Part shown: positions 1 to 64,000 of the stretch, piece by piece
How positions within the stretch are numbered: position 1 is the stretch's first letter
Layout of the letters: every line of letters begins with the position of its first letter
Assembly (NCBI RefSeq): GCF_002163585.1
Contig: NZ_CP015579.1
Coordinates: 1,922,001 to 1,986,000 of the forward strand
DNA: 64,000 nt
Direction of reading: 5' to 3'
Source of the DNA: Tatumella citrea
GTDB lineage: Bacteria > Pseudomonadota > Gammaproteobacteria > Enterobacterales > Enterobacteriaceae
The notes under the pieces: generated by a model
What the model was told of the DNA's origin: nothing
Seen by the model: only the letters and a program-made list of their open reading frames with translations
Databases searched by the model: none
Program-made: the position numbers and the translations under genes

Positions 1-510
1 CGTCACGTGAAAAACGGGGCGTAAACCGACGTGGTCAGCCAGATAGCCACCGAGTAGTGGGCCGCCAAGAAACCCACTGATCTGGGCTGTAGATAAAATG
101 CTGAGTGCCCAGCCACTTTTTCCTTTCGGAACCTGGGTGGCGATAAGCGCCATCGCATTAGGAATATAGCCTGAAGCCAGGCCCATTAACCCTCGCAGCA
201 TAAACAGCTGCCAGGCATGGGTGACCATCCCCTGGAAAAAAATCGCAATTGCCATTCCGACAGCAGCCCGGATAAGCATCAGTTTTCGGCCTTTACTGTC
301 AGCCAGACGTCCCCACATCGGAGAAACTATGGCAGAGACCAGGAAAGTAATACTGAACGTCATCCCGGACCAGAGAGTTAAACTGGCGGTGTCGTAACTC
401 CCTAATTGTGAAATATAGAGCGGAAGGAACGGTAGAATCTGGCTAGTGCCTAAACCTGTAATAAAACATCCCAGCCAGAGGGAAAACAGGTTCTTTTTCC
501 AGGAAATCAT
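1..510 (-). CDS. mdtG: MFS multidrug efflux protein, MdtG-like (3' part outside window)
   Basis: This is the N-terminal 170 residues of a 12-helix major facilitator exporter; the rest runs off the left edge. Translating the minus strand gives a first helix with LGCFITGLG, the inter-helix motif [10 protein letters not shown] and later [14 protein letters not shown], all matching my recollection of E. coli MdtG (about 408 residues, inner membrane, proton-driven drug export). The start at 508-510 lacks a clear ribosome-binding site, and TTG codons slightly upstream are alternatives. Family assignment is firm; the exact substrate is unknown. Confidence 0.85.
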
Positions 511-1140
511 AAGCAACAAAAGGGTCTGTTCAGCTGTCGGAGGAAAAAGTATACGTCAGCTCCGCAATAATTGGCAGAGTGAACCCGGATTAACCCCTTG
601 AAAATCAGTGGCCGGCAGCAAAATAAGCATTTTTTAGCTTTCCTCCCGCATTACCAGCCCTCTTTCCACGACGACGGATAACTGAAGTCCCGCCGGACAG
701 CTGCAATTCAAAAACGATATTGTGCTGTGATTTGCTCCGCTGCTGCCTCCAACACCGGAGGGGTTAACACTCAGTGATGCCATCACTACTCAGAATTAGC
801 ATCTCAGTTTTTTATTAATCCGAAATACTCCTATTTAATTCCCTGGGGGATATGACGTTCGTCACAATAATAATTTTCGCCATGCAAATCAGGTTTTCAG
901 CAGTCTGTCGGATGGTAAAGTGGTAAGGCAGTTTTCGCAGAGATATTCCGTATTATCAGCATGATACCAGTGAGTTATATTAGTTTTTATTGATAATTAT
1001 TTTTCGAGGTAATTAGTCGTCGCCATTCATATTATTTTACTGGCTGGCGGGTTTTTGATAACTGATGTCACTAATAAGCTGTTGCTGATTTATTCATTCC
1101 GCAGACGCGGAGTTATGGACCAGGTTAATTTCAGGATGAG
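511..1140. other. intergenic region between mdtG and the OprB-type porin
   Basis: These 630 bases show no convincing reading frame on either strand. They must carry the divergent promoters of mdtG (minus) and the porin gene (plus). The only site I can name is a CRP-like palindrome at 851-866; the stretch around 960-1010 is AT-rich. Confidence 0.6.
851..866 (+). promoter_or_regulatory. candidate CRP (cAMP receptor protein) site
   Basis: TATGA-CGTTCG-TCACA fits the CRP consensus TGTGA-N6-TCACA with one mismatch. It lies 275 bases upstream of the carbohydrate porin gene, whose control by catabolite repression would make sense. The function is inferred from the match alone. Confidence 0.4.
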
Positions 1141-2499
1141 ATGATGAATATATCAAATAAGCAAAGATATCTCCGGCCATTATCAGCCGCAATTATGCTA
1201 TGTATGTTTTCTTCACCGGGGCATGCCGGACAATGGGACGGGACAGCTCTGGGTTTTGAAGCTCCTCAGCAGGGACTGCTGGGCAATATGTTTGGACTTC
1301 GCAGCGACTTAACCGATGCGGGTTTTAATTTTAATCTTGGCTATCTCAGCCAGGCAGCGACCAATATCGGCGGAGGGTACAACCATAAGCAGAAACTGGC
1401 CTATATTGACCAGTTAGCTCTGACCTTTAGTCAGGATCTGCAACAGCTTACGGGGATTCCCGATGCAAAGATTGAAGGTAATATCGTCAACCGTAACCAT
1501 AACAGTAATCTGACGGTTGATCGGTTGCAAAACCCGGGATTACCTATCAACGATCTGGCGCAGGAAAGCTGGGGAGGGCAATCGATAACCCGGCTGGGCT
1601 GGCTGACCTTCTCGCGTAGCTTCTTCGATCAACAGCTGTTCTGGCGGGTCGGGATGATGAACAAAGTTCAGACCTTTGACCAGTCGATTCCCTGTGATTT
1701 TCAGGTACTGACTCAGTGTGGCGGAAAATCAGCTAATGCCATGCTATGGAATAACTGGAATGTGCACAGCTGGGGAACCACTCTGGCCTGGCGTGTCACC
1801 CCGCAACTGACACTTAAAGGCGGGGTGATGGAACAGAATCCGCAGGTCGCTGACCGTAACCATGCGTGGAGCTGGTCTACCCGTGGCAGTCGTGGTGCAC
1901 TGTTTCCGCTGGAAGCTGAACTCAAGACCACGCTTAATCAGTTGCCAGGTGTTTATAACATCGGTGTTCTGCTGACCAATGCCAGCCAGCAGCATTTGTC
2001 ACGGGGAAATTCACAAATCGATGGCAGTACAGACCCGGCAGGCTATCGTCGGTACTCCTCCACCGGATTTATCTGGGCTTCAGCGAATCAGCAGGTGACC
2101 CGGCATAAGGACGACGCACAACGAGGAATGAGTCTTTCGTGGAGCGGCAGTCTTTCTGATCACCGCAGCAATCGTGTACAGATCAGTACTTCCCTGTCAA
2201 TGCGTTACCGTGGGATGTTAGACGCTCGTCCGGAGGACTGGTTAGGGTTAGGTGTCGGTTATATTAAAATGAGCCGTTATGCCAATGAACAACTGCAATA
2301 TGCCGCACCACAAGGTGGAATGCCGGGGCAGCAAATTGCCGATCTCAGCCACTCGGTGAATGCTGAAATCTATTACCGGATTCGGGCTGCATCCTGGCTG
2401 GAACTGCAACCGGATCTGCAATACTGGCATAACCCAGCCGGTGATCGAAATACTTCAGATGGCTGGGTTGCGGGTTTTAAAACCGTGGTGACATTCTGA
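1141..2499 (+). CDS. OprB-family carbohydrate-selective outer membrane porin
   Basis: The 452-residue product has a signal peptide with likely cleavage after GHA at residue 29, then alternating polar/apolar beta-strand sequence, ending in the outer-membrane signature TVVTF with terminal phenylalanine. The N-terminal GLRSDLTDAGFNFNLGYLSQ stretch is typical of OprB porins, which admit glucose and other sugars. AGGA lies just ahead of the tandem ATGs at 1141 and 1144. Sugar uptake suits a bacterium with two periplasmic sugar-acid dehydrogenases in the same window. No partner gene is adjacent. Substrate specificity is inferred from the family. Confidence 0.8.
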   Translation: MMNISNKQRYLRPLSAAIMLCMFSSPGHAGQWDGTALGFEAPQQGLLGNMFGLRSDLTDAGFNFNLGYLSQAATNIGGGYNHKQKLAYIDQLALTFSQDLQQLTGIPDAKIEGNIVNRNHNSNLTVDRLQNPGLPINDLAQESWGGQSITRLGWLTFSRSFFDQQLFWRVGMMNKVQTFDQSIPCDFQVLTQCGGKSANAMLWNNWNVHSWGTTLAWRVTPQLTLKGGVMEQNPQVADRNHAWSWSTRGSRGALFPLEAELKTTLNQLPGVYNIGVLLTNASQQHLSRGNSQIDGSTDPAGYRRYSSTGFIWASANQQVTRHKDDAQRGMSLSWSGSLSDHRSNRVQISTSLSMRYRGMLDARPEDWLGLGVGYIKMSRYANEQLQYAAPQGGMPGQQIADLSHSVNAEIYYRIRAASWLELQPDLQYWHNPAGDRNTSDGWVAGFKTVVTF

Positions 2500-2505
2500 A
2501 CAAAC

Positions 2506-2528
2506 ACCGCCCGTCACCGACGGGCGGT
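2506..2528. terminator. bidirectional hairpin terminator between the porin gene and fhuB
   Basis: Perfect 10-bp stem (ACCGCCCGTC and its complement) with a 3-base loop, placed between two convergent genes that end at 2499 and 2535. Neither side has a long T tract, so efficiency is uncertain. Confidence 0.7.
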
Positions 2529-2534
2529 TAACCC

Positions 2535-4496
2535 TTATCCGCTGCTTTTACGACATAACAGCCAGACAAATACCGGCGTTCCAAGCAGTACCGCCATTAC
2601 CCCTGCCGGAATCTGAAACGGCCAGATGACCATCCGCCCCAGAGTATCTGCCAGAATCATCAGAACTGCGCCTGTCGTCGCTGCGACAGGTAATGCCACG
2701 GCTACATGCCGGACGCCTGTCTGGCGGGTTACCTGGGGTGCCAGTAATCCGATAAAACTCATCGGGCCGAGCAGCAAAGTGGCGCAGGCACTCAGCACTG
2801 CACAGTAGACCAACAGCACCCCGGTGACCGGGCGCAACGCCAGGCCGAGCGAAGATGCCACCTGACTACCCAGCGGCAACAGCGTCAGCCAGCGGCTGAA
2901 CAGCAGGGAGAGTGGCAGGGCAATAACCACAATCAGCAAGCCGCTCAGTGCCATCTGCGGAGTGGCTCCCCAGGCCGAACCGGAAAGCCAGCTGATAATC
3001 TGACTGGCATTAGGGGCACCACTGGCCAGTAACAGACTAATCACCGCTGCGGCCAGCGCACTTAACGCGGTACCAGCCAGCAGAATACGTGAAGACGATG
3101 AATAACTGCCGAAGGCAAAACAGATGATTATGGCGAGGCTCAGTAACGCGCCTGCCAGTGCCGCAGGGAAAATACCGATACTGCCGGTAGCAGGGAAAAA
3201 GATCAGCATTAACACCACGCCGCAAGCCGCACCACTGTTGACCCCCAGAACTTCCGGACTGGCGAGCGGGTTAGCGGTCAGCCGCTGCAAAATCACCCCG
3301 CCGATAGCCAGCAGAGCGCCGCAACTGCCTGCGACCACAGCCCGCGGCCACCGGAAAGCCAGAGGATCATGCCAGTTAAGTACCAGCCCATGAGCGTTGC
3401 GGGTAATACTTTCGGCCAGTAAAGTGACCAGCAGCAGTAACAGACCTGTCAGTACGTATTTTGTACCGGTCATCATCACGGTATGACGAACCGGGGGTCG
3501 TAAATCAGGAGTGGTTATAAACCGCGCTTTAGCAATGATAAACAGCATCAGCGGAATACCACCAATAGCCGTAATATTACCTGCGGTAAACTGGTAGCCG
3601 GCATACTGGCTGAGTACCGAGAGCTGATCACAGGCCAGCAGGACTAACGCACCAAACATCATCACCAGCAGCAGATGGCTGATAAAACGTTTATGAGGCA
3701 ACAACCGACAGATCTGTGGGGCAAACAGCCCGATAAAACCGATGATGCCCACCTGGCTGACCGTCCAGCCTGCGGCCAGAGTGACCAGCAACAATCCCCC
3801 CAGCCGGATACGCTGGCTGCGTCCCCCGAGGCTGTTAACCATAGTGTCGGACAATCGCAGCAGATTCAGCGGTCTGGAAAAGAGTAACACCAGCAGCACG
3901 ATCAGCAGCAGGACAGGAGCCAGCACCTTTGCGACCGACCAGTCATTCTGAGTCAGATTACCGCTGCTCCAGATAAACAGGCTTTGCAATTGTTCATGTC
4001 TGAACAAGGCAATACCGTTTTGCAATGCAGAACAAAACAAACCGATAATCAGTCCGGTCAGCAGCAGGGTCAGTGGGGATAACTGACGCTGGCTACTCAG
4101 CACAAAAATGATCAAAGCGCTGATCATCGCACCGGTCAGGGACAGGCCCTGACTCAGCATGACGCTGCCACCCAGCAGTGTAGCGACGGTCAGCCCCAGT
4201 TGCGCCCCCGATGCAATCCCAAGTGTGGCCGGTTCAGCTAACGGGTTTTTTAGCAACAGCTGGCATAACCATCCGGCCAGACCCAGGGAGGCTCCGGCCA
4301 GTAACGCAACGGCAATCCGTGGCAGGAAGCTGTATTGGAACAACAGCATACTTTGCAGCTGCAGATTGTGTGCCGCCAGGGGAGACAGAGACTCGCCATG
4401 CCCCGGAAAAAAATAGTGCAGGGTGTTAATTACCAGCAAAGTCACAACCACGGCAACTAACAGTAGAATAATCGGGACTACCGTGGATTTACGCAT
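2535..4496 (-). CDS. fhuB: ferric hydroxamate ABC transporter, double-length permease FhuB
   Basis: Inner-membrane permease for ferrichrome-type Fe(III)-hydroxamates. The 653-residue protein consists of two BtuC-like halves in tandem, each with a GxxLGLAGxLxQ-type helix (around residues 70-85 and 395-410) and a PLAxPxxLGxxSGA-type segment. This is the fused arrangement of E. coli FhuB (660 residues). The start codon overlaps the end of fhuD in ATGCGTAA, and AAAGGAG lies 5 bases upstream. It is the last gene of fhuF-C-D-B; the terminator at 2506-2528 follows. Confidence 0.95.
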   Translation of the reverse strand: MRKSTVVPIILLLVAVVVTLLVINTLHYFFPGHGESLSPLAAHNLQLQSMLLFQYSFLPRIAVALLAGASLGLAGWLCQLLLKNPLAEPATLGIASGAQLGLTVATLLGGSVMLSQGLSLTGAMISALIIFVLSSQRQLSPLTLLLTGLIIGLFCSALQNGIALFRHEQLQSLFIWSSGNLTQNDWSVAKVLAPVLLLIVLLVLLFSRPLNLLRLSDTMVNSLGGRSQRIRLGGLLLVTLAAGWTVSQVGIIGFIGLFAPQICRLLPHKRFISHLLLVMMFGALVLLACDQLSVLSQYAGYQFTAGNITAIGGIPLMLFIIAKARFITTPDLRPPVRHTVMMTGTKYVLTGLLLLLVTLLAESITRNAHGLVLNWHDPLAFRWPRAVVAGSCGALLAIGGVILQRLTANPLASPEVLGVNSGAACGVVLMLIFFPATGSIGIFPAALAGALLSLAIIICFAFGSYSSSSRILLAGTALSALAAAVISLLLASGAPNASQIISWLSGSAWGATPQMALSGLLIVVIALPLSLLFSRWLTLLPLGSQVASSLGLALRPVTGVLLVYCAVLSACATLLLGPMSFIGLLAPQVTRQTGVRHVAVALPVAATTGAVLMILADTLGRMVIWPFQIPAGVMAVLLGTPVFVWLLCRKSSG

Positions 4497-5418
4497 GCCA
4501 CTCCTTTGATACCTGCGTCAGTGTTGCTGCAAAGCGCTGTGCTGAATAAAGACTGCCGTACAGCCAAACCGGCTCGACCAGCCAGCGCCGGTGATTCTGA
4601 TTAAACGGCATTTTTTGCCAGACCGGTGAACCGGCCAGGCTGTCCAGTAAGGACTGATCATTATGAGAAAACTGCAAAACATAGTCAGCGTCACAAGTGA
4701 GTAACTGTTCTATCCCTATAATCACGCTGCCCCAGATACTGGTCGCTCCTTGCCACGCACATTGCAGGCCAAGATGTTGCAGTACTTCGCCAAAAATACT
4801 GTCCGGGGTTAAAACCAGCGCCTGGCGTGATGACATCAACGAAAACATCAGTATTTTCTTACCGGCAAAAGGTTGCAGTTGCTGGCGGTAAAGATCCTGT
4901 TGCTGTGCATAACCGGACAAATATTGTCGGGCCTGAGTTTGCCGGTCCAGTCGTGATGCCAGTTGCAGGATGTTATCTGTGGCTACACTGAGCAGCGATT
5001 TGCCGGCAACAGCAAACGGGTATTGCCACACCGGGGCAATCTGTTGCAGGCGGGGCACTGATAACGGCGAATGTTCAGGAAGGATCAGTAAATCCGGGGC
5101 TAAACTGGCCAGCAGTTCGAGGTTAGGTTCGGTACGTAACCCGAGTTCTGCAACCTGTGGGGGGATTGCCGGTTGGGAAACCCAGTTGTTGTAACCGGTA
5201 ATATCACTCATTGCCACCGGAGTCAGCCCCAGAGCATACAGCGTTTCTACTGCGGACCATTCCAGTGCCACGGTACGAGGTGAAGTCCTGCCGGATAACT
5301 GACCGGCACGGGCAAAGGCGGGTAATCCCGCGGCAGCCAGCAGCAGAGCCGATTTCGAGATTAACTGCCTGCGGCTGTAATTACCTGACAGCAAAGGGTG
5401 GTAAACACTATCTGACAT
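4489..5418 (-). CDS. fhuD: ferric hydroxamate periplasmic binding protein FhuD
   Basis: Delivers ferric hydroxamates to FhuB in the periplasm. It has a twin-arginine export signal (R16-R17 in SRRQLIS, then a hydrophobic stretch ending FARA), as in other FhuD proteins. The mature part has the bilobal binding-protein pattern: VALEWSAVETLYALGLTPV near the N-terminus, NLELLASLAPDLLI in the middle, and a C-terminal LVEPVWLYGSLYSA segment. At 309 residues it is close to E. coli FhuD (296). Its start overlaps the end of fhuC by 11 bases, indicating translational coupling. Confidence 0.93.
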   Translation of the reverse strand: MSDSVYHPLLSGNYSRRQLISKSALLLAAAGLPAFARAGQLSGRTSPRTVALEWSAVETLYALGLTPVAMSDITGYNNWVSQPAIPPQVAELGLRTEPNLELLASLAPDLLILPEHSPLSVPRLQQIAPVWQYPFAVAGKSLLSVATDNILQLASRLDRQTQARQYLSGYAQQQDLYRQQLQPFAGKKILMFSLMSSRQALVLTPDSIFGEVLQHLGLQCAWQGATSIWGSVIIGIEQLLTCDADYVLQFSHNDQSLLDSLAGSPVWQKMPFNQNHRRWLVEPVWLYGSLYSAQRFAATLTQVSKEWHA

Positions 5419-6220
5419 AACTGATCAGATCCCCGCTATCCGGATGATGAATAACTCCCATCGGGACGCTGTAAATCTGTTCCAGTCGTTGCTCAGTCAT
5501 CAGGTCGGCCACACTGCCGTGGAAGATCTGCTCACCCTGTTTCAGGGCGACAAATTCGTCGCAAAAACGCGCCGCCATATTGATATCATGCAACACCATA
5601 ATAACGGTTAACTGCCGCTGGCGGCACAGTTGCTGAATCACCGATAACACTTCTTTTTGATGAGCGATATCCAGAGCGGAAGTCGGTTCATCCAGTAATA
5701 AGCAGTGGCTGCCCTGAACCACACACATCGCAATCCATGCACGCTGACGCTCACCACCCGAGAGATTTTCGACCAGATGGTCGGTAGCCCAGCTCAGATC
5801 AACACTGGCAATCGCCTGGTCGATGGACTGCCGGTCATGCTCACTCATTTTACCGAGCGCACCGTGCCAGGCGTAACGACCAAGGGCGACCAGTTCTGCA
5901 ACCGTCATTCCCTCAGCGGCAGGCAGACTTTGCGGCAGGTAAGCAACCTGGCGGGCAAATTCTCTGGCACCCCACTCAGAAAGCGGTTTGCCGTTCCATT
6001 GCACGGTACCGGAGAACCCCGGGTTTTGCCGGCTGAGCAACTTGATAAGCGTAGATTTTCCCGAGCCGTTATGACCAATTAATCCTGTCACCCGGTGAGG
6101 AGTAAATTCCAGGGATAGCGGTTTAAGTAACTGGCGATTATCAATACTGACCTGCGCCTGTGTCAGGCTAAAAGTTGCTGCCGCAGCAGCAGTTTGCTGA
6201 TTATTCACGTGATGTCTCAT
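5408..6220 (-). CDS. fhuC: ferric hydroxamate ABC transporter ATP-binding protein FhuC
   Basis: ATPase that powers FhuB. From the chosen start (ATG at 6220) the protein has 270 residues with Walker A GHNGSGKS at 49-56, signature LSGGERQR, Walker B CLLLDEP, and the FhuC-like stretches PAEGMTVAELVALGRYAWHG and LHDINMAARFCD. A longer frame from 6277 exists but would overlap fhuF by 50 bases; the start at 6220 comes four bases after the fhuF stop and gives a length close to E. coli FhuC (265). No strong ribosome-binding site is visible, so coupling to fhuF translation is likely. Confidence 0.93.
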   Translation of the reverse strand: MRHHVNNQQTAAAAATFSLTQAQVSIDNRQLLKPLSLEFTPHRVTGLIGHNGSGKSTLIKLLSRQNPGFSGTVQWNGKPLSEWGAREFARQVAYLPQSLPAAEGMTVAELVALGRYAWHGALGKMSEHDRQSIDQAIASVDLSWATDHLVENLSGGERQRAWIAMCVVQGSHCLLLDEPTSALDIAHQKEVLSVIQQLCRQRQLTVIMVLHDINMAARFCDEFVALKQGEQIFHGSVADLMTEQRLEQIYSVPMGVIHHPDSGDLISYVR

Positions 6221-6224
6221 GGGA

Positions 6225-6896
6225 TTAATTTTTGGTGCATTTCTGCAACGGACAGGAGGGACATTTCTCAAATTCATCCAGCCGGAATATCAGGCAGCAA
6301 TGGCGGCGCTGCATCTGTTCAGTGCCATCTTCCTTCACCACACTGCGCAGAGGAGAAAATAGCCGGTTGACCTGGTCATCGGCCAGACGAGGGGCAGAGA
6401 ACAGCTCCTGCAATACCCTGACATCAGCCTGTTTCTCAATAGCTCGTTGCATTCCCTGCCATAGCCGGACGGCAGCATTGCTCCAGAACACGGTGAGATT
6501 ATCGGCGGCAAATGCTGCCAGGGTCTGGCAGACAGGGGTGATAAAGCGGTGGATCAGAAGATCCAAATGCTGACGTTGCTGGCTTTCGGTCGGCGAGGCG
6601 CTGAGATTGCCACGATTAAGCCAGTGTTCCGGGCAGCCCCGGTCATTAATCTGCAGTTGTCCTCTGAATTCCCAGAGCGGGCAGGACTGATGTTCGCTAC
6701 ATAACTGATCCGCCCAGCCTAAAAGAGTGCCGGCGAAGTACCACTGTGACCATAATGACATCCAGGCAGTCTTCCCTGCGGCAGAGAGCGTCTGCCAGTG
6801 AGCAGGCAACAGGCTGCTGAACGTTTCCGGCTGGCAAACGATGCTGGCAGGAACCCCAGTAAATACCGGTTCAGCGGTGGTCTCCATTAATGACAT
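6225..6896 (-). CDS. fhuF: siderophore-iron reductase FhuF
   Basis: Cytosolic 2Fe-2S protein that reduces ferric hydroxamates to release iron. The 223-residue product ends with the diagnostic cysteine set C200-C201-x10-C212-x2-C215, which binds the cluster; C220 is an extra cysteine. The N-terminal half is poorly conserved, as usual in this family. In E. coli fhuF stands alone, whereas here it is the first gene of fhuF-C-D-B. The start could also be the fourth codon. It shares a control region, with a Fur-box-like site, with the divergent receptor gene. Confidence 0.85.
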   Translation of the reverse strand: MSLMETTAEPVFTGVPASIVCQPETFSSLLPAHWQTLSAAGKTAWMSLWSQWYFAGTLLGWADQLCSEHQSCPLWEFRGQLQINDRGCPEHWLNRGNLSASPTESQQRQHLDLLIHRFITPVCQTLAAFAADNLTVFWSNAAVRLWQGMQRAIEKQADVRVLQELFSAPRLADDQVNRLFSPLRSVVKEDGTEQMQRRHCCLIFRLDEFEKCPSCPLQKCTKN

Positions 6897-6939
6897 GGCC
6901 TTTTTCCGTTATGCGCATTAAAATCTGATGAATAATAAT

Positions 6940-6958
6940 GCAAATGATAAATAGTTAC
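6940..6958. promoter_or_regulatory. Fur-box-like site between fhuF and the first TonB receptor gene
   Basis: GCAAATGATAAATAGTTAC matches the 19-base Fur consensus at 12 positions, including the contiguous core AATGATAA. It lies about 110 bases upstream of the receptor start and about 45 bases upstream of fhuF, so one site could repress both divergent units when iron is plentiful. An almost identical site precedes the second receptor gene at 11301. Confidence 0.65.
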
Positions 6959-7067
6959 ATTACTATCTTACGTTTTGTACCATTTTTAATACCTACTGTT
7001 GGAATATTTACATGCGACGACCATTGTCCTCGCTATTTGTGATTTTATTTCTTAACCAGGCAAAAAA

Positions 7068-9269
7068 ATGAACAAACGCAACAACTCTTTTAAACCGGCA
7101 ATGTTGAGTCAGGCGGTGCTGATGGCACTGCTACCGATCAGTACTTATGCGCTGGCGGCAGACAATACCAACACCAGCTCTGCCAGTAATACGCTGGTGG
7201 TGCGTGCCAAACCAAATGCAGATACTACTAATAACGGACAGGACCCGGTTCCGGCGTTCCTTGATGGCGGGATTGCCAACGGTGCACGGCTGGGCGCGCT
7301 CGGTGAGCAGAAAGCGCTGGATGTGCCGTTTAACGTAATCAGCTATACCTCAAAACTGATCGACAGCCAGCAGGCCAGAACCCTGGAAGATATCGTAACC
7401 AATGATGCTTCTATCCAGAACGTCCGTGGTTTCGGTAACTTTGCGCAGGGGTTCCGTATTCGTGGTTTTGATCTGGATGCGGATGATGTTTCGCTGAATG
7501 GTCTGTACGGTATTCTGCCGCGCCAGATTCTGCCACTGGAAGATGTGGATCGTGTGGAAGTGATTAAAGGCTCCAGTGCCTTTATGAATGGCGTCCCTGC
7601 TGCGGGCTCCGGGGTAGGCGGCAATATTAATATTGAATCAAAACACGCTAACAGCCTGCCAACCCGCCGTGTGACAGTGGATTACACCTCACGTAAACAG
7701 CCAGGGATTAGTGCCGATATCGGTCAACGCTTCGGTGACAACGATCAGTTTGGCGTCAGGTTTAACGTGGTTCACCGCGAAGGTGAAACTGAGATTCATA
7801 AAGAGAAGGATCGTACTACTGCTGCGTTCATTGGTCTGGATTATCATGGCGATAAACTGGAAAGCTCGCTGGATCTTGGTTACGTTAAATCGACCATCCA
7901 TCACGGTCGCCAGGGAATTACGCTGGACAGCGGATTAACCGGCATTCCGGACGTACCCAGCCCACGCACTAACTATGGTCAGTCATGGAACTATTCTGAT
8001 CTGACTACCCGTTATGCGATGATGAAAAATGACTATCATCTGAATGATGACTGGGTATTTTATACTGCGGTCGGTGCCAGTCATAACAATGAATGGTCGG
8101 CTACCGGCTCACCGATTGTCGAAGATTTAAAAGGTAATACACAGCTCTACCGGCTGGATACGCATTATACCACCGATACTATCAGTGGCCAGGCGGGGAT
8201 TCGCGGTAAGTTTTACACTGGTGACGTCAGCCATCAGGTTAACCTGAGCTATTCCGGAATCTATAACCGGGCGGCCAGCGGATATCTGATGACCGGTTAT
8301 ATCCCGGGACCTAATATTTATAATCCAGGCTATGCGAATACTGAGGACTGGATATATTCAGGTAGTAATCTGAAGGCCCCTACAGTGAGTAGTCGTGCCG
8401 CCAATAACGGTATTTCACTGTCTGACACACTTGGTGTGCTGAACGATACATTGCTGTTTACTGCTGGTGCGCGCTATCAGACGTTGCGGGTGATTAACTA
8501 CAATTATACTCCGGTGATTGCAAGTCAGTTTAATACACACCGCTGGTCTCCGGTTTACGGAGTAGTCTGGAAAGCTCAGGACTGGTTATCTCTGTATGCC
8601 AACCATGTGGAAGGTTTGCAGGCAGCTTCTTCAGCACCTTACGGTGATTCTAATTACGGTCAGATTCCAGGTATTATGCGCACCAGGCAAAACGAAGTGG
8701 GCATCAAAGTTCAGCGTGAGCGCTTCGGCGGAAACCTGGCTGTGTTCGATATGCGCAAAATGTACGGCACAAGCGTGAAGCAGACAGATGGCACCACGCT
8801 TTATACTCTGGATGGTGAACAACGTAACCAGGGCGTTGAGTTTAACGTATTTGGTGAGCCGATTCTCGGCTGGCGCATCAATGCCGGAAGTACCTGGCTA
8901 AAACCGGTGGTTCATAATACTCAGGATGGCAACGATGGTAAGGATGCGGTCGGTGTACCACGTAATCAGTGGGTACTGGGTTCTGAATGGGATCTGCCTG
9001 GGGTGCAGGGAGTGACTGTTTCCGGTAAGCTGCTGCATACCAGTCACCAGTACTACAATGATTCAAATACGATGAAGCTGCCATCCTGGACGCGGTTGGA
9101 TCTGGGCGTGCAATATGTGATGCCGTTGCAGAATAACCGTCTGACCTGGCGTGCAGGTATCGAAAACGTGACCAATAAGAAATACTGGGCTCAGGTCGAT
9201 CAGGCCGATGGTTATCTGGTGCAGGGAGACCCACGTACTCTGAAACTGTCAATGAGTGTCGATTTCTAA
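7068..9269 (+). CDS. TonB-dependent hydroxamate siderophore receptor (copy 1)
   Basis: Outer-membrane receptor of 733 residues. It has a signal peptide ending ALAA near residue 31, a TonB box NTLVVRA at 41-47, a plug domain to about residue 195 (VRGFGNFAQGFRIRGFD, RVEVIKGSSAFMNG) and a 22-strand barrel ending in MSVDF. Sequence style and the neighbouring fhu genes suggest a ferrichrome/ferrioxamine-type ligand, as in Yersinia FcuA. There is no classical fhuA in the locus; this gene and its paralogue at 11427 take its place. AGGC precedes the ATG by 6 bases. Confidence 0.9.
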   Translation: MNKRNNSFKPAMLSQAVLMALLPISTYALAADNTNTSSASNTLVVRAKPNADTTNNGQDPVPAFLDGGIANGARLGALGEQKALDVPFNVISYTSKLIDSQQARTLEDIVTNDASIQNVRGFGNFAQGFRIRGFDLDADDVSLNGLYGILPRQILPLEDVDRVEVIKGSSAFMNGVPAAGSGVGGNINIESKHANSLPTRRVTVDYTSRKQPGISADIGQRFGDNDQFGVRFNVVHREGETEIHKEKDRTTAAFIGLDYHGDKLESSLDLGYVKSTIHHGRQGITLDSGLTGIPDVPSPRTNYGQSWNYSDLTTRYAMMKNDYHLNDDWVFYTAVGASHNNEWSATGSPIVEDLKGNTQLYRLDTHYTTDTISGQAGIRGKFYTGDVSHQVNLSYSGIYNRAASGYLMTGYIPGPNIYNPGYANTEDWIYSGSNLKAPTVSSRAANNGISLSDTLGVLNDTLLFTAGARYQTLRVINYNYTPVIASQFNTHRWSPVYGVVWKAQDWLSLYANHVEGLQAASSAPYGDSNYGQIPGIMRTRQNEVGIKVQRERFGGNLAVFDMRKMYGTSVKQTDGTTLYTLDGEQRNQGVEFNVFGEPILGWRINAGSTWLKPVVHNTQDGNDGKDAVGVPRNQWVLGSEWDLPGVQGVTVSGKLLHTSHQYYNDSNTMKLPSWTRLDLGVQYVMPLQNNRLTWRAGIENVTNKKYWAQVDQADGYLVQGDPRTLKLSMSVDF

Positions 9270-9293
9270 TCCGCCCGTTGATATTCCTGTTAA

Positions 9294-9322
9294 CCCGCCG
9301 GTATTCCCGGCGGGATTTTTTT
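9294..9322 (+). terminator. rho-independent terminator after receptor copy 1
   Basis: An 8-bp GC stem (CCCGCCGG and its complement) with a 5-base loop is followed by A and seven T residues. It lies between the receptor gene and yojI, so yojI is transcribed by read-through or from its own promoter. Confidence 0.85.
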
Positions 9323-9332
9323 ACTGTGAATT

Positions 9333-10985
9333 ATGTCGCTACTAAAATCGATTCTTAAACAACATTTCCTGGCGATCAGCGGCATTATCCTGCTGAATCT
9401 GCTCAGTGCCTGCCTTGGCATCTTCACCATTTCTTATATCAATCAGACACTGTCTCATGAAAGTTCACTGTATGGCGGGCTGGCCCGACTGGCAGGGTTG
9501 CTGATTCTGCTGTTATTGATCACCCTGGCGGCACAATGGACACTCACGGCACTTGGTCATCATTTTATCTGGCAAAAACGAAGCCGGATGATTTTACAAA
9601 TGATGGCAACCCCACTGGATAAACTGGAACAGCAGGGCAATGGTGAATTACTGTCGCTGCTGGGGCCGGATATTCGTAATATTACTCTGGCATTTGTCCG
9701 GTTGCCGGAACTGATTCAGGGTGTGGTGCTGGGTGGCGTGGCTGTTATCTATCTTGGCTATCTGTCATTACCGGTACTGGCGATTGTGGTGGTCTGGATG
9801 GGCCTCACTTTTTATCTGGGATACCGGATGGTCGCCAGGGTCTATGAACATATCCGCCATGTCCGTGATTTTGAGAGTGATTTGCAGGATGTGTTTCAGG
9901 TAGTGATTCACGGTAAAAAAGAGCTGGGGCTGAATCCGGCCAGAGCCAGACATTTCTATGATAATGACTACCAGCAGGCAGCTCTGGGATACCGGCAACA
10001 TATTATTCGTGCCGATAGTTTTCATCTGTCGGCTATTAACTGGTCAAATATCATGATGCTGGGGCTGATTGGCCTGATTTTCCTGGCATCTCAGGCACTG
10101 GGCTGGATCTCAGAAACCATTGCCACCTCGTTCTCACTCACTGTGCTGTTTATGCGTTCCCCGCTGTTGCAGGCGATAGGCGCCTGGCCGACCTTGCTGA
10201 CCGGCGAGCTGGCGTTTAAAAAGATTAATGAGATTTTTCCGCCTCAGCCTGCGGAACAGCAGCGGGCTGCTGCACCGGTGCCGTCAGACTGGAAAACTCT
10301 GCACTGGGAGAATCTTCGCTGGAACTATCCGAAAACCGGATTTCAGGTAGGCCCGGTCAATGCCACTCTGCAACGTGGTGAAATCGTATTTATTATCGGA
10401 GCTAACGGTTCGGGGAAATCTACAGTCAGTCTGATGCTGGCCGGGTTATATCATGATCCACAGGCGCGGGTCTGGCTGGACGGAGAGCCGCTTGACAATG
10501 CGCGATTAAAATCGCTGTTTTCGGTGGTATTCACTCAACCCTATCTGTTTAAAACCTTGTTTGTCGATCCACAGCCGGGCGATCAGGCTCTGATGGAACA
10601 GTGGCTGGAAAAGATGGGGATGCAGGGCAAAATCAGTGTGGAAAACCATCATCTGAGTACCCTGGAACTGTCTCAGGGACAGAAAAAGCGGGTAGCATTG
10701 TTGCTGGCACTGGCCGAAAAACGCGACATTCTGTTTCTTGATGAATGGGCCGCCGAGCAGGACCCACAGTTCCGGCGCTATTTTTACCGCGAATTACTGC
10801 CGTGGTTCCAGGCTCAGGGCAAAACATTAATTATTATCAGTCACGATGATGATTACTTCGATGTTGCAGACCGGATTCTGGAAATGCACCAGGGACAGTT
10901 AAGCGAATTAACCGCTGAGCAACGGCTTAATGTTTCCAGAGATGTGATTTCTCAGCTGGGGCGCCGTCACACAGAACAGGGGTAA
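9333..10985 (+). CDS. yojI: YojI-type ABC exporter (fused membrane and ATPase domains; cyclic/lasso peptide family)
   Basis: A 550-residue half-transporter. Six membrane helices occupy roughly the first 290 residues, followed by an ATPase domain with Walker A GANGSGKS near 356-363, signature LSQGQKKR near 446, Walker B ILFLDEWAAEQDP and H-loop SHDD. It matches recalled E. coli YojI along its whole length (for example HIIRADSFHLSAINWSNIMM). E. coli YojI exports microcin J25, a lasso peptide that enters through the ferrichrome receptor FhuA. Its position between two hydroxamate receptor genes is therefore suggestive. No equivalent gene follows receptor copy 2. Confidence 0.9.
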   Translation: MSLLKSILKQHFLAISGIILLNLLSACLGIFTISYINQTLSHESSLYGGLARLAGLLILLLLITLAAQWTLTALGHHFIWQKRSRMILQMMATPLDKLEQQGNGELLSLLGPDIRNITLAFVRLPELIQGVVLGGVAVIYLGYLSLPVLAIVVVWMGLTFYLGYRMVARVYEHIRHVRDFESDLQDVFQVVIHGKKELGLNPARARHFYDNDYQQAALGYRQHIIRADSFHLSAINWSNIMMLGLIGLIFLASQALGWISETIATSFSLTVLFMRSPLLQAIGAWPTLLTGELAFKKINEIFPPQPAEQQRAAAPVPSDWKTLHWENLRWNYPKTGFQVGPVNATLQRGEIVFIIGANGSGKSTVSLMLAGLYHDPQARVWLDGEPLDNARLKSLFSVVFTQPYLFKTLFVDPQPGDQALMEQWLEKMGMQGKISVENHHLSTLELSQGQKKRVALLLALAEKRDILFLDEWAAEQDPQFRRYFYRELLPWFQAQGKTLIIISHDDDYFDVADRILEMHQGQLSELTAEQRLNVSRDVISQLGRRHTEQG

Positions 10986-10992
10986 CTAAACG

Positions 10993-11016
10993 GGCGCCCG
11001 GAGTCAGCCGGGCGCC
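10993..11016. terminator. relic terminator hairpin after yojI
   Basis: A 9-bp stem (GGCGCCCGG and its complement) with a 6-base loop but no T tract. It aligns with the terminator hairpin of the intact cytochrome c operon at 13687-13712 and so belongs to the duplicated segment. Confidence 0.6.
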
Positions 11017-11040
11017 TGCAGCAGAATCGTCTGTGAGTGC

Positions 11041-11172
11041 AGTTTGCGCCACAATTCCACCATCATTTCACCCGCTTTCAACTGCAAAGCTACGGTAACC
11101 TCCGCTATCATTCCGTTTTTTGTCATTACCAACAACAAACAGGCTACGCAGCCTTCCGGTAATATCCTGACA
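11041..11172 (-). pseudogene. remnant of the 3' end of a dehydrogenase cytochrome c gene
   Basis: The minus-strand translation VRILPEG...NGMIAEVTV...MMVE.WRK lines up without gaps with the last about 44 residues of the intact cytochrome c subunit (VKVLREG...GGMIAAVIV...VMVKSRRK at 13743-13880). The nucleotide match is also clear by eye, yet there is no start, no haem motif and the membrane anchor carries charged substitutions. The fragment is dead. It marks the right end of an ancient tandem duplication. Confidence 0.75.
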
Positions 11173-11226
11173 CTGCCAGTGGTGCAGGGAGAAGGGGCCA
11201 AAATACAACACGTTAACCCTTTTATG

Positions 11227-11262
11227 CCGGTTAAGTGGTTATTTCAAATGCGTGAAATGGCC
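11227..11262 (-). pseudogene. remnant of the 5' end of fhuF
   Basis: Read on the minus strand, this stretch aligns with the first about 11 codons of fhuF and its leader (compare 6864-6900); about two thirds of positions agree, and the start codon is now ATT. Together with the cytochrome c relic at 11041-11172 it brackets the junction of the duplication, which must lie within about 11173-11226. Confidence 0.55.
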
Positions 11263-11300
11263 TTTTCTGCTGTCCGCAATAAAATCATCTGAATATTAAT

Positions 11301-11319
11301 GCAAATGATAACAAGTTAC
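11301..11319. promoter_or_regulatory. Fur-box-like site before receptor copy 2
   Basis: GCAAATGATAACAAGTTAC differs from the site at 6940 at only three positions, and the identical flank TTACATTACTATCTTACG follows in both. Conservation against a drifting background supports iron control of both receptors. Confidence 0.65.
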
Positions 11320-11426
11320 ATTACTATCTTACGCTTTATACCAATTGTTACCGGTTATGTTTAAAAACTTACACTTTGAAGGCATTCCCTTTCCGGTTAG
11401 TTCATAATTTTAAACCAGGCAAACAG

Positions 11427-13622
11427 ATGAAAAGACGTGGCAGTAACCTTAAACCCGGCAAGCTGAGACAGGCAGTGTTAATGGCATTATTGCCGATCAG
11501 TACCTACGCGCTGGCGGCAGATAACAACAGTGCTAACAGCAAAGATAATACGCTGGTGGTTCGGGCCAAACCAAATTCAGATACTACCAATAACGGACAG
11601 GATCAGGTGCCGGCCTTTCTTGACGGGGGCATTGCTAACGGAGCCAGACTTGGGGTGCTGGGTGAGCAGAAAGCGCTGGATGTACCGTTTAATGTCATCA
11701 GCTATACCTCAAAACTGATAGTCAGCCAGCAGGCCAGAACGCTTCAGGATGTAGTTAAGAACGATTCATCCATTCAGAACGTCCGGGGCTATGGTAACTT
11801 TTCACAAGGTTTCCGAATCCGTGGCTTTGATCTGTACGGTGACGATATTGCAATGAATGGTCTGTACGGAATTTTGCCGCGACAAATTCTGCCACTGGAA
11901 GATGTGGAACGGGTCGAAGTTATTAAAGGTTCCAGTGCCTTTATGAACGGTGTCCCGGCTGCCGGAACCGGAGTGGGTGGTAATATTAATATCGAATCTA
12001 AACATGCCACCAGCGTTCCGACCCGCCGGGTGAGCGTGGATTACACTTCGCGTAAGCAGCCAGGTGTCAGTGCCGATATCGGACAACGCTTCGGTGATAA
12101 TGATCAGTTTGGTGTGCGGTTCAACGTCGTTGATCGTGAAGGTGAAACTGAAATCCACAACGAGAAAGATCGTACTACCGGAGCCTTCCTCGGTCTGGAT
12201 TATCATGGAGATAAACTGGAAAGCTCGCTGGATCTTGGCTACGTCAAAAGCTCAATTCATAACGGCCGCCAGGGTATTAAACTAAAAAGTACTTTGACCG
12301 AAATACCGGCAGTACCTGACCCGCGTACCAATTACGGTCAACCCTGGAATTATGCCGACCTGACGACCCGTTATGCAATGCTGAAGAATGACTATCATCT
12401 GAATGATGACTGGGTTTTCTACAGTGCAATCGGTGCTAACCATACCAATGAATGGTCAGCCAGTGCCTCTCCTGTGGTATCGGATCTGCAGGGCGATTCC
12501 ACCATGAACCGGCTGGATACTCACTACACCGCCGACACACTGACAGGAATGGCAGGAGTTCGTGGTAAGTTCTATACTGGCCCGGTCAGCCATCAAATCA
12601 ACGTCGGATACTCAGGAATTTATAATCGGGCGGCAAGTGCCTATGAGATGTCAGGTGCTTTTACAGGGCCAAATATCTATAACCCGTCAAATGTTTATGC
12701 CGGAGATATGATCTATTTCGGCGGCCACATGCAGGCACCATCAGTACGTAGTCGTACCACCAATAACGGTGCTTCATTCTCTGATACCGTTGGTGTATTA
12801 GACGATAAACTGCTGTTTACCGTAGGGACCCGTTACCAGAAAATTAGGGTACGTAATTATGAGTACACAGGAGCTGAAGATACCGATGCTGCGTTCGATG
12901 CACACCGCTGGTCACCGGTGTACGGAGTGGTGTGGAAAGCACAGGACTGGTTATCTTTGTATGCTAACCATATCGAAGGTTTACAGGCATCACCGGCGGC
13001 ACCATCCAATTCACTGAATGCCGGACAGGTTCCCGGGATCGGTCGTACCCGGCAAAATGAAGTCGGACTTAAAGTACAAAGAGAGATATTTGGCGGAAAT
13101 CTGGCCGTATTTGATATGCGTAAAATGGTGGGGCGGCTGGACAGTGACCAGTATTACCGTCTGACCGGAGAGCAGCGAAACCAGGGTATTGAAGTTAACG
13201 TATTTGGTGAACCGATCCTTGGCTGGCGTGTTAATGCTGGCAGCACGTGGCTGAGACCAGTAATGCATAATACCAGTGACGGCTCCAGTGGTAAGGATGC
13301 CGTGGGTGTTGCACATAATCAGTGGGTGCTGGGTTCGGAATGGGATCTGCCAGGTCTGCAAGGCGTAACGGTCTCTGGTACATTAATTCATACCAGCCAC
13401 CAGTATTATGATATTGAAAACACGATGAAGTTGCCTTCCTGGACGAGACTTGATCTTGGGGTACAGTACGTGATGCCGTTGCAGTCTACCCGACTGACCT
13501 GGCGTGCAGGTCTTGAAAACGTCACCAATAAGAAATACTGGGAAACCGTTGGTCAGAGCAATGGCTATCTGACTCAGGGCGATCCGCGTACGGTGAAACT
13601 GTCAATGAGTGTCGATTTCTAA
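11427..13622 (+). CDS. TonB-dependent hydroxamate siderophore receptor (copy 2)
   Basis: A 731-residue paralogue of the receptor at 7068. I chose the ATG at 11427 because it matches the start of copy 1 in both sequence and the upstream AGGC; a frame from 11376 is open but has no counterpart. Signal peptide (STYALAA), TonB box NTLVVRA and plug are nearly identical to copy 1. Differences cluster in segments that should be outer loops, for example before SVRSR, before FDAHRW and around VGRLDSD. It probably binds a related but different ferric hydroxamate. A third receptor-type gene was not seen. Confidence 0.9.
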   Translation: MKRRGSNLKPGKLRQAVLMALLPISTYALAADNNSANSKDNTLVVRAKPNSDTTNNGQDQVPAFLDGGIANGARLGVLGEQKALDVPFNVISYTSKLIVSQQARTLQDVVKNDSSIQNVRGYGNFSQGFRIRGFDLYGDDIAMNGLYGILPRQILPLEDVERVEVIKGSSAFMNGVPAAGTGVGGNINIESKHATSVPTRRVSVDYTSRKQPGVSADIGQRFGDNDQFGVRFNVVDREGETEIHNEKDRTTGAFLGLDYHGDKLESSLDLGYVKSSIHNGRQGIKLKSTLTEIPAVPDPRTNYGQPWNYADLTTRYAMLKNDYHLNDDWVFYSAIGANHTNEWSASASPVVSDLQGDSTMNRLDTHYTADTLTGMAGVRGKFYTGPVSHQINVGYSGIYNRAASAYEMSGAFTGPNIYNPSNVYAGDMIYFGGHMQAPSVRSRTTNNGASFSDTVGVLDDKLLFTVGTRYQKIRVRNYEYTGAEDTDAAFDAHRWSPVYGVVWKAQDWLSLYANHIEGLQASPAAPSNSLNAGQVPGIGRTRQNEVGLKVQREIFGGNLAVFDMRKMVGRLDSDQYYRLTGEQRNQGIEVNVFGEPILGWRVNAGSTWLRPVMHNTSDGSSGKDAVGVAHNQWVLGSEWDLPGLQGVTVSGTLIHTSHQYYDIENTMKLPSWTRLDLGVQYVMPLQSTRLTWRAGLENVTNKKYWETVGQSNGYLTQGDPRTVKLSMSVDF

Positions 13623-13646
13623 TCTCCTCCTGCTATATTTCTGTTA

Positions 13647-13672
13647 ACCCGTCGGTAACTCTGGCGGGTGTT
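13647..13672 (+). terminator. weak terminator after receptor copy 2
   Basis: A 7-bp stem ACCCGTC/GGCGGGT (one G-T pair) with a 9-base loop and a short T run. It aligns with the strong terminator at 9294 after copy 1 but has decayed. Confidence 0.5.
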
Positions 13673-13681
13673 TACTTAGAT

Positions 13682-13712
13682 AAAAAAGGCGTCCGGGGTT
13701 AACCGGACGCCT
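13682..13712 (-). terminator. rho-independent terminator of the first dehydrogenase operon
   Basis: A 10-bp stem AGGCGTCCGG/CCGGACGCCT with a 6-base loop. Read on the minus strand it is followed by TTTTTT. It ends the small/large/cytochrome operon that stops at 13739. Confidence 0.85.
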
Positions 13713-13738
13713 GTGTCACTCAGCAAAGTTAAGCCGGT

Positions 13739-15094
13739 TTAACGGCGTTTACGCCGCGATTTAACCATCACTCCGCCCACTATCAGCAGTAATACCACGA
13801 TCACCGCAGCTATCATCCCGCCTTTGGCAATCGCCAGTAACGGAGATGGTGCTCCACCTTCCCGTAATACCTTAACTCTGTCTGCGGTGGTCTGAACACC
13901 GGCATCGCCAAAGGTTTTAAACAGGTAGTTGGTCAGGGTGGCAATCTGTTGATCATTCATGGCAGTTTTAAACGACGGCATAGCCTGGCCCTGAGTCGGA
14001 GTCAGGCCGTCCAGGATAGCCATGACTGCGTTATCCGCTACCGGACGATGCAGCGCGGCGTTACCATATAAAGCCGGTAAGCCATTGCTGCCCTGACCAG
14101 AGGCCTGGTGGCAGGTGGAGCAGTGAGCTTCATACAGCTTCGCGCCATCAGAAGCTGTTCCATTCATCAGCGCAAAATCGGACACTACCGGGGCACTGGC
14201 AGGTACCTGGCCCGGAGCGGCATTGGCTGACTGAGGCTTCACGGAACGCACATAGGTCACTATCGCATTAATATCTGACTGAGAAAGTTTACTAAAGCTT
14301 TTATCGATAGCTTCCAGCATCGGGCCGCCAGCCTGAGAACCGTTCGGTGAACGACCGGTAGACAGATAAGTGGCTAAATCACTGGCTGACCATTTGCCAA
14401 TCCCTGCATGGGCATCCGGGGTAATATTTGGTGCAAACCAGGTACCGAGAGAAGCACCAGCCAGCGCCTGGCCAGACTCTTCAGCCATCAAAGCATTACG
14501 CGGGGTATGGCAGGTGGAGCAGTGAGCCAGACCCTGAACCAGATAAGCGCCGCGGTTCCATTCTGCTGACTGGTTACTGTCTGGCGTAAATGGTTTGTCT
14601 CCGGCAAAAATCAGGTTCCAGCCCGCCATCGACAGACGAATATTGAACGGGAATGGCAGGGCAGTTTGCGGGCCTTTCTCATCCACAGGCGCAACGCCAT
14701 GCATGAAATAAGCATACAGAGCCTGCATATCCTCATCGGAAATTTTGGCATAAGAAGTGTAAGGCATCGCCGGATAGAGATTGGCGCCGTCTTTTCTTAC
14801 TCCCTGACGAACCGCTTTTTCAAACTCCTGCAGCGAGTAATCGCCAATGCCGGAGGTTTTTGACGGAGTGATATTGGTGGAGAATATCTTGCCAATCGGT
14901 GTGGCAATAGCCAGACCGCCGGCAAAAGGTTTTCCTCCGCTGGTGGTATGACAGGCAGCACAGTCACCGGCTACCGAAAGATACTGTCCTTTTGCGATCA
15001 GGCTCTGAGCATTGCTGTCTTCAGCCATGGCGGCACTATTCAGCATGATCCCGGCCAGGGCACCCGCGATACACAGGGAAAGCAGTTTTTTCAT
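13739..15094 (-). CDS. membrane-anchored tri-haem cytochrome c subunit of a gluconate/ketogluconate-type dehydrogenase (set 1)
   Basis: A 451-residue periplasmic cytochrome with signal peptide MKKLLSLCIAGALAG...AMAE and three CXXCH haem c sites (CAACH at 45-49, CSTCH near 191 and near 323). A C-terminal hydrophobic anchor ends in the basic tail KSRRKRR. It passes electrons from the FAD subunit to ubiquinone. The family includes the cytochromes of gluconate 2-dehydrogenase, 2-ketogluconate dehydrogenase and other FAD alditol dehydrogenases. Last gene of a three-gene operon; only 11 bases separate it from the FAD subunit gene. The exact sugar-acid substrate cannot be read from sequence. Confidence 0.9.
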   Translation of the reverse strand: MKKLLSLCIAGALAGIMLNSAAMAEDSNAQSLIAKGQYLSVAGDCAACHTTSGGKPFAGGLAIATPIGKIFSTNITPSKTSGIGDYSLQEFEKAVRQGVRKDGANLYPAMPYTSYAKISDEDMQALYAYFMHGVAPVDEKGPQTALPFPFNIRLSMAGWNLIFAGDKPFTPDSNQSAEWNRGAYLVQGLAHCSTCHTPRNALMAEESGQALAGASLGTWFAPNITPDAHAGIGKWSASDLATYLSTGRSPNGSQAGGPMLEAIDKSFSKLSQSDINAIVTYVRSVKPQSANAAPGQVPASAPVVSDFALMNGTASDGAKLYEAHCSTCHQASGQGSNGLPALYGNAALHRPVADNAVMAILDGLTPTQGQAMPSFKTAMNDQQIATLTNYLFKTFGDAGVQTTADRVKVLREGGAPSPLLAIAKGGMIAAVIVVLLLIVGGVMVKSRRKRR

Positions 15095-15105
15095 GATGGC
15101 TCTCC

Positions 15106-16710
15106 TCAGATTTTGCCAAGAATGGCGTCAGCGGTGCGTAAGCCCAGAGCACAGGCGGTCAGCGTGGAGTTAGCAGTGGCCACTGTTGGCATCACCCCGG
15201 TAGACACCATATACAGGTTGTCGTATTCCCAGGCTTTACCCACATGGTCGGTCACTGAGGTTTTTTCATCGGTGCCCATTGCCAGGGTTCCGGTGATGTG
15301 TTGGTTGTTGCTATACACACCCGGAGTCGAATAACGGACATTCGTGGCACCCAGCATGCGGGCGATATCGGCATAGACTTCCAGCGAGTGCTGCATGCCT
15401 TTCTCGATATATTCATCAAAAGAGTACGAGAACGCAGGAACCGGCAGACCGAGGGCATCTTTTTTACGGGTGCTCAGCATGGTGCGGTTTTTCGGATCAG
15501 GTAACTGCTCCAGAACGTTTTTAATGCTCAGTTCATGTGAGGCGCGATACAGAATAGCGCTGTCCAGATCGGCTCCGGTCAGGCCTTCTTTAATCGCTCC
15601 GGCAGTAACACCGGCAACCCGTGAGGAGTTAGAGATATCAATACGGAAAGCCGCTGACTCTGAACGGAATGCACCATCACGCAATTGCTGGATAGATGAA
15701 GGGCTCATCGGTCCACGACCTGGCCAGAGAGGCTCGTCTACGTAGAAAGTTGCGGAATTCGACGGGTGATCCATCAGATTACGTCCCAGCTGATCATAGT
15801 TATTGCATAACCCATTCGGGTTTTTATCATCGGCTGACAGCATCAGAATACGTGGGGTTTCGACAGCGTTAGCCGCCATCACGAAGATTTCAGCTTCGAC
15901 ACGATGCGATTGTTTATTCCAGTCATAGTAGTGCAGAGCAGTAATTTTACCGTGACTGTTATGTTCAAGCTTATAAACAACTGCCTGAGGGATCAGTTTA
16001 ACCCCGGCAATCTCAGCGGCAGCAGCAGCAATACCGCCGTGATACTGTGCATCAATCGGGCAGATTGGCATACAGTTATTATTGCCGCAACACTGTGGAC
16101 GACCGTCATAAGGAACGGAGTTACGACCGGTGGTGTTGGTCAGAACTTCATATTTGGGTGCCAGTCGCGCGGTGACCCGTTGTTCAAGATAAGACATTTT
16201 CACCCCTTCCATCGGATAGGGATGCTTGCGCGGCGAGTATTTAGCCATTTCTGCAGGACCGGAAACACCCCACAAAATCTCGGCTTCATAATAATAGGGT
16301 TCCAGATCTTCATAACTGATCGGCCAGTCACGACCCACGCCATACTGTGATTTCAGTCGAAAATCATTCGGAACCAGGCGCCAGGCCTGAGCTGCCCAGT
16401 GCCAGCTGGTGCCACCGACAACACGCAAATATTCCGGCTTGTAATCTTTAGGCCCTGTCTGGTCTAAATAGCCGTTATCTTCCGGCTTATAGTCAGGAAA
16501 TGGTGCGATTTCAGAGTTTGGGTACGGGGCGATAAAATCGTCTTTACGTGCCGAATGGCGAAAATTGCTGACAATCTGGTCACGCTGAATACGCGGACCT
16601 GCTTCCAGCATCAGAACTTTACGTCCTGCCAAAGCCAGTTTTCTGGCTGTTAACGAACCTACAACGCCGGAACCAATCACGACGATGTCAGTAGAAATAG
16701 TCTCAGACAT
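15106..16710 (-). CDS. FAD-dependent GMC oxidoreductase, large subunit of a gluconate/ketogluconate-type dehydrogenase (set 1)
   Basis: Catalytic subunit of about 534 residues. The FAD-binding motif IGSGVVGS lies at residues 12-19 with LEAG at the end of the second strand. A cysteine cluster CCGNNNCMPICPI near 205-217, typical of this family, is proposed to carry an iron-sulfur cluster. GMC-C residues (NQHITGTLAMG and ANSTLT) lie near the C-terminus. A GTG five codons earlier (16725) is open, but the ATG at 16710 gives the usual family start. It has no own signal peptide, so export would ride on the TAT signal of the small subunit. Confidence 0.9.
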   Translation of the reverse strand: MSETISTDIVVIGSGVVGSLTARKLALAGRKVLMLEAGPRIQRDQIVSNFRHSARKDDFIAPYPNSEIAPFPDYKPEDNGYLDQTGPKDYKPEYLRVVGGTSWHWAAQAWRLVPNDFRLKSQYGVGRDWPISYEDLEPYYYEAEILWGVSGPAEMAKYSPRKHPYPMEGVKMSYLEQRVTARLAPKYEVLTNTTGRNSVPYDGRPQCCGNNNCMPICPIDAQYHGGIAAAAAEIAGVKLIPQAVVYKLEHNSHGKITALHYYDWNKQSHRVEAEIFVMAANAVETPRILMLSADDKNPNGLCNNYDQLGRNLMDHPSNSATFYVDEPLWPGRGPMSPSSIQQLRDGAFRSESAAFRIDISNSSRVAGVTAGAIKEGLTGADLDSAILYRASHELSIKNVLEQLPDPKNRTMLSTRKKDALGLPVPAFSYSFDEYIEKGMQHSLEVYADIARMLGATNVRYSTPGVYSNNQHITGTLAMGTDEKTSVTDHVGKAWEYDNLYMVSTGVMPTVATANSTLTACALGLRTADAILGKI

Positions 16711-16762
16711 TCCTTCACTTCTCACAGTTTATAAGTTTGATCACGCTTGCTGAGCGTCGGAG

Positions 16763-17266
16763 TTAAAAAGGTTTTGTGGCCCAACTGCCATAGGCGCCAT
16801 AGGCGTAGGTAGGCGGGTTCAGCACCGATGCAACTTCCTGATTTGCCAGAGCATCGACATAGGTGACGCAGACAGCTTTGTCGCCGCTGCCGGCAATACC
16901 CAGATACCAGCCGGTCAGAATCAGTGCCGGTAATCCGGCCAGATCCGCGACAGAGCTGTCGGCGGTCAGACGTTTCTGCAGGTCAGCTGCCGGGACGGAA
17001 TTAGCAGTGATCCACTGTTTCAGGCGAGCCAGTTGCTGTGGGAAGCGGCTATCAATTTTCGTGAAGGCAGAAAAAAGCGCGCTACTAAATTCAGCCGATA
17101 AAGTATTGCGGCCGGTTAACAACCTGGATATATCGTTAAAGTCGCTGTTTGCAGGAGTATCCGCGAATGCCGGTAAAATACCAGACGGAAGTAATGTTGT
17201 GGCGGCCAATGCCCCCATCCCCTGCAATATGCGCCTGCGCGATATCATATTTAACATATCAATCAT
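16763..17266 (-). CDS. TAT-exported small subunit of the FAD dehydrogenase complex (set 1)
   Basis: The 167-residue product starts MIDMLNMISRRRILQGMG, a twin-arginine signal (R10-R12) followed by a hydrophobic stretch and a cleavage-type ADT. The mature part has the features of the sorbitol/gluconate dehydrogenase small-subunit family (FNDISRLLTGR, GWYLGI, and a C-terminal PPTYAYGAYGSWATKP). It chaperones and exports the folded FAD subunit encoded 52 bases downstream. AGGA sits 8 bases before the ATG at 17266. First gene of the operon. Confidence 0.85.
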   Translation of the reverse strand: MIDMLNMISRRRILQGMGALAATTLLPSGILPAFADTPANSDFNDISRLLTGRNTLSAEFSSALFSAFTKIDSRFPQQLARLKQWITANSVPAADLQKRLTADSSVADLAGLPALILTGWYLGIAGSGDKAVCVTYVDALANQEVASVLNPPTYAYGAYGSWATKPF

Positions 17267-17363
17267 TCAGGCTTCCTGATGTTATTTATTTTGCTCACTG
17301 AAAAGTGTGTAAAAAGAGACACGTTGCGTATTTAAAGTTAACAATTTTGCATCGGTTAACTAA

Positions 17364-17375
17364 TAACGGCCGTTA
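17364..17375. promoter_or_regulatory. operator-like palindrome upstream of dehydrogenase set 1
   Basis: TAACGGCCGTTA is a perfect 12-base palindrome about 100 bases upstream of the small-subunit gene. Two GTTAAC hexamers (17337 and 17355) lie beside it. A LacI/GntR-like operator is possible; the regulator is not identified. Confidence 0.35.
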
Positions 17376-17627
17376 GTATAATCATTTGCGTAACGCCAAA
17401 ACACACAGATTTTAACAGTGCTGTTAAGCAAAAACGGACAGGGGGTGGAGAATAGGTGATCTTGTGGAAGCGGTTACACTGCCTGGTACAGAGCGTTTTT
17501 GGAAAATAAATCAATAAATCATGTTGTTGCACAGGCTGTCTGATGCGACGACTATCATTCCTGAAATGTTAAAAGGATAACAAAAACCCCACAGACTGTA
17601 ATGTAACAAAATAATACAGAAATGGTT

Positions 17628-17706
17628 GCTACCGGGTGCAATTTTTTCGCTACCGGGTGCAATAAATTTACGCAATCGGGTGCAAAAAAAATGCCGACGG
17701 TTGCAA
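17628..17706. repeat. four direct repeats with about 21-base period
   Basis: Units GCTACCGGGTGCAA (17628), GCTACCGGGTGCAA (17649), GCAATCGGGTGCAA (17672) and GCCGACGGTTGCAA (17693) are separated by A/T-rich spacers, with starts 21, 23 and 21 bases apart, close to two helical turns. They lie in the 648-base gap between dehydrogenase set 1 and the amidohydrolase gene. No reading frame here is convincing. A regulator binding cooperatively on one DNA face is the simplest reading. Confidence 0.6.
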
Positions 17707-17914
17707 AGTTTTTCACCGGCGGTGAACAGCTGAAAACTATTCAGGGCGATATATTTTATCTTTTTTAAACCCCATATTTTTATCGCAGCTAATAAGATTA
17801 AAAAAAACGATAAAATATAAGCTGCAGGCGGCGAATTCTGCTTATTTTTTAGAAAATGCCTGATATTCTGAGAGTGGAAATGCAAACACAATAAACAGAA
17901 CAAGAGAGAGCACT

Positions 17915-19090
17915 ATGTCAGACTTTGTTATTCCGGGAATTAAACGCTATGAACCCGAGATGATTGCTATTCGCCGCCATCTGCATGCACACCCGGAACT
18001 GAGCCTTGAAGAATATGAAACCAGTCAGTTTGTGGCAGAAAAACTGACAGAGTGGGGTTATCAGGTAACCCGTGAGCTCGGGAAAACCGGGCTGGTAGGG
18101 TCTCTGAAAAAAGGCACTTCTGACAAATCGATTGGCCTGCGTGCTGATATGGATGCACTACCGGTTCAGGAAGCGACAGGATTAAGCTACGCCAGTACCC
18201 ATCCTGGCAGAATGCATGCCTGTGGCCATGATGGTCACACCACCATATTACTGGCCGCTGCCAGGTACCTGGCGGAGGATGAGTGTCAGTTTGACGGTAC
18301 TGTACATCTTATTTTTCAGCCGGCAGAAGAGGCGATTGGCGGGGCAGACCTGATGATTAAAGACGGTCTGTTTGAGCGATTTCCCTGTGATGCAGTCTAT
18401 GCGCTGCATAACCGTCCGGGTTTAACCGCCGGTAAATTTGGTTTTTATGCCGGACATTTTATGGCCTCGGCAGATACAGTGAAAGTGACGGTGCAGGGCA
18501 AAGGGGGCCACGGCGCTCATCCGGAAACCACGGTTGACCCTATTCTGGTTGCTTCAGCGCTGGTTATGTCACTGCAAACGATTGTTTCCCGTAATGTTAC
18601 CCCGGGTGAAACGGCTATTGTTACTGTGGGTACCTTTCATGCAGGATTTGCCTCAAACGTAATTCCGGAAACTGCGGAAATGGAACTGACAGTAAGAGCA
18701 ATGAAGCCGGAGGTGCGTGAATTACTGATCCGCCGGATTCACGAAATTTGTGAGCTGACTGCGAAAAGCTATGGTGCCAGCGCCAGTCTGCAGGTCTATG
18801 AGTCTTATCCTGTGCTGACCAACAGCGATAAGCATACGGCTGAGGCCAAAGCACTGGCTATCGAAGTTTTTGGCCGCGATGCAGTTGAAGACAATATTAT
18901 TCCATCTACCGGTAGCGAAGATTTCTCCTTTATGCTGGAAAAACGTCCGGGAACCTATTTTTTGTTGGGGAACGACGGGGAAGGGAAACAGGGATGTTCA
19001 CTGCATAATCCGGGCTATGATTTTAACGATCAGATTATCTCTGCCGGAGCATCATTTTTTGTGAAACTGGTTCAGCAACATTGCCGTTAA
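17915..19090 (+). CDS. M20D-family amidohydrolase (hippurate/IAA-amino acid hydrolase type)
   Basis: A 391-residue cytosolic metallopeptidase that removes N-acyl groups from amino acids. Metal-binding and catalytic motifs are visible: RRHLHAHPELS (20-30), RADMDALP with an invariant Asp, MHACGHDGHT around 102-111, PAEEAIGGA with the catalytic Glu pair, GKGGHGAHPE and the late TGSEDFSF. Full length for the family. GAGAG precedes the ATG. Nearby genes encode an amino-acid binding protein and an acetyltransferase, consistent with N-acyl amino acid turnover, but the true substrate is unknown. Confidence 0.88.
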   Translation: MSDFVIPGIKRYEPEMIAIRRHLHAHPELSLEEYETSQFVAEKLTEWGYQVTRELGKTGLVGSLKKGTSDKSIGLRADMDALPVQEATGLSYASTHPGRMHACGHDGHTTILLAAARYLAEDECQFDGTVHLIFQPAEEAIGGADLMIKDGLFERFPCDAVYALHNRPGLTAGKFGFYAGHFMASADTVKVTVQGKGGHGAHPETTVDPILVASALVMSLQTIVSRNVTPGETAIVTVGTFHAGFASNVIPETAEMELTVRAMKPEVRELLIRRIHEICELTAKSYGASASLQVYESYPVLTNSDKHTAEAKALAIEVFGRDAVEDNIIPSTGSEDFSFMLEKRPGTYFLLGNDGEGKQGCSLHNPGYDFNDQIISAGASFFVKLVQQHCR

Positions 19091-19130
19091 CCGGCCTGGC
19101 CGGTCGCTGTTTTGTGGTTACAGATTAAAT

Positions 19131-19150
19131 CCCCGGCCAGCAGGCCGGGG
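19131..19150. terminator. bidirectional terminator between the amidohydrolase and binding-protein genes
   Basis: Perfect 8-bp stem CCCCGGCC/GGCCGGGG with loop AGCA. On the minus side ATTTAATC follows. A second small hairpin (ACCGG/CCGGT) directly after the amidohydrolase stop at 19090-19104 adds to it. Confidence 0.7.
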
Positions 19151-19156
19151 TAAATA

Positions 19157-19933
19157 TTACATCTTCGGATAGACACTGAAGGTGAAGTATTTTTTCTCAA
19201 TACGATCGTATTCACCGCTTTTATGAATCGCAGCAATCGCATTGTTGATTAGCGTCAGACGCGCGGTATCTCCCTTGCGCAGGCCAATCCCTGATCCCTG
19301 ACCAAAGAACGCCTTATCTTCCGGTTTCGCGCTGATAAAATAACCTTTGCCTTGCGGGGTTTTCAGGAAGCCATTATCCGCGGTCACTGCATCAGTCAGC
19401 GTACCATCCAGACGACCTGCCACTAAATCAGGATAGACCTGATCCTGGTTCGCATAAGAAACCACCTGAACTCCGGCTGGTGCCCATTTGGCTTTAGCCC
19501 AGGCTTCCTGGGTTGTTCCCTGAGCAACACCGATAGTTTTGCCTTTCATGGTCGCGACATCGTCGGTGATTTTACTACCCTCTGGCACGACCAGAGCATT
19601 TGGGGTGTGATAGATCATGTCAGAGAAGGCAATCTGTTGTTCACGTTTTTCAGTGCGTGACATGGAAGAAAGGATGGCATCAAACTTTTTGGCCTTCAGA
19701 GCAGGGATAAGTGCATCAAACCCCAGTTCTGTCCATTCACATTTTACCTGTGCCTGTTTGCAAATCGCATTACCGATATCAATATCGAATCCCTGCAGAG
19801 AACCATCGGCGCCTTTAAATTCGAATGGCGGAAACGTCGGATCGACGGCAAAACGTAATACTTCCTGAGCGCTGGCAGTAGCACTGACACAAAACAAGCC
19901 GGCCAGAAAAACGGCAGATACGATTTTTTTCAC
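19157..19933 (-). CDS. periplasmic polar amino acid binding protein (HisJ/ArgT/ArtJ-like)
   Basis: A 258-residue family 3 solute-binding protein with signal peptide MKKIVSAVFLAGLFCVSATASA-QE. The ligand-binding pattern is complete: FAVDPTFPPFEFKG, GFDIDIGNAICKQ, DALIPALKAKKFDAILSSMSRTEKR and QGTTQEAW. Sequence style suggests a basic amino acid such as arginine, lysine or histidine. The start is GTG with AAGG ten bases upstream. No permease or ATPase gene is adjacent, so it must share a transporter encoded elsewhere. Confidence 0.88.
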   Translation of the reverse strand: MKKIVSAVFLAGLFCVSATASAQEVLRFAVDPTFPPFEFKGADGSLQGFDIDIGNAICKQAQVKCEWTELGFDALIPALKAKKFDAILSSMSRTEKREQQIAFSDMIYHTPNALVVPEGSKITDDVATMKGKTIGVAQGTTQEAWAKAKWAPAGVQVVSYANQDQVYPDLVAGRLDGTLTDAVTADNGFLKTPQGKGYFISAKPEDKAFFGQGSGIGLRKGDTARLTLINNAIAAIHKSGEYDRIEKKYFTFSVYPKM

Positions 19934-20231
19934 TGAATTATTACCTTACTGAGTTATGAATACCCTGAACCGTGATATTCCGCTTCCGGAGAAGCAGACC
20001 ACGAAATCACACTATCCGGCGAGTGTCTGTCCACGCTCACCGGACATTCGATAGTAAAACAATCGTATATTGTGAACAATCATTAATGGATGTTTACATC
20101 TCAGGCAGGGTTGAGCCTGTTTTCCGCCGCCTGGCGGTGACAAAGATGATTTACCCCAAACGGTTAAGCGCTTATGCTGAAGCTCAGCTTATGTTCTGGC
20201 TGTGGAAATGAAAATCGTCTAAGGAGTCCGG

Positions 20232-21077
20232 ATGAGTTTTGAGTTGCGTCGTATGGAGCCGGAGGATTTACCTGCCGGATACCGGCTGACCCAAATGATG
20301 CACTGGCCACACCGGCTGCAAGACTGGCAACAGGCACTTTCACTCGGAGAGGGCGTGGTTGCTGTTCAGGATCAACAGATTGTCGGTTGTGCGCTGGTCT
20401 GGCGTTGGGGAGAACAGCGCAGCACCCTGGGGCTGGTGATTGTTGATCCTGCGGTTCAGGGCGCCGGGATTGGTAAAGCAATGTTAAGTACTCTGCTGGA
20501 AAAAGTCGCCGGCACCAATGTTCGGCTGCATGCGACTGAGGCAGGTAAAGGCTTGTATCAGAAATTTGGTTTTACTGTACAGGGTACTGTCCACCAGCAT
20601 CAGTTTGCACAACTGCCGGTTTTGCCAGCACCAGTGCTCGCAAAAGAACAGCAGATTCGCCGTCTGAATGAAGGGGAACTGCCACAGATTATTGATTTTG
20701 ACCAGCAGGCTCACGGGCTTTATCGACCGGCACTGTATCAGCAATTATTTGCCTCAGAAGCCTTGTGGGTGCTGGAGCAACAAGGAAAGATCGACGGTTT
20801 TGTTTGTCTGCGTAAATTTGGACATGGATATCAGGCTGGCCCCTTAATCGCCCGCAATGAGCGGGATGCGAGACTGTTATTTAGTCATTGTGCCGCTTCG
20901 CTGGCGGGCGAGTTTTTGCGTATTGATACGCATGGAGATACCTCATTTTCTGAGTGGCTGACAGTGTGCGGGCTGCCGATAGTTGACACCCCGTTACTGA
21001 TGATTCGTGGTATGCCACCCGTTAAAACTGAAGGTGGCATGCTGGACTTTGGGTTTATGACACAAGCGATGGGCTAA
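20232..21077 (+). CDS. GNAT-family N-acetyltransferase with two GNAT halves
   Basis: A 281-residue protein. The first half contains the acetyl-CoA loop (VDPAVQGAGIGKAMLSTLLEK, residues about 77-97) and the LYQKFGFTVQG segment of GNAT enzymes. The second half repeats the fold in degenerate form (RNERDARLLFSHC). Acceptor substrate unknown. GGAG lies 7 bases before the ATG at 20232. Its stop overlaps the start of ghrA (TAATG), so the two genes are co-translated. Confidence 0.8.
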   Translation: MSFELRRMEPEDLPAGYRLTQMMHWPHRLQDWQQALSLGEGVVAVQDQQIVGCALVWRWGEQRSTLGLVIVDPAVQGAGIGKAMLSTLLEKVAGTNVRLHATEAGKGLYQKFGFTVQGTVHQHQFAQLPVLPAPVLAKEQQIRRLNEGELPQIIDFDQQAHGLYRPALYQQLFASEALWVLEQQGKIDGFVCLRKFGHGYQAGPLIARNERDARLLFSHCAASLAGEFLRIDTHGDTSFSEWLTVCGLPIVDTPLLMIRGMPPVKTEGGMLDFGFMTQAMG

Positions 21078-22006
21078 TGAGCATTGTTTATTATCATTCG
21101 AACACAGAACGCGGACAAATCTGGAAAACCTGGCTGGCAGAACATGCCCCGGACCAACAATTTTTTATCTGGCCGGAGGCCGGAGACCCACAGGCAGTAA
21201 AGTATCTGGTGTGCTGGGAAATCCCGCCTGATTTACAACAGTTATTTCCTAATCTGCAGGTGATCTTTTCGGTAGGCGCCGGAGCAGACCAGTTCAATTA
21301 TTCATTGTTACCGGAAGGTGTCAAAGTAGTAAGAATGATTGAGCCAGGCCTCAAACAGGATATGGTGGGCTATATTACTTTTTCGGTGCTTGCCTTACAG
21401 CGTGGTATGCCTCGTTATCTGCAACAACAGCAACAACAACTCTGGCAAAAACATCCGGCACCACAGGCGGAGCACTGTCGGGTCGGCATTCTGGGGTTGG
21501 GAACGCTGGGTCAGGCAGCGGCCAGTCAGTTAATCTCGCTGGGATTCAGCTGTGCCGGCTGGAGTCGCACGGAGAAAACCATTTCCGGGGTACGTTGCTG
21601 GCATGGTGATGAGCAACTGGCAGAATTTCTGGCGAACACTGATATTCTGGTGTGTTTGTTGCCACTGACCGCACTCACCCGTGGGATTTTATGCAGCTCT
21701 TTGTTTGACCAGTTACCAACAGGAGCTTCGCTGGTTCATGCCGGAAGAGGCCAGCAACTGAATCATGACGATTTGCTGCTGGCACTGGATAGCGGGCAGT
21801 TAAGCCATGCGATAGTCGATGTGACCGATCCCGAGCCATTACCGGTAGGCCATCCGTTCTGGTCTCATCCCGGAATCTGGCTGACGCCTCATATGGCCAG
21901 TGAAACCCGCTCTGAATCTTCAGTAAAAGTGTTACTGGAAAACATTCTTCGCCATGACCGTGGAGAAGAAATGAGCGGGGTGATTGATCCCCACCGCGGC
22001 TACTAA
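21077..22006 (+). CDS. ghrA: glyoxylate/hydroxypyruvate reductase A
   Basis: NADPH-dependent 2-hydroxyacid dehydrogenase, 309 residues, which reduces glyoxylate and hydroxypyruvate and, in some relatives, ketogluconates. Visible features are the substrate-binding FSVGAGADQ near 69-77, the nucleotide-binding GILGLGTLG near 138, the Arg-containing HAGRGQQL, the acidic VTDPEPLP and catalytic His in LTPHMAS. This pattern fits GhrA rather than GhrB. Reduction of keto acids fits a bacterium that makes ketogluconates in its periplasm, though this link is inferred. Confidence 0.9.
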   Translation: MSIVYYHSNTERGQIWKTWLAEHAPDQQFFIWPEAGDPQAVKYLVCWEIPPDLQQLFPNLQVIFSVGAGADQFNYSLLPEGVKVVRMIEPGLKQDMVGYITFSVLALQRGMPRYLQQQQQQLWQKHPAPQAEHCRVGILGLGTLGQAAASQLISLGFSCAGWSRTEKTISGVRCWHGDEQLAEFLANTDILVCLLPLTALTRGILCSSLFDQLPTGASLVHAGRGQQLNHDDLLLALDSGQLSHAIVDVTDPEPLPVGHPFWSHPGIWLTPHMASETRSESSVKVLLENILRHDRGEEMSGVIDPHRGY

Positions 22007-22034
22007 ATCATCAGTAGCGTGAACGCATTTTTCG

Positions 22035-22067
22035 GGTCGCTGTCACAGCGTGCTGCTGGCAGCGACC
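22035..22067. terminator. hairpin between ghrA and the DUF1330 gene
   Basis: Stem GGTCGCTG/CAGCGACC with a 17-base loop lies between convergent genes ending at 22006 and 22073. It has no clear T tract, so this is a weak call. Confidence 0.4.
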
Positions 22068-22072
22068 TGCAA

Positions 22073-22363
22073 TTATGCGATTCCGTCAGTCAGTACGACG
22101 CGATACTTCGCACCTTTCAGACGGTGCTGCTTCGCTTCCTGGTAAGCAGGGCTGTAATACCAGGCTTTAGCCGCCTCCATATCCGGAAACTTCAGTAATA
22201 CCACACCTTCAGTTCCCGGGCCTTCCAGTGCTTCTGCCGCGCCGTAAAAAGCCAGCGGGGTCATCGGATGGTCGCCGCGTGCTGCAGAGGCTTTTTCGCT
22301 GTAAACCTGCATTTCGTCCTGATCAACGGTTTCATCGCGAATAAAAATTACGTAAGCAGTCAT
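22073..22363 (-). CDS. DUF1330 domain protein
   Basis: A 96-residue protein from the ATG at 22363, preceded by AGAAGGAC; an upstream in-frame extension to 22399 lacks a ribosome-binding site. It shows the DUF1330 pattern: MTAYVIFIRDE start, AFYGAAEALEGP, VVLLKFPDMEAAKAWYYSPAYQEA and a final VVLTDGIA. These are small dimeric alpha-beta barrel (ferredoxin-like) proteins of undefined biochemical role. It may be transcribed with nothing else; curA starts 1.2 kb upstream on the same strand. Confidence 0.85.
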   Translation of the reverse strand: MTAYVIFIRDETVDQDEMQVYSEKASAARGDHPMTPLAFYGAAEALEGPGTEGVVLLKFPDMEAAKAWYYSPAYQEAKQHRLKGAKYRVVLTDGIA

Positions 22364-22484
22364 CTTATTGTCCTTCTGATTTACCAGATTAAATTTCAAA
22401 GTTACTGCGCAATCGGCCAGTAGCGTTTGGTATTCACCGCCGGATGACCGGAGGCTTTACTGTGACTATCCGTCTTTGCGGTTG

Positions 22485-23519
22485 TCAGTCAGCAGCGACT
22501 CGTATCACCAGCTTACCGTGATTGTGACCCTGTAACATTCCACTAAATGCCTGTGGGGCTTGTTCCAGCCCCTCAACAATATCCTCGCGATAATAAATTT
22601 TATCCTGACGCAGCCATTCTGCCATCATGGTACGAAACGCGGGGAAATGCGGGGCATAGTCATCAAAAATGATAAAACCCTGAATGCGGATACGTTTTTT
22701 TAACAGAGAGCTAATAAATGCCGGCAGTCTGTCAGGACCCTGCGGTGAATCAGTATTGTTATAACGTGCAGCCACACCACAGACCGGAATTCTGGCTTTG
22801 GGATTGAGTAAAGGAACTACCGCGTCAAATACCGCTCCGCCGACATTTTCAAAATAGATATCGATACCTTGCGGGCAAGCCTGGCGTAGTTTTTGCGAAA
22901 AGTCCGGGTCCCGATGGTTGAGACAGAGGTCGAAACCGGCATTCTCTGTGGCGTCACGGCATTTTTCATCACTACCGGCAATACCGACTACGCGACAGCC
23001 TTTCATTTTAGCTATCTGACCCACCGTACTTCCTACCGGCCCGGTGGCGGCTGCAACCACCAGCGTTTCGCCGGATTTCGGCTGACCGATATCGGTCAGA
23101 CCCATCCAGGCGGTAAAGCCTGGCATACCAGCCACACCCAGTGACAATGAAGGATGGTCAGGGTGGGAACCCAGATTTATCACCGTCCCTGCATCTGCCA
23201 CCGCGTAATCCTGCCAGCCTGCATAAGCCAGTACCCAGTCATTGGGCTTAAAATCAGGATGCCCGGAACTCACCACGCGACTAATCGTGCCGCCAACCAT
23301 TACTGCGCCAACCTCGACAGGGGCAGCATAAGAAGGAGCATCGCTCATCCGGCCCCGCATATAGGGGTCGAGTGACAAATAAACCGTTCTCAGTAACAAC
23401 TGACCATCTTCAGGCTGCGGGATATCAATGGTTTCCAGACGAAAATTATCTTCAGTCGGACTGCCGTGTGGTCGCGAAGCCAATACCCAGCGGCGGTTAG
23501 TCCCTGTTGTCTGTTGCAT
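22485..23519 (-). CDS. curA: NADPH-dependent oxidoreductase, CurA (curcumin reductase) family
   Basis: A 344-residue medium-chain reductase without zinc ligands that reduces alpha,beta-unsaturated carbonyls; the E. coli relative CurA (YncB) reduces curcumin. Motifs are the N-terminal LRTVYLSLDPYMRGRMSD, cofactor loop AATGPVGSTVGQIAK near 155-170 and YFENVGG. The start is set at 23519, where AGGAG sits six bases upstream; an in-frame GTG/ATG at 23537 is less likely. A TetR-type operator candidate overlaps its promoter, and the TetR gene lies directly upstream on the same strand. Confidence 0.88.
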   Translation of the reverse strand: MQQTTGTNRRWVLASRPHGSPTEDNFRLETIDIPQPEDGQLLLRTVYLSLDPYMRGRMSDAPSYAAPVEVGAVMVGGTISRVVSSGHPDFKPNDWVLAYAGWQDYAVADAGTVINLGSHPDHPSLSLGVAGMPGFTAWMGLTDIGQPKSGETLVVAAATGPVGSTVGQIAKMKGCRVVGIAGSDEKCRDATENAGFDLCLNHRDPDFSQKLRQACPQGIDIYFENVGGAVFDAVVPLLNPKARIPVCGVAARYNNTDSPQGPDRLPAFISSLLKKRIRIQGFIIFDDYAPHFPAFRTMMAEWLRQDKIYYREDIVEGLEQAPQAFSGMLQGHNHGKLVIRVAAD

Positions 23520-23539
23520 AAATACTCCTGCTTTCAATT

Positions 23540-23552
23540 AGACCAGTCGTCT
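23540..23552. promoter_or_regulatory. operator-like inverted repeat before curA
   Basis: AGAC-CAGTC-GTCT is an inverted repeat 20-30 bases upstream of curA and downstream of the TetR gene. It resembles the TAGAC/GTCTA half sites of NemR/AcuR-type TetR repressors. The pairing with the neighbouring regulator is inferred. Confidence 0.45.
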
Positions 23553-23621
23553 TGATGTTAAGCAAAAAGCGTCTGTTGAGTAAGAGCAGAGGCACTCAGT
23601 CGCACTAATTGGCAAGTGAAA

Positions 23622-24218
23622 TCAGCACTCCAGCAAGCGCCGGGTCAGGGTCATTGCGGACTGCAAAGGTAAAATATCTCCGGAAATTTTCCCTAACATA
23701 CTGGCGCCTATCCATAACTGGTAGAGATTTCTGGCGAACATCAGGCTGCCTTCCGGCGGTATACGGAAATTTTCCTGGTTTGCCAGCATATCCACCAGCA
23801 TTGACAGGCGACGAATAATTTCACCGGTGCCGCGGTCCAGCACTTCACGCATGCTGTCAGACAGATCACTGACTTCTGAACCCAGTTTGACCGCCAGGCA
23901 TTTATGCCCTTTAGGAATATGCTGACTGTCCGTTTCCAGCCAGTCTTGCCAGTAAATCATCAGGCTCTCTCTGGCACTCAGATTCAGGCTCATCAGCCGG
24001 TCCATATCTTCCATATAACGGCTGAAATAGTCCTCCAGCATCGCAGCACCAAACTCTTCTTTAGAGGAGAAATAGTAATAAAAAGAGCCTTTCGGTATGC
24101 CGGCGGCGGTGAGGATTTCGTTGAGTCCGACCGCAGCAAACCCCTTGCAGCTGATTATGTCTTTTGCAACCTGCAGAACACGCTGCCGGTTTTCGGCAAC
24201 GGAGGATGATGTATTCAT
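23622..24218 (-). CDS. TetR/AcrR-family transcriptional regulator
   Basis: A 198-residue repressor. The helix-turn-helix is at about residues 26-48 (GFAAVGLNEILTAAGIPKGSFYYYFSSKEEF), a pattern close to the NemR/AcuR group that senses electrophiles or acrylate. The rest is the helical ligand domain; C87/C198-type cysteines (HKCLAVKLG, LLEC) could act as sensors. It lies upstream of curA on the same strand with about 100 bases between, so it plausibly controls curA. Effector unknown. Confidence 0.85.
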   Translation of the reverse strand: MNTSSSVAENRQRVLQVAKDIISCKGFAAVGLNEILTAAGIPKGSFYYYFSSKEEFGAAMLEDYFSRYMEDMDRLMSLNLSARESLMIYWQDWLETDSQHIPKGHKCLAVKLGSEVSDLSDSMREVLDRGTGEIIRRLSMLVDMLANQENFRIPPEGSLMFARNLYQLWIGASMLGKISGDILPLQSAMTLTRRLLEC

Positions 24219-24573
24219 AGGACTATATACCTCTTAACGCGCTTGCGGTCCGGTAAACCGCCGGGCCCGGTGCCGGTAATCCGGTCGGCCCGCAGTATAG
24301 GGGACTGACCGGATAACAGGGTAGCCCGGCTGTGCGATACTGCGAATTCGCGGGGGAGAATCATAAAACAGCAGCAGGCTGGAAGTCTGCTGTGCGGGAT
24401 AATGACCAGCATGATCAGGCAGTGAACCACTCACATCATAATCTGCTTCAGACTGACGGGTGATTATGCGCGTGGTCCGGCACCACCGTTTAGTCAGCTA
24501 TCTGAGCCGGGTGACTTTTGTAGACCGGCTATGGGTTAAATCCGGGACAAGGGTGAAGCCGTAACAGAATGCC
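24219..24573. other. intergenic region between two TetR genes
   Basis: No supported gene. Short minus-strand frames here lack family resemblance and ribosome-binding sites. The stretch holds a 10-base palindrome GCGAATTCGC at 24342-24351 that could be an operator, and several CCGG-rich repeats. The promoter of the TetR gene at 24218 must lie here. Confidence 0.5.
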
Positions 24574-25188
24574 TTACGGCAGGGTCAGCTTCAGTATTGT
24601 CTGGCGAATATCATCAGCCTGTTGCAGGGAGAATCCGGATTTACCCAGCACCCGCAACCCCTGAGAAACAGCCACCAGTAGTGACGCGGTGGCCTGCGGG
24701 TCAAGATCTGCTCTGACCGAACCGTCAGTAATCCCTTGCTGCAGGTAGCGCACAAACCGCTGATGGTAGCGTTTCATCAGCCGGGCTATCTGAGCGGCAA
24801 TCTCAGGGTCTCCGGAGGCCAGTTCGCTGGCGCTGGTAACCACCAGACAACCAAGCCTGCCTGTTTCACCACTGCTGTTGGCCAGGTAGTGATCCAGCAA
24901 AATCCTGATATGTTGCATGCCATTACCGGCAGTTGACAGGGATGTTTCAAGACGCTGATTGTTAATATCCACATAGCGGGTCAGTGCCGCCAGAAACAGC
25001 CCGCGCTTGTCGGTGAAGGCTTTATACAGGCTTCCGGCTGTCAGCCCGGTTGCCTGACTAAGCAGGCTGATTGATGAACCGTGATAACCGGCCACAGTAA
25101 ACTGGCGGATTGCTGCATCCAGTACCTGGTCATAATCAAATTCACGGGGACGGCCAACGGCACGTTGAGTTTCAGAAGAGGTTTTCAT
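24574..25188 (-). CDS. TetR/AcrR-family transcriptional regulator
   Basis: A 204-residue regulator. The basic start VGRPREFDYDQ is followed by a helix-turn-helix at about 36-58 (YHGSSISLLSQATGLTAGSLYKAFTDKRGLF), typical of the AcrR/YcdC-like branch. The C-terminal part is a helical ligand domain of the kind found next to oxidoreductase or efflux genes. The stop codon lies inside a small inverted repeat (GCCGTAA/TTACGGC, 24558-24580). No obvious partner gene; the divergent or upstream LysR unit is on the same strand. Confidence 0.85.
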   Translation of the reverse strand: MKTSSETQRAVGRPREFDYDQVLDAAIRQFTVAGYHGSSISLLSQATGLTAGSLYKAFTDKRGLFLAALTRYVDINNQRLETSLSTAGNGMQHIRILLDHYLANSSGETGRLGCLVVTSASELASGDPEIAAQIARLMKRYHQRFVRYLQQGITDGSVRADLDPQATASLLVAVSQGLRVLGKSGFSLQQADDIRQTILKLTLP

Positions 25189-25248
25189 CCGGATATATTA
25201 GGAACCGATCAGATCCTAATCAAGCCGTATTTGTCGCATCTGAAAAAA

Positions 25249-26166
25249 TCATTCACTGCCTGGCTGCTGGCGGGTAATTTTTCGCAGGTAATCACTCAGA
25301 CCGTTGTACAGTTGCCGAACGGCGGGGGAAAGTTGCTGGCGATGTGGGCAGATCAGATACAGCGGGGCCGCTTCACCGGGGATTTCCGGCAAGACAATCT
25401 CAAGCCGCCCGGCCTGCACATCACTGCTGACATCAAGCCAGGATTTATAAACGATTCCACGCCCGTCCACCGCCCAGCGCCGGACAATGTCGGCATCATC
25501 ACATTGCCAGCGACTGTTTAAACTTAACTGACGAAGCTTACCCTGTTCAGGGAATTGCCATTTGTCATAGACGTGACCATTCAGGCTATACACCAGGCAC
25601 TGATGATGATGTAGGTCATCCAGTGACCCGGGAGTGCCATGTTTTTTCAGATATTCCGGCGAGGCTGCCAGAACCCGACGATTACTGTCAGCCAGTACTC
25701 TGGCCACATAACTCCGGTTGTCCGGAATGCCATAGCGTATTGCAACATCAATGGGATCACGAAAAACATCACTCAGTTGATCTGATACCGATAACTGTAG
25801 TGTTAATCCCTGATGTTGCTGACAGAAATCGCTGATCCAGGGTAATAACAGATTACGTCCACAGTCTGAAGGCAGGGCAATCCGCAATGTTCCCTGTAGC
25901 TGATCTGTGCCGCTTTTCAGACTTTGCTGGCCTGCCTGCATAACGGATAACATTTCACTGGCAAACGGCAGATACTTTTCGCCTTCTGCGGTCAGTCGCA
26001 GATTACGGGTAGAGCGGGCAAATAAACGCGTATCCAGCCGCTGCTCCAGTCTGGCGATAGCGGCACTGACCTGACCTGGCAGCAAACCCGCCTCTCTGGC
26101 AGCATTAGAAAAACTGCCGAGTGCGGCCACGCGGGTAAATAACCAGATATCTTCAAGACGTACCAT
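25249..26166 (-). CDS. LysR-family transcriptional regulator
   Basis: A 305-residue activator/repressor. The winged helix-turn-helix covers residues 1-60 (EDIWLFTRVAALGSFSNAAREAGLLPGQVSAAIARLE), followed by the two-lobed effector domain (GTLRIALPSDCGRNLLLPWI). It belongs to the branch found beside oxidoreductase genes. It is divergent from the zinc-type dehydrogenase gene at 26354, separated by 187 bases, so that gene is its likely target. Effector unknown. Confidence 0.87.
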   Translation of the reverse strand: MVRLEDIWLFTRVAALGSFSNAAREAGLLPGQVSAAIARLEQRLDTRLFARSTRNLRLTAEGEKYLPFASEMLSVMQAGQQSLKSGTDQLQGTLRIALPSDCGRNLLLPWISDFCQQHQGLTLQLSVSDQLSDVFRDPIDVAIRYGIPDNRSYVARVLADSNRRVLAASPEYLKKHGTPGSLDDLHHHQCLVYSLNGHVYDKWQFPEQGKLRQLSLNSRWQCDDADIVRRWAVDGRGIVYKSWLDVSSDVQAGRLEIVLPEIPGEAAPLYLICPHRQQLSPAVRQLYNGLSDYLRKITRQQPGSE

Positions 26167-26353
26167 TTCAGCTCCGTAATCTGTTTTTCCGGTGAATTAA
26201 TTACAATATTTTTCGCCGGAATGTATAGCTATTTTCACAATAATAGTGAAAGTGCTACCCGGCAAAGCGGCTGTTTCTTCCGCGTAAGGAGGGTAAAAAT
26301 GGGGACAACGGCGGGAAACTGCCAACCTATGTTAACGATATCCGGAGAGAATT

Positions 26354-27355
26354 ATGAAAGCGATTGTTTATCAAAAAGCCGGTTTGCCACTGACCGATCC
26401 ACAGTCACTGTATGAAACAGAAACGACTAAACCGCAGCCTGCAGGACATGATTTGTTGGTTAAAATAAATGCCATATCGGTCAATCCGGTCGATACCAAG
26501 GTACGTAATGGCGGCGATCCTGAACAGCCACGGATTCTGGGATGGGATGCCAGTGGTGTAGTGGAAGCGATAGGTGACGGTGTCACACTTTTTGCACCAG
26601 GAGATGAAGTATTTTACGCCGGATCCCTGGTTCGTCCCGGCACTTATGCCGAATATCATCTGGTGGATGAACGAATTACGGGGCGTAAACCTGCCAGTCT
26701 TAACAATGCGGAAGCGGCAGCACTGCCACTGACTTCACTGACCGCCTGGGAGCTGTTGTTTGACCGGCTGGAAGTGGGTGACGGTCAGGGAAAATCATTA
26801 CTGATTGTCGGTGCCGGAGGCGGAGTTGGATCAATAATGACGCAACTGGCATCGAAGCTGACGGGGCTGACAGTGATTGGAACTGCCTCACGCTCAGAAA
26901 CTACCGACTGGGTCAAATCACTGGGCGCGGACCATGTGATTGATCACCGCCAGCCGATGAAACAGCAGTTGCAGGCTGTGGGTCTCGAGGCGGTCGATTA
27001 TGTGGCAAGTCTGACTCATACCGATTTGCATTACCCGCAACTGGTCGATATTGTCGCCCCGCAAGGTCGTATCGGACTGATTGATGACCCACAAACACTC
27101 GATGCGTTACCGTTGAAACGCAAGGCTGTGTCACTGCACTGGGAGTTGATGTTTACCCGTTCACTTTACACTACCCCGGATATTCAACGGCAGCATGAAA
27201 TTCTTAATGAAGTTGCCGGGCTGGTGGATGCCGGAACACTGAAGACCACTCTTGGTGAGCATTACGGGAAAATCAGTGCCGAAAATCTGCGGAAAGCACA
27301 TCAGTTGATTGAAAGTGGTCGTGCACGCGGGAAAATTGTGCTGGAAGGTTTTTAA
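26354..27355 (+). CDS. medium-chain alcohol dehydrogenase/quinone reductase-like protein
   Basis: A 333-residue MDR-family oxidoreductase of the zinc-binding alcohol dehydrogenase-like (ZADH) branch. The GroES-like N-terminal half has VNPVDTKVRNGG and LGWDASGVVEAIGDGV; the Rossmann half has LIVGAGGGVGSIMTQLA near 151-167. The classical zinc-binding cysteines are absent, so NADPH-dependent reduction of a quinone or enone is more likely than alcohol oxidation. GGAGA precedes the ATG. Divergent LysR gene at 26166 is its probable regulator. Confidence 0.85.
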   Translation: MKAIVYQKAGLPLTDPQSLYETETTKPQPAGHDLLVKINAISVNPVDTKVRNGGDPEQPRILGWDASGVVEAIGDGVTLFAPGDEVFYAGSLVRPGTYAEYHLVDERITGRKPASLNNAEAAALPLTSLTAWELLFDRLEVGDGQGKSLLIVGAGGGVGSIMTQLASKLTGLTVIGTASRSETTDWVKSLGADHVIDHRQPMKQQLQAVGLEAVDYVASLTHTDLHYPQLVDIVAPQGRIGLIDDPQTLDALPLKRKAVSLHWELMFTRSLYTTPDIQRQHEILNEVAGLVDAGTLKTTLGEHYGKISAENLRKAHQLIESGRARGKIVLEGF

Positions 27356-27405
27356 ACACTTATCCGGCACTGACTTTCACCGCCACTGTTTTTCTGTATG
27401 ATAAT

Positions 27406-27454
27406 TCCGGCGCGGCAAGTCCGCCTGCGCCGGACTGGTTCCTCTGACCAGGAG
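27406..27454. terminator. two consecutive hairpins between the MDR gene and the next LysR gene
   Basis: The first stem is TCCGGCGC/GCGCCGGA (27406-27413 with 27427-27434). A second, GGTTCCT/AGGAGCC (27437-27455, one wobble), follows immediately. There is no long T tract. They may end transcription from the MDR gene or form a structured leader for the LysR gene that starts 30 bases later. Confidence 0.5.
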
Positions 27455-27484
27455 CCGTGAAAAAATTGTACGGGAGAATTGCGC

Positions 27485-28396
27485 GTGGAAAGACTGGATT
27501 GCGATCGGATGTTTATTGCCGTGGTAGAGTCAGGCAGTTTTACTGCTGCCGCTCAACGTCTGCACACCAGCCACGGTCAGGCATCCAAATTAATTTCCAG
27601 GCTGGAACAAATTCTGGGAGTGCAGTTATTTCGCCGCAGTACCCGTTCCCTGACTATTACTGATGTTGGTGTGGCCTACTATGAAAGGATTCGCACTCTG
27701 ATTGGCGAGTACGATGCTCTGAACGATGCTATCCGCAATACTTCAGATTCTCCTGCCGGTCGGTTACGAATTTCCGCGCCTGTCACCTTTGGTACAACCC
27801 AACTCACCACCCATCTGATTGATTTTGCTCAACGCTTTCCGGATATCGAACTGGATGTCAGTTATGCGGACCGGCTGGTGAATATTATTGATGAAGGCTT
27901 TGATCTTGCCCTGCGTATCGGGGCGCTGGCTGACAGCAGTCTGATGGCAAGAAAACTCTGTGATATCCGAATCCTGCTGGTGGCTTCACCAGAATATCTG
28001 GCCCGCAAGGGGACGCCAAAGCACTGGTCGGAACTGGCAGATCATGACTGTATTGTTGATACCAATTTCCGTGATCCTTATCGCTGGCCCTTCGTTGGCC
28101 CGGAGAAGCAGTTGCAGGAACAGGCCATTCACGGCAGGCTCAAATTTTCCAATGCTGAGGTGTGTCTGCAGGCAGTGACTGCCGGGCTGGGAATCGGTCG
28201 TTTACCTACGTTTATTGCCGGTGATGCGCTGAAAAAGCATCGGGTCGTGACGGTGCTGGATGAGTTTGCGCCTGCACCGCTGGGACTGTTTGCTCTCTAT
28301 CCACCGGCCAGATATCTGGCACATAAATCCAGAGCAATGATTGATTATCTGGCCAGTGCTTTTGCCGGTCAGCCAGCGTGGGAGCAGGGCTGGTGA
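27485..28396 (+). CDS. LysR-family transcriptional regulator
   Basis: About 303 residues with the start taken as GTG at 27485, eight bases after GGGAG; a TTG at 27479 is possible. The DNA-binding part shows MFIAVVESGSFTAAAQRLHTSHGQASKLISRLE, and the effector domain GRLRISAPVTFGTTQL. This is the branch typified by YafC/DsdC-like and quinone-responsive regulators. It reads in the same direction as the DoxX/hydroquinone reductase/esterase operon 100 bases downstream, which it may control. Confidence 0.86.
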   Translation: MERLDCDRMFIAVVESGSFTAAAQRLHTSHGQASKLISRLEQILGVQLFRRSTRSLTITDVGVAYYERIRTLIGEYDALNDAIRNTSDSPAGRLRISAPVTFGTTQLTTHLIDFAQRFPDIELDVSYADRLVNIIDEGFDLALRIGALADSSLMARKLCDIRILLVASPEYLARKGTPKHWSELADHDCIVDTNFRDPYRWPFVGPEKQLQEQAIHGRLKFSNAEVCLQAVTAGLGIGRLPTFIAGDALKKHRVVTVLDEFAPAPLGLFALYPPARYLAHKSRAMIDYLASAFAGQPAWEQGW

Positions 28397-28499
28397 TTGT
28401 TTCCAAAATGGAAACTAACATGCGCTTTCAGGGCGTCTAATCGGGACTCAGTAATTCAGGTAGTCTTTTCCTCAACAACACTTTACTGAGGAAATAATC

Positions 28500-28904
28500 A
28501 TGACTGATACCCGTACAACCCCTTATGCAGCTCTGCTGTTACGTATTGCTCTCGGCATCCTGTTCCTTGCCCATCTGGGTCTGAAATTATTCGTATTCAC
28601 CCCGGCGGGTACCGCGAAATATTTTGAATCACTGGGACTGCCAGGTGGACTGGCTTACCTGGTTATGGTGATTGAATTTGTTGGCGCACTGGCACTTATT
28701 CTGGGGGTTTATGCGCGTATTGCGGCTGTTGCCTTAATTCCGTTACTGTTAGGGACTATTATTACGGTACACGGCCATGCCGGCTTCTTCTTTACCGATC
28801 CTAATGGTGGCTGGGAATTCCCTGGTTTCTGGATTATTGGTCTGCTGGCACTGGCGTTAACCGGTGACGGAAAATACGCATTAAAACCAACATTTAGTCA
28901 CTGA
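28500..28904 (+). CDS. DoxX-family membrane protein
   Basis: A 134-residue integral membrane protein with four predicted helices (LLRIALGILFLAHLGLKL, GLAYLVMVIEFVGALALILG, AAVALIPLLLGTIITV, GFWIIGLLALALTG). The helix-1 LRIALGxLFLxHG-type pattern is that of DoxX/YphA/YqjF proteins, which are linked to quinone or thiol stress but lack a settled activity. GAGGA lies 8 bases before the ATG. First gene of a three-gene operon with a glutathionyl-hydroquinone reductase, as E. coli yqjF precedes yqjG. Confidence 0.87.
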   Translation: MTDTRTTPYAALLLRIALGILFLAHLGLKLFVFTPAGTAKYFESLGLPGGLAYLVMVIEFVGALALILGVYARIAAVALIPLLLGTIITVHGHAGFFFTDPNGGWEFPGFWIIGLLALALTGDGKYALKPTFSH

Positions 28905-28917
28905 TTCAGGAGGATAT

Positions 28918-29859
28918 ATGCTGGTAAATGGTCAATGGAGCGCTGACTGGCATCCGGTGCAGGCTGTAGATAAAAAAGGCGGATTCGTCCGCCAGACTTC
29001 GGGATTTCGGCATCAGATTACCCCCGGGGGCGAAACCGGCTTTGCGGCAGAAGCGGGACGTTACCATTTATATGTCGCATACATCTGTCCCTGGGCTTCC
29101 CGGACACTGATGGCACGTAAGCTTAAAGGGCTCGAAGAAGTGATCAGCGTTTCGGTCGTCGAGCCGTGGTTGCTCGATCAGGGCTGGCATTTCGGTGATT
29201 ATCCTGGTGCCGTGGCAGATGATGTCAATCACAGTCAGTGGATCCATCAGATATATACCCTGGCTGACCCTCACTACACCGGACGGGCCACAGTGCCGGT
29301 GTTGTGGGATAAAAAGACTGGCACGATTGTGAATAATGAATCCGCCGATATTGTCCGGATAATGAATCAGGGGTTCGGCAGCCTGGCTCGCAATGACATC
29401 GATCTTTATCCGGCGGCATTACGGGAAGAGATTGATGACCTGAATGCAGAGATCTATCCAAAACTGAATAACGGGGTTTACCGGGCCGGATTTGCCACCA
29501 CACAACTGAGTTATCAGGAAGCGTTCAGCGATGTATTTGCCATGCTGGCCAGCCTTGAACAACGGATGAGTGACGGGCGTGAATTTCTGGTCGGTGGCCA
29601 GTTAACCGAGGCAGATATCCGGTTATTTGTCACTCTGATACGTTTTGATGCGGCTTATTACGGTCTGTTTAAGTGCAACCAGCAGCACCTTAGTGATTAT
29701 CCGGCGCTTAGCCGCTATACCCGAAGAATTCTGGATATTCCGGGTATTCGTGAGACAGTAAATATTGATCATATAAAACAGGGCTATTATTCTATTAAAG
29801 CACTGAATCCAAATGGTATTGTTCCCGAAGGTCCTTCACTTGTGGATCTGGGACTGTGA
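28918..29859 (+). CDS. yqjG: glutathionyl-hydroquinone reductase (Xi-class glutathione transferase)
   Basis: A 313-residue enzyme that removes glutathione from glutathionyl-hydroquinones. The thioredoxin-like N-terminal half contains the catalytic CPWA motif with Cys57, followed by GRATVPVLWDKKTGTIVNNESADI. The C-terminal helical half has the conserved YRAGFATTQ and ADIRLFVTLIRFDAAYYGLFKCN typical of the Xi class. AGGAGG lies directly upstream of the ATG. It sits between DoxX and an esterase gene, suggesting a small detoxification operon for quinones or phenolic esters. Confidence 0.93.
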   Translation: MLVNGQWSADWHPVQAVDKKGGFVRQTSGFRHQITPGGETGFAAEAGRYHLYVAYICPWASRTLMARKLKGLEEVISVSVVEPWLLDQGWHFGDYPGAVADDVNHSQWIHQIYTLADPHYTGRATVPVLWDKKTGTIVNNESADIVRIMNQGFGSLARNDIDLYPAALREEIDDLNAEIYPKLNNGVYRAGFATTQLSYQEAFSDVFAMLASLEQRMSDGREFLVGGQLTEADIRLFVTLIRFDAAYYGLFKCNQQHLSDYPALSRYTRRILDIPGIRETVNIDHIKQGYYSIKALNPNGIVPEGPSLVDLGL

Positions 29860-29868
29860 GAGGCAAAG

Positions 29869-30471
29869 ATGAGTAAAAAAATAGTCATACTGTTACACGG
29901 CGTGGGCAGTAATGGTGCCGATTTGCAGGGATTAGGTGATTTCTGGGAAGCGGCCATGCCTGATGTGATTTTCGTTTCACCGGATGCGCCACATCGTTGT
30001 GATATGGGTTCTGGCTATCAATGGTTTAGCGTAAATGGTGTGACAGAGCAGAATCGTGCTTCACGCATTGCAGATGCCCGGGCGTCGTTTGATGCCACAC
30101 TACAAAAGATCCTGAATGATCACCAGATTACCGCGGCGGACCAACTGATCCTGGTCGGGTTCTCTCAGGGCAGTATTATGTCTCTGGATGCGCTGGTGCG
30201 TAATGCATTACCGCTGGTCGGGGTAGTGGCGTTTTCAGGACGTTTAGCATCACCTGAGCCTTTTCACCCAGCAGCAGGTGTGGCAGCACTGTTGGTTCAT
30301 GGTCAGTCTGACCCGGTTATCCCGTGGACTGAGAGTCGCCATGCGCAGCAGGTGCTGGAAGGACTGGGAGTAGAGGTCAACGCGGTATTCGAGCCAGGGG
30401 TTCCACATACTATCTCTGCCGAAGGAGTCACACTGGCTGCTGATTTTATCCGCCAACGTTTCTCACTGTAA
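29869..30471 (+). CDS. alpha/beta hydrolase, phospholipase/carboxylesterase family (YpfH/EstB-like)
   Basis: A 200-residue serine esterase. The oxyanion region LLHGVGSNGADL is at residues 8-19, the nucleophile in GFSQGS (Ser99), an acid in GQSDPVIP and the final His in PHTIS near residue 179. Size and motifs fit the small carboxylesterases that act on short acyl esters. It starts 9 bases after the glutathionyl-hydroquinone reductase stop with GAGAGG upstream, and ends the operon before the terminator at 30504. Confidence 0.87.
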   Translation: MSKKIVILLHGVGSNGADLQGLGDFWEAAMPDVIFVSPDAPHRCDMGSGYQWFSVNGVTEQNRASRIADARASFDATLQKILNDHQITAADQLILVGFSQGSIMSLDALVRNALPLVGVVAFSGRLASPEPFHPAAGVAALLVHGQSDPVIPWTESRHAQQVLEGLGVEVNAVFEPGVPHTISAEGVTLAADFIRQRFSL

Positions 30472-30503
30472 TCCGGCGTTAAGATAACCGATCACAATAT
30501 CTG

Positions 30504-30546
30504 TCCGCTGACCGGTCATGTTTATCAGGCCGGCAGCGGATTTTTT
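30504..30546 (+). terminator. rho-independent terminator of the DoxX/reductase/esterase operon
   Basis: Stem TCCGCTG-CCGG/CCGG-CAGCGGA with one bulged A and a 14-base loop, followed by six T residues. The T run overlaps the stop codon of the convergent RES-domain gene. Confidence 0.85.
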
Positions 30547-31027
30547 ATTCAGCCAGTTCTGCGCTGACTCCCGCGCCCTGATTCCATTGAAATAACACCA
30601 GGTGCCACAGTCCAGGCGCTTTGCGCGAAGGATCTATCAGTCCTGCGGCCCCTAATGCTTCCAGCTGACGCCGTACCCGCCATGAACGGGGAGTATTGCC
30701 GGCAGCGATAATCTCCTGCCACGGGGCAATCGCATCATCAATATTAATTCCGGCATATTGCAGAGCCAGCGGGTCGCGTAGATCGAAAATATTGTTGGCA
30801 GTCACCCGAATCCACAGTATTTCAGTGACTGCTGAGCGCTGATTACGATGTGCCTGCATGGCAACTTCTACGCCTTCGGGTGATGAACTGAGATAAAGTG
30901 TCGGCTGGCCGATGGCAGAATAGCGGCCAGCGGTGACCGGGCCGGACAGCGCATATTGCCGGAAAGCCGGGGCTGTCGCAGGATAAAACAGGCCATCGAC
31001 ACGGGTAAAAATAGTGTGAGTTGTCAT
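30545..31027 (-). CDS. RES-domain protein (NAD+-degrading toxin family), orphan
   Basis: A 160-residue protein with the RES fold pattern: an early Arg in AGRYSAIGQPTLYLSSSPEG, the Glu in VEVAMQAH, and the C-terminal IDPSRKAPGLWHLVLFQWN that carries the conserved Ser. Characterised RES toxins with Xre-type antitoxins degrade NAD+. No such antitoxin gene is next to it. It starts 20 bases after ulaR on the same strand, so it is probably co-transcribed with ulaG-ulaR. Whether it is toxic, or serves as an ADP-ribose or NAD enzyme in metabolism, is open. Confidence 0.7.
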   Translation of the reverse strand: MTTHTIFTRVDGLFYPATAPAFRQYALSGPVTAGRYSAIGQPTLYLSSSPEGVEVAMQAHRNQRSAVTEILWIRVTANNIFDLRDPLALQYAGINIDDAIAPWQEIIAAGNTPRSWRVRRQLEALGAAGLIDPSRKAPGLWHLVLFQWNQGAGVSAELAE

Positions 31028-31047
31028 ATCACCTGCAGTACAACGAT

Positions 31048-31803
31048 TTATACCAGTACAACCTCGACACCCTGTGCCCGGAGTTGTTGCACGATCTGTG
31101 CATCGGCTTGTTGCCCGGTAATGACCAGATCAATATTTTCAGTGTTGCTAAACAGCATGCCGGCACGCTGTCCCAGCTTACTGCTGTCCACCAGCACACC
31201 CAGCTTCCCAACCATACCGAGCATTCTCTGTTCGGAAACTGCGGTCAGCATATCTGTTTTATACAGGCCCTCGGCTGTCAGCCCCTTACCGCTGGTAAAC
31301 ATCCAGTGTCCGGCATAAAGAGAGTTGCTGCTTTCCTGGGCTGGCAGGATGATTGACTGTTTTTTACTATACTGCCCACCGATAATCACCACGTTTTCAT
31401 GATCATGCTCAATCAGGTAGTTGGCTAACGGCAGGTAATTGGTGATGATTTGTACGGGTTTATTGCAAATCTCCTGGCCCAACAGGAAGGCCGTGGAACC
31501 ACAGTTTATCACCACACTATCCTCGGGACGGATAAAGGTCGCCGCTGTTCTGGCAATTCGTACTTTCTCGTCATGATTAGAAGCCTGATGTGGATTAAGC
31601 GGTACCCAGTGCTCACGTTCCGGAATTACCGCTTCAGCGCCGTTGCGAATTTTTCGAACTTTTCCTTCTTTATCCAGCCGTGCGATATCCCGCCGTGCGG
31701 TTGCCGGAGAAGTACCCAACAATTCAGTAATCTGGCTGACACTGAGAACATTGTGTTCACGCAGTAAATCCAGCAAAAGATAATGTCTCTGTGTTTCCGT
31801 CAT
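31048..31803 (-). CDS. ulaR: DeoR-family repressor of the L-ascorbate regulon, UlaR
   Basis: A 251-residue repressor, the same length as E. coli UlaR. The DeoR-type helix-turn-helix is at about 18-45 ([40 protein letters not shown]). The sugar-phosphate domain has [13 protein letters not shown] and the ISOCOT-fold [13 protein letters not shown]. It represses the ula genes until L-ascorbate-6-phosphate is present. The gene follows ulaG by 63 bases, a gap holding a GCCGGAT/ATCCGGC hairpin. A RES-domain gene follows. Confidence 0.95.
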
Positions 31804-31866
31804 AATGGCACCGGTTCACGTTGATCGGCCGTCATGGCCGGAGCCGGATTATCCGGCCCCTGAGTG

Positions 31867-32931
31867 TTAAAGAAAAGACTTAAAGGGTAAATCGGGTTCA
31901 ATAGTAAAACAATCATCAAAACCACGAGGATAATGATACTCGAGATTATCTTTATCCAGTGGCCAGATGAATTTGCCGCCAACCTGCCAGATAAACGGTT
32001 TGAAGCCATATTTTAGCCGGTCTTTTTTCATTTCCCAGAGCACGCGAATTTCCTGAGGATCGGCCTGGAAATTTGACCAGATATCATGATGGAAAGGGAT
32101 CACGACCTTAGTGTTTAACGATTCTGCCATGCGCAGCATATCGGCGCTGGTCATTTTGTCTGTAACACCCCGTGGGTTTTCCCCGTAAGAACCCAGTGCC
32201 ACATCAATCTGATATTCGTTACCGTGCCTGGCGTAATAGTTAGAGTAATGAGAGTCACCGCTGTGATACAGATTTCCGCCAGGCGTGTTAAACAGATAGT
32301 TCACTGCGCGCTGATCCATGCCATCCGGCAGCGTACCTGCGGCGGTTTGTTCCACCGGTAAGGTGATCAAAGCCGTCCGGTCAAAGGCCTCAAGTGCATG
32401 TATCGCCACATCTTTAATCTTTACGACATCTCCGGGCTTCATCACGATGCAGCGCTCTTTGGGAACCCCCCAGGCTGTCCACATATCTACACAGGTTTGC
32501 GGGCCAATAAAGGGGACGTCACTGGCACAGTTTTGCATCACTGCGGCAGCTACGTTGACATCGATATGATCGTTATGATCATGGGTGGCAAGTACTGCAT
32601 CAATCTGGCGGATTGCAAACGGATCAAGGACAAAAGGGGTAGTACGCAGGTTGGGCTGGAGTTTTTTTACTCCCGCCATACTTTGCATCTGATGCCCTTG
32701 TTTCATCAGTAAATTCCCATGGCTCTGTTTGCCTGTGCCACACCAGAAGTCGACACAAATATTGGCTCCTCCTTCAGATTTCAGCCAGATTCCGGTGCAC
32801 CCCAACCACCACATGGCAAACGTTCCCTGAGCAACCTGTTCCTGCTCAATCTCTTCGTTCAGCCAACAACCCCATTCCGGGAACGTACTCAGAATCCATG
32901 ATTCTCGGGTGATGGTAGTCACTTTACTCAT
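31867..32931 (-). CDS. ulaG: L-ascorbate-6-phosphate lactonase UlaG
   Basis: Cytosolic metallo-beta-lactamase-fold enzyme that opens the lactone ring of L-ascorbate-6-phosphate to 3-keto-L-gulonate-6-phosphate. The 354-residue sequence has the metal motif THDHNDHID (around 114-122), [11 protein letters not shown] and FHHDIW, and matches E. coli UlaG throughout. It is divergent from ulaA across a 349-base control region and is followed by ulaR, the same order as in E. coli. Confidence 0.95.
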
Positions 32932-34681
<1,750 letters not shown>

Positions 34682-34693
34682 GGAGTATCGAAT

Positions 34694-34999
34694 ATGACCG
34701 TACGGATCCTGGCTGTGTGTGGTAATGGACAAGGCAGTTCTATGATTATGAAAATGAAAGTTGACCAGTTTTTAACCCAGTCAAATATTGACCATACAGT
34801 GAACAGCTGTGCCGTGGGCGAATACAAAAGTGAACTAAATGGCGCGGATATCATCATTGCCTCTACTCATATCGCGGGCGAAATCACGGTGACAGGTAAT
34901 AAATATGTCGTGGGGGTTCGCAACATGTTATCGCCGGCGGATTTCGGACCAAAATTGGTGGAAGTGATTAAGACCCATTTTCCGCAGGATGTGAAGTAA
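34694..34999 (+). CDS. ulaB: PTS L-ascorbate transporter, EIIB component UlaB
   Basis: A 101-residue cytosolic phosphocarrier. The active-site loop [10 protein letters not shown] places the phospho-cysteine at Cys9. The remaining [15 protein letters not shown] and [15 protein letters not shown] match E. coli UlaB (101 residues). It receives phosphate from the EIIA domain and donates it to ascorbate bound by UlaA. It begins 12 bases after ulaA with GGAG upstream. Confidence 0.95.
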
Positions 35000-35008
35000 G
35001 GACACGCC

Positions 35009-36139
35009 ATGAAATTACGTGATTCTCTGACAGATAATAATTCCATTCTGCTACAGGCTGAAGCTGGCAACTGGCAAGAAGCGGTAAAACTGGGGGTAGA
35101 TTTGCTGGTTAAGGCAGATGTTGTGGAACCCCGGTATTACCAGTCAATTCTGGATGGCGTTGCGCAGCACGGGCCGTATTTTGTTATTGCACCCGGACTG
35201 GCGATGCCCCATGGACGTCCGGAAGAGGGTGTCAAAAAGACGGGGTTTTCGCTGGTCACACTGAAAACTCCACTTATCTTTAATCACGAAGACAATGACC
35301 CGGTCGACATTGTTATCACGATGGCCGCCGTAGATGCCACTACCCACCAGGAGGTAGGCATTATGCAGATTGTCAGCCTGTTTGAAGATGAAGCTAATTT
35401 TGATCGGTTACGAGCCTGTCGGACAGAACAGGAGGTACTTGATTTAATTGATCATGCCACGCAGGCAGAAATACAGAAGGAATTGAATATGCCATTACCT
35501 ATGTTGCAGGTTGCACTGGATAATCAGACGTTATCAGACGCCTATGAAACAACCCGGCTGATTGCTGAGGAGGTGGATATTATTGAGGTCGGCACTATCC
35601 TCTGTGTGGGCGAAGGTGTACGGGCAGTACGTGATCTGAAGTCGCTTTATCCGCATAAAATTGTACTGGCAGACGCAAAAATTGCTGACGCAGGCAAAAT
35701 TCTCTCCCGGATGTGTTTTGAAGCTAATGCTGATTGGGTCACCGTGATCTGTTGTGCTGATATAAACACGGCAGGTGGCGCTCTGGAAGTGGCAAAAGAG
35801 TTTGGCGGTGATGTGCAGATTGAACTGACCGGCCACTGGACCTGGGAGCAGGCTGAGGCATGGCATGATGCAGGTATTCAGCAGGTGGTCTATCACCGCA
35901 GTCGTGATGCACAGGCGGCGGGCGTGGCCTGGGGAGATCAGGATATCCGGTCGATTAAACGTCTGAACGATATGGGTTTTAAAGTCACTGTTACCGGAGG
36001 GCTGGCGCTGGAAGATTTACCGATGTTTAAGGAGATTCCGATCCATGTATTTATCGCGGGACGCAGTATTCGCGATGCAGCATCTCCGGTGGAGGCCGCC
36101 CGCCAGTTCAAACGCTCAATCGCTGAGATCTGGGGCTAA
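35009..36139 (+). CDS. ulaCD: UlaC-UlaD fusion: PTS EIIA domain joined to 3-keto-L-gulonate-6-phosphate decarboxylase
   Basis: One open frame of 376 codons covers two proteins that are separate in E. coli. Residues 1 to about 154 are UlaC (EIIA), with the phospho-His in [11 protein letters not shown] (His68) and [19 protein letters not shown]. Residues 161-376 are UlaD, exactly 216 residues as in E. coli, starting [14 protein letters not shown], with the catalytic [10 protein letters not shown] and the phosphate-binding VTGGL and AGRSI segments. The linker [11 protein letters not shown] replaces the expected ulaC stop. An intact ribosome-binding site precedes the internal ATG at 35489, so free UlaD may also be made. 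Confidence 0.93.
35475..35491 (+). promoter_or_regulatory. internal ribosome-binding site and start codon for UlaD
   Basis: AGAAGGA at 35475-35481 lies seven bases before the ATG at 35489-35491, which aligns with the first codon of E. coli UlaD. This is the ancestral ulaD translation signal preserved inside the fused frame. Confidence 0.7.
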
Positions 36140-36148
36140 GGAGCTGCT

Positions 36149-37030
36149 ATGTTGTCGCAACAGGTTCCACTGGGTATCTATGAAAAAGCACTCCCTGCGG
36201 GGGAGTGCTGGCTTCAGCGTCTGCAGCAGGCAAAACAACTGGGTTTTGATTTTGTTGAAATGTCAGTGGATGAGACGGACGCACGTCTTGCCAGGCTCAA
36301 CTGGAGCCGGCAACAGCGCCTGCAACTGGTGAACGCTATATCGGAAACCGGAGTGAAGGTTCCTTCGATGTGTCTCAGTGCACACCGCCGTTTTCCTCTG
36401 GGAAGTGAAAATGATGAGGTACGGGAAAAAGCGCTGGAGATTATGCGAAAGGCGATCGGTTTTGCCCAGGATGTCGGCATCCGCGTCATCCAGCTTGCAG
36501 GCTATGACGTTTATTACCAGCAGGCGAATGACGAGACCCGCCGCCGTTTTCGTGAGGGGCTTAAAGAGAGCATAGTGATGGCCAGTCGTGCTCAGGTCAC
36601 GCTGGCAATGGAGATTATGGATTATCCGTTAATGAACTCTGTCAGTAAGGCGTTGGGGTATACACATTACCTGAACAACCCATGGTTCCAGATCTATCCT
36701 GATCTCGGCAACCTGTCAGCATGGGATAACGACGTACAGCTCGAACTGGAGGCCGGGACAGGGCATATCGTGGCGGTACATGTTAAAGATACCCTGCCGG
36801 GGGTGTTCAAAAATGTCCCTTTCGGTAGCGGCGTGGTGGATTTCGTGCACTGCTTCCGTACCCTGAAACAGGCAGGTTATTCCGGACCTTATCTGATAGA
36901 GATGTGGAGTGAAACCGCGAAAGACCCGGTGGCTGAAGTGATAAAAGCCCGTGCATGGGTACGTGAACGCATGGTACAGGCTGGATTGCTGGAGGCAGAA
37001 GATGATAACCCTGAAACAGCAGGTATTTGA
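36149..37030 (+). CDS. ulaE: L-xylulose-5-phosphate 3-epimerase UlaE
   Basis: A 293-residue TIM-barrel epimerase that converts L-xylulose-5-phosphate to L-ribulose-5-phosphate. Family features: [15 protein letters not shown] at the start, [29 protein letters not shown], the metal-binding EIMD, and [20 protein letters not shown], as in E. coli UlaE (284 residues). The C-terminal tail is a few residues longer and overlaps ulaF by 29 bases. AGGAG lies just upstream of the ATG. Confidence 0.95.
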
Positions 37031-37688
37031 GGCAAACAAGGACCTTCCTCGCTATGGTCTGGTCACTTTCACCTGGGGGAATGTCAGCGCTATTGATCGC
37101 CATCAGGGGCTGGTGGTGATTAAGCCGAGTGGCGTTGCGTATGACGCGATGACCGTCGATGATATGGTCGTGCTGGATACTGAAGGGAATATCGTTGATG
37201 GTAAATGGCGACCTTCCTCAGATACCGCCACCCATCTGGAATTGTACCGGCGCTATCCTTCACTGGGGGGGATTGTTCACACTCACTCGACACATGCCAC
37301 CGCCTGGGCACAGGCAGGGCTGTCAATTCCGGCACTCGGCACCACACATGCTGACTATTTCCTGGGGAATATTCCCTGCACCAGGGCATTAACACAACAG
37401 GAAGTTGAGGGAGAGTACGAGCTGAATACCGGTAAAGTGATTATCGAAACCCTGGCAGAGCAAAACCCTCTGCATAACCCCGGGGTCATTGTTTACCAGC
37501 ATGGCCCCTTTGCCTGGGGGAAAGATGCTCATGATGCCGTGCATAATGCGGTAGTTCTTGAAGAAGTGGCACGAATCGCCTGGATTGCCTGCGGGATTAA
37601 TCCCGGTCTTCGGCACATCGAACCTTATCTGATGAAAAAACATTTTATGCGGAAACATGGGCCTGATGCCTGTTACGGGCAGAAATAA
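37002..37688 (+). CDS. ulaF: L-ribulose-5-phosphate 4-epimerase UlaF
   Basis: A 228-residue class II aldolase-fold epimerase giving D-xylulose-5-phosphate, the end of the ascorbate route. The N-terminus [20 protein letters not shown] matches E. coli UlaF, so the start is set at 37002 (GGAGG 8 bases upstream) rather than at an open ATG at 36951. Zinc ligands are in [12 protein letters not shown] and later QHGPFAWG. Last gene of the operon; a 24-base palindrome follows at 37797. Confidence 0.95.
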
Positions 37689-37741
37689 CGGTGGTGAAGG
37701 TAGTTATTTGCAGGGAGTTTTTTGCCGCCAGATGACAGGCA

Positions 37742-37776
37742 TCAGATGCCAGGATTCAGATACCAGATACCAGGAT
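37742..37776. repeat. short imperfect tandem repeats after ulaF
   Basis: Three copies of CAGAT(G/A)CCAG occur at 37744, 37758 and 37765, two of them overlapping GGAT. They lie in the 146-base gap between the convergent ulaF and rutG. This looks like local slippage; no function is evident. Confidence 0.5.
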
Positions 37777-37796
37777 GGTGATTATACAGATAATAG

Positions 37797-37820
37797 TGCT
37801 GGCTACCCGGGTAGCCAGCA
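37797..37820. terminator. 24-base perfect palindrome between ulaF and rutG
   Basis: The arm TGCTGGCTACCC is followed directly by its exact complement, giving a 24-base palindrome with no T tract. It sits between convergent operons and most likely acts as a bidirectional terminator or mRNA 3' stabiliser. A protein-binding palindrome is an alternative. Confidence 0.6.
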
Positions 37821-37834
37821 GATATACAGGGTGG

Positions 37835-39166
37835 TTATTTACCCGAAGGCGTAACCAGTGTTGGAGGATTGTCTGTTGCTGCTGATTTTCTCCGGCTAAG
37901 GAAGGCATTAAGTAATATCGCACCGAAGGTTGCAGTGCCGATACCGCCCAGGGTGAAACTACCGATTTTCAGGGCAAAATCACCTGCACCCAGTACCAGC
38001 GTTACCGCGACCATAATCAGGTTGCCGTTGCGGTTCAGATCAACATTATTCTGTACCCAGATCCTTGCGCCAGCGACCGCTATCAGCCCGAAAACAACAA
38101 TTGAAGCTCCGCCAATCACGGGGCCCGGGATGGTGTGGATCAGTGCTCCAAACTTCGGTGAAAATCCGAGTAGCAGGGCGATGACAGAGGCTGCCACAAA
38201 AGCCAGGGTTGAATAGACTTTGGTGACTGCCATCACGCCGATGTTCTCAGCATAGGTAGTCACACCGCTGCCGCCGACACCGCCGGACAGCATGGTGGCC
38301 AGTCCATCGGCGAAGAAAGCCCGGCCAACGTACGGGTCAAGATTACGTCCGGTCATACCCGCCACCGCTTTCATATGACCAAGGTTTTCAGCTACCAGAA
38401 TAATCGCCACGGGTGCAATCATAACAATCGCCTGCCAGTCAAACACAGGCGCTGTGGTGGCAGGCAGTCCAAACCAGGGAGCAGCTGACAGTTGTGAGAA
38501 GTCTACGGGTTTACCCAGCCCCAGGCCATTTGTCAGCACAGCATAGACAGCCCAGGCCAGACAAAGACCGACCAGCAGTAACAGTTTCTGGATAAGCCCG
38601 CGGGTAAACACTGCCACGATACCAATACAAACCACGGTAATCACAGCCATCCAGCTGTCAAACATCGAGCCAGAAACACTGTGAATAGCGATGGGGGCCA
38701 GATTGAGACCAATAGCCATCACCACCGCGCCGGTGACGACCGGAGGCATAAGCTTTTCGATCCACAGGGCACCGGATTTCATAACCACCAGGCCTATCAC
38801 TGCGTATACTGCACCGCAGGCAATAATACCGCCGAGCGCCAGCCCAAGATGAGGATTCAGCCCTTGCCCGGTAAATCCTGTTACAGCAATCACCACACCA
38901 ACAAAAGAGGCGCTGGAGCCGAGATAACTGGGAACCCGTCCGCCGGTAATCAGAAAGAACAGCAGGGTGCCTATGCCGGACATCAGAATGCTGAGATTAG
39001 GGTCCAGACCCATCAGTAATGGCATCAGTACCGTCGCACCAAACATCGCAACCGCATGTTGCAACCCCATAACCACCGTTGGGCCGAAGGGCAGCGTTTC
39101 ATCAGGAGCGATGACACCATCTCCGCTGAGAGTTGTTTTTTTACGCCATACAGGAAACCAGCTCAT
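37835..39166 (-). CDS. rutG: pyrimidine permease RutG
   Basis: Nucleobase:cation symporter-2 family uracil transporter of 443 residues, inner membrane. Typical stretches are LQHAVAMFGATVLMPLLMGLDP, SYLGSSASFVGVV, AENLGHMKAVAGMTGRNLDPY and GGVGGSGVTTYAENIGVMAVTKVYS, matching E. coli RutG (442). The start ATG at 39166 fits the E. coli length; an in-frame TTG at 39211 is less likely. Last gene of rutABCDFG. Confidence 0.95.
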   Translation of the reverse strand: MSWFPVWRKKTTLSGDGVIAPDETLPFGPTVVMGLQHAVAMFGATVLMPLLMGLDPNLSILMSGIGTLLFFLITGGRVPSYLGSSASFVGVVIAVTGFTGQGLNPHLGLALGGIIACGAVYAVIGLVVMKSGALWIEKLMPPVVTGAVVMAIGLNLAPIAIHSVSGSMFDSWMAVITVVCIGIVAVFTRGLIQKLLLLVGLCLAWAVYAVLTNGLGLGKPVDFSQLSAAPWFGLPATTAPVFDWQAIVMIAPVAIILVAENLGHMKAVAGMTGRNLDPYVGRAFFADGLATMLSGGVGGSGVTTYAENIGVMAVTKVYSTLAFVAASVIALLLGFSPKFGALIHTIPGPVIGGASIVVFGLIAVAGARIWVQNNVDLNRNGNLIMVAVTLVLGAGDFALKIGSFTLGGIGTATFGAILLNAFLSRRKSAATDNPPTLVTPSGK

Positions 39167-39223
39167 AGACTTTGTACTCCGGTAAAGTGGAAAAGCAATG
39201 AATGCCAGCAACTGGCTTCGTCA

Positions 39224-39745
39224 TCAGGCTTCCTGCCGGGTCAGGGAGTGATAGCGTCGGTCGAACCACACCAGTCCATGCGGTGTGTGGTCACAGACCA
39301 GGGCCTGCACCTGACAAAACAAAATATCGTGTGTCCCGACGCTGACACTTTGGGTAATTTCACAGTCAAAAGAAGCAACAGCCCCCGTCAGTACCGGGCA
39401 ACCGGTAATCAGTTCAGACCATTGTGCTGCCGCAAACCGATCGGTCATTGGGGTTTTACCCCCAAACAGCCCCGACAGCTCCTGATGATCGCCAGACAGG
39501 GTATTGACACATAACCGACCATTGGCGTGGAAAACTGGCCAAACCGATGCTGAACGATTCAGGCAAACCAGCAGTGTTGGCGGTGTATCTGTCACACTGC
39601 ATACTGCCGATGCGGTAAAACCGGCCTGGCCCGCAGGTCCGTCGGTGGTGATAATATTGACGGCTGCCCCAAGACGTGACATCGCATTACGAAACTGCTG
39701 TTGATCAACCCCGTCCGGTAACGGGGCCAGCTCAGAAACGTTCAT
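39224..39745 (-). CDS. rutF: NADH-dependent flavin reductase RutF
   Basis: A 173-residue reductase that supplies reduced FMN to RutA. The family pattern is clear: [63 protein letters not shown] and FDCEI. AAGGAG lies 6 bases before the ATG at 39745. It follows rutD directly; in E. coli rutE stands between them, but here rutE is elsewhere (44195-44785). Confidence 0.94.
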
Positions 39746-39774
39746 CTGTGCTCCTTATCTGAAATCAATACGTT

Positions 39775-40557
39775 TCAGGCTGCATGCTGTTCAAGCCAAG
39801 GTAACAGCAACTGGTTAAATTCATCAGGGTAAGTGACACTCATTGCATGTCCCCCCCTGGCCATCGCTGCCACGCTGGATTGCGGCAGAGCATCTGCCAG
39901 CACGACAGAACAGCCCCAGGGCACCAGTAAGTCATCCTGGCTATAGAAAACTAACACCGGCAGGTTGAGAGTGGGTGCGATCCGGGTGAAATCGCAGGCC
40001 ATAAGTGCATTCAGACGACGCAGCAGGTTGTCAGTACCCTGGAAATGCTCTGCATGACTGATATCTTCAGCTTCAAGCCGCTGTTGATTGTCAGCCATCC
40101 AGTCAGCAGGATAGAGAAACAGTGGCTGGGCGCGGACAAAGGCTTCCACTCCAACATTCAGCAACAGTTGCTGGCGGACCTCAAAACAGCGACGGGTATG
40201 TGCATTCAGAGAGATCCAGCCATTAATCACTACCACACCAGTCACTCGTTGCGGATAGCTGGCCGCCAGTTGCAAACCAATCAGCCCGCCCAGAGCGTGG
40301 CCTGCCACGCAATAGCGGTGAATACCGTGGGCTTCGAGTGCGGCGGCCAGTTCATCCGCCATTTGTTGCATAGAGTAATTTTCAGGCAGCGAGTCCGGGT
40401 TATTCCCGGTTCCGCGCTGGTCATAAGTTACCACTTTATATTTACCGGTCAGCGCAGCCATCTGGGGTTTCCAGAAAGCCGCCGCGCCGCCCAGCCCGGC
40501 GGATAGCACCACCACCGGAGCGTCAGGAGAATCAACACCGGAGATCTGTATCTGCAT
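39775..40557 (-). CDS. rutD: aminoacrylate hydrolase RutD
   Basis: A 260-residue alpha/beta hydrolase that speeds conversion of aminoacrylate to malonic semialdehyde and ammonia. VVLSAGLGGAAAFWKPQ and YDQRGTGNNPDSLPENYS are hallmarks of RutD, as is CVAGHALGGLIGLQLA in place of the classical nucleophile elbow. It starts two bases after the rutC stop, indicating coupled translation. Confidence 0.93.
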   Translation of the reverse strand: MQIQISGVDSPDAPVVVLSAGLGGAAAFWKPQMAALTGKYKVVTYDQRGTGNNPDSLPENYSMQQMADELAAALEAHGIHRYCVAGHALGGLIGLQLAASYPQRVTGVVVINGWISLNAHTRRCFEVRQQLLLNVGVEAFVRAQPLFLYPADWMADNQQRLEAEDISHAEHFQGTDNLLRRLNALMACDFTRIAPTLNLPVLVFYSQDDLLVPWGCSVVLADALPQSSVAAMARGGHAMSVTYPDEFNQLLLPWLEQHAA

Positions 40558-40559
40558 AT

Positions 40560-40952
40560 TTAAGCCTGCTTACCGACATGGGCGATGGTGGCAATCTCTA
40601 CCAATGCGTCCGGTTTCACCAGACCACACTGGATACAGAAACGGGCCGGCTTTTCACCCAGGAAAAATTCGGCATACACCTGATTTACCGCCGCATAGTT
40701 TTGCCAGTCAGTAATAAAAATGGAATTGAATGTCACGTCATCCATAGTCCCACCCGCTGTTTCAATCACATTTTTAATAATGGTCAGTACGTGCCGGGTT
40801 TGAGCTGCAGCATCACCTACATGAACCACGTTATTATTTTCATCGAAGGGAAGCGTCCCGGACACATAAACGACACCATCTGCCAGCGTTCCCGGAACAA
40901 ACGGGGCGATAGGGGTGCTGGTACCGGCGGGGATGATCACAGACTTTGGCAT
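40560..40952 (-). CDS. rutC: 3-aminoacrylate deaminase RutC
   Basis: A 130-residue RidA/YjgF-family protein: [40 protein letters not shown], a central [17 protein letters not shown] and a C-terminal [19 protein letters not shown] that carries the conserved Arg and Cys. It deaminates the peroxyaminoacrylate/aminoacrylate product of RutB. AAAGGAA lies 8 bases upstream of the ATG. Trimeric in characterised relatives. Confidence 0.94.
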
Positions 40953-40999
40953 ATTAATGTTCCTTTTATTATCAGTTGCAGGTGATGAAAATCCGGAAT

Positions 41000-41737
41000 T
41001 CAGGCAGCCGGACGTTCCTGTTCAGAAACCGGCGCAATGGCGCTACAAAAACTGCTGACATCAGAGACCCAGCCGAAAAATGTCTGGATATTAAACAGAG
41101 CAGCTTCATGGGCTGAAGATGGGCCAGCCTGATAGGTAGCGTCTTCCAGCACAATGCCAAAATATTCGAGGAAAAAGCCGTCACGCAGCGTGGATTCCAC
41201 ACAAACATTGGTGGCGATGCCGGTAAATATCAGATGGCGGATACCACGGCTACGCAGCATGCTGTCCAGCGGAGTGTTATAGAAACCGCTGTAGCGGATC
41301 TTCGGGATAATAATGTCTTCCGGCTCAGGCACCAGTTCATCAACCAACTGATAGTCCCAGCCGCCTTTTGACAGCAGTTTTCCCTGTAAATCGGGATTTT
41401 TGCGCATGGTTTTTAGCGCATTCGATTTATGGAAATTGGGTGATCCTGCGTCACCGGCTTCAACATACTGGTCATCCCAGCCATTCTGGAACCAGATAAT
41501 CTGAATACCGGCAGCACGCGCGGCCTCAACGGCTGTTTTGATATTGGCAATCACCGGTTTGGTTGCGGATACATCGAATCCTGCCAGATCCAGATAACCG
41601 CCGGTAGTGGCGTAGGCATTTTGCATATCCACAACAATCAACGCTGTCTGGTGGGGCGGGAAAGCAATGGATTCAGGCTTTGCAGCGACAACCACATTAT
41701 TTAACTGACTGGCAGTAGAACAAATCACAGTATTCAT
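41000..41737 (-). CDS. rutB: ureidoacrylate amidohydrolase RutB
   Basis: A 245-residue isochorismatase-fold hydrolase that splits ureidoacrylate into carbamate and aminoacrylate. The catalytic Asp is in [10 protein letters not shown], the Lys in [19 protein letters not shown], and the nucleophilic Cys in [20 protein letters not shown]. It starts within the rutA stop codon (TGATG), so the two genes are translationally coupled. Confidence 0.95.
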
Positions 41738-42828
41738 CAGGCCACCTCTTTCATTGCTTCAGTTACGGCGCTCCGGCTGGTCATCAACGGCTGGATACGC
41801 TGTCCAAAATTCTCAATACCCTGAACAAAATCATCAAATGTCAGCAAAATCCCTTCGGCACCTTCCACGGTAGCCACTTCATCCAGCATTTTTGCAACTG
41901 AGGCATAAGACCCTACCAGGGTGCCCATATTGATGTTCACTGCTGAAGTTGGATCGGCCATCTGGCGCACATTGGTGTCACTTCCGGAACGGGTATCCTG
42001 CTGGCTCTGGGTGGTCAGCCAGGCGAGCGCTTCCTGATCTGCACCGGCTTTATAGTGTTCCCACTTAGCACGCGCTGCTTCATCGGTTTCGTCGGCAATA
42101 ATCATAAACAGCACATAGGAACCGACATCACGACCGGCTTTATCCGCGGCACTTTTCATGCGTGCCGCAGTTGGAGCAAAGGCGGTTGGGGTATTTACTC
42201 CCTTACCAAAACAGAAATTGTAATCGGCATATTGTGCAGAGAAGGCCATTCCGGCATCACTCTGCCCGGCACAAATAACTTTCATTGGTTTCTGTGGCTG
42301 AGGACTCAGACGACAATCATTCATCGTCAGAAAATCCCCTTTGAAATCAGATTTACCGGTACCCCATAAATCGCGCAGTACCGTGACATATTCGGTCAGA
42401 TAGTCGTAACGACGGGAAAAGTACTCTTCACCCGGCCAGAGGCCCATCTGGTCGTACTCTGGCTTTTGCCAGCCGGTCACCAGATTCACGCCGAAGCGAC
42501 CACCAGAAATGCTGTCAACGGTGCTGGCCATTCTGGCAACAATGGCGGGTGGCAGGGTCAGAGTGGCTGCCGTGGCATAAATCTCGATGCGCGAAGTTAC
42601 CGCAGCCAGACCAGCCATCAGAGTGAAGGACTCCAGATTGTGGTCCCAGAATTCAGTTTTACCGCCGAAACCACGTAGTTTGATCATCGACAGTGCGAAA
42701 TCGAAATGGTAATGCTCGGCCCGCTGAACGATGGTTTTGTTCAGTTCAAAACTTGGCATATATTGCGGGGCGTTTTCAGAAATCAGCCAGCCATTATTAC
42801 CAATCGGGATAAAGACGCCTATTTTCAT
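41737..42828 (-). CDS. rutA: pyrimidine (uracil) monooxygenase RutA
   Basis: Flavin-dependent luciferase-family enzyme that opens the uracil ring between N3 and C4 using O2 and reduced FMN from RutF. From the ATG at 42828 the protein has 363 residues, the current length of E. coli RutA, beginning [22 protein letters not shown]. Other matches are [36 protein letters not shown] and [21 protein letters not shown] lies 7 bases upstream. A longer frame to 42894 has no support. First gene of the operon, 100 bases downstream of a sigma-54 promoter. Confidence 0.96.
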
Positions 42829-42928
42829 GTCAAACCTCGTCTGATGAATGTTTAAAGTTTCACCTGTCGGCGGCGGTGCATCCTGCATCTCCATGGGTCG
42901 TCGCTGAGTCGTGTGTACCTGTATTGTT

Positions 42929-42944
42929 AAGCAAAGCTTGTGCC
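42929..42944 (-). promoter_or_regulatory. sigma-54 (RpoN) promoter of the rut operon
   Basis: The minus strand reads TGGCACAAGCTTTGCT, an exact match to TGGCAC-N5-TTGCT with the -24 GG and -12 GC correctly spaced. It lies 100 bases upstream of rutA. In E. coli rut is activated by NtrC under nitrogen limitation; a GGTGCA half site at 43091-43096 could be part of an NtrC enhancer. Confidence 0.85.
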
Positions 42945-43019
42945 ATGTTTAAATAATTGTTAATAAACAATGGGGTGAGTGATTTTTTACAATTACGGCC
43001 GGTAATAAATGGTCCAAAA

Positions 43020-43035
43020 CAGACCATTTGGTAAA
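43020..43035. promoter_or_regulatory. RutR-like operator
   Basis: CAGACCATTTGGTAAA matches the RutR box TTGACCA-NN-TGGTCAA at 11 of 14 defined positions. A further half site makes the larger inverted repeat AAATGGTC-N7-GACCATTT at 43007-43029. Its place between divergent rutA and rutR fits control of both genes by RutR. Confidence 0.65.
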
Positions 43036-43147
43036 AAAAGAGTGCAAAACCTGACGCGGATTGCGCAGAAAAAGGGCAGCTCTGTGCAGTGGTGCATTAA
43101 GGGCAGTCTGTTATGATGCTGCAAACGGACAGATAAGAGGTTAGTCA

Positions 43148-43783
43148 GTGAAAGTAAGCGAAAAAAAACCGGGACGTCGCTCCCTGGCGGTAGCGGCTAA
43201 ACGTACGGCGATTGTCAACGCTGCATTATCTCTCTTTTCGCAGTTTGGCCTGCACGGAACCCGGGTTGAGCAGGTGGCGGCACTGGCTGAAGTTTCTAAA
43301 ACCAACCTGCTGTATTATTTCCCGTCAAAAGAGCAGCTCTATCTGGCGGTACTGCAGGAAATTCTTGCAGTCTGGCTGGCCCCGCTCAGAGCACTGCAGG
43401 CCGATCAGCAACCTCTGGAAGCGATTAACCATTACATCCGCCTGAAACTGGAAGTATCGCGGGATCATCCTGAGGCTTCGCGCCTGTTCTGTCTGGAAAT
43501 TTTACAGGGTGCCCCGGTGTTGCAGGGAGAACTGGAAGGTGGGTTACGTGAGCTGGTTAATGAGAAAGCTGAACTGATCCGGTTCTGGATTAGTCGCGGG
43601 CAACTGGCAGAAACCGATCCCTGTCAGCTGATTTTTATGCTGTGGTCAGTTACCCAGCATTATGCAGACTTCGCAATTCAGGTGCAGGCCATTACCGGTA
43701 AAACTCTACAGGATGAAGCCTTCTTTAACCAGACACTCAATAATATTCAGAGTGTGATCACTGAAGGTCTTCGTCCGCGCTGA
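43148..43783 (+). CDS. rutR: TetR-family pyrimidine-responsive regulator RutR
   Basis: A 211-residue regulator that releases DNA when uracil or thymine binds. The DNA-binding part FSQFGLHGTRVEQVAALAEVSKTNLLYYFPSKEQLY and the ligand domain IRLKLEVSRDHPEASRLFCLEILQGAP and TQHYADFAIQV match E. coli RutR (212 residues). The start is GTG, nine bases after AAGAGG. It is divergent from rutA with the operator at 43020 between them. Confidence 0.95.
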   Translation: MKVSEKKPGRRSLAVAAKRTAIVNAALSLFSQFGLHGTRVEQVAALAEVSKTNLLYYFPSKEQLYLAVLQEILAVWLAPLRALQADQQPLEAINHYIRLKLEVSRDHPEASRLFCLEILQGAPVLQGELEGGLRELVNEKAELIRFWISRGQLAETDPCQLIFMLWSVTQHYADFAIQVQAITGKTLQDEAFFNQTLNNIQSVITEGLRPR

Positions 43784-43904
43784 GGCTTTCTGCCTGCGTT
43801 GCGGCAATTGCTGTTTTTGTAAAATGCAGTACCGGAATTGATATTTCCCTTCAGTCACTATTTAGGCTGAACTGTAGCTATCGACACTTCAGCGGGAAAA
43901 TATT

Positions 43905-44084
43905 ATGGCACTGCAGATCTGGAAAAAAATTGTCAGTATTACCGGACTGGTGGAACGCAGTCCGGCGGCAGAACGGGCCAAAGACAGCCATTTGTTGCTG
44001 GAATCTATGATCCCTATCCTGGGGCTTTATGGTATCGGGCCTGGTTATCTTGATCCTCAATGGTTGCATGATGAACAAAAATAA
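43905..44084 (+). CDS. small protein of 59 residues, unknown function
   Basis: A reading frame MALQIWKKIVSITGLVERSP... ends LDPQWLHDEQK. It has an upstream GGGAAA, a mixed helical composition with a central apolar run (LLLESMIPILGLYGIG), and no signal peptide. It lies between convergent rutR and rutE. Codon choice looks like that of neighbouring genes (CTG, GGC/GGT, CCG), which favours a real gene. I do not recognise a family. Confidence 0.5.
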   Translation: MALQIWKKIVSITGLVERSPAAERAKDSHLLLESMIPILGLYGIGPGYLDPQWLHDEQK

Positions 44085-44194
44085 ACAGCACCGTTTACTG
44101 CGGGTTACCTACTGGAATGAGCTGTGCTTTACCAATACTCACCGTTATCATCCAATCCACTGACTGTGACAATGCCACAGTCAGTGTAACGTCA

Positions 44195-44785
44195 TCAGGC
44201 AAACCGACAGGCATCATCAAAATCAAGCCGCGGTAAACGACCATGAAGTTTTTCGCTGTTGCCGTAACCCAGATTGATTAATAAATTGACCCGCCAGTCA
44301 CTGCCGTGGAAGAATTCTGCATTAATCTTATCAGCATCAAATCCCGACATCGGACCCACATCCAGTCCCAGAGCACGTGCAGCCACCACCATATAACCTG
44401 CCTGCAGGCTACTGTTACGAAATGCAGTTTCCTGAGCCAGTGCTTCGCTGCTGGTGAACCAGCTCCGGGCATCGGCATAAGGGAACAGGCCCGGCAGTTT
44501 TTCATAAAAAGCCATATCTGATGCGACAATTACTGTCACCGGAGCTGACATGGTTTTATCAATATTACCTGAGGAAAGTGCTGGTTTAAGTTTCTCTTTA
44601 CCGGCATCGCTGGTAACAAAGACAAACCGGCCAGGAGAACAGTTAGCTGAGGTCGGGCCAAGCCGGGTCAGCTCATACAGTGTTTGCAGCGTTTTTTCCG
44701 TTACTGGTTTATCCAGCCAGTAACTGTGGGTACGGGCCTGATTGAATAATGAATCGAGTGCGGACTGCTCAACCGGTATAGTCAT
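44195..44785 (-). CDS. rutE: malonic semialdehyde reductase RutE, separated from the rut operon
   Basis: Nitroreductase-family flavoprotein that reduces malonic semialdehyde to 3-hydroxypropionate, the last Rut step. The 196-residue product equals E. coli RutE in length and shares [56 protein letters not shown] and [15 protein letters not shown]. The start is the ATG at 44785, six bases after GGAG. It lies alone, 1.4 kb beyond rutA on the far side of rutR, with no RutR box visible upstream. Confidence 0.92.
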
Positions 44786-44931
44786 AATATTCTCCAAATC
44801 CCGTTAACTGTCATGTCGTTGTACCTTAAACCGGCACCAGTGTGAAAGCGTTATTTCAGAGTCTGTGTTGCCATACAGTCAGTACGGATGACTATTGTCA
44901 GTTGCCGGGATTGTCTGATGACGTGGGGTTC

Positions 44932-45429
44932 TCAGAGAGAAAATGTGCCCAGCAAATTTCCGGCCTGGCACTGTATAACCAACTGATAACCCGCAGCACT
45001 GTTTTTCCAGTGTTTTAATTCCGGAGCCTGCTTGGTCGCCGGGCCGAAACTGGTTATCAGGCGGGTATACTCTTTTTGCAGGGTATTCTGACATTGCGCC
45101 GGATTAAGAGAGTCATCGGAAGCCATCACCTGCACGATTCGGCCATCGCTGAGTAGTACATGCGGTTGCTTAAACGGACTGGCAGCCTGCCGGGATTTAA
45201 CAAAAACCACTCCGTTGTAATGAGCCAGATTTTGGTCGGTGAGCAGCGTATCACTGTTGTTGTTCATCACAGTGTCGGTATCTGCCAGAGTCAGCCTGCT
45301 GTTCAGCTGATAGCCGAGAAATGCCGGGCTGGCGGGCAGTGCGGCTAAAGCAGTTAACGGTGTGGTAGTCAGACATGCCAGCATCAACAGGGTGGCAGCA
45401 TTTCCGAATTTTTCAGAAGTAAGGTGCAT
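44932..45429 (-). CDS. secreted protein of unknown function
   Basis: The 165-residue product has a signal peptide (basic start, apolar ATLLMLACLTTTPLTALAA, likely cleavage after ALA near 28-30) and a mature part rich in Asn, Gln and Thr, with two cysteines (in PAQCQNTLQ and LVIQCQAG) that could form a disulfide. I recognise no family. It stands alone between rutE and a LysR gene. Confidence 0.6.
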   Translation of the reverse strand: MHLTSEKFGNAATLLMLACLTTTPLTALAALPASPAFLGYQLNSRLTLADTDTVMNNNSDTLLTDQNLAHYNGVVFVKSRQAASPFKQPHVLLSDGRIVQVMASDDSLNPAQCQNTLQKEYTRLITSFGPATKQAPELKHWKNSAAGYQLVIQCQAGNLLGTFSL

Positions 45430-45540
45430 AATAGTCCTTAACTAAAGTGCAATAATCACAATCTCCTGCAGGCTGAGCAGACGGTCAGCCTTTTACAGGG
45501 GGACATTTCAGTGGCTGGCATTGTGCTGGTCAGTCAGCGA

Positions 45541-46395
45541 TCAGCTTGTGGAAAAATGTTGCCTGATTTTAGTGGTTAGTGCTTCGGCCGCCGCGGCTGG
45601 CTGTTTTGCGGAACGATAGAGATTAATCGCAAACGCCGGTAGCGCGGGTAAGGTCTCTGTTTCACTGAGAATAACCAGATCGGCCGGTACTGTGGTTCTC
45701 AGCCAAACCGTTACCGCCAGGTCAGCCCGCACGGTGGCGCGGGTGGCATCAATACTGCCATTTTCTGATAAGGTTCGCCACGTTAGCCCACTGTTTTCCA
45801 GTGCCGTTAATACAACTGGCCGAAATGCACAGGTATCGGCAACCATCGACACCGGTAAGGGGTTTTTCATGCAGGCATTACCGCCTCTGGCGCCGACCCA
45901 GACCAGGGAATCAATTTTCAGGCATTCCACCGCAACCTGGCCAGTCGGTTCCTCAATCAGCGCAATATCGAGCGTTGCAGAGTCTATAGCAGAACGTAAT
46001 TCTGGCGATGAGAGGCATACCAGCCGGATATCCACTCCCGGATAGTCGTCAGCAAACTGACGTAACAGCGTTGTCAGCCATTCACCTGTCAGGTCATAGG
46101 GAACACCTAGCCGGACCTGGCCTGCTACCTGACCGGCGGACATTTCACTCCACAACGCATCATTCAGCGCCACCATCTGGCGGGCTTTAGCCAGCAACCG
46201 TTCACCATTGGCAGAAAGACGGAGTCTGCGGCTGTTGCGGATAAATAACTCGCCACTCAGTTCTTCAAGCCGGGCAACTTGCTGGCTGACTGCACTTTGA
46301 GTCAGGTGTAATGCGTTAGCAGCGGCTGTCATACCACTGTGGTCTGCAACACAGACGAAGGTTCTCAGCAGGGTGATATCCAAATTACGGCGCAT
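45541..46395 (-). CDS. LysR-family transcriptional regulator, divergent from a LysE-type exporter
   Basis: A 284-residue regulator with N-terminal helix-turn-helix (LLRTFVCVADHSGMTAAANALHLTQSAVSQQVARLE) and effector domain beginning GQVRLGVPYDLTG. It is divergent from the LysE-family exporter gene at 46493, with 97 bases between, the standard arrangement in which the LysR protein activates amino-acid or metabolite export. Effector unknown. Confidence 0.87.
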   Translation of the reverse strand: MRRNLDITLLRTFVCVADHSGMTAAANALHLTQSAVSQQVARLEELSGELFIRNSRRLRLSANGERLLAKARQMVALNDALWSEMSAGQVAGQVRLGVPYDLTGEWLTTLLRQFADDYPGVDIRLVCLSSPELRSAIDSATLDIALIEEPTGQVAVECLKIDSLVWVGARGGNACMKNPLPVSMVADTCAFRPVVLTALENSGLTWRTLSENGSIDATRATVRADLAVTVWLRTTVPADLVILSETETLPALPAFAINLYRSAKQPAAAAEALTTKIRQHFSTS

Positions 46396-46492
46396 CTGTC
46401 TATTACCAGTGTTAATGGATGATATGCATAATAGTTGATTCTGTAATCAAATCTACCGGTATACAGTCTCTCTGTGAACTGCGGAGGGAAAA

Positions 46493-47092
46493 ATGTTATC
46501 GACTGATTATCTGCCATTACTGTTATTTGTGATTGTTTCAACAGTGACTCCGGGGGGAGCCACCACTCTGGCGACAGCTTCAGGAGCAAATTTTGGGCTG
46601 CGACGCTCATTACCCTTTATCGGTGGTGTTGCTGTCGGTCTGGCCAGCATGGCGGCTGTGGCTGCTACCGGGTTGGGGGCGCTGGTACTCGTGGTTCCGT
46701 CATTACAATGGGTAATGAAGCTTGCCGGGAGTGCCTGGTTACTATGGCAGGCCTGGAAAATTTCCCGTCAGCTGCCACCTCATTTAAGCGGAAAAACCCT
46801 TAAGCCGGTGGGCGTAATCAGTGCGTTATGGATGGTCTGGCATAACCCTAAAGGCTGGACAATGAGTCTGGGCGCCGTCGCTTCATTTGCTTCACTGTCA
46901 GCATCACCTTATACACTGGCAATGGTGCTAAGCCTGTTATTCGGCGTGTTCGCACTTATCTCGCTCTGTTTATGGTGTCTGGCAGGCTGGTGGCTGGCGG
47001 CACGACTTCGCCATCGCTGGCAGTGGCAACTGCTGAATACGGTGCTGGCATTGATGCTGGTACTGTCACTGGTACCGGTCTGGATGGAGTAA
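46493..47092 (+). CDS. LysE/RhtB-family exporter
   Basis: A 199-residue inner-membrane exporter with about six helices. The LysE-type start LLLFVIVSTVTPGGATTLATASGANFGLRRSLPFIGGVAVG includes the conserved TPG, and the middle has LAGSAWLLWQAWKI and WHNPKGW. Family members export amino acids or related small molecules; substrate unknown. GGAGGG lies 6 bases upstream of the ATG. Confidence 0.9.
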   Translation: MLSTDYLPLLLFVIVSTVTPGGATTLATASGANFGLRRSLPFIGGVAVGLASMAAVAATGLGALVLVVPSLQWVMKLAGSAWLLWQAWKISRQLPPHLSGKTLKPVGVISALWMVWHNPKGWTMSLGAVASFASLSASPYTLAMVLSLLFGVFALISLCLWCLAGWWLAARLRHRWQWQLLNTVLALMLVLSLVPVWME

Positions 47093-47132
47093 CAGGAAGG
47101 GTGATGAAATCGCGGTGGTAGCGGGGCGAAAC

Positions 47133-47173
47133 ACCTGCGGGTGACCCGCAGGTAAAACGGCCGAAGGAGGCCG
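47133..47173. terminator. terminator hairpins between the LysE-type and carbonic anhydrase genes
   Basis: A 9-bp stem ACCTGCGGG/CCCGCAGGT with a 3-base loop occupies 47133-47153. A second CGGCC/GGCCG hairpin at 47158-47173 is followed by GTTTT on the minus strand. Together they serve the convergent genes. Confidence 0.7.
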
Positions 47174-47185
47174 GCAGGTTGTCTG

Positions 47186-47821
47186 TTATTCGAAACAAAC
47201 ATCCGGGTTTGCCGCCAGAGGGACAAATTTATTGCCACCTTTATCCAGCGCCTGAACTTCTCCGCTTTCGATATCGTAAACCCAGCCATGCAGATGAATA
47301 GCATTGTTGCGTAACGCAACCGCAACTGACGGGTGAGTTTTGATATTGTTCAGCTGTGCGATAACATTTTCCCGCACCATCGCACTCACTTTCTGATCTT
47401 CATCAGCGTAGTCGTTTTTCTCTACTACCGCTTTTGCTGCATCAGCATAACGCAGCCAGTGAGCGACAGCCGGCATGGTGTCCATGCACTGGCATTTTGC
47501 AATCGCCCCCATTGCTCCGCAATTGGAATGACCACAAATAATAATATCCTTCACGCCCAGAGCCACCACAGCATACTCAATGGTAGCAGAGACACCACCA
47601 GGTTCCGGACCGAAAGAAGGGACGATGTTCCCTGCGTTACGGATGACAAATAACTGGCCAGGTTCTTGCTGTGTCACCAGCTCCGGGACCAGACGGCTGT
47701 CTGAACAGGAAATAAACAAGGCCTTAGGATTCTGACTGCCCGCCAGGCTACGGAATAACTCTTTTCGCTCAGGAAAAACTTCTTTCTGAAAGTTCAGAAA
47801 CCCTTGAATAATCGTTTTCAT
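47186..47821 (-). CDS. cynT: beta-class carbonic anhydrase, CynT-like
   Basis: A 211-residue zinc enzyme interconverting CO2 and bicarbonate. Zinc ligands are C39, H98 and C101 (ISCSDSR and CGHSNCGAM), with the D41-R43 dyad. The stretches [33 protein letters not shown] and [17 protein letters not shown] match E. coli CynT, which normally sits with cyanase. No cyanase gene is nearby, so it may act as a general carbonic anhydrase. Confidence 0.92.
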
Positions 47822-48097
47822 AACTCGCCCAAATGATAAAAAATCGGCTTAATCATAGAACGAATATCCGGAGGGGGGAAGTCCCGGCAGGCAAAAGCCG
47901 TGGCTCAGAGGTGATATCGGCAGCTACTGATAACTGATTAAGTGACGCTGTCACCAGTTAATGCTTATCCGCTGACGAATTTTATAAGGTGAAAATCGGT
48001 ATATAGCGACATCTTGTATGATTAATAAATTTCAGCTATCAATACATAATATTACTTCATCTGGCCTTGAGATGCCGGGGCAGCAGGAATTTAAGTT

Positions 48098-48844
48098 ATG
48101 AGTCAGCCGTCGATCATTATTATTCAAACCGGAACTCCGCCAGAGGATATACGTCAGAATTACGGAGATTTGCCAGACTGGTTCAGCCGTGCGATTGGTA
48201 TTCCGTTGCAGGAGATTGAAGTGGTGAGAGTTTTTGAAGGCCAACCACTGCCTGCGCCGGATAATTCGAGGCTGGCAGTGATTACCGGTTCCTGGGCAAT
48301 GGTGACAGAAAAATTACCCTGGAGTGAGCTGACCGCAGAATGGATCCGCCAGGCAATGGCAATTAACATGCCACTGTTTGGGGTGTGTTATGGTCATCAG
48401 TTGATGTCTTATGCTCTGGGCGGCGAAGTGCGCTATCTGGATTGTATCCGTGAAACAGGCTGCCTGCCGGTCTCTCTGAATGAGCAAGCCCGCCATGATC
48501 CCCTGGTAAAACATTTGCCTGAGCATTTCCCTGCACATCTGACCCATATGCAGACCGTGAGTCGTCTGCCTGAGGGCGCCGCCGTACTGGCCAGTTCGAC
48601 ATCAGATACTCATCAGATTGTGCGTTACGGGCCGAATGCCATTTCAACTCAGTTTCATCCGGAATTTACGGTGGCCGCTGCCAAAGCAATGATTGAACGC
48701 CGTAGCACAGAGTTAGATAAAGAAGGTCGCGACAGTCAGTCGCTGATTGCGGGGGTGACACAGACACCCGATGCCAGCGGTCTGCTGACCCGGTTTATTG
48801 CCCTGCATCTGAAAAATTATGCACCGGCAGCGCTGACTGCCTGA
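48098..48844 (+). CDS. class I glutamine amidotransferase-like protein
   Basis: A 248-residue protein of the GMP-synthase-like GATase1 group. The nucleophile is Cys97 in LFGVCYGHQLM; His187 and Glu189 in STQFHPEF complete the triad. There is no synthetase domain, so it is a stand-alone amidotransferase or gamma-glutamyl hydrolase-like enzyme; relatives often act on gamma-glutamyl compounds. AGGAA precedes the ATG by 9 bases. Neighbours give no hint of the substrate. Confidence 0.82.
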   Translation: MSQPSIIIIQTGTPPEDIRQNYGDLPDWFSRAIGIPLQEIEVVRVFEGQPLPAPDNSRLAVITGSWAMVTEKLPWSELTAEWIRQAMAINMPLFGVCYGHQLMSYALGGEVRYLDCIRETGCLPVSLNEQARHDPLVKHLPEHFPAHLTHMQTVSRLPEGAAVLASSTSDTHQIVRYGPNAISTQFHPEFTVAAAKAMIERRSTELDKEGRDSQSLIAGVTQTPDASGLLTRFIALHLKNYAPAALTA

Positions 48845-48850
48845 ATACTG

Positions 48851-48872
48851 CCCGCCGGTAACTACCGGCGGG
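48851..48872. terminator. terminator between the GATase and DHA2 exporter genes
   Basis: Perfect 10-bp stem CCCGCCGGTA/TACCGGCGGG with a 2-base centre lies between convergent genes ending at 48844 and 48881; a T-rich run (ATTTTTTACG) starts 10 bases further on the plus strand. Confidence 0.75.
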
Positions 48873-48880
48873 AGAAGAGA

Positions 48881-50290
48881 CTATTTTTTACGTAACCGGC
48901 TGATACTAAGAATAATTGCCAGTACGCTGGAGACAACCGCCAGCCACAATCCGGTCTGTACACCGTGATACTCATTTAGCAGGTTTTTCTGACCAAATAA
49001 CGCCAGAATCACTCCGACGATTGCCGTTCCCAGACACTGACCAAACATTCGCATTATCGCCAGAATGCCGGACGCATAGCTGCTATTTTCACGGGCAACG
49101 TTGGACAGCATTTCGCGGTTATTTGGACTCTGGAAACATCCAAAACCAATGCCACACACCAGGCTACGCAAGCAGATATCCCACGCGGCCGCATTTTCCG
49201 GTAACAGTGCCAGCAGCACCAGACCGACCACGAAAATCGCCAGTCCGACGGTTGAAATTATTGCCGGCGGAAAGCGGTCAGACAACCGTCCGGAATGCGG
49301 GGCCGCCAGAATAATGCCGACCGGCCAGGGAGTGAATAACAATGCTGAGACAAAAGCACTGTAGCCATAGACGTTCTGAAACAGGAATGGCAGTGCGATA
49401 AAAGTGATCCCCTGGCTAACGAATGAAGCCATTGAGGTCATCGCGGCCAGTGAAAACCGGGAAGAGGCAAAAATTGATAGCGGCAATAACGGTTTGCTGG
49501 CCCGACGTTCACACCAGACAAATGCAGTACCTGCCAACAGTGCCAGTATCGCATAACCCACTGCCATCAACAGCGAATGCGCCGTGAAACCCTGGCCGTT
49601 GGTGTTGGCAAAGCTGTCCGCTGCCATTATCAGTGCCCCGGGAATGATGGCAGAGAGTACCGCCCCCGTGATATCAAAGCGTTCGGTGATTTTTTGTACC
49701 CGGCCTGGCAGTACACGGACCGTCAGCATCACTGCAATGATGCCCGGCGGCAGATTAATGGCAAATAACCACTGCCAGCTCATGGCAGATAACAATGAGC
49801 CGCCGAGCATGGGCGCAATGGCAGTACTGGATGCGACCAGTAGCGCATTCATTCCCAGAATGCGGCCCAGTAGCCGGTTAGGGAAGACCGAACGCAGAAT
49901 GGCAGGACCAATGCTCAGGGTGGCGGCCCCGCCAATCCCCTGGAGAATACGCATAATGATCAGTGTTTTGGGGTCAGATGACAATGCACAGCCAAGTGAG
50001 GACAGAGTAAAAATCACCTGTCCGGTGGCAAACAGATTTCTGAATCCCATCCGGGTGGCCAGGGCCGCGAAGATAGCCAGGGTCATGGCGGCTGCCAGTA
50101 AATAACCGTTGGATACCCAGACAATTTCGGCGGCCGGTACCTGCATTGCTTTGGCTATCTGAGGCAGGGCGATGTTCACCATTGAGCCATCGAACACCGA
50201 CATCGCTGTGGTCATCATTACCGCAATCATCGCCAGTCGTCGCTGGCGGCCGGGTAAACCTTCATCACCCGGTAAATCTGAAAATAACAT
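48881..50290 (-). CDS. DHA2-family MFS drug exporter (14 membrane helices)
   Basis: A 469-residue exporter related to SmvA/EmrB/QacA. Helix 1 carries the DHA2 motif SVFDGSMVNIALPQIA; LQGIGGAATLSIGPAILRSVFPNRLLGRILGMNAL and GPMLGG-type APMLGGSLLSAMSWQWLFAINLP follow. The start is the ATG at 50290 (GGAG upstream); a GTG at 50311 is open but weaker. It is divergent from a LysR gene at 50474, which probably regulates it. Confidence 0.87.
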   Translation of the reverse strand: MLFSDLPGDEGLPGRQRRLAMIAVMMTTAMSVFDGSMVNIALPQIAKAMQVPAAEIVWVSNGYLLAAAMTLAIFAALATRMGFRNLFATGQVIFTLSSLGCALSSDPKTLIIMRILQGIGGAATLSIGPAILRSVFPNRLLGRILGMNALLVASSTAIAPMLGGSLLSAMSWQWLFAINLPPGIIAVMLTVRVLPGRVQKITERFDITGAVLSAIIPGALIMAADSFANTNGQGFTAHSLLMAVGYAILALLAGTAFVWCERRASKPLLPLSIFASSRFSLAAMTSMASFVSQGITFIALPFLFQNVYGYSAFVSALLFTPWPVGIILAAPHSGRLSDRFPPAIISTVGLAIFVVGLVLLALLPENAAAWDICLRSLVCGIGFGCFQSPNNREMLSNVARENSSYASGILAIMRMFGQCLGTAIVGVILALFGQKNLLNEYHGVQTGLWLAVVSSVLAIILSISRLRKK

Positions 50291-50473
50291 CCTTTGCTTC
50301 TCCGCAATCACCAGAAACTATTGTGCTAAGGCCTGTCACGGTTGCCCGCCGGCAGGTCGTTGATTTGCCTGTGACAGAAATATACTCTGTCAGGATATAA
50401 GGCGGAAGACGCAGCATTTGCAGTTATAACCTGCACCAAACGCCTGCTCACAGAATCATCAGGAATAACTGTT

Positions 50474-51391
50474 ATGAAAGACGCCGACTTAAATCTGTTA
50501 ACAGCACTGGATGTCCTGCTGGCTACCCGTTCGGTAGCCGCTGCTGCCCGCCGTTTGGGGTTGAGTGCTTCGGCGATGAGCCGGACGTTAAGCCGCTTAC
50601 GTAGTGTCACGGGGGACCCGTTGCTGGTGCGTGCGGGCAGGGAGATGGTGTTGACACCCTATGCCGAAGCGATCCGCGAGCGTACCCGTGAAACTGTTTT
50701 AGCAGCCAGGGATTTATTGCGTCCGGATGTTTCCGGCGTCAACCTGGCGGTTCTGGAAAGAACATTTACCCTGCGTGCCAATGACGGCTTTATTAATACC
50801 TTTGGCGCTATACTGATTGCTGCTGTAGCTGCCCGGGCACCCGGCATACGTCTGCGCTTTGCACCGAAGCCGGAAAAAAGTGCTCATTATCTGCGGGAAG
50901 GGCTGGTTGATATAGAAATTGGTGTTTTGGGGGACTCGGGGCCGGAAATCCGGGTGCAGGCGTTGTTCCGTGACAGATTTGTCGGAGTGGTCAGCAGCCG
51001 CCATCCACTGGCATCACAGCCGGAGGTGACATTACAGGATTATGTGAGCTGGCAGCATATTGCCTCTTCCCGCCGTGGTAAATATCACGGGCCGGTAGAT
51101 ACCGCACTGGCAGAACTGGGGCTAACCCGTAACGTGGTGGCAGTGGTGCCTGGTTTTGCCGCGGCACTAGCGGTGGTCAGAGAATCTGAACTGATCGCCC
51201 TGGTTCCTGCGTCCTTTATGAAAAATCAGCCAGGTATGGAAGGAAACTCTGGCAGCCCGGCGCTGCATATGTTCAGTCTGCCGGTGGTCACCCAGACCAT
51301 TACTGTGTCGCAGATGTGGCATCCGAGGTCGGAAAATGATCCCGCACATCGCTGGTTACGCCAGCAACTGCTCCAGGTTTGCCAGCAGTAA
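50474..51391 (+). CDS. LysR-family transcriptional regulator
   Basis: A 305-residue regulator: helix-turn-helix in DLNLLTALDVLLATRSVAAAARRLGLSASAMSRTLSRLR, effector domain from about residue 90. The DLNLL start and SAMSRTLSRLR pattern belong to the NodD/PcpR-like LysR branch often found divergent from MFS exporters, as here. AGGA lies 9 bases before the ATG. The inducer is probably a substrate of the exporter. Confidence 0.87.
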   Translation: MKDADLNLLTALDVLLATRSVAAAARRLGLSASAMSRTLSRLRSVTGDPLLVRAGREMVLTPYAEAIRERTRETVLAARDLLRPDVSGVNLAVLERTFTLRANDGFINTFGAILIAAVAARAPGIRLRFAPKPEKSAHYLREGLVDIEIGVLGDSGPEIRVQALFRDRFVGVVSSRHPLASQPEVTLQDYVSWQHIASSRRGKYHGPVDTALAELGLTRNVVAVVPGFAAALAVVRESELIALVPASFMKNQPGMEGNSGSPALHMFSLPVVTQTITVSQMWHPRSENDPAHRWLRQQLLQVCQQ

Positions 51392-51394
51392 GCC

Positions 51395-51427
51395 GGAAAA
51401 TCCCCGGCGGCAGAGTGCGCGCCGGGG
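51395..51427 (-). terminator. rho-independent terminator of the second dehydrogenase operon
   Basis: Stem CCCCGGCG/CGCCGGGG with a 10-base loop; on the minus strand it is followed by ATTTTCC. It lies between the convergent LysR gene and the cytochrome c gene. Confidence 0.75.
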
Positions 51428-51435
51428 TGACTCAC

Positions 51436-52866
51436 TTATCGACGTTTTTTACGGCTGCGTGCCGCCAGTAACGCAATAATGATAATAACGACAATCACTA
51501 TCCCGCCAATGGTCAGGCCGCCTGCATTTTTAATCAGGAACGGAACATTGCTGTTGCCGTTACGGATTTTCTCAACATCGGCACCGGTCAGACCGGCATT
51601 TCCGTGACCAAATTTTTCGGTGACGTAGTTAGTCACTGCCGCAATCTGATCATTATTCAGCCATGAGTGAATGGCCTGAGTTTCTGAAGAGAACGCTGGC
51701 ATAACCGCTTCACCCTCCGGGGTTTTACGGTGAATACCATCAACAATCGCCATAACCAGATTTGACGGGTCCGCTGCACCAACCGCACTGTTATGGGTCA
51801 GAGACGGGAAGTAATGGTCGTCTGAACCCTGGCCACTCGATTGATGGCAGGCCGCACAACTGCTGTCAAACAGTACGGCTCCGTCGGTAGTGGACGAGTC
51901 ACGGTACGCCGGAGAATTATTCTTCCCGCCCCCGGTTTGATAACTTGTCCAGTCTACCTTACTGGCTGGCGCGGCAGCCCATGAAGGTTGTGTCTGGCCC
52001 GGAGTGCGGATGGCTGGTACTGTTTTCAGCCATGTGGCAATACTGGCTAAATCACTGTCTGATAAGTGACTGAAACTGTGCTCGATGGCATCAGCCATAG
52101 GACCACCGGCCTGAGCTTTCCCTTCCACATGGCCGGTTTTCAGATATTCGGTCAGTTCCTGCTGGCTCCAGCCACCGATGCCGCTGACAGCATCAGAGGT
52201 TATGTTTGGTGCCAGCCAGCCATCCACATGATTGCCTGCAAGCAACTGATGAGTATCCTCGGCCATCATCTGATTGCGTGGACTGTGACAGGTTGAACAG
52301 TGAGCCAGCCCTTCGGCCAGATATTTCCCCCGGTTTTGCTCAGCAGTTAATGCCGGATCGGCTTTAAATGGCGCATCACTGGCAAACAAAGCATTCCAGA
52401 TCCCCATCAGGCCTGGCAGGTTAAACGGAAATTTCAGGTCGTTTTTATCTGCCGGGGCTTTATCTACTGCCGGAACGGTTTTGAAGAAAGCATATAACGC
52501 CTGCATATCTTCATCGGTAACTGTGGCGTAAGAGGTATATGGCATTGCCGGATAGAGATGAGAACCATCAGGGCGTACCCCTTGCCTTACTGCTTTGGCA
52601 AAATCGGCTTCAGACCAGTTACCAATACCGTATTGCACTGAAGAGGTAATATTCGGTGCTACGATAGTGCCCATAGGCATATTAAATTTATACCCGCCGG
52701 CATATTCGGCACCACCTGCGGCAGTGTGGCATGCAGTACAGTCACCGGCCCGCGCCAGATATTCACCGCGACTGACTAAATCGCTATTGCTGCTGGTGGC
52801 CGCCAGAGCGAGGGGGGAGAACAGGAATGCAGCTGACAAAGTCAGAAGAGCTGAGTATTTTTTCAT
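51436..52866 (-). CDS. membrane-anchored tri-haem cytochrome c subunit of a gluconate/ketogluconate-type dehydrogenase (set 2)
   Basis: A 476-residue periplasmic cytochrome from the ATG at 52866. AAGGAGG, 6 bases upstream, lies inside the last codons of the FAD-subunit gene. Signal peptide MKKYSALLTLSAAFLFSPLALAA; three CXXCH sites (CTACH, CSTCH, CAACH); C-terminal helix IGGIVIVVIIIIALLAA with basic tail RSRKKRR. Same architecture as the set 1 cytochrome but clearly diverged, so the two complexes probably act on different sugar acids. Confidence 0.9.
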   Translation of the reverse strand: MKKYSALLTLSAAFLFSPLALAATSSNSDLVSRGEYLARAGDCTACHTAAGGAEYAGGYKFNMPMGTIVAPNITSSVQYGIGNWSEADFAKAVRQGVRPDGSHLYPAMPYTSYATVTDEDMQALYAFFKTVPAVDKAPADKNDLKFPFNLPGLMGIWNALFASDAPFKADPALTAEQNRGKYLAEGLAHCSTCHSPRNQMMAEDTHQLLAGNHVDGWLAPNITSDAVSGIGGWSQQELTEYLKTGHVEGKAQAGGPMADAIEHSFSHLSDSDLASIATWLKTVPAIRTPGQTQPSWAAAPASKVDWTSYQTGGGKNNSPAYRDSSTTDGAVLFDSSCAACHQSSGQGSDDHYFPSLTHNSAVGAADPSNLVMAIVDGIHRKTPEGEAVMPAFSSETQAIHSWLNNDQIAAVTNYVTEKFGHGNAGLTGADVEKIRNGNSNVPFLIKNAGGLTIGGIVIVVIIIIALLAARSRKKRR

Positions 52867-52867
52867 C

Positions 52868-54460
52868 TCACACCTCCTTTGCAATGATGTCAGCAGAACG
52901 GATTGCCAGAGCCACACCGGTCAGTGTCGGGTTAACGACACCGGCAGCAGGGATTACGCCAACTGATGCAATAAACAGGTTCGGATGGTCGTGGCTGCGG
53001 CATTCATGGTTAACCACGGAGTCCTTAGGATTATCACCCATAATCATGGTGCCCATCAGGTGGTCATGGTTTTCGAACGCAGTATTTAAATCAATGATTT
53101 GACCGTTCATCAGCCCGGCAATCTGCTTATATTGTTCGACCATGTGCTTAGCACCCAGTTTGGTATAGTCATCGACATCAAAGGTCACTTTGATACCAGG
53201 TAAACCAAGGCTGTCTTTCCAGGCCGGGTTCGGCTGTACACGGTTAGCCGGATTAGGCAATGGTTCCAGAAAGCTATAGATCGACATCCAGCGGGATGAC
53301 CAGTCAAGGATACGAGCATCCAGCTCTTTACCCATCAATCCCTCGTTAATAGCACGTTGGGCGATATCGATTTGTGGGTTGTTATTGGCTAAAGAGTGCT
53401 TGTTGGCTGAATATTTGGAACGAAAATCACCGTCACGCCAGGTCATAATAGTCGCCTGCTGCACCGGGCCGCGTCCTGCCCACATTGGTTCATCGGCAAG
53501 GAAATTCATACTCAGGCCAATATGGTCCATCAGATTACGACCCACCATATCAGAGGAGTTACCGATATCGTTCATCAGCATCAGCTTTGAAGTTTCGAAA
53601 CTGTGTGCCGCCAGAACAAAATATTTAGCAGTCAGCGTGTGTTCTTCACCAGCAGGGGTCAGGTAACTGACAGAAGTGATTTTACCTTGTTCACCCTTGG
53701 TAATTTTGTGTACTACCGCATCGGTAATCAGTTTTGCGCCGTTACGCACGGCTTTATCTGCATGAACTGAACCGTTATACAAGGTACCTATTGGACAGAC
53801 CTGGTCACAGTTATTATTCCCCTGGCATCCCGGACGACCATCATAAGGGCGATGGATACGCACTGTGGGTTCGTGTACTACGCTATGGCCATGCGGTAAC
53901 AGTGCTGCTTTAAGTTTGGCGTTACTGTAGATATCAGCTTCCGGATCTACAGGGTAAGCTTTGGAACGTGGAGGAAAAGAGATCCCCGGGTTCTGACCTG
54001 ACTGGTCTTCTGTGTCTGAGCCGGCAACCCCGATAGCATATTCGGCACGGGTATAGAAGGGTTCCAGATCGCTGTAACTGATCGGCCAGTCGCGACCCAC
54101 ACCGTACATAGTCTTCAGTTTAAAATCATTTGGAATGTACCGCCAGGTGGCGCCACCCCAGTGCCATGTGGTGCCACCCACCAGTTTTAGCATGCCAGGC
54201 TGTTCACGAAATTCACCAACGTTCTCTATATAGCCGGGGGTATTACTGGTCGGAGACCACGGATTATTTGGGTATGCATTATTCCGGTCATAATGGCGGC
54301 CTGAATTACGGAAGTTTTCGAGGATTTTCCAGCGCGGCACATTGGCACCTGCTTCCAGCAGAATCACCGATTTCCCTTTTACCGCCAGTTCGTTTGCCAG
54401 GTTAGAGCCACAGGCTCCTGACCCTACGACAATCACATCTGCATCAAATTCTGTAGCCAA
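52868..54460 (-). CDS. FAD-dependent GMC oxidoreductase, large subunit of a gluconate/ketogluconate-type dehydrogenase (set 2)
   Basis: A 530-residue catalytic subunit. The FAD motif VVGSGACGSNLANELAVKG is near residue 11-29, LEAGANVPRW follows, and VGGTTWHWGGATWRYIPNDF matches set 1. The cysteine cluster CQGNNNCDQVCPIG and the C-terminal NHDHLMGTMIMG and AAGVVNPTLTG complete the family pattern. The start is TTG at 54460, eight bases after AAAGGG, an uncommon initiation codon for an operon of this kind. No own export signal; it depends on the TAT small subunit. Confidence 0.9.
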   Translation of the reverse strand: MATEFDADVIVVGSGACGSNLANELAVKGKSVILLEAGANVPRWKILENFRNSGRHYDRNNAYPNNPWSPTSNTPGYIENVGEFREQPGMLKLVGGTTWHWGGATWRYIPNDFKLKTMYGVGRDWPISYSDLEPFYTRAEYAIGVAGSDTEDQSGQNPGISFPPRSKAYPVDPEADIYSNAKLKAALLPHGHSVVHEPTVRIHRPYDGRPGCQGNNNCDQVCPIGTLYNGSVHADKAVRNGAKLITDAVVHKITKGEQGKITSVSYLTPAGEEHTLTAKYFVLAAHSFETSKLMLMNDIGNSSDMVGRNLMDHIGLSMNFLADEPMWAGRGPVQQATIMTWRDGDFRSKYSANKHSLANNNPQIDIAQRAINEGLMGKELDARILDWSSRWMSIYSFLEPLPNPANRVQPNPAWKDSLGLPGIKVTFDVDDYTKLGAKHMVEQYKQIAGLMNGQIIDLNTAFENHDHLMGTMIMGDNPKDSVVNHECRSHDHPNLFIASVGVIPAAGVVNPTLTGVALAIRSADIIAKEV

Positions 54461-54511
54461 AGTAGTAACCCTTTATATTCATTGAAATGTTTTATGATTT
54501 ACTCTTTTAAA

Positions 54512-55066
54512 TTAAACGCCTGCCGGCAAATGCGCCCAGTAGCCACTTTTCCAGCGGGAGTAGCTGGGGACCGGGGTGAAATCTTTGGTGAGCTGATACG
54601 TGCGTGCCTGGGCATAGGCAACAAACACGACATTATCTTCCGATGACAACATCACCGGTGTTCCGGCATAGCCAAGATATAAGGCAGACAAAATGTCTTT
54701 CGCGGTTTGCTGTGGTTTGCCCTCAAAAAGATTTGAGGTTTTGAGGTCTTTTAAGTTGGCTATGTGATTGTCTGCAATCAATGAAGAAAGCTGTTGCAGA
54801 TCACCGGCAAAATTACTGTTAACTTTTAGCAGGGCGTTAGCTGCACGGATAATCAGTTGAGGATCCTGCTGGCTTTCGGTTAAGAATTGAGCGGTTGTCT
54901 GTAACTGCGATATCACTGATGCACCAACGTCAGCTGGAGTGGTAATAACAGCATGTGCCGGAATCAAGGTGAATGAGGCTAATAATGCAGTTATTTTTAT
55001 CAGGAAACTACGGCGTGATGCAGAGATTTCCCCTGTATCAGATTCCTGATCTATAACAAATTTCAT
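54512..55066 (-). CDS. TAT-exported small subunit of the FAD dehydrogenase complex (set 2)
   Basis: A 184-residue protein with a twin-arginine signal preceded by an unusually long N-region (R18-R19 in SASRRSFLIKITALLASF; cleavage near AHA). The mature part is weakly like its set 1 counterpart, ending SYSRWKSGYWAHLPAGV where set 1 has YAYGAYGSWATKP. AGGA lies 9 bases before the ATG. First gene of the operon; divergent from a LacI-type regulator. Confidence 0.83.
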   Translation of the reverse strand: MKFVIDQESDTGEISASRRSFLIKITALLASFTLIPAHAVITTPADVGASVISQLQTTAQFLTESQQDPQLIIRAANALLKVNSNFAGDLQQLSSLIADNHIANLKDLKTSNLFEGKPQQTAKDILSALYLGYAGTPVMLSSEDNVVFVAYAQARTYQLTKDFTPVPSYSRWKSGYWAHLPAGV

Positions 55067-55163
55067 TGCTGTTGATCCTTTATTGGAGAGGGTGGTTTAT
55101 CTTTCTGGTGACGCGTAATAGAATTATCTGTTACCCGACGTGGACCTGGACGGCATTGGCAGT

Positions 55164-55433
55164 CAGAACCTCTGGTTCTGAGGTCATTAGCAATAAAAAC
55201 CATCAAAACAGCAGGTTGCTTTCTGTTTCAGACGTCACGACAGTGTTAATAAAAGTGAAAATTGTTAACACCTCATTGACAGGATTTTAGAATTGTTAAA
55301 TTTAAAGATCTATTGTCATCATGAATTCAGTGGTTAAATTTATTTTTTTAAAATCATACGGTTACGTTAATTGCATTATTATGTTACAACTTTGAGGTGT
55401 ATTTTGATGTTAATACCTCAAAAATAATGAGGT
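55164..55433. promoter_or_regulatory. control region with repeated TGAGGT/ACCTCA motifs
   Basis: Between dehydrogenase set 2 and the LacI-type gene (55067-55442) ACCTCA or TGAGGT occurs at 55270, 55393, 55415 and 55428, and the related ACCTC-N7-GAGGT at 55168-55184 beside the perfect CAGAACC-TCT-GGTTCTG. TTTGAGGT (55391) and ACCTCAAA (55415) form an inverted repeat. The copy at 55428 also supplies the GAGG ribosome-binding site. Operators of the divergent regulator are likely. Confidence 0.5.
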
Positions 55434-55442
55434 TAAAATGGA

Positions 55443-56489
55443 ATGTCTGAACTGAAGAACAAATTCGCCAGAAAGGTCACGCTGAAAGATATTGCCAGAG
55501 AAGCAGGCGTGGGAGCTGCGACGGTAGACCGTTATCTGAACAGCCGAAGCCAGGTAAAACAAGCTACTGCCGATAAGATCCGAACGGCAATGACAACACT
55601 AAACTATCAGGGGGCAGGGCAGCACGGGAGTCTCGCGATGGTGGCGGGTCAAACAATACGTATCGGGATGATAGTTCCGCGGGTCGAAGGCAGTATTTAT
55701 GAAATGCTTACTCAGCAGATTATCCAGGGCATGAGCCAGCATTATCAGCAGGAAGTGGTGCCGGTAATGGTGGATTGTGACATTCGTGATCTTAACACTG
55801 TCAGTGCCACTATTATCCGGCTGGCAAAAGAGGTGGATGTGCTGGGCATGGTGGTGCTGGATGACCCGCAGGTCAAACTGGCTATCAGCAAAGCGGCCGA
55901 TAATGGTGCGCGGATATTTACCCTGTTTTCCCCGCTGTCCCACTCCGGGCAGATAGCTCACATCGGACTGGATGACCGTAAAGCGGGGCGTGCTGCGGCC
56001 TGGCTGGCACAACGGTTGAGCGGTGAGCAACTCAATATTGCGATATTTCAGGGGAACAATCGATTTCTGTGTCAGGAAGATTGTGAAAGCAGTTTCCGGT
56101 CATGGTTCCGTGAACAAAATTTACGGCCGCAGATTACCGGCCCGTTGCATACTCTGGAAGATGTGCGTTATGCAGAGATACAAACCAATAAATTGCTGCA
56201 AGAACATCCTGAGCTGAATCTGATTTATGCTCCCTGTGGAGGTGTCGGTGGAATTATTGATTCTCTGCGCAATCACCCACGTAAAGATGAAATATTTATG
56301 ATTTGCCATGGCCCGTTTGTTGGCTGGGAACAGGCACTGGTCGATGGTACCGTCGATGTAATTATTTATCAGGATCTGACAACAGTTTGTGATCTTATTT
56401 CCAGACTGCTGGATGAACCCGCCGGCCAGTCCGGAGTAGTCAGGTATTTACCGTTAGAGTTTTCGATTAAAATCAGAGAAAGTCTGTGA
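55443..56489 (+). CDS. LacI-family transcriptional regulator
   Basis: A 348-residue regulator. The LacI-type DNA-binding domain is at about 12-40 (VTLKDIAREAGVGAATVDRYLNSRSQV), followed by a periplasmic-binding-protein-like sugar domain (IRIGMIVPRVEGSIYEMLTQQIIQGM, IGLDDRKAGRAAAWLA). DRYLNSR replaces the common SRVLN-type stretch, as in a branch tied to polyol and sugar-acid use. Divergent from dehydrogenase set 2, which it presumably regulates in response to a sugar acid. Confidence 0.87.
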   Translation: MSELKNKFARKVTLKDIAREAGVGAATVDRYLNSRSQVKQATADKIRTAMTTLNYQGAGQHGSLAMVAGQTIRIGMIVPRVEGSIYEMLTQQIIQGMSQHYQQEVVPVMVDCDIRDLNTVSATIIRLAKEVDVLGMVVLDDPQVKLAISKAADNGARIFTLFSPLSHSGQIAHIGLDDRKAGRAAAWLAQRLSGEQLNIAIFQGNNRFLCQEDCESSFRSWFREQNLRPQITGPLHTLEDVRYAEIQTNKLLQEHPELNLIYAPCGGVGGIIDSLRNHPRKDEIFMICHGPFVGWEQALVDGTVDVIIYQDLTTVCDLISRLLDEPAGQSGVVRYLPLEFSIKIRESL

Positions 56490-56506
56490 CTTTCTCTGCC
56501 TGAGAG

Positions 56507-56905
56507 TTATTCGCCTTCAGTGACAACAGACGCGTTTTTTCCGATGTTGCCAAGGTGGGTAAAACCAAAACCACGCCGGTATTTCAGCCCGTAGCCAAGC
56601 ATCCGGTCAAAACCAATATGTGCCATCCAGATTATGCCGACCGGCAGGGCGACAGCAGAGTGCGATATCACTGCAATAGCAATCAGCAGCAAAGCGCCTG
56701 TATAAGAATGGGTCAGATTATACAAAACAGCACCCACTTTGGTGCCCAGGGCATAACCCACCATTGCCAGATCCGGTACGAAAAACCACAATGCAAACTC
56801 CCCCCAATGTGCGGTGGTCTGGCTGTATAGCAGCACGCTGACTAACAGGAACGCTAAACCTTCCAGCCTGAGCAGTATTTTTATTGCATCGATGTGTTTT
56901 GTCAT
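56507..56905 (-). CDS. DUF4260 membrane protein
   Basis: A 132-residue protein with about four membrane helices. The DUF4260 pattern is plain: LLRLEGLAFLLVSVLLYSQ, FFVPDLAMVGYALGTKVGAVLYNLTHSY, and the C-terminal WMAHIGFDRMLGYGLKYRRGFGFTHLG. Function unknown in all relatives I know of. It is convergent with the LacI gene and has no obvious partner. Confidence 0.88.
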   Translation of the reverse strand: MTKHIDAIKILLRLEGLAFLLVSVLLYSQTTAHWGEFALWFFVPDLAMVGYALGTKVGAVLYNLTHSYTGALLLIAIAVISHSAVALPVGIIWMAHIGFDRMLGYGLKYRRGFGFTHLGNIGKNASVVTEGE

Positions 56906-57174
56906 AACTATTCCCGGGCGCTAAGTTTCAGTAAAAACAGTGGATTAGCTTTAACCTGTTTAACGGATGGCTGCAATATTTCAGTTATGTCTGTTTATGA
57001 ATATATCGATTACTGTGCGGCTAATTTTGGCGATGAACAATGAACACAATATTTCGCCTGTATCCTGGCGAAGTACTTACCGCACGTTATGTTACATATT
57101 CATCCTGCAGTGATTTGGCATCACTATTGATGCATGGCATTATATGAAACATATACGTTTTATATAGGCTGATT

Positions 57175-57426
57175 ATGGGCATTGTTAAAATCAATGAGTT
57201 GATGCATAGCAATCTGCGGATTGCCAGTAATGCAATGAGCCGTTCAATAAACGCTCAGGCGGAGCACTGGATGAAAGTTGGTATGCTGGCAGAGATGTAT
57301 CCGCAGTTAACCTACCCGCAACTGGCCCGTGAATTAGTGCGTATCGAATTAGAAAATGGTGAGGCCGCGATCAGTATGCTGGTCAGTCAACATCCACCAT
57401 TGTCCACGACCACAGAGAGCATTTAA
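57175..57426 (+). CDS. ParD-like family protein
   Basis: An 83-residue protein: MGIVKINELMHSNLRIASNAMSRSINAQAEHWMKVGMLAEMYP. The N-terminal strand and RSINAQAEHW helix look like a ribbon-helix-helix DNA-binding fold of the ParD-like family. Instead of a ParE toxin, the next gene is a methionine aminopeptidase, whose start overlaps this stop (TAATG). It may autoregulate the pair. Confidence 0.78.
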   Translation: MGIVKINELMHSNLRIASNAMSRSINAQAEHWMKVGMLAEMYPQLTYPQLARELVRIELENGEAAISMLVSQHPPLSTTTESI

Positions 57427-58211
57427 TGTCAGAGATAAAACTACATACTCAGGACGAAATTGAACTGGCCCGTGCGGCAGGCCATGCGGCTGCCAAAGTC
57501 CTTGAAATGATCACCCCTTATGTGGTGCCCGGAGTCACGACAGAAGAACTGGATCAGCGTTGCCATGATTATATTGTCAATGTTCAGGGACTGATTCCGG
57601 CCAATATTGGCTACCACGGTTACACCAAAACTGTCTGTACCTCTGTTAACCACGTGGTTTGCCACGGAATACCCGCGCCAAAAGTTCTGAAAAAGGGCGA
57701 TATCGTAAATATTGATGTGGCCGTGATTAAAGATGGCTGGTATGGCGATACCAGCCGTATGTATTACGTAGGTGAACCTTCTATCCGTGCGAAACGGCTG
57801 GTTGAGACAACTTATGACTCAATGGTTGCCGGTATCCGTGCAGTTCGCCCTGGCGCTACGCTGGGGGATATCGGCGCAGCTATTCAGTCTGTTGCAGAAA
57901 GCGCGGGTTTCTCAGTAGTGAGAGAGTATTGCGGTCACGGGGTGGGCGAGATTTATCATACCGAACCTCAGGTTCTGCATTACGGCACTCCTGGCACCGG
58001 AACCGTGCTGGAAGAAGGGATGATTTTCACCATTGAGCCAATGATTAATGCCGGTAAAGCAGCGACCAGTGTGCTGTCTGATGGCTGGACGGTGGTGACA
58101 AAAGACCGTTCGTTGTCTGCTCAGTGGGAACATACCATTGCAGTGACAGCAGAGGGATACGACCTGTTAACTCCGTGGCCTGAAGGTACCGGCGAATACG
58201 CTGATCTCTAG
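57426..58211 (+). CDS. map: type I methionine aminopeptidase (probably a second, accessory copy)
   Basis: A 261-residue dinuclear-metal enzyme that removes N-terminal methionine. Ligands and catalytic residues are all present: His in VVCHGIP, Asp pair in NIDVAVIKDGWYGDTSRM, His in CGHGVGE, Glu in FTIEPMI and Glu in SAQWEHTIAV. The housekeeping map of enterobacteria sits beside rpsB; this one is coupled to a ParD-like gene, so it is likely a paralogue. A strong hairpin follows the stop. Confidence 0.9.
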   Translation: MSEIKLHTQDEIELARAAGHAAAKVLEMITPYVVPGVTTEELDQRCHDYIVNVQGLIPANIGYHGYTKTVCTSVNHVVCHGIPAPKVLKKGDIVNIDVAVIKDGWYGDTSRMYYVGEPSIRAKRLVETTYDSMVAGIRAVRPGATLGDIGAAIQSVAESAGFSVVREYCGHGVGEIYHTEPQVLHYGTPGTGTVLEEGMIFTIEPMINAGKAATSVLSDGWTVVTKDRSLSAQWEHTIAVTAEGYDLLTPWPEGTGEYADL

Positions 58212-58217
58212 TTTTCC

Positions 58218-58237
58218 TGCCCGGCAGGTGCCGGGCA
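58218..58237 (+). terminator. terminator after the methionine aminopeptidase gene
   Basis: Perfect 9-bp stem TGCCCGGCA/TGCCGGGCA with a GG loop, 7 bases after the stop codon. The following TTGCCGCTTTATT is only moderately T-rich. Confidence 0.7.
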
Positions 58238-58538
58238 TTGCCGCTTTATTCGTCACCCGGTGATCCCGGAGCTGTTCTGCGTGTATTTGCGATATTTCCT
58301 GTCTGTTTGTCGCCATTATCAGGCGTTTTATCACCAAAATTTGCCATTTTTACAAAAAATGACCGTATGAAAGATGTTGAAAAAAATCCATACATTTCAT
58401 AGGCTTGAAAAAAATTGTGATGTTTATCGCAAGCTTAATGTTAATATGTTTACTGAACAGCATTTTCCTGCTGGATCAGCGGTAACTAAACCGTAATAAT
58501 ATCCTCCATCCTTACGAAGATAAGAACAGTTATTTAAT
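58238..58538. other. intergenic region upstream of the FAH-family gene
   Basis: No gene is visible. An inverted repeat TATGAAA (58366) ... TTTCATA (58395) with 22 bases between the arms, flanked by CAT triplets, could be a bipartite operator for the downstream gene. The rest is AT-rich promoter-like sequence. Confidence 0.4.
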
Positions 58539-59369
58539 ATGCAGTTATGTAGTTTTAAAATTAAAGCCACTGGCCACCACAGTTTTGGAATTATCAGGGA
58601 CAATGGTGTGACCGATGCAGGCAAATATACCGGCTATGCTGACCTGAAAGCGGTACTTACAGCACAGGCTGTTGATGAACTGCGTGGTCTGCTGGATTAT
58701 CCGGCCGACTATACACTGGATGAGATTTCATTTTTGCCGGTGATTGAATCTCCGGGCAAAATTCTGTGTGTCGGAATGAATTATTCTGAGAAGCGCAAAG
58801 AATTTGGTGAAACTAATCCGGCTCCGACCTTGTTTGTCCGGTTTGCTGACACTTTGTCTGCGCACCAGGCTCCCTTGCAAAAACCAGCCAGCAGCGAACA
58901 GTTCGATTATGAAGGTGAACTGGCGGTGATTATCGGCAAGCCAGCCCATCAGGTGCCTGCTGAAGAGGCATTGCAGTACGTTGCCGGATACAGCTGCTTT
59001 ATGGATGCGACGGTGCGGGATATGCAGTTTACCTGGTTTACTGCCGGAAAAAACTGGCCGCAAACCGGTGGGTTTGGACCTTCTATGACCACCAGTGATG
59101 AGATTCCTGATCCGCAACAACTGGATATCCGGACTTTCCTGAACGGTCAGCAGGTTCAGCATGATTCTACGGCGAATATGATTCATACCGTGGCAAATAT
59201 TATCGCTTATGTTACCTGTTTTACTCCGCTGGCTGCAGGGGATGTGATTATCACCGGATCGCCTGGTGGAGTAGGTAAATCGCGAACTCCTCAGCTATTT
59301 ATGTTCCCCGGGGATAATATTGCTGTTGAAATCAGCCAGATTGGTAAATTGTCTCACACGATTGTCTGA
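58539..59369 (+). CDS. fumarylacetoacetate hydrolase (FAH) family protein
   Basis: A 276-residue enzyme of the FAH fold. The core has KILCVGMNYSEKRKEFG, the metal-binding Glu pair in FDYEGELAVIIGK, the Asp in FMDATVRDMQ and the KNWPQTGGFGPSM and GDVIITGSPGGVG loops. The family includes acylpyruvases, oxaloacetate decarboxylases and sugar-acid dehydratase-linked hydrolases; substrate unknown. Stand-alone gene. Confidence 0.87.
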   Translation: MQLCSFKIKATGHHSFGIIRDNGVTDAGKYTGYADLKAVLTAQAVDELRGLLDYPADYTLDEISFLPVIESPGKILCVGMNYSEKRKEFGETNPAPTLFVRFADTLSAHQAPLQKPASSEQFDYEGELAVIIGKPAHQVPAEEALQYVAGYSCFMDATVRDMQFTWFTAGKNWPQTGGFGPSMTTSDEIPDPQQLDIRTFLNGQQVQHDSTANMIHTVANIIAYVTCFTPLAAGDVIITGSPGGVGKSRTPQLFMFPGDNIAVEISQIGKLSHTIV

Positions 59370-59575
59370 TCCGATTATCAATAATGACCGTGGTTGTATG
59401 CCGCTACGGTCAGCCTGCACGGTCTGATTACAGGTGTTTCTTCTCGGTCTGTCCCGCTCTATTAGAAAATTTTCCCGCTAAATCCCCTTGGTTAACTCTG
59501 CATATAATCAGCAAAGACCGTGCCTCTTTAGCGATTTAAGTGGAGCTTTGACCTGACTGGGGGATGGGGATGGTC

Positions 59576-59609
59576 ACTGCCGGGTAGCAGAAGTTGTATA
59601 CCCGACAGT
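59576..59609 (-). terminator. hairpin downstream of alaE
   Basis: An 11-bp stem (one G-T pair) pairs ACTGCCGGGTA with TACCCGACAGT across a 12-base loop, about 30 bases beyond the alaE stop. No clear T tract. Confidence 0.5.
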
Positions 59610-59637
59610 TAGCAGAAGGGAGGTTTAATCTGAAAAC

Positions 59638-60087
59638 TCAGGCCTTGACTGGCAGAGAGGTACTGACACGAAACAGCCGCCGGCAAAAATCGAGAAAATA
59701 ACCATAGGCAGCGCCCATAATCATCGAGACCAGAATGTTGGAACTGACGGCCGCGGTGATCTGATGCCAGTCAGCACCAACAAACAGCAGAATGGCTACA
59801 TAGACCGGTGACTGAAACGTCACGTAACTTACGATATCCGCCACACTTTTTATCCATCCCGCAGGGCTTATATGTTGTGCTCTGCGCATCAGAAAATCCC
59901 GGTACACCCCGTAAGGCACTGCAATCAGAATGTTAACCGGAATACCTACCAGACGGGATGAGAGTGATTGCTGGAATGTCATGCCTGACAAAAAAATCTC
60001 GATCATCATATTAACGATGGTGCAATAAACCACCATCGCAAAGGTATCTGCAACCGCATGACGCAGGCGGGATTGTGCAGAGAACAT
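59638..60087 (-). CDS. alaE: L-alanine exporter AlaE
   Basis: A 149-residue inner-membrane exporter. [39 protein letters not shown] and [21 protein letters not shown] match E. coli AlaE (YgaW, 149 residues), the main L-alanine efflux protein, which prevents toxic alanine build-up. Four membrane helices are expected. Single gene. Confidence 0.95.
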
Positions 60088-60637
60088 GGCTGTAATCCTC
60101 GGTATATAAAGTCTGATGTATTGGGTAATTTGCCAGATGACAGAGATATCATCGGGCGTATTGAATTGCGTGTAGAATATATCCCTGCATCAAAACTGGC
60201 AACTAGCTTAAAATCTTTATTTAAAGGCTTTTTGTCGATAAAATTCTCTGCAGTTGACTGTTTTTTAGCTAAGGCGCTATTTTCGTTGCCGTTATTTTTT
60301 TTAATTGTTTTATATCAGATGGTTATCGTGTGAATTCTGTTGTGGGATAAGCTGGGGGTAACAGGTAACCTGATGGTTTTAAAGTAATCTCTTTGTAAGT
60401 ACCTAATAGCATGATTATCTGCCGGATAAGAAGATCAGTAAAATAATCTCCGGCAGACATTCTGATAATCATCTCTGTGTTTCATAACCCGTCACTGTTC
60501 TGACACCTCAGGGAGTGACATTAATGTGCGGTGGAAACCCACTTCATTGCTATTCAGGTATATACTGCGAATTCCTGCATGCTGATTACTCTGATGTCAT
60601 TTCATATAATACAAACCTACTATCAGGCGCTGATGCT
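60088..60637. other. intergenic region between alaE and the luciferase-like gene
   Basis: These 550 bases hold no gene I can defend. A plus-strand frame (60058-60333) overlaps alaE and resembles no family. The segment is AT-rich with a run TTATTTTTTTTAATTG around 60292 and must contain the alaE promoter (minus) and that of the monooxygenase gene (plus). Confidence 0.5.
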
Positions 60638-61660
60638 ATGAAAAAAATAGGATTTTTATCTTTTGGTCACTGGACACCTTCTTCCCATTCCGCCACTGCC
60701 AGTGCTGCAGATGCGCTGACTCAGTCAATTGAACTGGCGGTAGCTGCCGAAGAAATTGGTGTTGATGGTGCGTATTTTCGTGTTCATCATTTCGCGCGCC
60801 AGCTGAGTGCCCCTTTCCCGTTGCTGGCTGCTGCCGGTGCCCGCACCCGGAAAATAGAAATAGGCACCGGGGTAATTGATATGCGTTATGAAAATCCACT
60901 TTATATGGCAGAGGAAGCTTCAGCGGCAGATTTGATCAGTGGTGGTCGGCTGCAGTTGGGTATCAGCCGTGGTTCGGGTGAGCAGGTGATTGATGGATGG
61001 AGTTATTTTGGCTACCGTCCTCAGGAAGGCGAATCTGACGCGGATATGGGCCGCCGCCATACTGAGGTATTCCTCGATGCACTTCGCGGGGAAGGATTTG
61101 CCAAACCTAACCCGCAGCCAATGTTCCCTAATCCGCCGGGGCTATTGCGTACAGAACCTTTTTCTGAAGGGTTAAGAAGCCGAATCTGGTGGGGGTCTGG
61201 CTCAAATGCGACGGCTCGCTGGGCGGCAGAGCAGGGTATGAACCTGCAAAGCTCAACACTGAAGGACGATGAAACCGGCGAACCCTTCCATGTGCAGCAG
61301 GCTCAGCAAATCCGTATCTACCAGGAGGCCTGGAAGCAGGCAGGGCACACGCATACTCCGAGGGTATCGGTCAGTCGCAGTATTTTTGCACTGACCAACC
61401 AGCAGGATAAAGCCTATTTCGGGGGAATGGCTCAGGGAGGGGACCAGATAGGTTATCTGGATGAAAAGACCCGGGCGATTTTTGGACGTAGCTATGCCGC
61501 TGAACCGGACAAACTGATTGAACAGTTAAAGGCAGATGAGGCGATTGCTCTGGCAGATACCCTGTTGTTAACCATACCTAACCAGTTGGGCGTTGATTAT
61601 TGTGTACATGTGATGGAGTCAATTCTTAAACATGTTGCACCGGCTCTGGGCTGGCGTTAA
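60638..61660 (+). CDS. LLM-class (luciferase-like) flavin-dependent oxidoreductase
   Basis: A 340-residue TIM-barrel flavoenzyme. The start is set at 60638, where the family N-terminus MKKIGFLSFGHW begins; an open extension to 60515 has no similarity. Features are the AEEIGVDGAYFRVHHFARQ strand-helix, GARTRKIEIGTGVID, the LISGGRLQLGISRGSG loop and IWWGSGSNATARWAAEQG. Likely oxidises a small organic substrate with reduced FMN and O2; substrate unknown. Confidence 0.85.
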   Translation: MKKIGFLSFGHWTPSSHSATASAADALTQSIELAVAAEEIGVDGAYFRVHHFARQLSAPFPLLAAAGARTRKIEIGTGVIDMRYENPLYMAEEASAADLISGGRLQLGISRGSGEQVIDGWSYFGYRPQEGESDADMGRRHTEVFLDALRGEGFAKPNPQPMFPNPPGLLRTEPFSEGLRSRIWWGSGSNATARWAAEQGMNLQSSTLKDDETGEPFHVQQAQQIRIYQEAWKQAGHTHTPRVSVSRSIFALTNQQDKAYFGGMAQGGDQIGYLDEKTRAIFGRSYAAEPDKLIEQLKADEAIALADTLLLTIPNQLGVDYCVHVMESILKHVAPALGWR

Positions 61661-62024
61661 TTCTCACCGGTTTAGTGGCCACGACACTGTGTTCCGACGC
61701 AGTGTCTGGCAGTCATCTTCCAGCCATTTGTTTTTCGGCCTGTCGTTTAATAATACACCGCCTGGCCGATTAACCCCTGTAAGCTGCAGAACTCATCTTC
61801 GGGAGCAGGACTTCTCCGACCTGAATCCGGAGGTAATATCAGTGGCTTACCAGACTATTTCCCCGTATTTCCTGTAAATTCCCGTCATTTATTATCATGT
61901 TTTTCATTGTTTTTCACAAATTGTGAATGCCGCTCCTCAATAAAAATTAATACGCTATATCTTATCTGCTTCTACACTTCATCAGGTAGTACTGGTTTGC
62001 TTACCCTACTTTATGGAGAGAATT
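61661..62024. other. intergenic region before the ABM monooxygenase gene
   Basis: No supported gene. A GACACTG/CAGTGTC hairpin at 61683-61706 may end the upstream transcript. From about 61890 the sequence becomes AT-rich and probably holds the promoter of the next gene. Confidence 0.45.
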
Positions 62025-62315
62025 ATGATTACTTTAAACGTTTTTTTTAAGGTCAATCCACAAAAGAAAAGTGAATTTCTGAAAGAACTCACTCATATGG
62101 TGACTGAGTCAAATAAAGAATCGGGTTGTGAGTTTTATCAGTTATGGCAAGACCATGATAATCATAACTTCTATGTGTTGATCGAGCACTGGAAAGATAA
62201 AGAATCTCTCGGCGGGCATCAGAAAACGGCGCACTGGCAGCATTTTGATAGTGTAGTAAATAGTTATCTTACCGAACCTTATGATGAACATCATTATAAA
62301 GAGATTGAACAGTAA
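62025..62315 (+). CDS. ABM-family (quinol/antibiotic biosynthesis) monooxygenase
   Basis: A 96-residue dimeric alpha-beta barrel protein: ITLNVFFKVNPQKKSEFLKELTHMV, ESGCEFYQLWQDHDN, FYVLIEHWKDKESLGGHQKTAHW. The pattern fits YgiN-like putative quinol monooxygenases. The ATG at 62025 follows GGAGAGAATT; an upstream ATG (62013) lies inside that site. The gene is AT-richer than its left-hand neighbours, as are the two genes that follow. Confidence 0.85.
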   Translation: MITLNVFFKVNPQKKSEFLKELTHMVTESNKESGCEFYQLWQDHDNHNFYVLIEHWKDKESLGGHQKTAHWQHFDSVVNSYLTEPYDEHHYKEIEQ

Positions 62316-62322
62316 TTAGGTT

Positions 62323-62345
62323 GCAGGGAGTCTGAGGCTCCCTGC
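62323..62345. terminator. terminator between the ABM gene and the MFS gene
   Basis: Stem GCAGGGAG/CTCCCTGC with a 7-base loop, followed by TTTAG on the plus strand. The convergent MFS gene ends 40 bases away. Confidence 0.75.
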
Positions 62346-62384
62346 TTTAGTCACTGCCATGCCTGTTTCTGTTATATCAAAAAA

Positions 62385-63659
62385 TTAATTTCTGAATCTG
62401 ATGAACTGTGAGCAAACCAGATACACAGCGGCGCATCCGGCATAATAAACCAGCATAGCCTGATAACCGTAATGTTGCACAATTATACCTGATGCAATAC
62501 CTACAGTTGCCCCGCCAATTTGCCCTGCAAAGTTAAGCACGCCGCCAACAAAACCAAGATTTTTATGAGAGGTTATCATTCCCGGAATTAACCAGTAAAG
62601 ACCGCCAAACATTTCAAAATAAAAACCAAGACAGATTATGGCAACGGCTAAGGTTACACTATGTATATAACCAATTGAGGCGAGGGAGGCGAGGGAAACA
62701 ACGCCTGATACCAGAAACAATATTCTAAGAACCCATGGAAAGATTAAACTACCCCGAAATTTGTCTGAAATAAATCCACCACTTATTTCACCTAAGGTAC
62801 CAGCAAGAAAAATGCAAAAAGTAGCAAGTCCTGAATATTGCAAACTCAACCCACGCTCATGAACCAGATAGCTGGGTCCCCATGTCACCAGTCCAAAGAA
62901 AACCATCGCGAAGCCCATACGGCCAAAAAACATAAATATCAGTGAAACAATATCCAGTTTTCGTTCGGTAGCAGTCTGTTGATTTACCGGGAGTGCATTC
63001 GTCGTTGCCGCTTGAGTGATGATCTGCAACTCATGTTCCGTAATACCAGGATGCTGATGAGGGAACTCTTTAACTTTACGAAACACGATGTAGGCGACAA
63101 TCATGCTGATAATACCAGTAACAAGGAATGCCGCACGCCATGAACCGAACCAGATGATCAGCGAAGACACTATGATTGCACCGACCGCAGAACCGAGCGC
63201 AGCACCACTATCAATTAAGGTGATACCCCGGCTACGTTCCTTATCGGGTAACCATTGGCTGACAATCTTGTTGGCGGCAGGCATAAACGGGGCTTCGAAA
63301 GCGCCCAGACCAAGCCTGCTTAAAATAAGTGTAAAACCTCCCATAGCCAGGCCACCAATAGCAGCAAATACCCCCCAAAATATAGAGGTCACACCCAGAA
63401 TTTTTTTTGCTCCTATCTTATCAATCAGATAACCACCTGGTAACTGAAATGCACAATATGCCCAAAAAAATGAACTTAGTATTATCCCCTGAACCTCCGG
63501 TGATAAATTAAATTCTTTGGTGACATCCGGCATTGCAAGAGACAGAGAGATCCTGTCAATGCAGTTAATAGTGTACAGGATAAAAATTAATGAAATCATT
63601 CGCCAGCGGATAGTATATTTCCTGGCATTCCTGGTGCTGCTTTCATAAGCTAGTGACAT
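62385..63659 (-). CDS. MFS transporter, anion:cation symporter (ACS) family
   Basis: A 424-residue, 12-helix importer of organic acids. ACS features: INCIDRISLSLAMPDVTKEF in helix 1, FFWAYCAFQLPGGYLIDKIGAKKIL between helices 2 and 3, RLGLGAFEAPFMPAANKIVSQWLP, and GSWRAAFLVTG. Relatives take up hexuronates, galactonate, glucarate or aromatic acids. A RidA-family gene precedes it on the same strand, so it likely serves a catabolic operon that begins outside the window. Substrate unknown. Confidence 0.88.
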   Translation of the reverse strand: MSLAYESSTRNARKYTIRWRMISLIFILYTINCIDRISLSLAMPDVTKEFNLSPEVQGIILSSFFWAYCAFQLPGGYLIDKIGAKKILGVTSIFWGVFAAIGGLAMGGFTLILSRLGLGAFEAPFMPAANKIVSQWLPDKERSRGITLIDSGAALGSAVGAIIVSSLIIWFGSWRAAFLVTGIISMIVAYIVFRKVKEFPHQHPGITEHELQIITQAATTNALPVNQQTATERKLDIVSLIFMFFGRMGFAMVFFGLVTWGPSYLVHERGLSLQYSGLATFCIFLAGTLGEISGGFISDKFRGSLIFPWVLRILFLVSGVVSLASLASIGYIHSVTLAVAIICLGFYFEMFGGLYWLIPGMITSHKNLGFVGGVLNFAGQIGGATVGIASGIIVQHYGYQAMLVYYAGCAAVYLVCSQFIRFRN

Positions 63660-63717
63660 AATTCAGGCCTCACATAAATGAATTACCTGGTAGAGAGGTT
63701 TGATTTATTATATTTTA

Positions 63718-64000
63718 TTAAAGTTCAGTTAAGGCAAACGCTTCTGCTTCAAATAAAAAATCAGGGTGCGCGAGAGCGGATACCTCGACAAAAGTATTTG
63801 ATGCTCTCATTGTTGGCGGCATAATTTCCTCGCGAATTTTTCTCATTAGCGGGAGTGCGGTTGAAATATCAGTCGAGTAGTAAGTTATTTTTGCTACATG
63901 CTGCCAGTCAGTATTGAGAGACTTAAGACAGAGCTCAAGATTATAATAGACCTGGCGAATTTGTGCCTCCATATCACCAGCACCAATAACAGCTCCTTGC
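63718..64000 (-). CDS. RidA/YjgF-family protein (5' part outside window)
   Basis: The reading frame continues through the right edge: upstream of the internal ATG at 63972 it reads QGAVIGAGD, a normal RidA sequence, so the gene start lies beyond 64000. Visible parts are MEAQIRQVYYNLELCLKSLNTDW and a C-terminal ASNTFVEVSALAHPDFLFEAEAFA. Members deaminate enamines/imines or act in catabolic pathways. It lies 58 bases upstream of the MFS gene on the same strand, probably in one operon. Confidence 0.85.
   Translation of the reverse strand, partial: QGAVIGAGDMEAQIRQVYYNLELCLKSLNTDWQHVAKITYYSTDISTALPLMRKIREEIMPPTMRASNTFVEVSALAHPDFLFEAEAFALTEL

Follow-up and report, generated by a model that had tools for sequence, protein, structure and literature searches.

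An in-frame ulaC-ulaD gene fusion in the ascorbate operon of Tatumella, most simply explained by loss of the ulaC stop codon

The L-ascorbate operon of Escherichia coli, whose gene order we take to be ulaABCDEF with ulaG and ulaR, holds the same genes as the locus described here. In six of six Escherichia loci ulaC and ulaD are separate and out of frame with one another, unlike the arrangement found in Tatumella, whereas AGAAGGAATTGAA, which stands ahead of ulaD in five of the six, is shared with it. Ascorbate metabolism and an L-ascorbate PTS have been listed among the traits in which Pantoea and Tatumella differ, both from each other and internally (PMC5808187), and the words 'fusion' and 'ula' are absent from the main text of that paper. 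A ulaC-ulaD fusion is likewise not described in the titles and opening lines of the abstracts that were searched, which covered few subscription papers.

The window, by which we mean the whole stretch of 64,000 nucleotides of Tatumella citrea DNA that was analysed, is part of contig 1 in a 4.49-Mb genome and contains a complete ula operon as judged by Pfam and NCBIfam, with ulaR and ulaG divergent and followed by ulaA, ulaB, a ulaC-ulaD fusion, ulaE and ulaF (Table 1). The fused frame encodes 376 amino acids with no internal stop, and Pfam places PTS_EIIA_2 at residues 7-149 and OMPdecase at residues 164-367. UlaC is not a separate soluble protein here, there being no stop ahead of UlaD. The UlaC part scores 309.8 bits against a cut-off of 187 with the UlaC equivalog model NF007694 (residues 1-153), and the UlaD part passes both OMPdecase PF00215 (155.3 against 27) and the UlaD-type model NF009832 (329 against 250). 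It falls below the cut-off of the narrower UlaD equivalog NF009831 (270.8 bits against 294) which, given about 90% identity to the solved E. coli enzyme, we take to be a matter of that model's cut-off. A preliminary description of this DNA, made from the sequence alone, had reported an in-frame fusion with a full 216-residue UlaD, a retained ulaD ribosome-binding site and possible products of 41 and 23 kDa, and had noted that the two genes are separate in E. coli. The sequence bears this out: the 216 residues of the UlaD part align over their whole length with the E. coli enzyme (UlaD, 1kv8), the ribosome site is in place, the calculated masses of 41.4 kDa for the fusion and 23.7 kDa for free UlaD fit those proposed, and the genes are separate in Escherichia and in nearly all relatives examined. 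There is no stop codon between positions 35450 and 35490, and separate genes are not the rule in all relatives, as a sister species carries the fusion too.

Table 1. Features of the ula operon in the window and of the ulaC-ulaD join.
Feature	Position	Strand	Basis or remark
ulaR, repressor	31048..31803	-	Divergent; Pfam/NCBIfam
ulaG, ascorbate-6-phosphate lactonase	31867..32931	-	Divergent; Pfam/NCBIfam
ulaA, ascorbate PTS IIC	33281..34681	+	Pfam/NCBIfam
ulaB, ascorbate PTS IIB	34694..34999	+	Pfam/NCBIfam
ulaC-ulaD fusion gene	35009..36139	+	376 codons and stop; open reading frame listing and Pfam/NCBIfam
EIIA(Asc)/UlaC part	35009..35455	+	Residues 1-149 (UlaC about 1-150)
Codon 156, CAG	35474..35476	+	Opposite the TAA that ends ulaC in four relatives
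AGAAGGA, retained ulaD ribosome-binding site	35475..35481	+	Seven bases ahead of the old ATG at 35489
UlaD part	35489..36136	+	Residues 161-376, starting at the old ATG
ulaE, 3-epimerase	36149..37030	+	NCBIfam; 29-base overlap with the start of ulaF
ulaF, 4-epimerase	37002..37688	+	Pfam/NCBIfam

The residues expected for both activities are retained. His68, which we take to be the phosphorylated histidine of EIIA(Asc), is present at the expected position, and the UlaD catalytic set (D11, E33, D62, K64, D67, E112, H136, T169 and R192; add 160 for the numbering in the fusion) is complete. K64, E112, H136 and T169 are positions altered in solved E. coli UlaD mutants and are wild type in the fusion; D11, E33, D62, D67 and R192 are presumably catalytic residues as well. 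On the strength of these families and conserved residues, the EIIA half would still pass phosphate to UlaB and the UlaD half would still decarboxylate 3-keto-L-gulonate 6-phosphate.

Several features of the surrounding DNA deserve mention in their own right. The overlap between ulaE and ulaF, which lie in different frames, recurs in the annotation of a Pantoea agglomerans plasmid, and ulaE of Tatumella morbirosei ends ten codons earlier, just ahead of the GTG start of ulaF. Directly behind ulaR is a gene with a RES domain, a toxin-like family (30545-31027), with no evident partner gene adjoining it among the small open reading frames listed there; T. morbirosei has a homologous open reading frame in the corresponding position. 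At 37835-42894 lies a pyrimidine-use operon in which NCBIfam identifies rutA, B, C, D, F and G among the six open reading frames scanned; the gap between rutD and rutF is 29 bases, into which no gene fits, and rutE is therefore missing at that place. The same genome encodes a second UlaD-like decarboxylase, 48% identical (contig 1, 536923-537570), with no UlaC within the 3.6 kb around it.

The fusion is shared within the genus. T. morbirosei LMG 23360 (NZ_JPKR02000003.1) has the same open join at 94% identity, with the same CAG at codon 156, and a public protein cluster of 17 member sequences (P0002) is a third open version at 93% identity, in which the join residues read EPTGESN as against EIQKELN in the window. 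In a tree of 92 rows the three form one clade with support of 100/100, nested among sequences from Enterobacter, Klebsiella, Lelliottia and Citrobacter; the bootstrap of this tree had not settled (0.976), and the tree left out the Pantoea loci, P0004, P0005, P0007, P0009 and one locus in which the UlaC match starts at residue 50. Because T. morbirosei has the same fusion and P0002 groups with both, this is confirmed as a real in-frame gene fusion and not a base error. In two further genomes of the genus the ula pair is divergent in sequence (65-66% identical) and has a stop, and two of the six genus genomes searched gave no match at 1e-60. Such a pattern would fit a history in which the window lineage acquired an operon of Enterobacteriaceae type and the fusion arose on its branch.

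In a codon alignment, CAG156 stands opposite TAA, with no insertion or deletion, in P. agglomerans, Enterobacter asburiae, Klebsiella indica and Citrobacter werkmanii. In Pantoea and Enterobacter, ulaC and ulaD share one frame with the same spacing as in the window. The Pantoea locus, on plasmid p33.1_1, has the same gene order and its ulaD ATG lies exactly 480 bases after the ulaC ATG but, in contrast to the window, its join (ATAAAV*QELNMSLPM) has TAA at codon 156 and two genes are annotated; its operon DNA is 78.2% identical to the window, less than the 80.3% of E. asburiae. Since CAG156 aligns with TAA in relatives of the same frame and spacing, loss of a stop codon would most simply explain the fusion. 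As in the closest relatives with separate genes, the ancestral ulaC and ulaD would have shared a frame and the stop of ulaC would have stood 15 bases ahead of the ulaD ATG, and TAA would have become a sense codon, now CAG, probably by way of CAA. The lost stop overlaps the ribosome site, which reads TAAGAGG in E. asburiae and CAGAAGG in the window. A Kluyvera-like join that lost a net four bases would be equally long and is a possible source, so that the exact mutational path is not fixed; the same-length alignment of TAA with CAG is simpler.

Retention of the stop is the rule. A sample of 392 genomes of the family yielded 120 with this type of ulaD, made up of 52 with full-length matches at 65% identity or more and 68 with a separate ulaD (at least 75%), and only two of the 120, T. 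citrea and T. morbirosei, carry the fusion, as counted from the match table with joins read in part. The other 50 of the 52 have at least one in-frame stop; this count leaves aside one genome at 44% identity with two stops. In the 68, the ulaD match lies apart from ulaC in open frames of 212-300 amino acids, too short for both parts, except in G154 and G322. These two were considered as long-linker fusions ('open frame 420') and rejected, as TAA directly follows UlaC in both. Among the best 80 of 136 confirmed loci the stop is missing only in T. morbirosei; these 80 were ranked in favour of same-frame pairs, and so give no measure of how often the frame is shared. No UlaC was placed for three of the loci read (L014, L016 and L031, the last being the second UlaD-like decarboxylase of T. 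citrea). A sample at the level of the order, overlapping that of the family, gave a stop in 11 of 12 near-whole-query matches, the exception being T. citrea itself. One place covers at least 80% of the query in 22 of 42 plasmid records, and the annotation of the best 30 gives no sign of a fusion; of three plasmids opened, two have separate ulaC and ulaD and one, from E. coli, has ulaC annotated and ulaD not.

AGAAGGA and the old ulaD ATG, together with the codons that follow, fall in the longest run of identity between the window and T. morbirosei in this gene, 39 bases at 35473-35511, at a synonymous divergence (dS) of about 0.6-0.7. A run of that length at the old UlaD ATG arose in 462 of 20000 codon shuffles; a run of at least 39 identical bases anywhere in the gene arose in 8495 of 20000 and, with one species pair compared, the evidence from conservation is therefore moderate. 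Over 40 bases, the starts of the operon have 39 (internal ulaD), 38 (ulaB), 35 (ulaE), 34 (ulaC) and 34 (ulaF) identical positions. Because the join residues of P0002 differ, some bases of the ribosome site must differ in that cluster, which is represented by protein only.

The pairing energy of AGAAGGA with the 16S tail is -5.7, close to that of the ulaC start (-5.8), and the internal ulaD site is the weakest of six operon starts compared. Taken alone the site is unremarkable, as 31 of 329 in-frame internal ATGs in window open reading frames equal or beat it, and strength as proof of use was rejected. Within the UlaC part, Met119 is preceded by a stronger ribosome-site-like AGGAGG (-11.6), and strength is therefore no predictor of use. 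The energy for opening the internal start is ordinary: 31 of 83 separate genes have a value no higher than that of the window, and 34 of 83 one no higher than that of T. morbirosei. By minimum folding energy, the window folds more weakly than 78 of the 83 separate genes and T. morbirosei more weakly than 82; weaker folding as a sign of adaptation was discarded, the opening energy being ordinary and base composition uncontrolled.

It could be that only the 41-kDa fusion is made and that the internal ribosome site is a useless leftover. A strength within the range of random internal ATGs and the ordinary opening energy agree with this, whereas the site has stayed unchanged inside the 39-base run despite the divergence around it and nearly matches the ulaC start in strength; we consider this reading unlikely, though a serious competitor. 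Since the two species have kept the internal ribosome site without change, it probably still serves for the production of free UlaD. The internal site would then give some free 23.7-kDa UlaD beside the 41-kDa fusion, and three kinds of UlaD dimer could form (fusion/fusion, fusion/free and free/free). Ordinary termination, on the other hand, cannot yield free EIIA from this gene, because the frame is open through UlaD. For the same reason ascorbate uptake, if it works, would depend either on EIIA in its tethered form or on another EIIA that acts across systems, which leads to the sharp prediction that uptake here relies on an EIIA unavailable as a free protein from the fusion gene.

Between the window and T. 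morbirosei, the UlaC part has a dN/dS of 0.030 and the UlaD part one of 0.060, in line with 0.014-0.077 for the other six ula genes and 0.036 and 0.013 for two neighbouring genes. These ratios indicate that both domains are under purifying selection. A predicted model shows both known folds, matching 1q6l at 1.4 Å (UlaD) and 3bjv at 2.7 Å, with a helix (140-159) that spans the site of the lost stop; the first strand of UlaD starts at residue 165. The loop with the active histidine (58-72) is of low confidence, and the pTM of 0.59 leaves the relative placement of the domains undefined.

The preliminary description saw in the fusion a coupling of uptake phosphorylation to an enzyme two steps later. 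The tether itself, of a transport domain to a catabolic enzyme, does hold for the protein that the gene encodes. One may suppose that the tether was selected, either for such coupling to catabolism or because it fixes the ratio of the two activities, and each of the three clade members seen does carry the fusion, the frame is open and both halves are under purifying selection. However, UlaG works between uptake phosphorylation and the UlaD step and is encoded separately, the join residues vary in P0002, the fusion is rare in the family sample and the model leaves the orientation of the domains unfixed. As the change needs just one stop loss, many relatives have the two genes in one frame and comparable fusions apparently arose in other lineages too, coupling as a working arrangement is not supported, and selection for the tether is doubtful. 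A more elaborate version, in which a dual-product gene supplies the fusion and free UlaD at a set ratio, a UlaD dimer bears anything from no EIIA domain to two, and EIIA phosphorylation influences the decarboxylase or places it at UlaA, we hold to be more doubtful still. Decay of the operon, with the fusion as an early step of gene loss, would sit with the two genus genomes that gave no match, but internal stops are absent from all eight ula parts compared, in both species, and the dN/dS values are the low ones given above, making it very improbable. Most likely the fusion is a tolerated, near-neutral change fixed in the lineage and not a channelling adaptation. Taken as a whole, a fusion by stop loss, with both halves working, free UlaD probably made and little effect on fitness, is the explanation that we favour with reasonable confidence; our estimates for the competing explanations overlap, and their total is not one.

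Other fusions of this kind exist among public proteins. A protein search gave 712 matches, and 20 of the best 120 (P0002-P0021) have both Pfam domains. In eight of these (P0002-P0009) UlaC is essentially intact to the join, with the last residues altered in P0006-P0009. P0003-P0009 resemble the window protein in having the UlaC part and a full UlaD in one chain of 375-376 amino acids; the three that were in the tree (P0003, P0006 and P0008) are not part of the Tatumella clade, and P0003 groups with C. werkmanii. We read P0003-P0005 as TAA changed to CAA or AAA (Q or K) in Citrobacter-like genes and P0006-P0009 as one-base frame shifts near the end of UlaC, origins that are deduced from the proteins and may be affected by errors in single assemblies. 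EIIA-UlaD fusions thus read would have arisen elsewhere, apparently independently, and the arrangement, proposed earlier as new for this pathway, is not unique. A second search with residues 100-230 placed P0002-P0009 on top and found no further intact EIIA-UlaD fusion among the best 120 of 190 matches. UlaD-UlaE fusions are also among the proteins listed (P0027, 30 members) and, because both kinds occur, fusions of neighbours in the ula operon look like a recurring accident. Of those seen here, only the Tatumella fusion extends across species.

The remaining 12 two-domain proteins were not counted as intact fusions: P0017 lacks its N-terminus, beginning at about residue 76, and in the other eleven (P0010-P0016 and P0018-P0021) UlaC is disrupted by a frameshift or a deletion. 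In P0010-P0016 and P0019-P0021 an E. coli-like ulaC is apparently frameshifted at several points, with a hybrid frame into ulaD, and one such cluster has 120 members. These eleven of 20 indicate that errors or broken alleles are common here in the databases, but the open join and CAG codon shared with T. morbirosei, and the open P0002, make a sequencing or assembly error as the source of the Tatumella join the least credible explanation of all.

The locus illustrates cleanly, and in nature, how a fusion protein can arise in bacteria from two operon genes in the same frame, with one stop lost and the old start kept, and since related species keep the stop, both the step and its cost are directly testable in E. 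coli. It consists of known domains in a known operon with an unusual join, and a functional effect of that join on the pathway is unsupported. Two described systems provide a comparison. The bifunctional HxlAB (NF041755; solved enzyme 9lj9) likewise joins a barrel of the UlaD superfamily to a neighbouring protein of its pathway, but its partner is an isomerase and there is no PTS domain, and the window protein scores 126.6 against a cut-off of 500. In FruB, a fused PTS IIA/HPr (NF008319), an EIIA is joined to another protein as it is here, but that partner is a phosphocarrier and not a catabolic enzyme, and the window protein scores 37.8 against a cut-off of 302.
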